A stretch of DNA of 37,087 nt from a virus. A program made the translations under genes and the position numbers. The stretch covers positions 1 through 37,087 of the IMG/VR virus record IMGVR_UViG_3300025873_000001; one strand, 5' to 3'. Under the pieces are notes generated by a model that ran no database searches, was not told where the DNA came from, and saw nothing but the letters and a program-made list of their open reading frames with translations. Shown here piece by piece: positions 1-37,087 of the stretch. The stretch's first letter is position 1. Every line of letters begins with the position of its first letter.

Positions 1-127
1 AATGAAGTGGTTGATACGTAACTTGCTGGCTTGCAGTCTGTCCAAGTCTCCGCTTGCGCTGAAGTTACTGGGTCAGAGGTCCATATTTCATTGTCCTTAC
101 AGTCCTTCAGGACCATCTTATAAGAGC
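1..127. repeat. 127-bp end overlap, copy 1 (circular genome closure)
   Basis: These bases are identical to the last 127 bases of the window. An exact 127-base overlap is what a de Bruijn assembler leaves at the ends of a circular contig when its largest k-mer is 127. The tailspike reading frame continues uninterrupted across the join, so the repeat marks closure and is probably not a packaged terminal repeat. Unit length is therefore 36,960 bp. Confidence 0.95.
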
Positions 128-323
128 CATCCAAATAAATATTTGCATAGCCCTCACCGTTTAAGATTACCGGATTAGTATTCTCAACAACCTGATCTTC
201 AGATTGATATGTTGGCTTAGGTACGTTTGTTCTTGCCTGGTATGTGTAAAGCTTACCAAAGGCTAGAGGTTTGCCGTTTCGGTCCCAAGCGTAAAACTTT
301 GGTCCTATCATTGCGACTGCCAT
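1..323 (-). CDS. Tailspike protein, N-terminal part (gene crosses the window ends)
   Basis: This is the 5' end of the tailspike gene, whose remainder lies at 34932-37087. ATG at 323 is preceded by AGGAG at 332-336, which lies inside the last codons of the giant gene. Translation from 323 reaches the frame at 116 (equal to 37076) after 69 codons without a stop, giving a 783-aa protein. Residues 1 to about 85 contain GKPLAFGKLYTY, NTNPVILNGEGYANIYLDG and SYKMVLKD, the pattern of the N-terminal virion-attachment domain found on many podovirus tailspikes. This part should anchor the spike to the tail hub; the enzymatic and receptor part follows in the other segment. The start is firm because of the Shine-Dalgarno and the single base between the giant gene's stop and this ATG. 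Confidence 0.93.
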   Translation of the reverse strand, partial: MAVAMIGPKFYAWDRNGKPLAFGKLYTYQARTNVPKPTYQSEDQVVENTNPVILNGEGYANIYLDGSYKMVLKDCKDNEIWTSDPVTSAQAETWTDCKPASYVSTTS

Positions 324-324
324 G

Positions 325-3300
325 TTATTTCTCCTGATTCGCTTCTCGTTTGGCCTTCTGCAAAGCCTGATTAGCTTGGTTATAGTACGTTTCAAATGCT
401 TTATTGCGAGCAAGCCATAGCTTATCCATCTGCTCGCGCTTTTCTTTACCAGACAAATTTTTGTCATATTTAATTTTTAGCTCGGCGGTTTTTATTCCCT
501 CTTTACCATACATTAGTTTAATTAACTGATTCATAGAATCATTGAGGCCAAAAAGAACCTCTTTCTCTTTTCCAGATAGGCCATAAAAATTATCATCTTT
601 AAACTTACCAGTACCGCCTTGACCTTTAATTTGTCGGCGAACATCTACGGTTTGCTTGAAGGTTGACACTATTTTATCAGACTGTTCTTTTAGGTTGAAA
701 AACTTCTCCATATTAGCAGTGGTCGGGCGAACATCAGGAGTTAAGAAGCGGCGCAAGAATACATTTTCTGACAACTTACGATCTGGCTTTTCTCCAAACT
801 TCGACTCATCCCAAAGAAGGTGATCGGTTCCAGCCATTAGGTAGCCACCAAGATAACCAGTGTAAGCCTTAAACATATGCTCAGCCTTAATAGGGCTTAC
901 GCCTAAAGCCTCACCCATACGAACAAAGGTTTCACTTGTATTTGAGGTGTACTGTTCAGGCGCTTCAACATCAGAAAGAGATTGCGGAACAACTGGCGCA
1001 CCTGTCCACTTCTCATTGCGAACAAGATCCCACCATCCCGTCATCATAGCCGGAGTTCCATCAATTCCGTACATTTGAGTTAAGGTCCATAGCATACCGT
1101 CAGCGAACTCTTTCCCTTTGTCGTCCTCTACATACTTTGCAAATAGTTCAGGCATCGTTGCATACACAAAACCAACATCATAAGGGCGAGGAATTTTAAC
1201 GAACTGACCGTCACCGATTTTAATATGCCAGTTAGTTCTTTTTTCGTAATCCGGTATTGCTTTGTAATCTTCGTCATCTTTATTCACCAAATAAAGGATC
1301 AGAGTCGGCACCGTGATACCAAGAAACGCCTTCATAGCCATAGCTGCAGGGTTTCCGTCATAACGCTTGCTTACTGCCGCTTCTCTAAATACACGATCCT
1401 GTGATTGAACCATCGCGTTTAGGAACGGAACTGTGCGAATGTAGCCAGTCAGGAACCTGTTAGCACCAAGAACACTAAAGTCAGTTGAGATCTCTCTCGC
1501 ATCAAAACCAGCGTCCATATCAGACTTCATATTTTTCTTGGCAAGTCTGTATTCACCAATACGAGTACCGTACTCAAAAGCACTCGCTAAGTTATCAATA
1601 CTGCTTAGTAATCTTTCCGGGCCGGTCATAACGCCGAACTCATCAAGCTTAACTCTTCGTCTTGCCTGGCTATCACGAGTTGCACCCTCAAGGCGGCTTG
1701 AGTGACCACCACCGGAGCGAATGAAGTCCTGGTAATACTTGTCTTTAGCTAAAAACGAATACATTCCCTGGAACGAACTGATAAAAGGCTTGAAGTTGTT
1801 CTTGCTAAGGAATGTCGCGCCAACCGTATCACGCACCAGGTTAGCCCCGGTGAACTCAATTCCTAGCGTAATGGTACGGGTAAAGAAGTTTTTAACCCCG
1901 AACATCACATTCATAAATGAACTGTAGCTTTCAGGGTTCATTGACATAAGCATTTCTTGAAGTAGCGGATCTTGCACTTCGTAATATTTAGGCTTGCCAT
2001 TGATGATCACTGAATCAACGATATTACCCGACTCATTAACGCGAGGCGCAACACCGTGTTGCCAGAAGGTAAGCAGTTCTTTACTAGCTAAATCAAGATC
2101 ACCCTCTATCTCAATCCCGTTAGCCTCAAGTACCTTACTTATCTTGGCTTGCATTTCATCGGCGTAAACCTGAACAGGCTTAGAGTCCGGCGCTATTCTT
2201 GTCGCAAAAATTGCCCCGTCCTTATGCCCTGAAATGTATTGATAAAGTCGCTGCTTAGCTCGGTTGTTTAATGCTGATCGGACGTTTGCCGTTATGCCGT
2301 CTTGAATATTTACCAAAATATCATTCAGGTTAGCGGTACCACCTTTCAGCTTTTGGAAGCCGGCACTAGCCGCACCTTTACCACCAGCAAGCTGATCACG
2401 GATACGGTTGAAAGGTACATAGTCCTTGTTCATTGACTGCATTGTTTTACGGCCTTCAGGCGTAACCATTCCAGCCTCTTCGTAAAAGTCCATCATGCGA
2501 TCATTAAACTGTTGATATTCTTTCTGGATAGATTCAAACACCGGGTAGTCTTTACCAAGGCGAGCCCATTCCTTAGCTGTTTCTTTAGGGATTAGATTTT
2601 CACGCTTCTGGCGGTGAAGTTCTAACGCTCGGCGGCCAGCAAAGTAACGCATTAGCAAGTCAATCTTCTGATCTCCTTCATGCTCAGGCTTCAGCTTGAT
2701 TGTTTTAACTGGCTCCATTACTTCATGTAAGCTTTTACCGCTACGCTTCAGATCGCCTTTATCGTCAAACTGAACGGTTCCATAGTTGAGAATGTAATCA
2801 GAAATACCTTCCGCACCACCATTAGCAATTCTAAATTGCTTCCAGGCTGACTCTTCAACGGTGCCAATTTTACGGGTTAGCTCTTGCTCAACCTTTCTAG
2901 CTGCGTGGAAGCGGTCAATAACTTGCTGACGAATACGCGAATCACGGCGATAAGCCCACTCGTTAAAGCGCTGTTTAAATGAAACGTCCTGACCAATTAA
3001 CGCTTGGCCTAACTTATCAGGACCCTGGAAGTAGAACTTGTGCATTAGGTCCTGCATATCACGCATAGGATTAAGCAGTTTACGATCACGCGCTAACTCA
3101 TTGGTAAACGCATCGTAGAACTTAGGCGCTCTCAATTGCGCTTCATTGGCATTCGTTAACCATAGACGCACAAACTCAGCGAACCCTTCAATTTTTTCAA
3201 TCTTCGGATCAGCATCGGTATAGCTAAGCGCTGCCACTTCACTAGAATATTTCGGATCTTTATAAAGCTTCTGGAAGTTAGGCAAAGTGATATTTGAATA

Positions 3301-6300
3301 CACATCAAGGTAGTGGGCCATTTCATGCGCCAATACTTCAACGTCATTCTTGCGGCGCGTTCTGATCTCACCAACGTTAGGACGATAGAAACCTTCAGCA
3401 GACTTACCTTTGATTTTTCCAAAGTAAATGCGGCGGCCAGTTATCTTAATCAGCTTACTCATGATCGGCTCAATTCGTTGAGGCGCATCAGGTATCTTTA
3501 ACTTGCGACCTTCAATGGTTACAAAGTCACGGCGCTCAGGTATCCCGGTTGAACGGAACATGCCAATGAAGTTATGACCAGGCGCATGAAACACACGTTC
3601 ACCATCTTTCGGTGTAGGTGAAACTTTGCTGTCATCCTTTTTGTAGTTAAGCGTGTTAGTGTCGTTTTTCTCAATCGTCACCATTACAGTGTTAACTCCA
3701 GTAGAACGCTCTGAACCTTTAAAGCTTCCCTCTGGTAAGTCTTCAATGTAACTGCCGGCATCATCAAGCCATTCACGGAACTCAACCGCCTTCTTACGAG
3801 AGTTCTTCACACCAGCCCCCATGATAGCCACAAGTTTTCCACCAGGCTTTAACAGGTCATAAGCATGTTTTACATGGTCAATATCCTGGAAGTTTTCAAA
3901 AGGTGGGTTCATCACAATGCGGTCATACTGCTTGCCGGAGTATTCAAGGAAGTCATTGCCAACAACGTTATAGCCTTTTACCTCAAGCAATGAAGCAAGT
4001 GACGTATTGTATTCAACAACATCAAGCGAGGCATCCGGCGCGGAAATCATGATCTGATCTGCAATGTTACCTTTACCAGCGGAAGGCTCTAAAACCTCAT
4101 GCCCTGGTTTAATGTCTGCATAGTCAATCATCTGATCAACTAATGGCGTAGGAGTAGGAAAGAAGCCTTCAATCTTCTTTCCAACTAAATCACGCTCAAG
4201 CTTTTTAACTGGGTCCTCTTGTCGCTTAGCAACTCGAAGAGAATCAAGCTCACGAATAGCGGCGCGTAACTGCTCACCAGTAGATATACCCAACTTGCCT
4301 AATCGGTTTAATGTTGCGACCTGATCCGGTAGCCAGCTAAGAGAATAAGCTTCAAGCAATCCGGCTTTATTGGCTGCCATGATCTTGTCACCTTGCTCTT
4401 TCGTAAGCTTACGAAGTGAATCACGCTTACCTTTTGGCAACTTGCGAAGCTCAGCAGATAGGCGAGCATAACCGCGCTTACCTTTTAAGGTATCGGCTAC
4501 ACGTTCAATGATTCCGCTATCAAGCTCGATACCAGGAAAATCAACAAGGTTAATGTAGTCGTCAACCGTTACACCCTCTTTTAGTGGTCGGCTAATTGAG
4601 TAACCATCAAACGAACCTTGCTCATACAGTTCATTAGGTATTGCACGTTTCTGAATGGTGATCAGCTCTTCAAGCTGTGTAACCTGGCTCATTTTTCCAA
4701 GGTGTTTAAGCTCACCTTCCTGAAGCTTGACGGCGATATTGCGAACTGTCTTAGCTAAAGCGAGTTGCTTCTCAGCTCTCTCAGTGGCGTTAGCAGCCAT
4801 TGAGGCGCGTCTTGCTGTGTTAGCTTGTCTTGGTCGGTTAATCTCTTCTGTGGCCTTGGCTTCCATTTTTTCAGCCATATTTAGAAGCTTGTCAGCATTC
4901 TTTGACTGCTTCACTTCAGCTTTAGCTTCTGCAAAGTCGCTTTTATCCACATCTTTGCCAGATAGTAACTGTTCAAACTGATCAGCCGCCTCAACCGTTT
5001 TGAATTGAAAGCCTGGTATCGCATCACCTTTTGAGTAAGAAGAGTAATAGCCGCCTAACTGCTTAGCCTTTCCGCTTAACTCTCTGAACTGCTCTTTAGG
5101 TACACGACCAACCATTTTAACCACAAATAGATCAGCACCCGTTTTGGTGTGCTTGGTTTGGGCTCGCTCAGTGGTTACGGCTTCAGTTTCAGCCTTGACA
5201 ACTTCAGGCTTAACTTCTGCCATTGATTCAGCAACAAGCTCGTCATAAGCGGCCAGTTGTTCAGGGCTCATTTTGTCTTTACCGCGAACACGGATGAACT
5301 CTTTAAACTCTGGCAAGGTTTCAGGGTTAGATAGTGATTTAACAAACTCATCTTTACGCTGCTTCATTTGAGCGCGGTATTCACGTTGCTTCTCGTAAGC
5401 TGCATCTACATCGGCTTGAGTCTGCTTGTTAATCTTCTCCATCATTTGTTGTTCGTAGGTTTTAGAACCGCCAAATATGGTAAACGTAGCATCACCCATA
5501 ACGTGAGCCGCAAGCATTGACTCATACGCACTCTTAACCATTTGAGGCTTTTTAAGGTCGGAGCGCGGCGAGTGAGTTATCTCTTGAAGCATTGCCTTGG
5601 TGAACTTGCGATCACTCATCTTGGCAATGATAGCGTCTTTGTTTTTAACCAGACTTTCAGCATCGGCTTTAATTTCGGCAACAGTAGCGGTTTGATTGGC
5701 TACCGATTCCATGAAAGAACGATAAGCTTTTGCTGGCTCAGTGGCGTAGTCTGCTTTAGGCGTTGGCACTTTATCAGCATCAGTTAAGCCTTTACCTTTC
5801 TTCTTGCTAACAGCTTCGACAACTTCAGACATTGGTTTGGTTGGCTTTTTAACTGGCTCCGGCTTATCAGCTTTAACGATAGAACCAAAGTCATGCCATA
5901 CGCCTTTAATCTTTGCTTGCTGCTTGGATTGAGAAATGCCCTCAATTTCACCACCATCAAAGAATGTGCCTTTGCTATCACTCTTTATTGCCTTGGCATA
6001 ATCGCCGCGAGTGAATGACTGTTCAGCCGGACCGCCTTCACTATCTTTAGCGTTCCAGTTGGTAAAGGTGTCTTTCTCTTTAGGTGAAGGTTGCGCCGCT
6101 GGCTCTGGTTTTGGCGCTTTAGCTTCTTCCGTGATCGCTGGCTTCTCATCAGTTACCGCCTTTTCAGGTTGAGATTTAAGCTCTTGGGTTAACTTAGGGT
6201 TAGTGTGCCAGTTTTGCCAATCACGTTTTTGCTCTTTCAGTTCAGCAATACGGGCCTTGATTGCTTCAGGGTTTTTAACGTCAACGCCTTCTTTAGCGGC

Positions 6301-8445
6301 TAACTCTGGTTGCTTAGCTGCGCCCTGTACCGCCGACAAAGTTTTTTGAATTTCGCTTTGCTTTTTAACTGCTGCTTTCGCCAGGTTTTCAGCTTCAACC
6401 ATAGCAGAGTCATCAAACCCAAACAGATCACCGCTTTGCTGTGCGGTTTCGTCTGTCATAGTCTTAACGGCTTTCACCATGTTTTCAGCAACGGCAATAG
6501 TTTTACCTTCTTGAATGGCCTTAATGCCAACAGCTTGAAGCTTTTCATTGCGTGGTGCCGCCTCTGCTATTCGAGTTGCGGCCTCATCGGTTAGCTGATC
6601 GTTTCGGTGGCTGGTAATGAGCGCATCACTTCCTTCAGTTGCGATTGTGAAAGCCCGTTTGCCCGTCTGCCTTGCCAATATTCCTTGTGACTCTGCTTCT
6701 TGTTTTCTTGGCTTTGTTGCTTTGATGAAATCGACATAATCTTTTACCTTACCTTGACCTTCACGGATGTTAAGCATCGCATCAAGCACAGCCGCCTGAT
6801 CTGCTCCGAAACCTTCAGACTCATAATGATATTGAGCCGGGATTGTTTTTTCTCCACTGCGTTCAGCTAAGTCTAAACGATGGCGACCGCTGATCACCTC
6901 TTTGCGGCCATCTTCACGGACCCAAATTTGAATAGGAGCAACGCCAGTTCTTTCAAACTTACCGCCCAGTGGTTCAACAACGCCTTTAACGTTAGCCCCC
7001 TCTTTAAATTGAGGAACGTCTTCACTAATGGTTATTTCTTCAATCGGTGCTTCAACAACTTCCTTGCCAACGATTTGCTGCTTAACTGGCTTTTCTTCAG
7101 GAAGCTCAAGCGCAACAGGTTCTTGCTCAGTAGTTTGAGCCTTATCAATTTCAAACTCTTGCTTTTCAACTGGTTTTACTTGCTCAGGTTTAGCCTGTGG
7201 TTCTTTTTCTTTAAGCTCTTGTTTTTGTTGTGGTTTTTGCTCTTGTTGAATTTGGGCTTGCTCAGGTGATAGAGCTTTAATGGCTGCCTGCTCAGCATCA
7301 GGAAGTGAAACATCAAACTCGCTTTCGATTTGGGTTTCGATAAGTTTTTCTTGATCTCGCTTATTCATGCGATCTGCTACTGGCCCAGTTGCCAGTGACA
7401 TAGTAGTACCAGCACCAGCGCCAATGATAGCGCCTTCAACCATTCGATCTAATGCTTCGGCCAGTGTCATGTCTGGCTTAATGTAACCTTTATCTATACC
7501 AGCTTGTAGCGCTTGAGTGACAGCCTCCTGACCTCCTTCAGTAACACCAGCTTTTGCTAGGTCTGTTAAAACCTTTCCGGTAGGCTTGAGCAAAGTCATA
7601 ACCGGAATGGCTGAAGGGATAGCTTCAGCGGCGGCAATAAGTGTTGAATATTTATCAGCTTCTTGAGGAGTTAAACCCTCAAGACGGCCAGACTCATAAG
7701 CACCACCCTTTGCTTGAGCGAGCATTAAGCCAAGACCAATATCAGGACGGCGACCAACTAAAGAAACTCCCAAAGTTGGAAGCATATTAATAACAGATCC
7801 GGTAATCGCTTCTGAGTAGTAACCAGGCGAACCCTTTTCAAACTCACTCGGCTTCATTTCCGCCCTGGTTTCTTGGCTGATCTTTTTACCCTTATCAGCC
7901 AGCCAGGTTGAAAGCGGTTTGTTCGCTCTGGCGAAATTGACATAGTTATCATAGTCACCCTTAAACATTCGCATACCAAAGGAATCTTTCTCTTGCTCAA
8001 ACTGCTCTGGCGTCATTACCTCACCTTGCTGAAGCATACCAGCAACTTGAAGCTTTGCTTGTGGAAGTGCGCCTTCAAATCCTGAAACAATACCGCCTCC
8101 TATTTCAGAAAGCTTAGAGCTCACAAGCTCTAACATGCTTTGCTCTTCAGGAACCTTCATTGCGGTGCCAGTGAATCCGTCAATATCTTTCTGCTTTGGT
8201 TGTGGCTGTAGATTTGAGGTGATAAATCCAGAACCACCAACAGGTTGCGTTAATGGTTCTTGCTCTTGAATTGGGTTGGTTGCCACTGGTTCAATCGGTG
8301 TGGCCTGGAAACCTATCTTTTGATTAAACTGCTCGATTGGTATATCTGAATAGTATTTATTGTGAAGCGCAGTGACCAACTGATCATCTGGCATATCGTC
8401 ATAGGCTGGATTTTCTGCTCTAAACTTTGCAATGAACTCGCTCAC
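325..8445 (-). CDS. Giant 2,706-aa polyvalent protein with ParB-like, N6-methyltransferase and zincin domains; gp16-position ejection candidate
   Basis: It starts at GTG 8445 behind CAGGAGAG. Seen in order: a short N-terminal motif (about 1-46, YDDMPDDQL) typical of large phage internal proteins; a Gly/Ala-rich hydrophobic region (about 200-360); a Q/K/E-rich linker (about 390-455); a ParB-like segment with GRHR at 520-523; an associated domain near 1097-1158; an Ala/Lys/Glu helical stretch (about 1165-1240); an N6-adenine methyltransferase fold (about 1425-1592) with EPSAGKGN at 1453-1460 and NPPF at 1513-1516; a zincin with HEMAH at 1707-1711 and candidate third ligand E1757 in GFAEF; and a long C-terminal region (about 1790-2706) resembling large-polyvalent-protein C-terminal domains, with one hydrophobic segment near 2367. 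It sits where P22 has gp16 (609 aa), just before the tailspike, so I infer that it is packaged and ejected with DNA. Function in the host is not shown by sequence; DNA protection and host-protein cleavage are possible. Gene reality is certain, role moderate. Confidence 0.85.
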   Translation of the reverse strand: MSEFIAKFRAENPAYDDMPDDQLVTALHNKYYSDIPIEQFNQKIGFQATPIEPVATNPIQEQEPLTQPVGGSGFITSNLQPQPKQKDIDGFTGTAMKVPEEQSMLELVSSKLSEIGGGIVSGFEGALPQAKLQVAGMLQQGEVMTPEQFEQEKDSFGMRMFKGDYDNYVNFARANKPLSTWLADKGKKISQETRAEMKPSEFEKGSPGYYSEAITGSVINMLPTLGVSLVGRRPDIGLGLMLAQAKGGAYESGRLEGLTPQEADKYSTLIAAAEAIPSAIPVMTLLKPTGKVLTDLAKAGVTEGGQEAVTQALQAGIDKGYIKPDMTLAEALDRMVEGAIIGAGAGTTMSLATGPVADRMNKRDQEKLIETQIESEFDVSLPDAEQAAIKALSPEQAQIQQEQKPQQKQELKEKEPQAKPEQVKPVEKQEFEIDKAQTTEQEPVALELPEEKPVKQQIVGKEVVEAPIEEITISEDVPQFKEGANVKGVVEPLGGKFERTGVAPIQIWVREDGRKEVISGRHRLDLAERSGEKTIPAQYHYESEGFGADQAAVLDAMLNIREGQGKVKDYVDFIKATKPRKQEAESQGILARQTGKRAFTIATEGSDALITSHRNDQLTDEAATRIAEAAPRNEKLQAVGIKAIQEGKTIAVAENMVKAVKTMTDETAQQSGDLFGFDDSAMVEAENLAKAAVKKQSEIQKTLSAVQGAAKQPELAAKEGVDVKNPEAIKARIAELKEQKRDWQNWHTNPKLTQELKSQPEKAVTDEKPAITEEAKAPKPEPAAQPSPKEKDTFTNWNAKDSEGGPAEQSFTRGDYAKAIKSDSKGTFFDGGEIEGISQSKQQAKIKGVWHDFGSIVKADKPEPVKKPTKPMSEVVEAVSKKKGKGLTDADKVPTPKADYATEPAKAYRSFMESVANQTATVAEIKADAESLVKNKDAIIAKMSDRKFTKAMLQEITHSPRSDLKKPQMVKSAYESMLAAHVMGDATFTIFGGSKTYEQQMMEKINKQTQADVDAAYEKQREYRAQMKQRKDEFVKSLSNPETLPEFKEFIRVRGKDKMSPEQLAAYDELVAESMAEVKPEVVKAETEAVTTERAQTKHTKTGADLFVVKMVGRVPKEQFRELSGKAKQLGGYYSSYSKGDAIPGFQFKTVEAADQFEQLLSGKDVDKSDFAEAKAEVKQSKNADKLLNMAEKMEAKATEEINRPRQANTARRASMAANATERAEKQLALAKTVRNIAVKLQEGELKHLGKMSQVTQLEELITIQKRAIPNELYEQGSFDGYSISRPLKEGVTVDDYINLVDFPGIELDSGIIERVADTLKGKRGYARLSAELRKLPKGKRDSLRKLTKEQGDKIMAANKAGLLEAYSLSWLPDQVATLNRLGKLGISTGEQLRAAIRELDSLRVAKRQEDPVKKLERDLVGKKIEGFFPTPTPLVDQMIDYADIKPGHEVLEPSAGKGNIADQIMISAPDASLDVVEYNTSLASLLEVKGYNVVGNDFLEYSGKQYDRIVMNPPFENFQDIDHVKHAYDLLKPGGKLVAIMGAGVKNSRKKAVEFREWLDDAGSYIEDLPEGSFKGSERSTGVNTVMVTIEKNDTNTLNYKKDDSKVSPTPKDGERVFHAPGHNFIGMFRSTGIPERRDFVTIEGRKLKIPDAPQRIEPIMSKLIKITGRRIYFGKIKGKSAEGFYRPNVGEIRTRRKNDVEVLAHEMAHYLDVYSNITLPNFQKLYKDPKYSSEVAALSYTDADPKIEKIEGFAEFVRLWLTNANEAQLRAPKFYDAFTNELARDRKLLNPMRDMQDLMHKFYFQGPDKLGQALIGQDVSFKQRFNEWAYRRDSRIRQQVIDRFHAARKVEQELTRKIGTVEESAWKQFRIANGGAEGISDYILNYGTVQFDDKGDLKRSGKSLHEVMEPVKTIKLKPEHEGDQKIDLLMRYFAGRRALELHRQKRENLIPKETAKEWARLGKDYPVFESIQKEYQQFNDRMMDFYEEAGMVTPEGRKTMQSMNKDYVPFNRIRDQLAGGKGAASAGFQKLKGGTANLNDILVNIQDGITANVRSALNNRAKQRLYQYISGHKDGAIFATRIAPDSKPVQVYADEMQAKISKVLEANGIEIEGDLDLASKELLTFWQHGVAPRVNESGNIVDSVIINGKPKYYEVQDPLLQEMLMSMNPESYSSFMNVMFGVKNFFTRTITLGIEFTGANLVRDTVGATFLSKNNFKPFISSFQGMYSFLAKDKYYQDFIRSGGGHSSRLEGATRDSQARRRVKLDEFGVMTGPERLLSSIDNLASAFEYGTRIGEYRLAKKNMKSDMDAGFDAREISTDFSVLGANRFLTGYIRTVPFLNAMVQSQDRVFREAAVSKRYDGNPAAMAMKAFLGITVPTLILYLVNKDDEDYKAIPDYEKRTNWHIKIGDGQFVKIPRPYDVGFVYATMPELFAKYVEDDKGKEFADGMLWTLTQMYGIDGTPAMMTGWWDLVRNEKWTGAPVVPQSLSDVEAPEQYTSNTSETFVRMGEALGVSPIKAEHMFKAYTGYLGGYLMAGTDHLLWDESKFGEKPDRKLSENVFLRRFLTPDVRPTTANMEKFFNLKEQSDKIVSTFKQTVDVRRQIKGQGGTGKFKDDNFYGLSGKEKEVLFGLNDSMNQLIKLMYGKEGIKTAELKIKYDKNLSGKEKREQMDKLWLARNKAFETYYNQANQALQKAKREANQEK

Positions 8446-8463
8446 GGCGGCTCTCCTGTATCA

Positions 8464-8483
8464 AAGCCCTAATTAAAGGGCTT
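8464..8483 (-). promoter_or_regulatory. Leader hairpin upstream of the giant gene
   Basis: A 7-bp stem (AAGCCCT with AGGGCTT) and 6-nt loop lie between the stop of the 293-aa gene and the ribosome binding site of the giant gene, 18 nt from its GTG start. There is no long T-run, so this is not a strong terminator. It may protect or punctuate the mRNA. Confidence 0.5.
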
Positions 8484-8488
8484 GTTTA

Positions 8489-9370
8489 TCATCTTAGGCC
8501 CAACGGGTCGTTATTATCAACTGTACTACCAGCATCAGGAACTTCAAGCCCAAACATTTGAGCTGCTTGTTTAACTGCTTGTGAACGGGTAACACCACCT
8601 TCACGGAAAATCTTAGTTGCTTCGGTAGCAATACCCTGGACCTTATTTCTAACAGTGGGATCAAGGTTAGTAATATTGCCAGCCTGATCAAATAGACCAC
8701 CAAGCAATTCAACTGACTGGCGATACATTAAGCTTTCATCAGCCGACTTAACGCCACCACCATCTGAACCAGTGCCGGAAGTTTTAACTGGGCGAGTTTT
8801 GCGCTCAACTTCACGACCAGCCTTATACACAACATCTTCGCCACCGACCTGAATAGCTTTAGGGTTTTCAAGAAGCTTATCCATTGCCATTGCTTTAGAT
8901 AGTGAAAGCTCCATGAATTGAGGATCGTATTGCTCTGGTAGCTTTGATTGTACTTCAGGAGATACACCTTGGTACATTAGCTGATAACGGCGAGCTTGTT
9001 CTTCAGGTGTCTTACCTTGAAGCACATACCCAGCAAGTTGGCCCATTTCATCAACTGATCTCTGAGTAGCTTCAAGCTTGCGATCATCCATCTTGGTTAC
9101 AGCATCAATAAATGAAGCGCCACCTTCAGGATCCAATGCTAACAATTGCTGTTGAGCCCCAACGTCACCACCAACCGCTTTTTGACGCAATCCAGTAAGC
9201 ATATTTTTGCGCTCTAATGCTGCCGCTTCTTTTGCTGGTCGCTCTGCAATTTCTCTCTCAGTCTCATCAAGCTGAAGTTGAGATAATCGGTTTTGAGTGC
9301 GAGCACCTTTAACCGCTTCAGTGGTTCTGTAAAGCGAACCAAGATCTATACCATATTGATTAGCTGCCAT
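8489..9370 (-). CDS. Probable ejection (DNA transfer) protein in the gp20 position, 293 aa
   Basis: No family is recognised with confidence. The protein is hydrophilic and helical, rich in Ala, Gln and Glu, without signal peptide or membrane segment. It begins MAANQYGIDLGSLYRTTEAVKG and has a Ser/Gly/Thr-rich hinge near residues 196-210. It lies between the gp7-like protein and the giant protein, the place taken in P22 by gp20 (471 aa), and is clearly shorter than gp20. A GGGG run 7 nt before ATG 9370 supports the start; only four bases separate it from the upstream stop. I infer that it is one of the pilot proteins ejected with the genome to build a trans-envelope channel. The assignment rests mainly on synteny and composition. 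Confidence 0.7.
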   Translation of the reverse strand: MAANQYGIDLGSLYRTTEAVKGARTQNRLSQLQLDETEREIAERPAKEAAALERKNMLTGLRQKAVGGDVGAQQQLLALDPEGGASFIDAVTKMDDRKLEATQRSVDEMGQLAGYVLQGKTPEEQARRYQLMYQGVSPEVQSKLPEQYDPQFMELSLSKAMAMDKLLENPKAIQVGGEDVVYKAGREVERKTRPVKTSGTGSDGGGVKSADESLMYRQSVELLGGLFDQAGNITNLDPTVRNKVQGIATEATKIFREGGVTRSQAVKQAAQMFGLEVPDAGSTVDNNDPLGLR

Positions 9371-9374
9371 GTTG

Positions 9375-10094
9375 TTACCCCAGTGCCTTATAAGTTAGCC
9401 AGTTTTGCGCCGCTTGGTTGCCTGCTTGAGCCATTCCTTGATAAGCACCAGCGCGAGCCTGACCTTGTGCGTATTGAGACTGAGCCTGAGCGTTACCAAG
9501 ATTGGAAAGGATGTTTCCGCTTGTGTTTGCAAGGTTGCTTGTAGCCTGAGCTTGCCCTGCTGCTGAAGCTTGACCGCCAGAAGATAACCCAGAAAGCATA
9601 TTGTATTGCTTAGATCTTCGGTCTGCCTCTTTTGCGTACTGATCTGAATATCGAGCATAAGCATTTGAATACTCTTGACTACCCATCCCTTGACCGTAAT
9701 CAACCAACGCTTTAGATTGAGCCCCACTTTGTAATCGTCCTCTTGCTGCCGCCGATTTATCAAGAGCTTCAACACCCTGATCCATTCTGAATTGATAACC
9801 AGGATCGCTTTCTAAATCAATTTGTGACGGGTCAAATTTTTCCGGCAAAAACTCACCAGACTGAACACCTTCCCACATCTGATTTAGCGCCTGCTCACCA
9901 ATGTCACGCCAGGGAGCAAAGTCTTCACGCTGCTGGTTTGCAAGTTCGCGCTGAAGGGCTACGTTTTCATCTGCAATAGCCTCTTGTGATGCCGCCGCGC
10001 TTTTAGCTGCTTTTTCTTGTGACTTACCAGACTGATAAGCAGATACACCACCAACTACCGCGCTACCAACTACCGCCGCCGCTACTACTGACAT
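9375..10094 (-). CDS. gp7-like DNA transfer (ejection) protein, 239 aa
   Basis: The length is close to P22 gp7 (229 aa) and the position is the same. The N-terminus is a small-residue hydrophobic segment (residues 2-20, Ala/Val/Gly with glycine spacing) that could insert into membrane. A helical Ala/Glu/Gln part follows, then FAPWRDIGEQAL near residue 60, a motif common in this phage protein group, and DPGYQFRMDQG near 98. The last 70 residues are Ala/Gln/Gly/Ser repeats, probably flexible. The start at 10094 overlaps the end of the cupin gene by 10 nt and has a strong AAGGGGGAG site. Inferred role: a minor virion protein ejected into the cell envelope, working with the 293-aa and 2,706-aa neighbours. 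Confidence 0.8.
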   Translation of the reverse strand: MSVVAAAVVGSAVVGGVSAYQSGKSQEKAAKSAAASQEAIADENVALQRELANQQREDFAPWRDIGEQALNQMWEGVQSGEFLPEKFDPSQIDLESDPGYQFRMDQGVEALDKSAAARGRLQSGAQSKALVDYGQGMGSQEYSNAYARYSDQYAKEADRRSKQYNMLSGLSSGGQASAAGQAQATSNLANTSGNILSNLGNAQAQSQYAQGQARAGAYQGMAQAGNQAAQNWLTYKALG

Positions 10095-10645
10095 AACTCC
10101 CCCTTAGCTATCATAGCTTTCGCACATTCAGTTAATACCGCTTCATCATGCGCCATTTGCTTCATTGCATTTTCAAGGGCGATATTAAACCCTTCTAGCT
10201 CTTCAAATGATCCGCAAGTTAGAAACTCATACATTTCTTCAGGGTTACGCTCTTCGGCACAATGGAAAGTGATCCAGTGTGTATCTTCGTGCGCGTACCC
10301 TGCTCGCTTCTTCCCTGCTTTACCTTCCATAATATTCAAACCAGTTAAGCGCTTAACTTCTCCTGTATCGGTTGAAACGGAAATGTCACCACTAAGCATA
10401 ATATCGAAGTGATCAAACTTATGGATGCGACCAGTTAGCAGCGTACCTTTTGGAATAGTGATTTCACGCGCATAGATGCCACCATTGAAGCGGTGGTTAA
10501 CATCAATTGGGACCTGCTCCTCTTGAAGCATTGCCAACTCAAGAGCGTTAATCTTTTCGCGCCGTTCAGCAACATCGACAGACGATACCGCCTCTACAAT
10601 GGCGAGAGATTTAGACTCTTCAAGCTTTGTGTTTGTTTCTTCCAT
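10085..10645 (-). CDS. Cupin-fold-like virion or assembly protein in the gp14 position, 186 aa
   Basis: Residues about 50-135 look like a small cupin beta-barrel: IYAREITIPKGTLLTGRIH, then HFDIMLSGDISV, and a closing stretch ending in HEDTHWITFHC. His residues in the first and last segments could bind a metal, but a canonical cupin metal set is not complete. The C-terminal about 40 residues are helical (MYEFLTCGSFEELEGF onwards). It lies between the needle and the gp7-like protein, where P22 has gp14 (172 aa), an assembly or ejection factor. I infer a late head or tail assembly role; an enzyme is not excluded. The start at 10645 has AAGGTAG upstream. The same cupin-type protein occurs in other podovirus tail modules, from memory of the group. 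Confidence 0.65.
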   Translation of the reverse strand: MEETNTKLEESKSLAIVEAVSSVDVAERREKINALELAMLQEEQVPIDVNHRFNGGIYAREITIPKGTLLTGRIHKFDHFDIMLSGDISVSTDTGEVKRLTGLNIMEGKAGKKRAGYAHEDTHWITFHCAEERNPEEMYEFLTCGSFEELEGFNIALENAMKQMAHDEAVLTECAKAMIAKGELCQ

Positions 10646-10657
10646 AAGTCTACCTTA

Positions 10658-11359
10658 CTAAGTTGTCATTTGGCCGGAGGTCTTACTCTCTGCCAATAAG
10701 TTATTAAGAACCGCAATGGCATCATTAAGATCTGAGGCCAGTTGATTTATTGCTGCTTTATTTTCATTGGTCAAATCGGTTACTGATTGCGTATAAGCCT
10801 GGTCGTAAGCCGCCGGAGCTGTGCCGATGTCAGGAGTAGTAATATCAACCGCTGTATCTACTGCGTCAGCTATTGATGCCATTCTAGCAACAAGCCCAAC
10901 AGTAGACTCAGTGGCCGTATCATTGAAACCAACTATATCACCATTCGAGTTATGGGCCTGGCTTGCGTTTATGTGAGCGTCAAGACTATTGGAAAGCAGC
11001 ACTATTGCTTGAGCGTTTGCTTCTATGTTTGTTGCGTTCTCTGCTATTGCCAAAGCATTTTGAACAATAGCCTCTGAGTTAGTAGCTATATCTTCAGCGT
11101 TCTGAGCAATAGCTAATGCGTTTTCTTCAATCGCTTCTTTGTTGGCTGCAATGGCAATAATGTTAGCTTCAACCGCAGCGATAAGATCGTCAATATCTTC
11201 AATGTTATCGTCAATAGCGTTACCGCCCTTATAGGCAACTCGACGATAAAGATCTCGAAACCAAACCGACCAGGCGCGATTCATTAGCCCGTTCTGGTCA
11301 ATAAGCTTGACCTGAAGAGGCGGTTTTGAAACTAAGTTTTCAGCGTTACTATCTGCCAT
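10658..11359 (-). CDS. Tail needle (gp26-like) trimeric coiled-coil protein, 233 aa
   Basis: The length equals that of P22 gp26 (233 aa) and the gene follows the gp10-like gene, as in P22. Residues 1-50 contain WSVWFRDLYRRV, a common N-terminal motif of phage needle or fibre proteins. Residues about 63-119 are an unbroken heptad series with Val/Ile at a (63, 70, 77, 84, 91, 98, 105, 112, 119) and Asn at d (66, 73, 80, 87, 94, 101, 108, 115), which predicts a parallel trimer with polar core layers. The rest is Ala/Thr/Asp-rich with a second, weaker helical part near 195-225. Known role of the family: it plugs the portal channel after packaging and perforates the outer membrane at infection. 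The start ATG at 11359 overlaps the stop of the gp10 gene by one base behind GAGG. Confidence 0.82.
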   Translation of the reverse strand: MADSNAENLVSKPPLQVKLIDQNGLMNRAWSVWFRDLYRRVAYKGGNAIDDNIEDIDDLIAAVEANIIAIAANKEAIEENALAIAQNAEDIATNSEAIVQNALAIAENATNIEANAQAIVLLSNSLDAHINASQAHNSNGDIVGFNDTATESTVGLVARMASIADAVDTAVDITTPDIGTAPAAYDQAYTQSVTDLTNENKAAINQLASDLNDAIAVLNNLLAESKTSGQMTT

Positions 11360-12732
11360 TATCGAACCTCAACCCAAGCGCCACCTATATCAATCGGTAT
11401 AGGATCAGATATTTCAACCTTAAATGTGAACTGCCTAGCAGCACCAAAGCGGTTAACCTTGGCTCTTGTTTGGTATTCTCCAACCTTGCCAATGCGCCCA
11501 CGTTTAAAGCTTTCGCTGTAAGTTTTCCCTGAATCCTTTGAGAAATAAACTCGAAGCTCAGGATCGTTACCTTGGCCGCGAATAAGGCCAACACCAGTAC
11601 CCATATCGAACTCTAGGCTATCTACCGTTAAGAACTCTCGCCCATTGTTTAACGTTGGAAGAACGAACTCACGAACAACTGGCTCACCGTCATCAGTGTA
11701 GAAGTTCCCGGCCATTTGATAAATGCGGCCATTCTGGAAATCTCCAACCAATGTCTTTGAATCAAAGAATATCGCATTATTCGATTGATGCCGACCAAAC
11801 TGATAAGACTGGCGAACGTGCCACGCCCCGGTAGAAATGTCATAGCACCAAGTTAAATCTCTAGCTGGAATTGTAAGCACATAAAACAAATGCCCTTCAT
11901 CTTGATATGTGTACGCAAAGGCATCTTCAAGACTTATTCCTTTTAGCGTTTTCTCAACGGCATGGTTACTTATTCTTATTGGTGTGTATCCGGTCATTTG
12001 ATAAACCATCAAATCAGAGCCAATAAAGTAAACAGTATTGTTTTGCTTGGCTACTGAGTACCTAGCGCCACAGCCTTTCTCAACAAATGCGCCTTGGTTT
12101 CTTTCAAAAGGAAAATCAGAAGCGCCGGAGTTATACCATACCTCAATGGTTTCAGTGCCAAATAAAAATATTTCCCGGTGATCACTAAGTACAGTAACCA
12201 AAGGATCGGGCTGGCCTTCAGCCGTTGCAAAATCTAAAGGATCGAATGCAACATCAAGAAGCTCAGATATAAAAAATTGTCCTGTTCCATTCCTGTTAAA
12301 AAGAAAGTAACCATCCTGGTATGTGACACTTGAAGCAGGATAAAAACCATCAGCAGTAATTTGATTGACTTCATTTAGATTTGAGTCGTAGTAATAACCT
12401 TTAATACCATCGACAACGACAACTTGAATGCCGTTATCTTCCATCGAAACGCGACCTTTTAAGTCAACGTCACCAAGCTCAACATAAGAGCCATTTTTAA
12501 ATACCTCATACATTTTTGAAGGTGTTACAGCAAAAACCCTTCCTTTGTTGTTATGAAGGCCAAGCACTGGGAATGTAGGAAGCTCGCAAAAGAATGCGAG
12601 CCCTGGTGTATTGATTAGGTTAAAAGGATATTTACCACCAGTTGAAGCGCGAGGGTACACGTTAACAAGTAACTCATTACCTGAAATGTCTTGCTCAGAA
12701 GTGTTAGCCGCAAGCGGTATCTCTCTTTGCAT
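11359..12732 (-). CDS. gp10-like packaged-DNA stabilization (tail hub) protein, 457 aa
   Basis: The sequence from MQREIPLAANTSEQ through LLVNVYPRAS, TPGL and repeated beta-rich blade-like units (GYFLFNRNGTGQFFISE, EIFLFGTETIEVWYNSG, NNTVYFIGSDLMVYQM, TGAWHVRQSY, KTLVGDFQNGRIYQM) is characteristic of P22 gp10, a beta-propeller-containing protein that forms the hexameric tail hub and closes the portal. P22 gp10 has 472 residues. The upstream ATG at 12810 would lie inside the gp4 gene and lacks a good site; ATG 12732 has CAGGGG upstream and lies one base after the gp4 stop, so I chose it. It works with the gp4-like adaptor and the needle to retain DNA. Confidence 0.9.
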   Translation of the reverse strand: MQREIPLAANTSEQDISGNELLVNVYPRASTGGKYPFNLINTPGLAFFCELPTFPVLGLHNNKGRVFAVTPSKMYEVFKNGSYVELGDVDLKGRVSMEDNGIQVVVVDGIKGYYYDSNLNEVNQITADGFYPASSVTYQDGYFLFNRNGTGQFFISELLDVAFDPLDFATAEGQPDPLVTVLSDHREIFLFGTETIEVWYNSGASDFPFERNQGAFVEKGCGARYSVAKQNNTVYFIGSDLMVYQMTGYTPIRISNHAVEKTLKGISLEDAFAYTYQDEGHLFYVLTIPARDLTWCYDISTGAWHVRQSYQFGRHQSNNAIFFDSKTLVGDFQNGRIYQMAGNFYTDDGEPVVREFVLPTLNNGREFLTVDSLEFDMGTGVGLIRGQGNDPELRVYFSKDSGKTYSESFKRGRIGKVGEYQTRAKVNRFGAARQFTFKVEISDPIPIDIGGAWVEVR

Positions 12733-12733
12733 G

Positions 12734-13537
12734 TTATGGCCCCTGCTCAATAATATAAGTACCGATACCCTTACGCTGAGTTGCAACTGCTCGATCCATT
12801 CCAAGAACAAGATCGCGATAGTTATTACGTTTCAACCACTTCTTACCTTCAACCGCATGTGTAGCAACGGCGGCACTTGGTTGCTTGCCCCATTCATCAG
12901 CAAGATCAAGGCAAAGATTATAGATAAGCGCTCGCTCGTAACCTGGTGGAAGGTTGATAACCTCAGTCAAACAGGCAGCAGGAAGTATTTCGCTTAATGG
13001 TTGGATAACTTCAAGGTGAAGCGTTTCTGAAGAGTACGGGACCGATTCAAATAGAATGGTATTCAACGGCCAACCTTCACGAACATAGAAGCGTGAAGGG
13101 CGTGAAGCGTTAGTTTTACGGCTAATTCGTGAGAAGGTCTTAACGTCAATGACCTCTTGAATATAGTCAGTGTCGTACTGGTCACGAATAAAAGCGGCCA
13201 GTATCTTTTCTGGCCTAGCGGTTTGAATGTGATTTTGCGGCACCTCAACTTGCTCTTGATAACCGCATGAGCATGATGAGTTACAGCAGCATTGCGAAGA
13301 TGTTGAGCTGCTTTCTGGGTATATCCCTATAGTGTATTCAGAAACATCATTAGTAAGCTGGAAGGTGACAACGTTCACCACCGGAATAAGTAACGTTTCA
13401 TTGGTCCAGGCATCGACCATTTGAGCAAACACCTGAAGAGCGTCATCACCTTCATTAGCTGGAAGCGCTTCTCCTGCCGCCAAAACGCCTATTTTTCTCA
13501 TTGACGATCTAATTATATCGCCGACAGTAGTAGCCAT
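12734..13537 (-). CDS. gp4-like head completion / packaged-DNA stabilization protein, 267 aa
   Basis: The N-terminus (TTVGDIIRSSMRKIGVL, then DDALQVFAQMVDAW) is the helical start typical of P22 gp4 homologues, the portal adaptor that begins the tail. It is longer than P22 gp4 (166 aa). An odd insertion at residues 83-91 holds five cysteines in nine residues (CCCNSSCSC), flanked by Ser/Thr and Gln. The C-terminal half contains PPGYERALIYNLCLDLADEWG, also usual in the family. Its Shine-Dalgarno GGAG lies inside the final codons of the HNH gene, two bases from whose stop this gene begins. The product should bind the portal ring and then receive the gp10-like hub. Confidence 0.88.
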   Translation of the reverse strand: MATTVGDIIRSSMRKIGVLAAGEALPANEGDDALQVFAQMVDAWTNETLLIPVVNVVTFQLTNDVSEYTIGIYPESSSTSSQCCCNSSCSCGYQEQVEVPQNHIQTARPEKILAAFIRDQYDTDYIQEVIDVKTFSRISRKTNASRPSRFYVREGWPLNTILFESVPYSSETLHLEVIQPLSEILPAACLTEVINLPPGYERALIYNLCLDLADEWGKQPSAAVATHAVEGKKWLKRNNYRDLVLGMDRAVATQRKGIGTYIIEQGP

Positions 13538-13539
13538 TT

Positions 13540-14055
13540 TTAGACTCCATGATTCTTATGAAAGCCGTATTTTAACTCGGCATCTTTTCTTGCTTTGGTT
13601 GCTTTCTTAATGCAATTATAGCAACCAAGATTTATTTTCTTTCCGTTAACCTTTATGTGGCACTGCCACTTAGACCTATCTTTTCTCCAACTAACACCAA
13701 CAACGCCACTTGTATTGTTTGAAGGCTTTGAAGTGTTTCTTCCGTTCTCTTTGTGAGAAACAGATCTTAGGTTCTTAAATCGGTTATCAGTCTTTATGTG
13801 GTTGATATGATCTATCTCGTCATCAGGCATTTGACCAGTGACGTACAACCAAGCCAGTCTATGTGCTAAAAACTTACCATAAGGCTGAATTGATATGTAA
13901 ATGTACCCATCACTATTTGAAACATACCCAACTTCAAGACCTTTCTTCCAATTACCATTATGACCAACCGCCTTAGCTCTTGTGAAAACTCCAGTTTTCT
14001 TGTTGTATACCAATCGCTCTTTCAGCTGATCTTGTGTTAAACTTTTCCTTGTCAT
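13540..14055 (-). CDS. HNH endonuclease with AP2-like DNA-binding domain (free-standing homing type), 171 aa
   Basis: Residues about 45-103 form an HNH_3-type nuclease: AHRLAWLYVTGQMPDDEIDHI, then NHIKTDNRFKNLRSVSHKEN, with His64, the DH pair near 81-82 and the downstream Asn of the ββα-metal motif. Residues about 110-160 (SGVVGVSWRKDRSKWQCHI and GKKINLGCY) are an AP2-like domain that would bind the target DNA. Such genes are mobile and are often inserted between structural genes. Here it separates the 185-aa gene from the gp4-like gene. Its last codons contain the ribosome binding site of the next gene, and its leader repeats the TTAAGTGAG element of the 185-aa gene. It is not needed for virion assembly, as far as the family is known. 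Confidence 0.9.
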   Translation of the reverse strand: MTRKSLTQDQLKERLVYNKKTGVFTRAKAVGHNGNWKKGLEVGYVSNSDGYIYISIQPYGKFLAHRLAWLYVTGQMPDDEIDHINHIKTDNRFKNLRSVSHKENGRNTSKPSNNTSGVVGVSWRKDRSKWQCHIKVNGKKINLGCYNCIKKATKARKDAELKYGFHKNHGV

Positions 14056-14082
14056 GTTGTTACCTCACTTAACGATATGACT

Positions 14083-14120
14083 AAGGCGCTAACCCGGCAA
14101 GGTTCAGCGCCTTTTTCTTT
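14083..14120 (+). terminator. Hairpin with T-run facing the + strand; leader hairpin for the HNH gene
   Basis: AAGGCGCT (14083-14090) pairs with AGCGCCTT (14106-14113), extended inward by AACC/GGTT with one bulge, and is followed on the + strand by TTTTTCTTT. As an intrinsic terminator it would stop + transcripts, for which no gene exists here. On the coding (-) strand it is an A-tract followed by a hairpin, 27 nt before the HNH start. Confidence 0.5.
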
Positions 14121-14676
14121 ATTCTGCGTTCATTGCCGCTTTGATTTTCTCGATCAGAGTGTCTTCTTTCATGTTCTCACGAAGACCTAAGCTATAAAGC
14201 GTATTACCAAGAACAACATGCTCAGCTTTAGTTAGTGATTCAGGGTTTTCTTCAAACTGAGCGTAAAGAACATCAAGATCATGCTCACCTTCTTGACCTT
14301 CAGCTTGCTTTGACTCTTTAAGCCCACGGCGCTCAGCTTCAGCAATAAGATCTTCATCAGAGAAGTTTTCAATATCCATTGCTACTTCAGCCATTTTTAC
14401 AGCTTCAGCTTTAAGCTGCTCAGGAGTTAGCACAATAAAGCCGTAAGACTCCAATAACTTCTTCAAGTCTTCAGGGTGTGCTTCAGAAGCTTGCTCAACG
14501 GTAACACCTGTTTTCATTTCTTGAGGCAAATCAAGTTTAGCCGGAGTTGTCACCCAACCATCTTCAAGCATTTGCTTGTACTTGTCCGACTCTTTGCCGC
14601 CAGGGAATTTAAACATTTCGCCTTTTGGCACTTCTTTGCTGAATAGGTAAATAGGAACTAATTGTGTATTTGGCAT
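14119..14676 (-). CDS. Conserved-looking structural-region protein of unknown function, 185 aa
   Basis: I do not recognise the family. The N-terminal about 50 residues include FKFPGGKESDKYKQMLEDGWV. The remainder is acidic and helical with Leu/Glu/Ala patterns, including FSDEDLIAEAERRGLK (near 103-118) and a C-terminal segment (LTKAEHVVLGNTL then LIEKIKAAMNAE), both like small helix-extension-helix or SAP-type units. It lies directly after the coat gene and before the gp4 gene region. P22 has no gene here, but many related podoviruses carry one small gene at this spot. A virion or head-assembly role is inferred from position only. The GTGAG element lies 11 nt before the ATG, and the gene is separated from the coat gene by a terminator-like hairpin. 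Confidence 0.8.
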   Translation of the reverse strand: MPNTQLVPIYLFSKEVPKGEMFKFPGGKESDKYKQMLEDGWVTTPAKLDLPQEMKTGVTVEQASEAHPEDLKKLLESYGFIVLTPEQLKAEAVKMAEVAMDIENFSDEDLIAEAERRGLKESKQAEGQEGEHDLDVLYAQFEENPESLTKAEHVVLGNTLYSLGLRENMKEDTLIEKIKAAMNAE

Positions 14677-14702
14677 TTTAATTATCTCACTTAACTGATT
14701 GG

Positions 14703-14723
14703 AAAAAGCCCGGCGAACCGGGC
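14703..14723 (-). terminator. Intrinsic terminator after the coat gene
   Basis: On the - strand GCCCGG-TTCG-CCGGGC is followed by TTTTT: a perfect 6-bp GC stem with the very stable UUCG tetraloop and a U-run. It lies 20 nt after the coat stop and 31 nt before the next start. It probably limits read-through so that coat is expressed more than downstream genes. Confidence 0.85.
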
Positions 14724-14743
14724 GATTAATTTACTTGAAAGGT

Positions 14744-16000
14744 TTAGCCTGAAGTCGCACCCCATAAGCGTAGCGCTAACTCTGGATAAATCATATCAGC
14801 GCCCCATACCGCATCAATACGGTGAATTTCTGTTTGCTCGTTAATATCGTAAGCACCAGTTAGAGTGAGCGATAGACCAGTTTCAGGATCAGCAGCGCGA
14901 GACTTGATAACCGCTGACTGTGGCAATTCAAGGTCAATCATTGCTAAAGCGATAGCATCACGGTGGAACAAGTAGTTTTGCTCGTAAGTAGCGCCAGCAG
15001 TGCCGAGAACTGTCATTGGTGCGTTTTCAGCAGGCAATGCAGTTACATTTTGGTAGGCTCCAAGGCTGATTGTTTGACCTTCAGGGTTAGTAGTTGTTGC
15101 TGTACCATCGTTAAGAGCCGGGGAAATATTAATAGTCGCCGCGCCAGCTCCATCAGTATCAACGTCAGCAGTAACAACGAACTCTTGAAGCAAGCCAGTC
15201 GTTTCATAGTTCTGAGGGTTAACACCAAACACGCCGTCAAAGGTGATAACGTCACCAGCTTTCAAGAAACCAGTTGTCGAGGCTGTGCCGCCAGTGATAG
15301 TAACTGTACTGCCGTTAGTGATACCAGCTCCAGCCAAAGGAGTACCGCCGTGATTACCAACTGTATGCTTAGGTAAGTTCTGAGACTCGTAAGTGTCATA
15401 GTTAGCAACTGGACCTTTGTAGCCTTTCTTGTATGCAGTCTCCACCATTGACTCTTTGAACAGCTTGGTAACTTCATCAGATAGAGTTGCACAAGTGAAC
15501 GGATCAATAACAGCGTGACGCATGCCATCATCAGGCACAGCATAAGTTGTTTGCTTAGCGGCTGCCGTTGCAAAGTCGATATATTTACCAGGACGAACGC
15601 CAGGAGTACCAGAAGAGTGGAATGCTTTCTTCAGTGTCATAGTTAGAGATCGGTCAATCTTGTTCGCAATCTGCACCATGCCTGATTTCAGATAGCGCTC
15701 TGAGAACTGCATAATATCAAGCGTTTTATCTTTAACAGTGTACTCAAGACCAACGTGTTCTTGGTAGTCAATCTTAAACGGGATTGTCTGATCAACCATT
15801 GGTTGCTTAACCAAAGTACGACCAGAAGCGGATTTGACACGGTAAGGAAGTTTCAAGCGAATCGTATCGCCAACTTTACCAAATGTTTTTTCATAGTTAC
15901 GGTAAACGCATTTAGCCATTACCAGGTTGTTTTTCAGTAGTCGCAACGCTTCCTTAGCGATTACGTCATCTGTAAGTAGGTTGTTATTTTGAACATCCAT
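14744..16000 (-). CDS. Major capsid (coat) protein, P22 coat family, 418 aa
   Basis: It matches the P22 coat protein family in length (430 aa in P22) and in features: an N-arm with LLTDDVIAKEALRLLKNNL, then FGKVGDTIRLKLPYRVKSA and DYQEHVGLEYTVKDKTLDI, and the C-terminal HRDAIALAMIDLELPQ and IHRIDAVWGADMIYPELALR. By analogy the HK97 fold is interrupted by an I-domain, probably residues about 215-330, rich in Gly/Thr (TNGSTVTITGGTAS). The product builds the procapsid on the scaffold and expands during packaging. ATG 16000 is preceded by AGGAGAAA. The scaffold gene is 15 bases upstream and a strong terminator lies downstream, consistent with high expression. Confidence 0.95.
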   Translation of the reverse strand: MDVQNNNLLTDDVIAKEALRLLKNNLVMAKCVYRNYEKTFGKVGDTIRLKLPYRVKSASGRTLVKQPMVDQTIPFKIDYQEHVGLEYTVKDKTLDIMQFSERYLKSGMVQIANKIDRSLTMTLKKAFHSSGTPGVRPGKYIDFATAAAKQTTYAVPDDGMRHAVIDPFTCATLSDEVTKLFKESMVETAYKKGYKGPVANYDTYESQNLPKHTVGNHGGTPLAGAGITNGSTVTITGGTASTTGFLKAGDVITFDGVFGVNPQNYETTGLLQEFVVTADVDTDGAGAATINISPALNDGTATTTNPEGQTISLGAYQNVTALPAENAPMTVLGTAGATYEQNYLFHRDAIALAMIDLELPQSAVIKSRAADPETGLSLTLTGAYDINEQTEIHRIDAVWGADMIYPELALRLWGATSG

Positions 16001-16015
16001 GATGTTTCTCCTAAA

Positions 16016-16933
16016 TTACCAAGATTGGCGCTTATGTTCTTTCTTATTCATGTGGGCTTCGTATTCGGCAAAAGTCATTTCACTAGGTGCTTTCTCTTGC
16101 GCATCACTACCACCAACAGGACTAATGGGATCAGGCGCGTTAGTTGTTTTTGTCGGTTTCGGCGGTTTGCTCGTCACCGTCAGATCAAGTTTTGCGATTG
16201 CTCGCATTTGCTGAGCTGGCGAACCAGAAGCAATATCGGCAGCAAGATCTTTATTCTGGCCTAAATGATACATAACCTTAGCCGGATCTTCACATTCAGC
16301 CAGAGCTTCAAGCATTTCACCAGTAACGGGAACTTCAGGATTAAGCGCGACCGCTTCAAAGTCTTCCGGCTTATCTGCACTATCAACCGATTCCTTAATC
16401 ACGGCCATTGCCGTTTTTTGGCTGTCAGTCAATTCGCCTGGTTGTTCTTTCTCATCCTGTTTAGGTTCAGTCTTTTTCTCTTCAGCTTTTGGCTGCTTAT
16501 TATCGTAAGCGTCCAAAGCATCAAGGTACTCGTCATAAGTTTCAAAGTCATCCTCTACAGGTTCCTTTTCTGACTTATCAGACTGTTTACCACTTTCAAG
16601 TTCATCAATACGGCGCTGAAGGGCCTCTTTTTCACGGCGCTCCTGCTCTCGTTCTCTTACTACCTGGTCGATACGTTTTTGAACACGGTTAGGCTTCTTG
16701 CCTTTGTCGTGATCGGCGGCGGTATCTTTGCCGGAATCATCTTGCTCTTCTGCTTTGGGCTCTTCCGCTTCACCTTTCGGCTCTTGCTCTTCATCACCTA
16801 CAGTAGCATCAGTTTCAGAATTGGCCTGTTCTTCTTGCTGTTGCTCTTCCTGTGGTTCAGTTTGAACTTCAGGCATATCGCTCGATGTTGTGACAAAACC
16901 TGCTGTTTCGTCTTGGTTGTTTTCTACATTCAT
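16016..16933 (-). CDS. Scaffolding protein, 305 aa
   Basis: It is very hydrophilic and acidic, with E/Q-rich low complexity in residues about 20-100 and a Lys/Arg/Glu coiled-coil segment about 90-130 (VREREQERREKEALQRR). The C-terminus (MTFAEYEAHMNKKEHKRQS) is basic and helical, like the coat-binding helix-turn-helix of P22 gp8. The length matches gp8 (303 aa) and the order portal-scaffold-coat is conserved. An ATG 18 codons upstream is in frame, but ATG 16933 has AGGG with good spacing and the usual acidic start, so I chose it. The product directs procapsid assembly and leaves before DNA entry. Confidence 0.9.
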   Translation of the reverse strand: MNVENNQDETAGFVTTSSDMPEVQTEPQEEQQQEEQANSETDATVGDEEQEPKGEAEEPKAEEQDDSGKDTAADHDKGKKPNRVQKRIDQVVREREQERREKEALQRRIDELESGKQSDKSEKEPVEDDFETYDEYLDALDAYDNKQPKAEEKKTEPKQDEKEQPGELTDSQKTAMAVIKESVDSADKPEDFEAVALNPEVPVTGEMLEALAECEDPAKVMYHLGQNKDLAADIASGSPAQQMRAIAKLDLTVTSKPPKPTKTTNAPDPISPVGGSDAQEKAPSEMTFAEYEAHMNKKEHKRQSW

Positions 16934-16953
16934 GGCGTTCCCTATGAAACGAA

Positions 16954-16980
16954 TTAAAAAGCCCAGTGATAGGCCACTGG
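16954..16980 (-). terminator. Terminator-like hairpin in the scaffold leader
   Basis: On the - strand CCAGTG-6 nt-CACTGG is followed by GC and TTTTT. It lies between the portal stop and the scaffold start, 29 nt from the ATG. It could end portal-operon transcripts or act as an attenuator for transcripts from the promoter just upstream. Confidence 0.65.
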
Positions 16981-16993
16981 TAGCCATAAACTA

Positions 16994-17022
16994 ATGATAA
17001 GCTTAATTTAGTAAAAAGTCAC
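16994..17022 (-). promoter_or_regulatory. Candidate sigma70-type promoter for scaffold and coat
   Basis: On the - strand GTGACT (17017-17022) and TATCAT (16994-16999) are separated by exactly 17 bp, with a 4/6 and 5/6 match to the consensus. Transcription would begin near 16987, just before the leader hairpin. It is a sequence match only. Confidence 0.4.
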
Positions 17023-17025
17023 TCG

Positions 17026-19182
17026 TTAAGCCTTGACATTTTGATTGTTTGCCATTAACTCAGCCAATGCTTCAGCTACTAACTCACGAACCTGTTGATA
17101 AGCTTCGCCTTGTCCGTTTTGAATAGCTTGAAGCTGTTGCTGCGCTTCAGCGGTTTCAAGCTGGGCCTGAACAAGATCGGCCTGTGCTTTGGCAATTGTA
17201 GCGGCAGACTTCTCGTTATTAGCTTGAGCCGTTACCGATTTAGCTTCAGCTTCCTGGCTTCTTACTTCAAGCTCCTTCATTTGAATCTGTTGCTCTGGCG
17301 TTGGCTCTTGCTGCTCTGGCATATCTTCAGCAAGCTTCTCGCGCTCTTCAGGTGTAAGGATATTAGGCGGTACAATCTTCTTGAGTCGTTCCGCTATTAC
17401 ATCAGCACCAGGCCAATCCATATTTTGAGCAATAAGATCACCAAGAACACCAGCGGCAGCCGGAACAGCTTGAGCGAATTGAACCATAGACTCAGCCGCT
17501 TCTTGTCGCTGTGTTGAGTAAGCCGGGCCAGTGGTAACAACAACATCATACTTGGCAACGTTCAGATCATTGATAGTTACCCACTCGTTTGTTTGTTCAT
17601 CAAGAATCTGTTCATTCAACTTAACAAAGTCCTCTGTCTCATCAGAGAACTTCAAGCGAACAACTCGCTCTGTGTCGTAAATTTGGGGAATCATTTCAAC
17701 CATTATTTTACCAACACGGCGAATAGCTTTAGTCAGGTTATCAATGAAGGCAAACGAACCTCGATCGCCCTGGCGCTGTCTTGCTACGATTGCCTTGCCT
17801 GAAGTTTCATTCCCCATTGCACCAAGTGAAGCGTCATACATACCAAGAGTTGCTTTAATCTTCTCACTTGAGTTCATACCTAGCGTGATTTCAGCGGCAG
17901 GAACGGAAGCGGGCTGCTCTCGGCGTGGTCCTGGGTCGCCTTGGAACTGTGGAACATAAGTAAGAAGCGAACGGTTAACTGTGTTGGCTGTTTCCCATTG
18001 GTTTTCGTAGCCTTCAACATGACCTTCAGAACCGATAAACGGCGCTTTAGGTGCAAGAGCAACGGCTTCAGTTGCGGCGCTATCCCAATAGTTAGCCATT
18101 CGTTGAGCGTCTTTACTGTGTCGGATAATAGAGCGAAAGATAACTTTCTTCTTAATAACCAATGACTTACCCCAAACAGGAATAACCGGGATTGTTGAGC
18201 AAGGGATTTCAACCGGACCTTCAAGAACATCACAACCAGTAATCTTTCTCCAAAATACTTTGTGCGTCTTAACCTTTCTGGTGCGAACAATGCGAACACC
18301 TTTCTGAAGCAGCTCATCAACAATCGGCTCTAGCTCATCCATATACACGGCGCGGCCATCACTAAGAAGGGCAACTTCTTTTGTGACTGGCTCACGGGTA
18401 AAGTATTCGCTCACTCTAACAGTGTTATCAGCAAACCATTCACCCATATCGGCGACTGAGTCAGAGTAGACAGGTTCGCTTTTAGCATCAGGATAAGCAG
18501 CTTCAAAGGCGGCCTTCTCCATAGTGTCATCAATTAGGCACCAGTTTGAATCTGAACGATCTCGCTCTTTGGCTGCCGGGTCCATCGTTACAGCAAACTG
18601 GTTTTCAATGTGATCAATAATCAGATCTTGCTCAAAACTATCATCTGCCAGGTAATCAGAGCGAACACGTAAGTAACCCATTCCAGACTCAACCGCCGAC
18701 TGAAAAGCAATATCATAGCTAGTCTCTGCATCACAGTTGTATTCAATGTTCTTAATCAAGCCAGTGAACACTTCAGCAAGGTCGTAGTTACTTTTACCTG
18801 AAGTGTTAGCAATCTGAAGATCTTCTTGCTCACCTGTTTCTGGATTGGTAACGCGAGTGACATTAGTAGCGCTAACCTTGATAGATGGGCGGTTTTGTCG
18901 CTGATCACCAAGGACCTGATCCACAAAGGTAGGCAATACGTTATTAACCAGGCAAGGACGTTGCTCAAGCTCTCGCTCAGTTCGTACTTGTGAAGGCCAT
19001 TGCTCACCAGCAAGGAACTTCAGATCATCTTCAGCCGCTTCCCAGTTATCTTTCCAGTAAGTTGCACCGTCACGCGCTCGCTTTCTAGCAGTGGCAAGCA
19101 AGCCGTCATTGTCGCCTTCGTCTTTCTTAGGCTTCACTGGCTTGTCGTAAAGCTGCTCTATTTTTGATTTTGACTTAGCCAT
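17026..19182 (-). CDS. Portal protein, P22 gp1 family, 718 aa
   Basis: The length (P22 gp1 has 725 residues) and content fit the P22 portal family: an N-terminal ARDGATYWKDNWEAAEDDLKF, then LEQRPCLVNNVLPTFVDQVL and GDQRQNRPSIKV, a central wing or stem part (RSIIRHSKDAQRMANYWDSA, ETSGKAIVARQRQGDRGSF), and a C-terminal Gln/Glu/Ala helix (about 620-705) equivalent to the barrel domain. The dodecameric ring is the DNA entry channel and docks terminase and the gp4-like adaptor. ATG 19182 has GGAG upstream and overlaps the preceding 44-aa zinc-ribbon gene by 8 nt, indicating translational coupling. Confidence 0.95.
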   Translation of the reverse strand: MAKSKSKIEQLYDKPVKPKKDEGDNDGLLATARKRARDGATYWKDNWEAAEDDLKFLAGEQWPSQVRTERELEQRPCLVNNVLPTFVDQVLGDQRQNRPSIKVSATNVTRVTNPETGEQEDLQIANTSGKSNYDLAEVFTGLIKNIEYNCDAETSYDIAFQSAVESGMGYLRVRSDYLADDSFEQDLIIDHIENQFAVTMDPAAKERDRSDSNWCLIDDTMEKAAFEAAYPDAKSEPVYSDSVADMGEWFADNTVRVSEYFTREPVTKEVALLSDGRAVYMDELEPIVDELLQKGVRIVRTRKVKTHKVFWRKITGCDVLEGPVEIPCSTIPVIPVWGKSLVIKKKVIFRSIIRHSKDAQRMANYWDSAATEAVALAPKAPFIGSEGHVEGYENQWETANTVNRSLLTYVPQFQGDPGPRREQPASVPAAEITLGMNSSEKIKATLGMYDASLGAMGNETSGKAIVARQRQGDRGSFAFIDNLTKAIRRVGKIMVEMIPQIYDTERVVRLKFSDETEDFVKLNEQILDEQTNEWVTINDLNVAKYDVVVTTGPAYSTQRQEAAESMVQFAQAVPAAAGVLGDLIAQNMDWPGADVIAERLKKIVPPNILTPEEREKLAEDMPEQQEPTPEQQIQMKELEVRSQEAEAKSVTAQANNEKSAATIAKAQADLVQAQLETAEAQQQLQAIQNGQGEAYQQVRELVAEALAELMANNQNVKA

Positions 19183-19309
19183 TTGCGAGTCTCCACTTCA
19201 TTAGGCATTGCTCAGAACAGTATTTCCGCTTGCTCTCCTGAACGATTAGTTTTGAATTGCGCTTAACTGGAACTTTGCAGTGCTCACACTTAAACTTAAC
19301 TTTCTTCAT
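19175..19309 (-). CDS. 44-aa zinc-ribbon/treble-clef micro-protein between TerL and portal
   Basis: ATG 19309 with AAGGAAACC upstream opens a 44-codon frame ending in TAA at 19175, overlapping the portal start by 8 nt and the preceding 61-aa gene by 14 nt. The protein has C8-x2-C11 and C31-x3-C35, the latter in YCSEQCLMKWR, which resembles FCS/TRASH or MYM-type treble-clef zinc fingers. It is basic overall (many Lys), so nucleic acid or protein binding with one zinc is plausible. The overlaps on both sides argue that it is a real gene. The role is unknown; its position suggests a helper for terminase-portal docking or packaging. Confidence 0.8.
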   Translation of the reverse strand: MKKVKFKCEHCKVPVKRNSKLIVQESKRKYCSEQCLMKWRLANG

Positions 19310-19481
19310 GGTTTCCTTCCCCGATAAACTTATTAATTTCTTGCTTCAGCTCGAGCATAGTATTAACAAACACCGATTTACTACGGTATCCGTCCCAAAC
19401 TCTATACTCAGTAGCCAGGTTGTAAATATTCCATCCCACACGCTGAAAACACACATCAGCTATTTCGCCGTAACTTCTCAT
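19296..19481 (-). CDS. Hypothetical 61-aa protein coupled to TerL
   Basis: The family is not recognised. The ATG at 19481 shares its T with the TAA stop of TerL (TAATG arrangement), so translation is probably coupled. The protein has aromatic and Arg-rich content in residues 1-35 (FQRVGWNIYNLATEYRVWDG) and an amphipathic helix in residues about 40-55 (MLELKQEINKFIGE). No membrane segment, signal or zinc motif is seen. The tight packing between TerL and the zinc-ribbon micro-gene supports a real gene in the packaging cassette, but no function is suggested by sequence. Confidence 0.7.
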   Translation of the reverse strand: MRSYGEIADVCFQRVGWNIYNLATEYRVWDGYRSKSVFVNTMLELKQEINKFIGEGNHEES

Positions 19482-21124
19482 TATGAGCCTAGCCAGCCGC
19501 CAGAAGTAACTCGTTGCGGTCTTCGCTTAGGCTTCTCGCGTTGAACCTCGTCTTTGTAGTGAAGCCCCATTTGCTGAATTGCATCAGTGAAGTTAGTCGC
19601 CCACTTAGGGCCAGTAGTATCTTTAAACACTTCATTGTCATGGTCCCACTCGCGGCGCAATGCCTTGACACCTTTCCAGCCTGTTTTCTTAGCCTGATCA
19701 CCAGTTGCTCCGGTTGAATCTGTATCACATCGCTTGCTATCAATCCAAATGCGAGGGAATAGCTTCTTCAGTGCATTGATTGACTCGCGCTTGCTCTTGC
19801 ATCGTTCAACCAACTTGAACTTAATACCCATTCGCTTAGCGGTATCAAGTCGGCTCTCCCTGGTCATTAGGTCACGAACGGAAATATCATGCGGTGCAAG
19901 GTGTTCTTTGTATCGAATCCCGTACTTATCAGCGAAGTCGTGAAGCCAGTTAATGTAATGCTCCATGCCTTCATCACGATTAGCATAACAGGCAATCATT
20001 CGTAACTCTTTGCGGTGTGGCTGCATAAGCCACAGAACCATGTCGTCATTGATGCCAAGATCCCAATAGGTATAAACGGGTAGCGCCTTCTCGATAGGGA
20101 TATTGCACAAGCGACCTTCTTCAATAAGTAGCTCAATCTCTTTCTTGTAAACAACACCTTCTTGAAGTGCGTCATCAGGGTTCTGTTGGTATTGAGCGCT
20201 AAACATAAAGTTATCTGCCTTTTCCATTGCCAATAATGTTTCTGTTGGCTCTTTGTCTGTCCAGTAGCTAACACGGCCAGACTTAAATCCAGTATCACGA
20301 ATACAGGCCTGTTTCATTTCATCAGGTAAGGTTTCTAGGTATTCACGATCAACAATGGCCGGAACCTTAAATATTTCGTAGGTATCCGGCGTTTTGTCAC
20401 TCATAAGGAAGTCGGTACTGTCACCGTTGGCTATTCGCTGCTGAACCATGATGATAGGCACGTTGTCATGTGCAAGACGGGAGCGCACAACACGGTTAAG
20501 CTTCTTGTTGGCCTTATCCATTAACTTGCCGCTGTCTGAATCTTTCGGTGGAAGCGGATCATCCAGGATAAGCGCACCAGTAAAACAGCCTTCAATCATG
20601 TAACCAGCTCGGCGGCCTGTTACCTGTCCGTTGATTGATGTTCCATATAGTCGGTGGCGGTTATTGTTCTGGTCATAGTACATCCAGTTGTGCTTTGCTT
20701 TGGTGGTTTTGGCTTGAGTCATAGGCCAAAGCTGCTGAAACTCTTCAGAGTCAATGATCTCTTTAACCCTTGTGGCGTTCTCAACAACCAAGTCATCAGA
20801 GTAAGAAAGCGGTAGCCAGCGTGAACTTCTTGGATTGCCGTCAGTGATACACTTGATAATGCACCATACAGGCCAGTGAATTGACCATATTTCTGTTTTG
20901 GTTGAGCCAGGAGCAACATTGATGATGCCGCGTTTAATTTTTCCGTAGAAAACATCTTCAGCGAGTTGGCACTCATACGTGTGGTGCCAGTTCTTTTTAA
21001 ACTTCTGACCCTGGAGTAATTGGAAGAATATACGCATAAAAGCCTCAAAAGAGGCTTCACTTGCTACCTTGACGGCTATCTTCTCAGCGTCCGTCATTGT
21101 CTCCCATTGCATTATTTCGCTCAT
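19481..21124 (-). CDS. Terminase large subunit, 547 aa
   Basis: The ATPase domain has a Walker A-like APGSTKTE (71-78), unusual in having Thr-Lys-Thr after Ser where GK(T/S) is expected, and a Walker B ALILDD (184-189). The nuclease domain (about 345-525) has acidic residues D355 (YWDLG), D413 (APHD) and D514 (NFTDA), the RNase H-like triad position. The length is somewhat above P22 gp2 (499 aa). It cuts concatemers and pumps DNA into the procapsid through the portal. The start at 21124 has GGTGAATA just before it; that string is one of three repeats in the gap upstream. TerS is 78 bp upstream. Confidence 0.95.
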   Translation of the reverse strand: MSEIMQWETMTDAEKIAVKVASEASFEAFMRIFFQLLQGQKFKKNWHHTYECQLAEDVFYGKIKRGIINVAPGSTKTEIWSIHWPVWCIIKCITDGNPRSSRWLPLSYSDDLVVENATRVKEIIDSEEFQQLWPMTQAKTTKAKHNWMYYDQNNNRHRLYGTSINGQVTGRRAGYMIEGCFTGALILDDPLPPKDSDSGKLMDKANKKLNRVVRSRLAHDNVPIIMVQQRIANGDSTDFLMSDKTPDTYEIFKVPAIVDREYLETLPDEMKQACIRDTGFKSGRVSYWTDKEPTETLLAMEKADNFMFSAQYQQNPDDALQEGVVYKKEIELLIEEGRLCNIPIEKALPVYTYWDLGINDDMVLWLMQPHRKELRMIACYANRDEGMEHYINWLHDFADKYGIRYKEHLAPHDISVRDLMTRESRLDTAKRMGIKFKLVERCKSKRESINALKKLFPRIWIDSKRCDTDSTGATGDQAKKTGWKGVKALRREWDHDNEVFKDTTGPKWATNFTDAIQQMGLHYKDEVQREKPKRRPQRVTSGGWLGS

Positions 21125-21206
21125 TATTCACCGTTTATGCAGTTTCCGAGATGCTCACCCCGATAATTTTTATACTTTATTCACCGATACTCACATAACT
21201 ATTCAC
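21125..21206. repeat. Repeated GTGAATA elements between TerS and TerL (candidate TerS or regulatory site)
   Basis: The 78-bp gap is the longest in the packaging block. It holds TATTCACCG twice exactly (21125-21133 and 21178-21186) and a third TATTCAC (21200-21206), plus a related CTCACC block near 21154. The first copy is also the TerL Shine-Dalgarno. ACATAACTAT at 21193-21202 recurs at 22912-22921. The site could bind TerS (pac-like), a late activator, or a translational regulator. I only see the repeats. Confidence 0.45.
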
Positions 21207-21838
21207 AATTTAGCCATTAGACCAGCTAAAGCGCTTGCTATCTCCGGCGCACTAACATCAGCGTTGATTGCTAATGCTTGACCGTCCTTACCTGTGATCT
21301 CCTGTTTCTTTGGAGCGTTCCAGCCTTGGAGATCAGAAAGAATCTTGATAGAGCCGTTAGCGTCATACATTTCAATCTTGGGGCCAGTCTTAGTGAAAGT
21401 AACCGACTTGATAGAAGCAGCGATAACCGGGTCAATCTCTTCAGTATTCTTCATTTCCCAAACGGTTTGCATTACTGGGTTGCCGTCAGCGTCCTCACCG
21501 ACCTGTGTAAGCTTGAATGTGCAAATGTCGTGTATGGTTGCCCGAGCTGTTTTAGATAGGCGCTCAAGAGCTTCCTGCTTGGTCATAATGACATCTGAAG
21601 CGATAGAGTTGATTAAAGACTGATGGAAGGCTTTCACCTTACCATTACTTACCATTGTACTTGCTGATTTGTCTTGAGCTTGTGGTGTTTTTGATGTGCC
21701 GCCAGCATTGACATAGGCTTGACGCTGTGACATTCCAGACTTAACGAGTTCTAACACAAATCTACGCTGAAGCGGAGTAAGCTTACTAGCCAACTCCAAC
21801 TGTTCAGCGCTTAGTTTAATCTGCTTGCGTTCACCCAT
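21203..21838 (-). CDS. Terminase small subunit (Terminase_2-like), 211 aa
   Basis: The N-terminal half has the helix-turn-helix pattern of the Terminase_2 family: LTPLQRRFVLELVKSGMSQR, QAYVNAGG, then a downstream helix with HQSLINSIASDVIMTKQEAL and RLSKTARATIHDIC. The C-terminal part (PKIEMYDANGSIKILSDLQGW) is the usual end of these proteins. It recognises the packaging site and hands DNA to TerL. ATG 21838 shares a base with the TAA of the 46-aa gene before it (TAATG) and has GAAGGG upstream. Predicted to act as an oligomeric ring, by family knowledge. Confidence 0.92.
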   Translation of the reverse strand: MGERKQIKLSAEQLELASKLTPLQRRFVLELVKSGMSQRQAYVNAGGTSKTPQAQDKSASTMVSNGKVKAFHQSLINSIASDVIMTKQEALERLSKTARATIHDICTFKLTQVGEDADGNPVMQTVWEMKNTEEIDPVIAASIKSVTFTKTGPKIEMYDANGSIKILSDLQGWNAPKKQEITGKDGQALAINADVSAPEIASALAGLMAKL

Positions 21839-21978
21839 TAATTACCCTTCTTCTTTTTGGATTTACCAGCCATTGAATAGGCAATAGCAATAGCCTGGTT
21901 CTTTGGCTTTCCGGCTTTGATTTCAGTCGCTATGTTGTCAGCGATGATGTTTTTGCTTTTACCTTTCTTCAGTGGCAT
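21838..21978 (-). CDS. 46-aa basic micro-protein (DUF6496-like) upstream of TerS
   Basis: ATG 21978 with AGGTAATC upstream gives a 46-residue frame ending TAA at 21838, which overlaps the TerS ATG by one base. The protein starts MPLKKGKS, contains [14 protein letters not shown] and ends [10 protein letters not shown]. This matches a small family common in phages and bacteria with the pattern MPLKKG, AGKPxxQAxAIA and a Lys tail (DUF6496). It is strongly basic and probably binds nucleic acid, but the function is unknown. Coupling to TerS suggests that it belongs to the packaging cassette. Confidence 0.85.
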
Positions 21979-21987
21979 GGCGATTAC

Positions 21988-22488
21988 CTACGTGTTTGAA
22001 ATGTCGATAGACACCTGAATGTCTGTAGGGTCTGCACTGTTATTAGTTAGCCGAATCAGGTAACAAGTGTTAGCCATAAACACAAAGTCATTACTAATTA
22101 ACTCTTCATTCAGGTAGTAGTTATTGTTACGGAAGATTTGAGCAACGATGTTGAGAGGCACACCAGAAAGCGATTGACCATCATTTGTGATAGTTGCGCC
22201 CTTGGTTAGCATTGCGCCTGCTTTACTGTCTGCTGCTGAGTTCCGAGGAATAGCGTTTAACTCTGTCCCGGTCCCTTCAGTGAATTGAGTTCCGACAAAT
22301 GGTTCCCACGTTAGCGATTCAACGTTAGCTTCAACGCTGACACCTTCGATAATTATGTTTTGGTCAGCTACACAAATAAGAATATCTTCACTAGCGCCAG
22401 CCGCCAAAGCAACAACATTGTCCAGATAGATAAACCGCTTACCTTCACGCCAGCGAGCTTCACGGATTGTTTCAATCGTTAGTGCCAT
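21988..22488 (-). CDS. Putative virion-associated protein of unknown function, 166 aa
   Basis: No family is recognised with certainty. The sequence is beta-rich with many Asn, Thr, Ser and Gly residues (DILICVADQNIIIEGVSVEA, CYLIRLTNNSADPTDIQVS) and has no signal peptide or membrane helix. It starts MALTIETIREARW. Such proteins located next to lysis or packaging genes in podoviruses are often head decoration or fibre-like. The gene overlaps the end of the second holin by 17 nt and has AAGGAG upstream. The function is inferred from composition only. Confidence 0.75.
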   Translation of the reverse strand: MALTIETIREARWREGKRFIYLDNVVALAAGASEDILICVADQNIIIEGVSVEANVESLTWEPFVGTQFTEGTGTELNAIPRNSAADSKAGAMLTKGATITNDGQSLSGVPLNIVAQIFRNNNYYLNEELISNDFVFMANTCYLIRLTNNSADPTDIQVSIDISNT

Positions 22489-22882
22489 TGTCTTGCTCCT
22501 TTTTCTTAGTTAGTCGAGCGCTATCAACTGACGGCTCGATAACAATTCTATTGAGGTCTGAGTTATTTTTTTTTAGCAACTGACCGATAATATAAAGGGA
22601 CCTGGTGCCGTTATGGGCACAGATCCCTGTTATAGCCGCTGTTAAGAAAAAATCCATTTGGTAATACTGGCAAGTCATTGCGGCAATTATTCCAACAAAG
22701 CCACTCACGCAAGTTTCAGATAGCCAACCGAAGATAGTCGGCTTCTGTCCATTGAGTGAGGTTAGATACTTTGCAGTTCCAGCCCAAAAGCTTACGAGTA
22801 GTATCCACGCATAACCGAGTACCCCGTACTCCTGTAGGCGCTGTAAAAAACTTAAAGTATCCTGTGGCATATGTTTGTCCAT
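22472..22882 (-). CDS. Second holin-like membrane protein (LydA/holin superfamily III-like), 136 aa
   Basis: Three hydrophobic segments are visible: residues about 18-40 (GVLGYAWILLVSFWAG), 58-75 (CVSGFVGIIAAMTCQ) and 78-99 (FFLTAAITGICAHNG), followed by a charged C-terminal tail. The arrangement and the motif ICAHNGTRSL fit phage holins of the LydA-like type. It should form or regulate the lysis pore for the amidase nearby. The alternative start MPQD (22870) is possible because the Shine-Dalgarno at 22882 is weak. The 60-bp gap before it holds a motif shared with the TerL leader, so timing may be separate from the upstream lysis genes. Confidence 0.75.
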   Translation of the reverse strand: MDKHMPQDTLSFLQRLQEYGVLGYAWILLVSFWAGTAKYLTSLNGQKPTIFGWLSETCVSGFVGIIAAMTCQYYQMDFFLTAAITGICAHNGTRSLYIIGQLLKKNNSDLNRIVIEPSVDSARLTKKKEQDNGTND

Positions 22883-22911
22883 AATATAGGTTTAATTGTC
22901 GCTTGACATTT

Positions 22912-22926
22912 ACATAACTATATCAC
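22912..22926 (-). promoter_or_regulatory. Shared motif (ACATAACTAT plus CAC) upstream of the second holin
   Basis: ACATAACTAT occurs here and at 21193-21202, in both cases followed within 2 nt by TCAC or CAC. On the coding strand this reads GTGA then ATAGTTATGT. Both copies are in the only sizeable gaps of the lysis and packaging region, ahead of the second holin and TerL. It could be a late promoter or activator element. Confidence 0.3.
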
Positions 22927-22942
22927 TAACAACAAATATTCA

Positions 22943-23353
22943 CTACTTTTCACGGCTTACGCGCTTTACTTTTTCGAAGGATCGCATACCACCGAGCCCC
23001 AACATTCCAAGTAATACCGGATAAAGCAAATCGGTTTTAACTTCTGGCACCGTTAGCCAGATATCAAGGAAAGGAGCAAGGATCACGTTATACAGCAATC
23101 CAAAGCCACACACCCATCCAACGAAAGGACGCCAGCCAGCAACAAAGATAGACTTGTGAGCTGCTTCCACTTTGTTTAGGTCCACTTGAGAAACAAGAAG
23201 CTTTACTTCAGCGTTTAGCTCTTCCAGGTTTCCTTTTTGAGCCAACTCTTGAAGCTTGCGCTGTTCTTCTGCTTGCTTAACCGGGTCCGGCCAAATCTTA
23301 TTGATTACAGACGTTCCTAATTCCAACGCCGCGCTAATTGGATCTAATGCCAT
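22943..23353 (-). CDS. Holin (GTA_holin_3TM-like), 136 aa
   Basis: The N-terminal part is helical and charged (residues 1-65, KQAEEQRKLQELAQKG and AEVKLLVSQVDLNKVEA). It is followed by FVAGWRPFVGWVCGFGLLY (about 71-88), the signature of the 3TM/GTA holin family, a hydrophobic continuation to about 100 and a second segment about 108-122 (DLLYPVLLGMLGLGG). It makes the inner-membrane lesion that releases the endolysin encoded immediately upstream, one base away. AAGGGG precedes ATG 23353. The end is basic (EKVKRVSREK). Confidence 0.85.
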   Translation of the reverse strand: MALDPISAALELGTSVINKIWPDPVKQAEEQRKLQELAQKGNLEELNAEVKLLVSQVDLNKVEAAHKSIFVAGWRPFVGWVCGFGLLYNVILAPFLDIWLTVPEVKTDLLYPVLLGMLGLGGMRSFEKVKRVSREK

Positions 23354-23354
23354 G

Positions 23355-23909
23355 TTAACCCCTTAGATAGCTCACTACCCCTTTAGTGTAGGCTTCAGAT
23401 AGCTCTTCAAACTTGTGGTTAGCCAGTTCTAATGATGCGTCACTATCAATAAAGAACGGCTCAACAATGACACAAGGCATTGAAGTTTTCTGAAGGAGAA
23501 GACCACCGCGATCACCAGCTTTACCTTTGTGCGAAGCTACGCAAGGTTTAAGGCCTCGATCTTTAAGCCCTAAACACTTAACTACTTGCTCTTGAATGCA
23601 CGAAGCAAGCAAGAAGCCTTTTGAGCTGTGCTTGTAGTAAAGCGTTTCTGAGCCGTTTGATTTCTCATTGAAGGCGTTACAGTGGAATGAGACAGCAATA
23701 TCAGCTTCAGTTTGATTTACCTTGCCTGGTAGTTTTGCGTATGAGCAAGTGCGATAGATAACAATAGGCTCGTAACCTTCCAGGATAAGCTTTTCAGCTA
23801 CCGAGTGAGCAAGAGGCTCGTTAAATTGAAACTCTGTTGTGCCATACTTCTTGTTGGAAGCTCCCTGGCTAGACTTAGAGTGACCTATGATTAATGCTAC
23901 TTTTTTCAT
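23355..23909 (-). CDS. Endolysin: N-acetylmuramoyl-L-alanine amidase (Amidase_3), 184 aa
   Basis: The Amidase_3 zinc ligands are visible: H10 in IIGHSKSSQG, E31 in FNEPLA and H76 in VSFHCNAF, and the catalytic Glu is E150 in CVIVEPFFI. These cover the whole length, so it is a single catalytic domain without a cell-wall-binding domain, as usual for Gram-negative phage endolysins. A longer frame starts at 23984, but it would overlap the previous gene; ATG 23909 with AAGG five bases upstream begins exactly at the first beta-strand and is preferred. No signal peptide is present, so export depends on the holins downstream. It cleaves the lactyl-Ala amide bond of peptidoglycan. Confidence 0.93.
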   Translation of the reverse strand: MKKVALIIGHSKSSQGASNKKYGTTEFQFNEPLAHSVAEKLILEGYEPIVIYRTCSYAKLPGKVNQTEADIAVSFHCNAFNEKSNGSETLYYKHSSKGFLLASCIQEQVVKCLGLKDRGLKPCVASHKGKAGDRGGLLLQKTSMPCVIVEPFFIDSDASLELANHKFEELSEAYTKGVVSYLRG

Positions 23910-23916
23910 AAATACC

Positions 23917-24078
23917 TTACTTATCAAATACTTGAACTTGAGCCATGACAACCTCTTTGAAGTCACTTTTACTGTGACCATCAAAGAACAACCGCTTACT
24001 TGCTATCTCTTCAGCGGTTTTGTAGTTGTCGGTGTTAATTAAGTATTCATGCCTTTGGCCTTTTGACCGTTTAGGCAT
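23917..24078 (-). CDS. Hypothetical 53-aa protein between Tad2-like gene and endolysin
   Basis: I chose ATG 24078, which lies 19 nt after the Tad2-like stop and has AAGG eight bases upstream; a longer frame from 24183 would overlap the Tad2-like gene by 86 nt. The protein is small and soluble, starts MPKRSKGQRHEYLINT and contains TAEEIASKRLFFDGHSKSD. No recognised family, no membrane helix. The motif suggests a small helix-turn-helix-like fold but this is not supported further. Its place in the operon puts it in the early-to-late transition. Confidence 0.6.
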   Translation of the reverse strand: MPKRSKGQRHEYLINTDNYKTAEEIASKRLFFDGHSKSDFKEVVMAQVQVFDK

Positions 24079-24097
24079 GAATACAACCTTGATAACG

Positions 24098-24607
24098 CTA
24101 TTCAACGACAAGCCAATCATCAGCGTCCATATCGGACTGACTAGCCAGCCAACCAGGGAGCATTGCGCGGCGGCCTGAAGCATTAACCGTGTACATATCG
24201 AAGTGAGGAAGGATCTCGCATTCGTCTACACCGTGATTTTTGTAAACGCTACCTTCAAACATTGCGTGAGTTTCGCCTTTACTGCCTGGATTGTAGATAC
24301 ACCACATTCCTTTGCCGTTCCATCCAGCGCGAGCAACTTTCTGGCCCATCTTCATAGCTTCAATCGCTAATCCGAAATTCATACCACAAGTAGGACGATA
24401 GGCATTATCGAATACTGGCTTAGGCGACCATGAAATATAACCTTCGTGATCAGGGTGATTTGATTCGCCACCATCAAGATATTCAACCAGATAACCTTCA
24501 TCTGAACCGCTTTCATCTTCTGGAAGCTGCCAGCCGCGATACTGATTGTACTCAAGGCGATTCATTACAATTGCTTTAACTAGCTTTACGCCGATATAAA
24601 TACCCAT
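24098..24607 (-). CDS. Tad2/DUF2829 family protein with N-terminal extension (candidate anti-Thoeris sponge), 169 aa
   Basis: Residues about 77-168 are a DUF2829 domain: MNFGLAIEAMKMGQKVARAG, then WNGKGMWCIYNPGSKGE, and the closing LPGWLASQSDMDADDWLVV. DUF2829 is the family of Tad2, which sequesters the cyclic ADP-ribose-like signal of type I Thoeris. Residues 1-73 are a separate small domain (AIVMNRLEYNQYRGWQLPED, GYISWSPKPVFDNAYR) often found fused in front of this domain in phages and also seen alone. The gene lies among early genes after SSB, a sensible place for anti-defence. Whether this protein binds the signal is not shown; the fold call is good, the activity inferred. Confidence 0.82.
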   Translation of the reverse strand: MGIYIGVKLVKAIVMNRLEYNQYRGWQLPEDESGSDEGYLVEYLDGGESNHPDHEGYISWSPKPVFDNAYRPTCGMNFGLAIEAMKMGQKVARAGWNGKGMWCIYNPGSKGETHAMFEGSVYKNHGVDECEILPHFDMYTVNASGRRAMLPGWLASQSDMDADDWLVVE

Positions 24608-24847
24608 TTACTTATCCTTATTTTTCTTATCTAATTCAGCTTTCGCCGCAATAAAGCAGGCGATCACCGCTACAATTTCATTACCGTGAAACTCTTGCTG
24701 CCATAAACCTGACTCACGTAAAGCTGTGCGAGCCTCCTTTGAAAGTACAGCAAGCGCTTCTTCTGCTGTTTTGGCTTCGTTAACGTGAGTAACGTCACCA
24801 GCCGGAGCGCTTGAGCCCTTTCTTAATAAATCTAAAACCTTTCCCAT
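24608..24847 (-). CDS. Hypothetical 79-aa early protein
   Basis: No family is recognised. The N-terminal half is polar with a Gly/Ser/Pro hinge (LLRKGSSAPAGDVTHVNEAK). The C-terminal half is mostly helical, with WQQEFHGNEIVAVIACFIAA near 49-69 and a Lys-rich end. The hydrophobic part is short and interrupted by charged residues, so a membrane anchor is unlikely but not excluded. GAGGTAGAT precedes ATG 24847, and the stop is immediately followed by the Tad2-like ATG. A 7-bp hairpin lies 18 nt upstream. Confidence 0.75.
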   Translation of the reverse strand: MGKVLDLLRKGSSAPAGDVTHVNEAKTAEEALAVLSKEARTALRESGLWQQEFHGNEIVAVIACFIAAKAELDKKNKDK

Positions 24848-24865
24848 ATCTACCTCATAGAGTAA

Positions 24866-24892
24866 CAGGCCGAACTTTTACGCCCCGACCTG
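24866..24892 (-). promoter_or_regulatory. Leader hairpin upstream of the 79-aa gene
   Basis: In - strand RNA CAGGUCG (24886-24892) pairs with CGGCCUG (24866-24872), including one G-U pair that would be a C-A mismatch in + strand RNA, so the structure favours the coding strand. The loop is 13 nt and the hairpin ends 18 nt before ATG 24847. No T-run follows. Confidence 0.45.
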
Positions 24893-24898
24893 AAGGGC

Positions 24899-25414
24899 TT
24901 AATTAAAAGGTATATCGTCATCAAAATCCATTGGCGGCTCATCGTATTGAGGCTGTTGGTTTTGAGTTCGTTGCTGTTGTTGTTGTGCAGGCTGTTGAGG
25001 CTGACCCCATCCACCTTGTTGCTGTTGAGCTGGCGCTTGTTGTTGGCCGCCTTGACCTTGAGCCCTGCCGCCTAGCATTTGCATTACACCATTAAAGCCC
25101 TGAACAACTACTTCAGTAGTGTATCGGTCTTGGCCTTGCTGATCTTTCCACTTGCGCGTTTGAAGCTGGCCTTCAATATAAACCTGTGAACCTTTGCGAA
25201 GGTATTCCCCGGCCACCTCTGCCAATTTTCCGAACAAAGAGACACGGTGCCACTCTGTTTTCTCGCGCTGTTCGCCAGTTACTTTATCTCGCCAGCTTTC
25301 TGAAGTCGCAATTGTTATATTGGCAACCGCGCCCCCGTTAGGCATGTAGCGAATTTCAGGATCATTACCAAGATTGCCAACCAGGATAACTTTGTTTACT
25401 CCACGGCTTGCCAT
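24899..25414 (-). CDS. ssb: Single-stranded DNA-binding protein, 171 aa
   Basis: A classic bacterial or phage SSB: the OB-fold (residues 1 to about 110) begins [20 protein letters not shown] and includes [20 protein letters not shown] and [16 protein letters not shown] Gln/Gly/Pro linker (about 115-155) follows, and the C-terminal tip is DFDDDIPFN, the partner-binding peptide. The length is near E. coli SSB (178 aa). It coats single strands in replication and works with the ERF annealing protein and the YqaJ-type nuclease in the same operon. AAGGAG precedes ATG 25414. A 9-bp hairpin is 18 nt upstream. Confidence 0.97.
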
Positions 25415-25432
25415 AGAATCTCCTTGTTAAAG

Positions 25433-25461
25433 TGAACCGTTGCCAAAAAGGAAACGGTTCA
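25433..25461 (-). promoter_or_regulatory. Leader hairpin upstream of ssb
   Basis: A perfect 9-bp inverted repeat (TGAACCGTT at 25433-25441, AACGGTTCA at 25453-25461) with an 11-nt loop lies between the DUF2303 stop and the SSB Shine-Dalgarno, 18 nt from ATG. It is not followed by a T-run, so a protective leader or processing site is likelier than a terminator. Confidence 0.55.
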
Positions 25462-25477
25462 ACTTGGTTAGTTAATC

Positions 25478-26299
25478 TTAGCTTTCGCCGATGAAGGTTT
25501 TTAGTTCAGAGTCTTTGAACATTTCAACCAGGATTTCTTTGAACTCTTCAGCCATATCTTCTTCTTGAGCTTCAAGCTTGATGATGCGGAAGCAGATTTC
25601 AGGCTTCTGGCCGCCAGTTAGGATTGATACACGAACGGTAAACGCTCGATTGGCTAAACCGTGATAAGGCTGGCAAGTAAATTCAATCGTTGCCGGGATC
25701 TTATCCTGGTTCTTAGCTTCAATCTTTTCAAACTCGCTCATAGACTCGCCGAAGTCGCTAACCTTGCTATCACGGTTACTAACTTGCTCGATAGTGATTT
25801 CACGCAATTGCTTGGCTGCCTGGCTGTTGGTCATTGGCTCGCCTTCGCTGTTGACCACTTTTATATTGTCCGCCCAATCTTCAACAAAGTTAGCCGCCGC
25901 TTTCTGGCTCATGTGATCGCCGTTTACGCAAAGGATAGCTTTAAACGCTGCCGTCTTATCAAGCTGAAGCTTTGAATTGTGACGCTGGTGAAGCGGCTTA
26001 TCTTCTGTACCAAGGTCAAAGATGGTTTCTGCATACATGCGATCAGAGTTAACAAAGCACTTAGCGCCTTCTTTGTCGAACTCTTTACAGTATTCGCCAA
26101 AGTCTTTGATTGATTTGGTTGAGAAGTTGAAGCGGTAAGAAGTACGGTGCTCCATGTGACCTTCAAGATCAGAAAGCTTTACGCCTTCAGGCAGTGCGAT
26201 AAGTGGTGATTGAGCTTTTACTTCAGCAAGTGAGGCGTTTACTCCTGCAAGTAGAACAGTTTTCTCAAGGTGCTGGATTGCTTCTTTAGTCATTGACAT
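25478..26299 (-). CDS. DUF2303 (YfdQ-like) family protein, 273 aa
   Basis: It resembles the DUF2303 family, which includes YfdQ of the E. coli CPS-53 prophage: HMEHRTSYRFNFSTKSIKDF, then CFVNSDRMYAETIFDLGT, HNSKLQLDKTAAFKAIL and FVEDWADNI. The family's biochemical function is unknown; members lie next to recombination genes in phages. Here it sits between the 135-aa protein and SSB. No membrane segment is visible. ATG 26299 lies 9-10 nt after AGAGAG, and an alternative in-frame ATG two codons later is possible. The 5' leader contains a GC-rich hairpin. Confidence 0.85.
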   Translation of the reverse strand: MSMTKEAIQHLEKTVLLAGVNASLAEVKAQSPLIALPEGVKLSDLEGHMEHRTSYRFNFSTKSIKDFGEYCKEFDKEGAKCFVNSDRMYAETIFDLGTEDKPLHQRHNSKLQLDKTAAFKAILCVNGDHMSQKAAANFVEDWADNIKVVNSEGEPMTNSQAAKQLREITIEQVSNRDSKVSDFGESMSEFEKIEAKNQDKIPATIEFTCQPYHGLANRAFTVRVSILTGGQKPEICFRIIKLEAQEEDMAEEFKEILVEMFKDSELKTFIGES

Positions 26300-26332
26300 A
26301 GTTATTTACTCTCTAATAAAAATTTAAGGTTT

Positions 26333-26350
26333 GCCGGGCGTTAACCCGGC
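26333..26350 (-). promoter_or_regulatory. Leader hairpin upstream of the DUF2303 gene
   Basis: GCCGGG-6 nt-CCCGGC forms a perfect 6-bp GC stem between the 135-aa gene and DUF2303, 33 nt before the start. On the - strand an A/T-rich tract (TTAAATTTTT) begins only about 6 nt after the stem, so it could act as a weak terminator. Confidence 0.55.
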
Positions 26351-26358
26351 GGTTTGAA

Positions 26359-26766
26359 TTAGTTAGCCAGGCGGCGAACGTTTGAGTGTTGATGTACTTC
26401 ACCAGTTTCTTTATCAACATTTTCATGCGTTAAGTTGAACTGGCCGCTGTCGTCTTCTTCTGGTGCGTTGATGGTTAGCTTGCCACCTTTGCCAACAAAG
26501 AAAGCTGTATCGGTAATATCTTCTTCAAACTTCTTACCGCGCTTAGTTGGGTTGCTGGTTGAAAGCTTATGAGAAACGATAACCTGATCGTTGTCACCCA
26601 TTTGTTGAAAGGTAAATTCAAGTGATACCTTCGCTTTCTTGCTGCCGATACCGTGAGTGATTTGAGCTAGTGCCGCATCACTTAAAGCTAGTGCAAGCTT
26701 TTCAATCATAATTCCAGCGTTACATTCGCCGATGAAGTCAGCTACGTTTGTTTTGCGATCTGCCAT
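26359..26766 (-). CDS. Conserved-looking phage recombination-region protein of unknown function, 135 aa
   Basis: No domain is recognised. The protein starts MADRKTNVADFIGECNAG, then has an Ala/Leu helix (EKLALALSDAALAQITHG), and continues as a beta-rich part (KVSLEFTFQQM, QVIVSHKLSTSNPTKRGK) and a polar tail (NVDKETGEVHQHSNVRRL). It sits between the HNH gene and DUF2303. Its ribosome binding site AGGAG lies inside the last codons of the HNH gene. A role with DUF2303 or the annealing system is plausible because of the constant neighbourhood, but this is inference. Confidence 0.75.
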   Translation of the reverse strand: MADRKTNVADFIGECNAGIMIEKLALALSDAALAQITHGIGSKKAKVSLEFTFQQMGDNDQVIVSHKLSTSNPTKRGKKFEEDITDTAFFVGKGGKLTINAPEEDDSGQFNLTHENVDKETGEVHQHSNVRRLAN

Positions 26767-26768
26767 GA

Positions 26769-27278
26769 TTACTCTCCTGAGTTAATTTGCTGTTTTGTCC
26801 AGCCTTTGTGTGATTTTCTATTACCGTTCGCCACCTTATTTAGATGCTTTCTGCACAGGCCGCGAGATTTTGCGAATTTATTTAAGTTGAAAACCGTAAC
26901 CGGTTCACCGCTTGGGTCTATTAAGTAATAAGTCCTGCACCCTCCTTTTATAGATGCGCTAACATTTTCACGCCTAGTAACAAAAGTGCAGGTTTCTGGG
27001 CTGTATATTTTCCCTCTGCCACCAGCCTTTATATCCTTATCTAAATCGAAACCATCAATCTTGTTTTTATAATACCACTTAGCAAACACCTGGAAGTTAT
27101 GCCACTCATCACAAACAACGCACCCAATATAAGATTTATTCTTTTCTTGGAATTTTTTGTCGTAGCACCTTCTAAGCATTGCCCTCCATCGTTCATAAGC
27201 TTCTTTGTGTGTCGCCTTACGAAATTCCCCATCACCACGAAACCCAACCCCTAAAACGGTTCTATCAAAGCAATCCAT
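26769..27278 (-). CDS. HNH-like homing endonuclease with NUMOD1-like tail, 169 aa
   Basis: Residues about 25-105 match a phage HNH-type family: RWRAMLRRCYD, YIGCVVCDEWHNFQVFAKW and DLDKDIKAGGRGKIYSPETC followed by TFVTRREN. The C-terminal part (VFNLNKFAKSRGLCRKHLNK, VANGNRKSHKGW) resembles the NUMOD1 DNA-binding module of intron-encoded nucleases. It is a free-standing mobile gene between the exonuclease and the 135-aa gene. Like the HNH gene near 13.5 kb, its end carries the next gene's ribosome binding site. GGAG lies 8 nt before ATG 27278. Confidence 0.85.
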   Translation of the reverse strand: MDCFDRTVLGVGFRGDGEFRKATHKEAYERWRAMLRRCYDKKFQEKNKSYIGCVVCDEWHNFQVFAKWYYKNKIDGFDLDKDIKAGGRGKIYSPETCTFVTRRENVSASIKGGCRTYYLIDPSGEPVTVFNLNKFAKSRGLCRKHLNKVANGNRKSHKGWTKQQINSGE

Positions 27279-27298
27279 AAAGCGACTCCAAAAAATTA

Positions 27299-29095
27299 TT
27301 AAAGGTAAGTTTTAACGCCTTGCGACAACCAGTATTCTTTTACCTGAAGATACTCATCGTAAGTAATACCCCAACTTTCAAGGAACTCCATGAAGTCAGT
27401 TCTCGCCGCCTCTTTGGTTAGAGCGTAAACAAGGTTAGACATAATGTGATTTAGCGGCTTAGCTTGTTCGACTTCAGCGTTACGCATTGTTTGAGATCGG
27501 CCCTGGGATAGTGATTCCACTTGCTTAGGTGTGGTATCAACCTCAACCGCCTTAGCATCAGCAACGCAATCATTAAAGATAGCTTCATCTTCTTCACTGA
27601 TTAGATTCGGCTCTGGCTTCTTAGCCTTCTCTTCCGCTTCACGCTGTAAACGTTCAGCTTCTTCTTCAGCTTGAGCTTTGGCACGTTCTTCCTTGCGGAT
27701 ACGTTCACGTTCTGCTTCTGCTTTGGCTTCAGCTTCACGTTGAGCCTTTGCCTCTTCTTCTTTTTGAATACGTTGGCGTTCAGCTTCAAGGCGTTCTTCT
27801 TCAGCCTGCTTGTGATCAGCAATGCGTGATTTAATTATCGCCTGAAATGGTTCAGCGTCCTGGTTAACTAGCTGCTGAGCATCAGAGAATAAAAACTTGT
27901 AATCCGCTGCATGGTCACGAAGGTATTGAAGGTTAGGAACAACACGATCCATTACCTGATTAATCTCAACCTTCCAATTAGCCAGTTCTTCAGACACGGC
28001 ATTTTCAAGGCTCTCAATGGTGCGCTTGTTCTTCATTGCGCCAGTCCAATCAGGAGTAAACGCCCCCATAATTCCAGCTAACAGCATTGGCTTTAATTTA
28101 GCGTCACATTCAGCGATATGCTGACGAAGGTTGTTATCGGCTTCAGTCCAGATAGCTTGCTTCTTGGCTTCCTTGGCCTGTTTAACTTGCTTCTCGCCAT
28201 GACTTTGCATTTTCTGAAGAACACCATCCATTTCTTGGGCGATTTCTTCAAACTGCGAGTAGCTAACAAATTCACCGCGAACCTTGGCGATCATATCCTT
28301 GAGCCCGGCGCGAGCCTTCTTAACATCTTTGTTAAGTTGGTCTTTATCGGCGAAGTCCTGATCCGTTTCCAGGACCTTGCTCATTTCTTCACTTGCCATT
28401 GTTTTGATTTGGTCAAGGCACATAGCAATGTTAGTGGTGATTTCTGTGCCTGTTACGCTGTATGAAATAGCTGGCAGGCTAGTTTTTTCAGCAACAACAA
28501 CTTCTTTCTTGGCTTCCATTTCAAAAGACTCGAGATCTTTATTGAACTGCTTCCAGCCAGCAATCAACTGCTCACGGCGTTCAGGGATTGAAATGTAGTG
28601 CATGTATTCCCGTTTATCTGCTGTGCCGTCTGAAGTCATAAACAAAGCATTTTCAGCGCCGGATACAAGAAGCTGGTGCTCTAGCTGCCAGTAGTGAGTA
28701 TCTTCAAGCACGTTATTGCGAACATTTTCAGCAAGCGTTTCATTCCAAAGCTTGTGCTCGAAGACCATTTGCTGATCTTCTGATAGGCCATCCAGTGAAG
28801 CGAGTAGCTTTAAGCCGTCAATCTCGATACCACCAACAACCGGAGCGAATGATTCAAGCATATCGACCTCAAGAAGATCACGAGCTGCGTCTTCTGCTGC
28901 GTGGCCCTTGTCGAAAAGCGCTTGTTTAGCCGGAGTAATTTTCTCCTTAACACCAAACTTCTTTTCTTTCATTAGCTGAGTGCGGCTTTTGTACTTGCTT
29001 GCTCCCATCATTGCCGAAGCATCAGAAGCGGTTAAGTGAGTGTCACGAAGTTCGTGCCATTCCGGTGTACCTTGTTCTACTTTGAATAATTGCAT
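27299..29095 (-). CDS. YqaJ-type viral exonuclease with long C-terminal coiled coil, 598 aa
   Basis: Residues 1-195 are a YqaJ/lambda-exo-like nuclease: GTPEWHELRDTHLTASDAS (9-27), then GHAAED (64-69), D102 in LLASLDGL, and E113-x-K115 in FEHKLW, the D...ExK catalytic core. The rest, about residues 195-500, is helical; residues about 430-490 are a Glu/Ala/Arg/Lys coiled coil. The last 60 residues form a small helical domain. It digests one strand 5'-3' so that the ERF protein can anneal the other; the two genes are adjacent. The long C-terminal region is much larger than lambda Exo (226 aa) and may act as a dimer or partner-binding arm. AGGA precedes ATG 29095. Confidence 0.9.
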   Translation of the reverse strand: MQLFKVEQGTPEWHELRDTHLTASDASAMMGASKYKSRTQLMKEKKFGVKEKITPAKQALFDKGHAAEDAARDLLEVDMLESFAPVVGGIEIDGLKLLASLDGLSEDQQMVFEHKLWNETLAENVRNNVLEDTHYWQLEHQLLVSGAENALFMTSDGTADKREYMHYISIPERREQLIAGWKQFNKDLESFEMEAKKEVVVAEKTSLPAISYSVTGTEITTNIAMCLDQIKTMASEEMSKVLETDQDFADKDQLNKDVKKARAGLKDMIAKVRGEFVSYSQFEEIAQEMDGVLQKMQSHGEKQVKQAKEAKKQAIWTEADNNLRQHIAECDAKLKPMLLAGIMGAFTPDWTGAMKNKRTIESLENAVSEELANWKVEINQVMDRVVPNLQYLRDHAADYKFLFSDAQQLVNQDAEPFQAIIKSRIADHKQAEEERLEAERQRIQKEEEAKAQREAEAKAEAERERIRKEERAKAQAEEEAERLQREAEEKAKKPEPNLISEEDEAIFNDCVADAKAVEVDTTPKQVESLSQGRSQTMRNAEVEQAKPLNHIMSNLVYALTKEAARTDFMEFLESWGITYDEYLQVKEYWLSQGVKTYL

Positions 29096-29096
29096 T

Positions 29097-29852
29097 CTAC
29101 TTTCCTACTTGTTGTAATTTTGAGTATTGGTCTTGGCTAAGGATAATATTCTTCTTAGTCAAGAATTGGTGTAGCGAGTCAACTGTGTGCTTGCCGTCAG
29201 TTATTTTTTTAGACCAGGCCGGAAAGTTTTTATTAAACTCTTCATCCGGGTAGCAGTTAACAACCTGTTGCTGATCCTGGTTATCGTATTGAACAGAATC
29301 GCCGTCATCATCTTCACCGCCGACAACAATCCCCAAGATACCAGTCAATGTATAGCGGCGAAGGTATGAGATTGCCGAAGCGATACTTTTAAGCTGATCC
29401 TTGCCGCCACTAATATCAGGAGAGGAAACCAACTCACTATATTCTGAGTGGCCACTCTGGTGAGTGACGATACAGCGAACAGTGATAATTCCGTTGTCCT
29501 GGCTTTGAGTGAAGCGGTAAGACAGGCCTGTTTCTTTTAATGCTGGCTGAATTGCCTTAGCAATATCTTCAATTTTGGCGTACTGGTAGAACGTGCGACC
29601 CTTTGAAGTTGTGTAATCCACAATGCCAAGCTTTTCAATTACCGGAAGCATTGCCTGAAAATGAGACATTGCAGCGTTAAACTCTTTCTTAGCCTGGTTT
29701 GCTTCATAACGCTCCTGAAGATCCATAAGCTTTTCAAGTTGCGTAATGTCAGCGCCGTTATTCACTGCAATTTCAATTAGGCGCATGTGCGGCTGTGCCA
29801 TAACCGGAAGTGATGATTGCTGATCACTTGTAACTAATTCGCCGCTACTCAT
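29097..29852 (-). CDS. ERF-family single-strand annealing protein, 251 aa
   Basis: The ERF core is about residues 50-175: AKKEFNAAMSHFQAMLPVIE, then GRTFYQYAKIEDIAKAIQPA, ETGLSYRF, and KSIASAISYLRRYTLTGILG. The part after 175 is polar (GGEDDDGDSVQYDN), with a short C-terminal helix. It should form rings on ssDNA and anneal strands, together with the YqaJ-type exonuclease and SSB encoded next. P22 Erf has 204 residues. ATG 29852 overlaps the previous gene by 8 nt; the Shine-Dalgarno (GGTGG) is weak, so translation is probably coupled. Confidence 0.93.
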   Translation of the reverse strand: MSSGELVTSDQQSSLPVMAQPHMRLIEIAVNNGADITQLEKLMDLQERYEANQAKKEFNAAMSHFQAMLPVIEKLGIVDYTTSKGRTFYQYAKIEDIAKAIQPALKETGLSYRFTQSQDNGIITVRCIVTHQSGHSEYSELVSSPDISGGKDQLKSIASAISYLRRYTLTGILGIVVGGEDDDGDSVQYDNQDQQQVVNCYPDEEFNKNFPAWSKKITDGKHTVDSLHQFLTKKNIILSQDQYSKLQQVGK

Positions 29853-30150
29853 TTAGGCCACCAATTAACTGAAGCTGTTCAGCGTTAAGGTCAGTCTTCT
29901 CAGACCATGAATGAATAACCTTTGCAATTTCTAGTTGCTCGTTATGGTCATTCCAGTAAACAAGCGCATCGTTTACAGTGTGGATACCGCCCTCTTGGAT
30001 AATGCCAAGTAGGTCTTCATCAACAACGATAGCTTGATTGATTGCTTCAAGATCTGCCTCAGCCTTGCCAAGCTGGTCATTAAGACGTTGGATTTCTGCC
30101 GACTTTGCGGCGAACGCTTCTACAAGAGCGCCTTTGTTTTCGATTTTCAT
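29845..30150 (-). CDS. Hypothetical 101-aa early protein with coiled coil
   Basis: The N-terminal about 45 residues form a coiled coil (EAFAAKSAEIQRLNDQLGKA). The rest is acidic and helical with WNDHNEQLEIAKVIHSWSEK. ATG 30150 has AAGG eight bases upstream and is preferred over the GTG at 30159, which lies too close to that site. It is the second gene of the leftward unit. No enzymatic motif or membrane segment is visible, so a small host-directed or regulatory protein is likely, without a specific guess. Confidence 0.7.
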   Translation of the reverse strand: MKIENKGALVEAFAAKSAEIQRLNDQLGKAEADLEAINQAIVVDEDLLGIIQEGGIHTVNDALVYWNDHNEQLEIAKVIHSWSEKTDLNAEQLQLIGGLNE

Positions 30151-30151
30151 G

Positions 30152-30334
30152 TTATTCACCTTCTACTTTTGAACAAACAATGTCATCACGGTAAGCAGGC
30201 CAGTTACCAGCTTCAACCATATCGCAATAGTGATTTTCTGCGCTTACTGCGTCTTCATAGTCCATTTGACCTACAAGACCGAAAAGCGACACCGCTGCTA
30301 TTACTGCTAAAACCTTCATACTTGCCTTTTTCAT
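30152..30334 (-). CDS. Small membrane or secreted protein, 60 aa, first gene of the leftward operon
   Basis: The start ATG 30334 is preceded by GGAG with 7-nt spacing. A frame starting at 30388 would begin inside the operator region and has no Shine-Dalgarno. Residues 1-7 are Lys-rich and residues about 8-22 (LAVIAAVSLFGLVGQ) are hydrophobic, giving a signal-peptide or signal-anchor pattern. The C-terminal 35 residues hold two Cys (HYCDMVEAGNW and DDIVCSKVEG) that could form a disulphide outside the membrane. No lipobox is seen. As the first gene transcribed leftward it could be an envelope protein, for example for superinfection exclusion, but this is inference. Confidence 0.7.
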   Translation of the reverse strand: MKKASMKVLAVIAAVSLFGLVGQMDYEDAVSAENHYCDMVEAGNWPAYRDDIVCSKVEGE

Positions 30335-30386
30335 GTTGCGTCTCCGTGTTGATGATTGAAATTTAGCACCGCCCAAAACTAAAAGC

Positions 30387-30419
30387 AAGTATTTTTGTAT
30401 ACTTTTTTAGTATTTTTTT
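30387..30419. promoter_or_regulatory. Operator-like palindrome with a related half-site
   Basis: AAGTAT (30387-30392) and ATACTT (30399-30404) form a perfect inverted repeat around a 6-nt spacer. AGTATTTTT recurs at 30409, 21 bp (two helical turns) after the copy at 30388. The site lies between the divergent genes, close to the gene of the 51-aa Arc-sized protein, a natural candidate to bind it. Confidence 0.5.
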
Positions 30420-30420
30420 A

Positions 30421-30449
30421 TTTACAAATTAAAGACATTAATCTAAGAT
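30421..30449 (+). promoter_or_regulatory. Rightward early promoter candidate
   Basis: TTTACA (30421-30426) and TAAGAT (30444-30449) are separated by 17 bp, matching sigma70 boxes at 5/6 and 4/6. Transcription would begin near 30456, about 23 nt before the 51-aa gene. AT-rich DNA flanks it. Confidence 0.55.
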
Positions 30450-30457
30450 GAAATCAA
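30428..30457 (-). promoter_or_regulatory. Leftward early promoter candidate overlapping the rightward one
   Basis: On the - strand TTGATT (30452-30457) and TTTAAT (30428-30433) have an 18-bp spacer, 4/6 and 5/6 matches. It faces the rightward promoter and overlaps it, so one polymerase should exclude the other. The resulting leader (about 30421 to 30335) contains the palindrome. Confidence 0.4.
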
Positions 30458-30478
30458 ATCAACATAAGGACACTAAAA

Positions 30479-30634
30479 ATGGCACAGCATGTAAAAGTAA
30501 ACCCAACCACCGATGAAATGCTTAGCAAGCTTTCAGAGAAGCGTAAGCGTGAAAACTCCTTCATTCGCACCAAGCAAGATATTGCGGCTGAAGCTATCGT
30601 TGCTCTCTATAAGAAGGAAATGAAAAATGGCTAG
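30479..30634 (+). CDS. 51-aa Arc-sized ribbon-helix-helix-like regulator
   Basis: ATG 30479 behind AAGGA gives 51 residues, ending TAG at 30634 and overlapping the next gene by 8 nt. The pattern fits a ribbon-helix-helix fold: a beta-strand (HVKVNP, residues 4-9), helix A (TTDEMLSKLSEKRKREN) and helix B (TKQDIAAEAIVALYKKE). The size is like P22 Arc (53 aa). It probably binds DNA as a dimer, alternate residues of the strand entering the major groove. It lies next to the divergent promoters and palindrome and may therefore control the early switch. It was identified by pattern only; a toxin-antitoxin-type antitoxin is the main alternative, but no toxin gene is adjacent. Confidence 0.72.
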   Translation: MAQHVKVNPTTDEMLSKLSEKRKRENSFIRTKQDIAAEAIVALYKKEMKNG

Positions 30635-31469
30635 GGCTAGAAACATTAAGCCTGCCTTCTTTGATAATGACGAGCTGGCAGATAATGACCCGCTTGGAAG
30701 ACTTTTATTTATTGGTCTGTGGACAATTGCAGACTGTAACGGAAATCTTGAGTGGAGATCCAAGAGAGTTAAGAAACAGCTTCTTGCTTATGACGAGTGT
30801 TGTATTGATTCGCTCGCTATTAATCTGGATAAATCTGGATTTGTACGGTTCTACTCGGACGGTGACAAAATTTACTTAAATGTCATCAATTTCGATAAAC
30901 ATCAGAACCCACATAAGAACGAGAAAGCTAAAGGAACAGAAATACCGGAATACTGCGAAGAGTACCGCCAAGCTATTGATTTAAATAAACTCGCAATTAA
31001 TCGTGATTTATCTGGATTAAAACCGAATGACTCTGATAGTAATCCTGCTGATTCCCTTAACCTGATTCCTGATTCCCTTAACCTGATTCCTGATTCCGTA
31101 ACCGAACAAAAGCCTTCGCCAGCTAAAGCAGGCAATGACGTTCTTGAAATCTTTAACTACTGGAAGGAGGTTATGAAAAAAGGAGGTACCACCAGGCTAA
31201 ACAAGAAACGTGAAAAGCTTATCTCTGATCGCCTAAAAGAAGGCTACCAGGTAGACGAGTTTAAGACCGCGATCTTCAATTGCTCTATGTCGCCTTTCCA
31301 TATGGGACAAAACGACAATCAAACCAAGTACAACGATATTGAGTTGATATGTCGCCCTGATAAGTTTGAGCAATTCCGTGACAACGTAGGCCAGCAAGCT
31401 CAGCCTAGACAAATGAGCAAGGCAACAGAAAGAACATTCAACAACATCATTGATGTGGAGTTAGATTAA
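30627..31469 (+). CDS. Replisome organizer (replication initiator, lambda O-position), 280 aa
   Basis: The N-terminal about 100 residues are the phage replisome-organizer type: MARARNIKPAFFDNDELADN, then DPLGRLLFIGLWTIADCNGN, a winged-helix DNA-binding unit ending in NFDKHQNPHK (89-97). A Ser/Asn/Pro-rich linker contains a tandem DSLNLIP repeat (142-155), encoded by the CTGATTCC iterons. The C-terminal part (about 168-255, VLEIFNYWKEVMKK to CRPDKFEQF) is the conserved helical domain that binds a helicase or loader. It should bind the origin in its own gene and start replication. It overlaps the previous gene by 8 nt, and the next gene follows one base later. Confidence 0.88.
   Translation: MARARNIKPAFFDNDELADNDPLGRLLFIGLWTIADCNGNLEWRSKRVKKQLLAYDECCIDSLAINLDKSGFVRFYSDGDKIYLNVINFDKHQNPHKNEKAKGTEIPEYCEEYRQAIDLNKLAINRDLSGLKPNDSDSNPADSLNLIPDSLNLIPDSVTEQKPSPAKAGNDVLEIFNYWKEVMKKGGTTRLNKKREKLISDRLKEGYQVDEFKTAIFNCSMSPFHMGQNDNQTKYNDIELICRPDKFEQFRDNVGQQAQPRQMSKATERTFNNIIDVELD
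31048..31097 (+). repeat. Five CTGATTCC iterons inside the replication gene; candidate origin
   Basis: CTGATTCC begins at 31048, 31062, 31069, 31083 and 31090 (spacing 14, 7, 14, 7), forming a 21-bp tandem repeat. AT-rich DNA precedes it (about 30975-31020). Lambda keeps its origin iterons inside gene O in the same manner. Confidence 0.55.
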
Positions 31470-31470
31470 T

Positions 31471-31722
31471 ATGAAAAAGCACGAAGAACTTGGTCAAGAA
31501 CCATCATCACCAACGCCATTTTATAACGGTGACGAACTGTATTGTGACAATAATGGCTTTACAAAGAGAGAGGCTATTGCCATGCGATTAATGGCGGCAG
31601 AGCTTCAGGCTAGACAGGGTTGGGTTGATGGTGGGTACGTTGAAACTTACCCGATTGAAGAATGCGCTAAACAAGCTGTTATGGCAACCGATGCACTACT
31701 GAAGGAGCTTTCTAATGAATAG
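31471..31722 (+). CDS. Hypothetical 83-aa phage protein
   Basis: The family is not named. The second half (FTKREAIAMRLMAAELQARQ then YPIEECAKQAVMATDALLKE) follows a pattern found in many small phage proteins: a short helix, a loop, and a helix with ATDALL. It lies directly after the replisome organizer and overlaps the next gene by 8 nt. GGAG lies ten bases before ATG 31471. No membrane segment or zinc motif. A function in replication is possible only by position. Confidence 0.75.
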   Translation: MKKHEELGQEPSSPTPFYNGDELYCDNNGFTKREAIAMRLMAAELQARQGWVDGGYVETYPIEECAKQAVMATDALLKELSNE

Positions 31723-32305
31723 CCAAGATCAGAACAAATTCAAAGAGCTGATCACTGTTATGTCTGAGACTTACGGTGAAGAGTTTACCCCGGCAAAGCT
31801 CAAACTTTGGTGGAACCTTTTTAAGCCTTACCCAATTGAAACTTTTGAGCAGGCGCTTTATGCACATATCGCTTGCCCTGACGCTGGCATGTTTTCACCT
31901 AAACCAGCCAACTTAATGAAATTCATTAACGGCACCAGCAAAGATCAGCAACAGCTTGTTGAGGACCGAGCAGAAATAGCCTGGGCTTGCATTGAGAGAG
32001 AGATTAGCCGCATTGGCAGCTATGGCACTCTTGAACTAGAAGATAAGCAAGCTATTGCGGCCGTTAAAGCTATCGGTGGCTGGCGAGCGCTTTGTATGTG
32101 TACCTATGACCAACTTGTTTGGAAGAAGAAAGAGTTTGTTAGCTCTTACGACTGCTACGAGCGCACACCTTTGGAAGCTTTGCCAAGTAAGTTACCTGGT
32201 TTAATTGAGCTGTCAGAACATAAGGCAGAATCTCAGCAAGGCGTTAAGTCTTTGATGGATGGTTTGAACGAATACCGAAACAGAAAAGGAATTGAGCAGA
32301 AATGA
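31715..32305 (+). CDS. Probable replication protein in the helicase-loader position, 196 aa
   Basis: The protein starts KFKELITVMSETYGEEFTPA, then LKLWWNLFKPYPIETFEQAL and HIACPDAGMFSPKPANLMKF, which is the pattern of a phage family found after replisome organizers (DUF6475-like). The middle has WACIEREISRIGSYG and AAVKAIGGWRALC. Lambda P (233 aa) occupies the same position, and a helicase-loader role is inferred from this. No Walker motif is visible, so if it loads helicase it would do so without ATPase activity, as lambda P does. AAGGAG precedes ATG 31715; the end overlaps the next start (ATGA). Confidence 0.7.
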   Translation: MNSQDQNKFKELITVMSETYGEEFTPAKLKLWWNLFKPYPIETFEQALYAHIACPDAGMFSPKPANLMKFINGTSKDQQQLVEDRAEIAWACIEREISRIGSYGTLELEDKQAIAAVKAIGGWRALCMCTYDQLVWKKKEFVSSYDCYERTPLEALPSKLPGLIELSEHKAESQQGVKSLMDGLNEYRNRKGIEQK

Positions 32306-32664
32306 GTTATTCAAAAGGTTTTAAGAAAGGATACCAGCAAGGCTTTAACGCCGCTTTCAAAATGGTGCTTGGCAAGGTTGGTTATTCAGTTGAGTTCGCC
32401 GGACTTATCCGCAAGAAGCAGCTGAAGATCATCACTGAAGAGTTAGCGCAGCAAAGGCAAGATCTCAAGATGCCAGAGCCAACTTGTACTTATTGCGCAC
32501 CTTGGCAGGGTGAATGTGGCTCTACCAAGATCCTTGATAACGGACAGTGTGAGAAGCACCAAGAAAAATGCAGTTGTGGAAAAGTCGCAACTCATGGATG
32601 TAGTCACGCCGGGCAATTTGTTTGCGGCCGTCCTCTTTGTGATGATTGTCGCTGTAACCACTAA
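32302..32664 (+). CDS. Cysteine-rich zinc-binding protein, 120 aa
   Basis: The C-terminal half holds a dense Cys/His series: CTYC, ECG, CEKH, CSCG, HGCSH, VCGRPLCDDCRCNH at the end. This fits one or two zinc-ribbon or knuckle units and resembles small phage zinc proteins with the ending FVCGxPLCxxCRxxH. Residues 1-25 begin MSYSKGFKKGYQQGFNAAF and form a basic helix. It probably binds nucleic acid or a partner protein of replication. The start overlaps the previous gene's stop as ATGA. Function otherwise unknown. Confidence 0.8.
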   Translation: MSYSKGFKKGYQQGFNAAFKMVLGKVGYSVEFAGLIRKKQLKIITEELAQQRQDLKMPEPTCTYCAPWQGECGSTKILDNGQCEKHQEKCSCGKVATHGCSHAGQFVCGRPLCDDCRCNH

Positions 32665-32673
32665 GGAATAAAA

Positions 32674-33210
32674 ATGGCTAATGATTTATGGCGCACACCG
32701 CCAGAAGTGTTTAACACTCTAAATCGTGAGTTTGGTTTTGTCGCTGATATGGCAAGCTCGCACGAAAACGCGCTTTGTGATCTTCACTTTACTGAAGAAG
32801 ATGATTCTCTTTCCCTTGATTGGGCCAAGGAGATAGATAAGCGATACGTCTTCATAGGTCATAACTATGTTTGGTTGAATTGCCCGTATAGCAATCCTAT
32901 GCCTTGGGTAAAGAAAGCGCTTGAGGCTCAAGCTGGTGGCCTTGGTGTTGTCATGCTGCTTAACGATGACACTAGCGTTGGTTGGTTTGCTGAAGCTTTG
33001 AAAGGTGTTAGCGAGATCCGCCACATAGTTGCCGATGCTACGCCGGAAGGTAAGCGCGAGTATTCAACCGGGCGAATCGCTTTCTTAGATGGTGAAGGTA
33101 AGCCGATACCAGGCAATAATAAGCCTCAGTTTGTGCTTGTGTTTAATCCATTCAAGATAGGCGCACAGGTAACGAGCTATGTTAAGAAGTCCGAATTATA
33201 CGGCGCATAA
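32674..33210 (+). CDS. Phage DNA N6-adenine methyltransferase (Dam family, PF05869-like), 178 aa
   Basis: Motifs of the small phage Dam family are visible: WRTPPEVFNTLNREFGF (6-22), AMASS-type helix with HENALC (30-35), FTEEDDSLS (39-47) and the catalytic box N69-C70-P71-Y72, which is normally NPPY or DPPY. The C-terminal part (VVMLLNDDTSVGWFAEAL, then GRIAFLDGEGKP) is also characteristic. It should transfer a methyl group from S-adenosylmethionine to adenine N6 in phage DNA, protecting it from host restriction. AAGGAA precedes ATG 32674. The change of Pro to Cys in the box is unusual. The preceding and following genes are in the same operon. Confidence 0.87.
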   Translation: MANDLWRTPPEVFNTLNREFGFVADMASSHENALCDLHFTEEDDSLSLDWAKEIDKRYVFIGHNYVWLNCPYSNPMPWVKKALEAQAGGLGVVMLLNDDTSVGWFAEALKGVSEIRHIVADATPEGKREYSTGRIAFLDGEGKPIPGNNKPQFVLVFNPFKIGAQVTSYVKKSELYGA

Positions 33211-33238
33211 AAAAAGCCCTAACCAATACGGCTAGGGC
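33209..33238 (-). terminator. Terminator-like hairpin for leftward transcripts, in the leader of a + strand gene
   Basis: GCCCTA (33216-33221) pairs with TAGGGC (33233-33238); on the - strand it is followed by TTTTTTT. It would stop leftward transcripts that pass the tailspike and 60-aa genes and run into the rightward operon. For + transcripts it is an A-tract and hairpin 28 nt before the next ATG. Confidence 0.6.
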
Positions 33239-33266
33239 AGTTCAAAGTAGAAAAGGAAGTAATAAC

Positions 33267-33506
33267 ATGCAATACACAAAAACGGTGACACTGGATATTA
33301 ACGGCTCAGAAGTAGAAGCTGAACTTACGTTTAATCATACACCATTTTCACCAGGTTTCTATAGTGGGCCGCCAGAAGATTGCTATCCATGCGAGCCGGA
33401 AGAGTACGAGCTCATTAAGTTAGTGGCTGAAGATAATGATTGCTCTTGGATGCTTGAGTATATCGGTGAAAGCCTAATTGAACAGCTAGGTGATGATAAT
33501 GGCTAA
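33267..33506 (+). CDS. Hypothetical 79-aa acidic protein
   Basis: The protein begins with a beta-strand-rich part (YTKTVTLDINGSEVEAELTF) and continues with Pro/Gly/Cys residues (GFYSGPPEDCYPCEPEEYEL) and an acidic end. A CxxC unit (CYPC) is present. Similar short proteins occur in replication or Nin regions of phages; no function is known to me. AAGGAAG precedes ATG 33267. It overlaps the DUF1367 gene by 8 nt, so it is part of the rightward operon. Confidence 0.75.
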   Translation: MQYTKTVTLDINGSEVEAELTFNHTPFSPGFYSGPPEDCYPCEPEEYELIKLVAEDNDCSWMLEYIGESLIEQLGDDNG

Positions 33507-34095
33507 AGAATTTGTTTTGATTAAGGTCAATAACGGCTTTGCCTACGCTACCGATTCAGATCGTGAAGCGGCGGCAGGCTGGAAGATAGGCCAGGCGATC
33601 AAGATTAACGCCACTCAACAAAGCGCCCGATCGCTTGCTTATCATCAAAGGTACTGGGCCGGGCTTATCGCTTTGACGTTTGAATACTGGGAGCCTGACC
33701 ATGGAATGATCACCGAAGCAGAAAGAAAGCTGATCGCTAGGTTTTGCAAAGTTCTGGATGATAACGGCGGCGGCGGTGAAGTGGCGCATTGGGGCGATCA
33801 GTTCCTTGCAACACTAAGCCAGAACCGAGCGCAAAAGATCCAGGCACCTAACAAGACCAAGGAGGCGCTTCACGACTGGATTAAAGAGCAGGCTGGTTAT
33901 TTCGATGTGGAGATCACGCCTACTGGCCCAAGGCGCAAACTTAAATCAATCAACTTCAATGCTATGTCAGAGGAGCAATTCAGAGACTATTACAAAGCCG
34001 CTTTTAATGTGTGCTGGCGTTACGTCCTGGCTAAACCTTTTAACGATGAAGTGACGGCTCACAATGCAATATCACAATTACTAAGCGTAGGGTAA
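33499..34095 (+). CDS. DUF1367 family phage protein, 198 aa
   Basis: It matches the DUF1367 family of prophage proteins: an N-terminal beta part, then YHQRYWAGLIALTFEYWEPD, ITEAERKL, a middle helix, WIKEQAGYFDVEITPTG and the C-terminal FNAMSEEQFRDYYKAAFNVCW. Members are about 200 residues long and lie near Nin-like or replication genes; the activity is unknown. I chose ATG 33499, eight bases after TAGG, over the ATG at 33490. It overlaps the previous gene by 8 nt and precedes NinG by two bases. Confidence 0.85.
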   Translation: MAKEFVLIKVNNGFAYATDSDREAAAGWKIGQAIKINATQQSARSLAYHQRYWAGLIALTFEYWEPDHGMITEAERKLIARFCKVLDDNGGGGEVAHWGDQFLATLSQNRAQKIQAPNKTKEALHDWIKEQAGYFDVEITPTGPRRKLKSINFNAMSEEQFRDYYKAAFNVCWRYVLAKPFNDEVTAHNAISQLLSVG

Positions 34096-34097
34096 CT

Positions 34098-34760
34098 ATG
34101 GCAAACTCAAAACGGAAGTGTACGCACTGCAAAGATCGCTATCCAACTGAGCAAGGAATTAAAACCCCGGCAGGCTGGTTTTGCTGTATCGACCATGCAA
34201 TAGCTCATTCACGAAAGCTTCAGGAACGCGCCAGAACAAAGAAAGTAAACAAAGCCAAGCAAGCACAAGCGAAAGAGGATAAAGCCTCACGAGCAGCCAG
34301 CAAGGACGCAAAAAGGCGTGATCTGAAGTGGCAACACGGTTTAACTCAAAAGGCATTCAACAAAATGCGCGTTCTTGAGGAAAAGCTATGGTTCCAGGAA
34401 AGAGGTTTAGAACCCGAATGTATTAGCTGTGGTCGTCCTATTGGTGGTGATCAATGGTGTTGTGGTCACTTCAAGACTCGCGGCGCTCAGTCTGGTTTAC
34501 GCTATGACAGAAAGAACACCTTCCTTCAACATAACCACCGATGCAATATGAACTTATCCGGTGACATATCCGGCACCAAAACAACCAGGGGATATAAGCA
34601 AGGTTTGATTGATAGATTTGGCGAAGAGGAAGGACAGGCAATAATAGATTACTGTGAGACTCATTCCGATCCGGTTAAGTGGACCTGGGAAGAGCTAGAA
34701 AAAATGCGCTCATCTTTCAATAAGCGCATTAGAGAGTTGGAGTTGATTGTTAGTCAATAA
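34098..34760 (+). CDS. ninG: NinG/Rap recombination endonuclease, 220 aa
   Basis: An N-terminal zinc knuckle (CTHC and WFCCIDHAIAHS) is followed by a Lys/Ala-rich helix (about 45-75). The central nuclease part contains CISCGRPIGGDQWCCGHFKT and a downstream RYDRKNTFLQHNHRCNMNLS with the His/Asn/Cys pattern of the HNH-like NinG family. The C-terminal part is HSDPVKWTWEELEKM. Lambda NinG (Rap, 204 aa) helps homologous recombination by cutting D-loops or branched DNA. It would cooperate with the ERF and YqaJ-type proteins although it is transcribed in the opposite operon. It is the last gene of the rightward unit and its end overlaps the convergent 60-aa gene by 11 nt. Confidence 0.92.
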   Translation: MANSKRKCTHCKDRYPTEQGIKTPAGWFCCIDHAIAHSRKLQERARTKKVNKAKQAQAKEDKASRAASKDAKRRDLKWQHGLTQKAFNKMRVLEEKLWFQERGLEPECISCGRPIGGDQWCCGHFKTRGAQSGLRYDRKNTFLQHNHRCNMNLSGDISGTKTTRGYKQGLIDRFGEEEGQAIIDYCETHSDPVKWTWEELEKMRSSFNKRIRELELIVSQ

Positions 34761-34932
34761 TCCTCACGTAACTTGGAATCTTACCGCTGTATTGGCAGTT
34801 TTGAAAAATCCAAACCCCACAAGGCTCAACCTTGTAGCTGTCATACGTCACCCCACTTTCAGACATAACCTGAAACGGGTGGCGTTCATCTAAGTTAGCC
34901 AGCTTTTCTTTGTTGATTATTTTTAAGTCCAT
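34750..34932 (-). CDS. Hypothetical 60-aa protein coupled to the tailspike
   Basis: The family is unknown. The ATG at 34932 shares a base with the tailspike TAA (TAATG), with GGTG upstream, so it is translated with the tailspike. The protein is soluble, begins MDLKIINKEKLANLDERHPF and has two Cys and several aromatic residues at the end (CGVWIFQNCQYSGK). It overlaps NinG, on the other strand, by 11 nt. A small tail-associated or tailspike-folding helper is possible; nothing in the sequence proves this. Confidence 0.65.
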   Translation of the reverse strand: MDLKIINKEKLANLDERHPFQVMSESGVTYDSYKVEPCGVWIFQNCQYSGKIPSYVRIID

Positions 34933-37087
34933 TACACACCCGCCTGTTCAAGAGTTAATTGATAAAGCTTACCGTCAGATCGCTTCTGGAACTTAGCGCG
35001 ATCGCCGGGATTGGTTAAGTTGATTGTAGTTGCCGCATTAATAGCAGGGTCACGAACAATATCTGTACCAGCGGTATGATCTTCTGAGCGTAAACCTATC
35101 TGAGCTGGCGTGGTAGCGTCAGTAGCGTTTACAAATTCAATGATTGTACCGTCTGGGATCTGAGAAGTGTCAAACGCAGGAGTACCAGCAATAAATCTAT
35201 TGCTTCCGTCATTGTTTGTATCACAAAGCATAGTGATACTGTGGATCTGCTTGTTATCACGGTCTACAGCTTCATAGTTGGTTGATCCAGAAGTGTAGGC
35301 GATTCTTTGCGGTTTAATGTCAACACCACCAGTAGCGTGAGCGTATAAACGCCCTGATATTTTAGTGTTAATTAGGGTGACTTCTTTTAAGAAAACATCA
35401 CCGATATTGGCGGCTATATCGCTACCAAACCAATCACAATCCTCAATTGTCACCCGTCCAACATTTGCAGGGGTAGCAATATTTAAAATTTTACCGTCAT
35501 TGATAACCCCAGATCCAATATCAGAATTTCTAATATTAAGTCTTTGACAAGATCGAACGTCTATAAATATAACGTCAGGATCGTTATGAATGCCACACAA
35601 CAAACCATCAATATCCAGTATGCCGCTTGCCCCATTGTCAACAAGAACGCCGATACCGACTCCACTTGTTGAGTCTGCATTTTCAAAACCAAAGTTCTTC
35701 AATGAGAAACCACGATAAGAAGCGCCTGTGAATCGTGCGGCAATCTCACAACCATCAGCACCACAACCAACCATCTCCGTATAAGTCCAGCCTGTAGCTT
35801 GGAAGTCGTGACCAATTCGGCAAATGTATGACAGGTTAGAGCTAAACAATGATGATGTACCACCACTCGTAACGTCACCATCATACCGATGCCCAACATC
35901 ACAACGAATCGCTACGTTTTTAGAGATTTCCAAGTTCCAAGAGTTACGATATCGAAAGCCTAGGAGCATGTTTTCTGCCACGTTATCAGTCATTCGGAAG
36001 TTAAACGCTGACTGAGTAAATAAGCCGTAGTTAGTATTTACAGAGCTAAAGCCAATACCCAACTGATCGCCAGAAGGACCAAGAACCTTAATACCTTTAA
36101 CGTGCATCCCACGGTTGCGCTGAGAGGTGTTATTTGTTCCTTCACCAATCTCAATAACTGGCGCTCCGGTGGTGTCATCGTCTTCAGTAAGAAGACCGTC
36201 AGTCAAAATTGTCGCCGAAGTTCTAAAATTATCAAAAGTTTGCGGCTGAGCTGGACCGCTTAAAGTGCATCCAGGCAAAACCGTTATCTTCTCAAGATTA
36301 CACTCTGTAACCGATGACGGGATAACAACGTCACCAGCTCGTTCACCGCTAACATATTGCATTGCTTTGTTAACAAATTTTGCAGAATCAATATCGCTAG
36401 AGTCTTTATCAAGCGGAAATCCAAATCCATTGGCACTAACTTGAAAATCAATAGATGAAAACTCGTCTTGCTGACCTCGCTTATTTCTAACTGACTTTGT
36501 TGTAAACTCAAACACGGTACCAACATCTGAAACTGTAACGTCATACCCGTAGTATTCATTTTCTGTAACTTCAGTGATAATTCTTGCTGAAGATGAAAAA
36601 TCACCGGAAGGCTCCCACAAAAACAGGTCATTACCTTCCCATTGAATACAGGTTATTCCCGATGGTATTTGATCGCCTATCTCATAATCACTGCCATCTT
36701 TAGGCCACTTGGTAGCTGCGATAGCTCGTTCTTCAGCTTCAGTTACGATTCGTGGTGTATTTGTTGCGTTACTTGTGATTATTGACAAACACACATTTAT
36801 CAAGCCAGTTGTAACAACAGCATCAGCAACAGTAACGGTAGTCTCAGAGCCAGCGTAAACAGCATTAACTATTTCTGAATACTCATACTCGGAAGTGTTG
36901 TCATCAAGTCTCACCATGCGGCCAGGTTCATACTGATCAACAAAGTTACCAGCTACTTTAAATGAAGTGGTTGATACGTAACTTGCTGGCTTGCAGTCTG
37001 TCCAAGTCTCCGCTTGCGCTGAAGTTACTGGGTCAGAGGTCCATATTTCATTGTCCTTACAGTCCTTCAGGACCATCTTATAAGAGC
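34932..37087 (-). CDS. Tailspike protein, main part (gene continues to 323 across the ends; 783 aa in all)
   Basis: This holds residues about 66-783; the first part is at 1-323. After the attachment domain (to about residue 85) come beta-rich connector residues, then a long central region with the repetitive Asn/Gly/Ile pattern of a right-handed beta-helix (for example RYRNSWNLEISKNVAIRCDV, SLKNFGFENADST, LNIRNSDIGSGVIND, VTIEDCDWFGSD). The C-terminal about 130 residues (ISGRLYAHATGG onward, ending in a short beta part with GKLYQLTLEQAGV) are a trimer-forming or receptor-proximal domain. Such spikes bind and often cleave surface polysaccharide; the catalytic residues cannot be named here. It is the last large gene of the late operon. 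Compared with P22 gp9 (667 aa) it is longer. Confidence 0.9.
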   Translation of the reverse strand, partial: SYKMVLKDCKDNEIWTSDPVTSAQAETWTDCKPASYVSTTSFKVAGNFVDQYEPGRMVRLDDNTSEYEYSEIVNAVYAGSETTVTVADAVVTTGLINVCLSIITSNATNTPRIVTEAEERAIAATKWPKDGSDYEIGDQIPSGITCIQWEGNDLFLWEPSGDFSSSARIITEVTENEYYGYDVTVSDVGTVFEFTTKSVRNKRGQQDEFSSIDFQVSANGFGFPLDKDSSDIDSAKFVNKAMQYVSGERAGDVVIPSSVTECNLEKITVLPGCTLSGPAQPQTFDNFRTSATILTDGLLTEDDDTTGAPVIEIGEGTNNTSQRNRGMHVKGIKVLGPSGDQLGIGFSSVNTNYGLFTQSAFNFRMTDNVAENMLLGFRYRNSWNLEISKNVAIRCDVGHRYDGDVTSGGTSSLFSSNLSYICRIGHDFQATGWTYTEMVGCGADGCEIAARFTGASYRGFSLKNFGFENADSTSGVGIGVLVDNGASGILDIDGLLCGIHNDPDVIFIDVRSCQRLNIRNSDIGSGVINDGKILNIATPANVGRVTIEDCDWFGSDIAANIGDVFLKEVTLINTKISGRLYAHATGGVDIKPQRIAYTSGSTNYEAVDRDNKQIHSITMLCDTNNDGSNRFIAGTPAFDTSQIPDGTIIEFVNATDATTPAQIGLRSEDHTAGTDIVRDPAINAATTINLTNPGDRAKFQKRSDGKLYQLTLEQAGV
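36961..37087. repeat. 127-bp end overlap, copy 2
   Basis: Identical to bases 1-127. When one copy is removed and the ends are joined, the tailspike reading frame is continuous from the ATG at 323 through the join to the stop at 34932. Confidence 0.95.

Follow-up and report, generated by a model that had tools for sequence, protein, structure and literature searches.

The giant gene and its genomic setting

The window, by which we mean the whole 37,087-nucleotide stretch analysed (IMG/VR virus record IMGVR_UViG_3300025873_000001, positions 1 to 37,087), derives from a short-tailed marine phage. Its ends are identical, forming a 127-bp terminal direct repeat (positions 1-127 and 36961-37087), and the contig therefore represents a complete circular unit of 36,960 bp. 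An open reading frame with a GTG start runs on the minus strand from 8445 to 325 and has no internal stops across 2,706 amino acid residues. The first-pass annotation gave this length and all of the motif positions exactly but omitted the strand; its statement that the gene fills more than a fifth of the genome is borne out by a value of 22.0% of the circular unit. The gene and its neighbors are:

325-8445, minus strand: whole gene (2,706 aa), a polyvalent protein occupying the place of an ejection protein (P22 gp16)
8489-9370, minus strand: gp20-position protein, 293 aa (phrog_36852)
9375-10094, minus strand: gp7-like DNA ejection protein (phrog_598)
34932-37076, minus strand: tailspike, the directly downstream gene across the circular junction (from its position and the annotation of phage X14)

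The genes of P22 are ordered 7, 20, 16, 9. The same succession is found here (gp7-like ejection protein, gp20-position protein, giant gene, tailspike), so the placement at the gp16 position holds, as does the attribution to a P22-type particle, since the Pfam families for the P22 coat and portal are both matched in the genome. No ejection-protein family was found among the Pfam and PHROG matches to the giant chain, these being the two collections compared. In P22, gp7, gp16 and gp20 are ejected and build a periplasmic conduit (PMC8402733); P22 gp16 occupies the same slot, whereas the protein described here is far larger and enzymatic. The early region carries a separate Dam-type adenine methyltransferase (MTase; PF05869, 32674-33210), giving the phage two adenine MTases; this second enzyme is also kept in relatives, including Shewanella phage X14.

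The giant belongs to the phage polyvalent proteins, which were described as a class in 2017, and is not itself unknown. A tblastn search recovered full-length counterparts in Vibrio phages 1.183.O and 1.211.A, in X14 and in others at 84-96% identity; several are annotated as N-6 adenine methylase, and a 96%-identical relative is already in GenBank. The proteins of 1.183.O, 1.211.A and X14 ("DNA methylase subunit"), which belong to the Bocovirus group, match the giant at 87-96% identity across 100% of its length and are in essence one protein with it; X14 is classed in the genus Bocovirus. The consulted part of the X14 paper (PMC9011153) assigns the gene to transcriptional regulation and reports that phage 1.184.A is without it; an ejection role is not discussed in that part. 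As in the polyvalent proteins of Iyer et al. 2017, unrelated enzymatic domains (ParB, MTase and zincin) share one chain, and the gene sits among late virion genes. Zincin, an adenine MTase, a ParB domain and LPD38 are all listed as polyvalent-protein domains in the sections of that survey consulted, which describe the zincin as the commonest of them and LPD38 as phage-only (PMC5512222). The earlier proposal that such a protein is uncharacterised is not supported, given this 2017 account of MTase, zincin, ParB and LPD proteins (at least in those sections), the methylase-annotated relatives and a virion protein of phage H66 discussed below.

The replacement seen in 1.184.A (L153, MG592550, 13275-17303) bears on the nature of the slot. 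This phage keeps the gp7-like protein (77% identical), but its gp20-position protein is chimeric, with the first 214 residues kept (82% identical) and the remainder replaced. The whole giant gene has given way to an unrelated 819-residue protein, similar to one annotated as a "DNA transfer protein" (E 5e-44), while the last 61 codons of the giant gene survive downstream as a relic at 97% identity. This replacement shows, at the level of sequence, that the slot is one for ejection proteins and that a phage can do without the giant protein, and it suggests that the C-terminus of the gp20-position protein and the gp16-position protein were swapped as an interacting pair.

Domain anatomy

The following parts of the protein were recognised:

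8266-8445, minus strand: N-terminal motif, aa 1-60, "FRAENPAYDDMPDDQLVTALHNKYYSDIPIEQFNQKIGF", common to most intact close relatives
7366-7818, minus strand: Gly/Ala-rich hydrophobic stretch, aa about 210-360 (from the sequence)
6496-7062, minus strand: ParB/Noc-like domain, aa 462-650, with a GRHR box at 520-523 (alignment, model and structure match)
4234-5766, minus strand: pre-MTase module, aa 894-1404, which accompanies the MTase in the virion proteins of H66 and SSIP-1
3646-4233, minus strand: adenine-N6-type MTase domain, aa 1405-1600, with TP motif, EPSAGKGN and NPPF (Pfam, PHROG)
2838-3612, minus strand: zincin metallopeptidase domain, aa 1612-1869, with HEMAH at 1707-1711 and E1757 (alignment, model)
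328-2838, minus strand: C-terminal carrier region, aa 1870-2706, directly after the zincin (comparison of relatives)
757-1275, minus strand: LPD38 domain, aa 2391-2563 (PF18857, E 1.3e-46)

The N-terminal motif is present also in those forms of close relatives that have no MTase, and possibly represents a packaging or ejection signal; the Gly/Ala-rich stretch may be a membrane-active part.

The ParB-like signature noted earlier at the GRHR box is substantiated by the fold. Alignment of the region with 26 relatives gave a model of pLDDT 90, which among solved structures comes nearest to ParB and Noc (E 1e-6), and 14 of the 27 members of the alignment match Pfam ParB_N, with a best E-value of 4e-4. 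A ParB of the P1 DdrB kind was considered and rejected, profile comparison returning an hhalign probability of 0.2%; ParB/Noc is closer. Three 1.14-kaa proteins (L096, L104 and L105) join the giant's type of ParB to an N4-type zincin, a layout which resembles that of DdrB but is built from a different ParB.

The MTase domain carries EPSAGKGN at 1453-1460, NPPF at 1513-1516 and a TP motif of the form FFPTPTPL, the combination of TP motif and NPP(Y/F) being that of TaqI/EcoKI-like enzymes. The Pfam MTS methyltransferase family is matched at 1449-1544, slightly over its gathering cut-off, phrog_15406 ("DNA methyltransferase") spans 888-2703, and many more PHROG MTase families match the MTase stretch, all of which supports the adenine methyltransferase read from these motifs. 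Polyvalent MTases are nearly always joined to an SF2/SNF2 helicase, and the translocase has been suggested to be necessary, according to the consulted portion of PMC5512222; the MTase of the giant, unlike those described there, is without an SF2 helicase. The zincin begins about 15 residues after it, leaving no C-terminal SF2/SWI2-SNF2 fusion of the DarB type, and no helicase family is matched anywhere in the protein in Pfam and PHROG at E up to 1. The MTases of the giant and of DarB are distantly related (hhalign 85%, E 6e-6). LPD36 was looked for N-terminal to the MTase; no LPD family of Pfam matches the module at 894-1404, which shows no relation to DarB (hhalign 1.8%). Membership in the DarB family was rejected on the absent helicase and the distance between the MTases.

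HEMAH is the sole HExxH motif in the chain, and GFAEF lies at 1754-1758 with E1757 as its glutamate, exactly as first read. In an alignment with 27 relatives both HExxH and the glutamate are invariant. The model (pLDDT 80) indicates a zincin fold of the MPTase-PolyVal type, with a three-stranded sheet (model residues 62-64, 74-77 and 82-85), the HEMAH helix (91-104), a later helix bearing E1757 (136-153) and flanking helices, so that structure prediction sustains the metallopeptidase assignment. Closest to it in the PDB come a zincin of the lethal-factor type (E 0.008, probability 1.00) and the plasmid protein ArdC, the overlap being modest, with TM-scores of about 0.3 and E-values short of strict thresholds. 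This modest structural overlap nevertheless agrees with the invariance of the triad and with the zincin assignment of the N4 virion RNA polymerase (vRNAP) in the consulted part of PMC5512222; the N4 vRNAP zincin motif region is related to that of the giant. PF18818 is matched weakly in 5 of 28 relatives.

The LPD38 match scores 159.5 against a Pfam cut-off of 27. The PDB matches of the C-terminal alignment are coiled-coil proteins with weak E-values and were judged to be due to chance. In a 98%-identical phage contig (L003:3603-3605), codon 1798, which falls after the zincin core and before the C-terminal region, reads TAG in place of CAG, as either a sequencing error or a natural amber codon. 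A scan of bacterial genome contigs for prophage copies, made from the zincin alignment with two peptide patterns only and hence a weak negative, found no relative.

When close relatives are compared, the ParB, MTase, zincin and C-terminal regions have dN/dS values of about 0.00-0.10 (about 0.01-0.10 for the MTase), against about 0.20-0.57 for the linker at 361-450, the ratios for distant pairs being rough because synonymous sites are near saturation. Since the domains are conserved across many relatives at dN/dS far below that of the linker, GRHR, EPSAGKGN/NPPF and HEMAH are not chance occurrences.

A constant core and optional cargo

Relatives were sought initially with the zincin as seed, which is biased; repeating the search from the C-terminal region alone gave the same result. 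With the C-terminal query, 56 of the 57 non-redundant relatives carry HExxH 154-245 residues upstream of the C-terminal region, nearly all of them at 154-168 residues; 55 of these 56 also possess the E-G-x-A-E motif, so that HExxH and the glutamate occur together in 55 of the 57. The MTase family of the giant occurs in 16 of them (one dead) and its ParB in 9, and about 20 relatives, 1.5-2.0 kaa long, have the zincin but neither of these two domains, although the HMMs detect only the giant's own MTase and ParB lineages and other payloads are under-counted. Two relatives (L022 and L024) have no ParB and no MTase, homology restarting at about residue 1595.

The cargo differs among other relatives. 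Other sequence fills the ParB slot in phage BA3 (L016) and in L008 and L009. In L016 and L018 the slot (aa about 550-690) holds a module, "LYRE...LGQGKN.GV.IEFDG", which recalls ADP-ribosyltransferases and matched no family; a Pfam scan of the ParB-replacing modules of L016, L018, L022 and L024 likewise gave no match. One protein, present in both L007 and L019, has a second zincin (L007:13000-13180), of the N4-vRNAP type (HELIH), between its ParB and MTase parts. In phage VvAW1 the same zincin and LPD38 follow an Eco57I-type MTase and an SNF2 helicase, and L062 has a VvAW1-like arrangement plus an inorganic pyrophosphatase. Judged from sequence comparison, zincin and LPD38 are a near-constant core in dozens of phages, and MTase and ParB are optional cargo. 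The first-pass annotation had treated MTase and protease as one combined weapon; this view did not survive the comparison, which separates the protease of a constant carrier from an optional MTase. The consulted sections of PMC5512222 do not describe such a layout, in which a fixed zincin-LPD38 core bears exchangeable cargo.

One might argue that the enzymatic folds are relics with a structural or DNA-binding role only, their catalysis unused. The MTase of L018 (12707-13255) lends itself to this reading, having lost every catalytic motif (it has NIYTGKGS in place of EPSAGKGN, ATFH in place of NPPF, and no TP motif) while keeping the fold pattern, and 1.184.A lives without the gene altogether. 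Yet every other examined relative bearing this MTase retains motifs I and IV, the zincin of L018 itself is intact beside the dead MTase, and both the near-universal HExxH and glutamate and the low dN/dS of the domains relative to the linkers run against it; we regard it as very improbable.

Two virion proteins share the payload module without the core. H66_0060 of the F116-like Pseudomonas phage H66, likewise a giant late protein of a podovirus, shares the pre-MTase module and the MTase (53% identity) and also has HExxH motifs, two in number, but differs in its C-terminus and in having LPD23 and LPD3; its record describes a virion protein "verified by mass spectrometry". SSIP-1 gp43 (L152), from the tailless Salisaeta icosahedral phage 1, is recorded as a "structural protein" and contains the pre-MTase module, the MTase and the giant's type of ParB, and with it the payload module crosses virion types. 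Neither the H66 nor the SSIP-1 protein has a helicase match in Pfam, and neither has the zincin-LPD38 core. P1 DarB and the DarB-like giants (VvAW1 gp1; Bcep22/JC1) are also head-carried adenine MTase proteins, of which JC1 gp69 has been detected in virions (PMC9144972) and VvAW1 gp1 has the core of zincin and LPD38 at 37% identity; the DarB type differs in its SNF2/SF2 helicase and Eco57I-like MTase, to which the MTase of the giant is distantly related. In coliphage N4, gp50 (vRNAP) is an ejected polymerase of 3,500 residues with a membrane N-terminal domain, the enzyme, an HExxH domain and a large helical C-terminus (PMC12633501). The order of parts is that of the giant, and gp50 is the last gene of an ejection trio; its payload is an RNA polymerase. 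No homology was detected between the two C-termini (hhalign probability 0.1), the likeness there being architectural only.

A proposed carrier and its payload

We consider it reasonably probable that the giant is a packaged P22-type ejection protein of a Bocovirus-like phage, composed of carrier and payload, which injects an anti-restriction MTase and whose zincin processes the carrier. Packaging is likely, because two proteins that share the MTase module are recorded in virions and because the slot in 1.184.A is occupied by a relative of a "DNA transfer protein"; it counts against this that the two virion proteins have the payload module in common with the giant and not the core. The carrier would comprise the N-terminal ejection or membrane part together with the C-terminal zincin and helical LPD38 block, placed in the gp16 slot and presumably in contact with the gp20-position protein. 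The payload would be the ParB-like nucleotide-binding domain and the helicase-less adenine-N6 MTase with its companion module of 500 residues. Several copies may be packaged and leave the virion with or before the DNA, arrive partly unfolded at the inner membrane or in the cytoplasm, and then refold, upon which the MTase would methylate the incoming phage DNA with host SAM and so protect it from restriction.

An MTase active in the newly infected cell must enter the cytoplasm, because SAM is cytoplasmic. Such entry is not a given, since the ejection proteins of P22 are known chiefly for their conduit through the periplasm; the protein may nonetheless enter the cytoplasm and act there before any phage gene is expressed. 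That the MTase has no SNF2 translocase counts against an injected active enzyme, in the light of what the consulted part of PMC5512222 says of such fusions. To methylate incoming DNA against restriction would be the most economical role for it, and the occurrence of two MTase lineages on the same core speaks in favor of this. The MTase could instead act in the virion-producing cell, where late expression would let it methylate progeny DNA before packaging, its presence in the virion following only from fusion to an ejection protein. The gene does lie in a late operon, and the separate Dam-type MTase of this phage and its relatives, X14 included, makes progeny methylation a familiar strategy. 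That same Dam, however, already fills the role and needs no fusion to an ejection protein, while fusions of this kind are seen with two MTase lineages on one core and again in the virion proteins of unrelated particles, and we find this explanation unlikely.

The zincin cannot serve solely to release a payload, because it persists where no payload is recognised. Most likely it would act on the carrier itself, either while virions assemble or once inside the cell, freeing any payload that is present. The main rival is a host-directed effector which cuts a defence or envelope protein, rather than a phage protein, immediately after entry, a possibility listed by Iyer et al. in the consulted part of PMC5512222. 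It would fit the retention of the triad in nearly all relatives, including the payload-less forms of 1.5-2.0 kaa, and its nearest solved folds belong to zincins that serve as effectors or in anti-restriction (lethal-factor type and ArdC). Effector domains, however, would be expected to swap as the MTase and ParB do; the zincin does not, and across many phages it keeps its fixed distance from the C-terminal region. We therefore hold a host target to be doubtful, and on these sequence patterns self-processing of the carrier is the preferred reading.

A broader idea, which we put forward tentatively and with the balance leaning against it, is that zincin and LPD38 constitute a general protein-injection carrier whose protease is part of the delivery machinery and frees interchangeable N-terminal enzymes after entry. 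The N-terminal enzymes seen with the core include ParB, two unrelated MTase types, extra zincins and inorganic pyrophosphatase. If this is true, the zincin-LPD38 carrier would be a natural modular enzyme-delivery device.

What is new here is the anatomy, that is, the separation of a constant carrier from an optional payload, and a natural pairing of isolates that carry the gene with one that lacks it. A loosely framed prediction about giant injected phage proteins thereby becomes a testable layout of delivery vehicle and payload, and the isolates that possess the payload (1.183.O, 1.211.A and X14), together with the one that is without the gene (1.184.A), permit direct tests of anti-restriction and of the role of the zincin.
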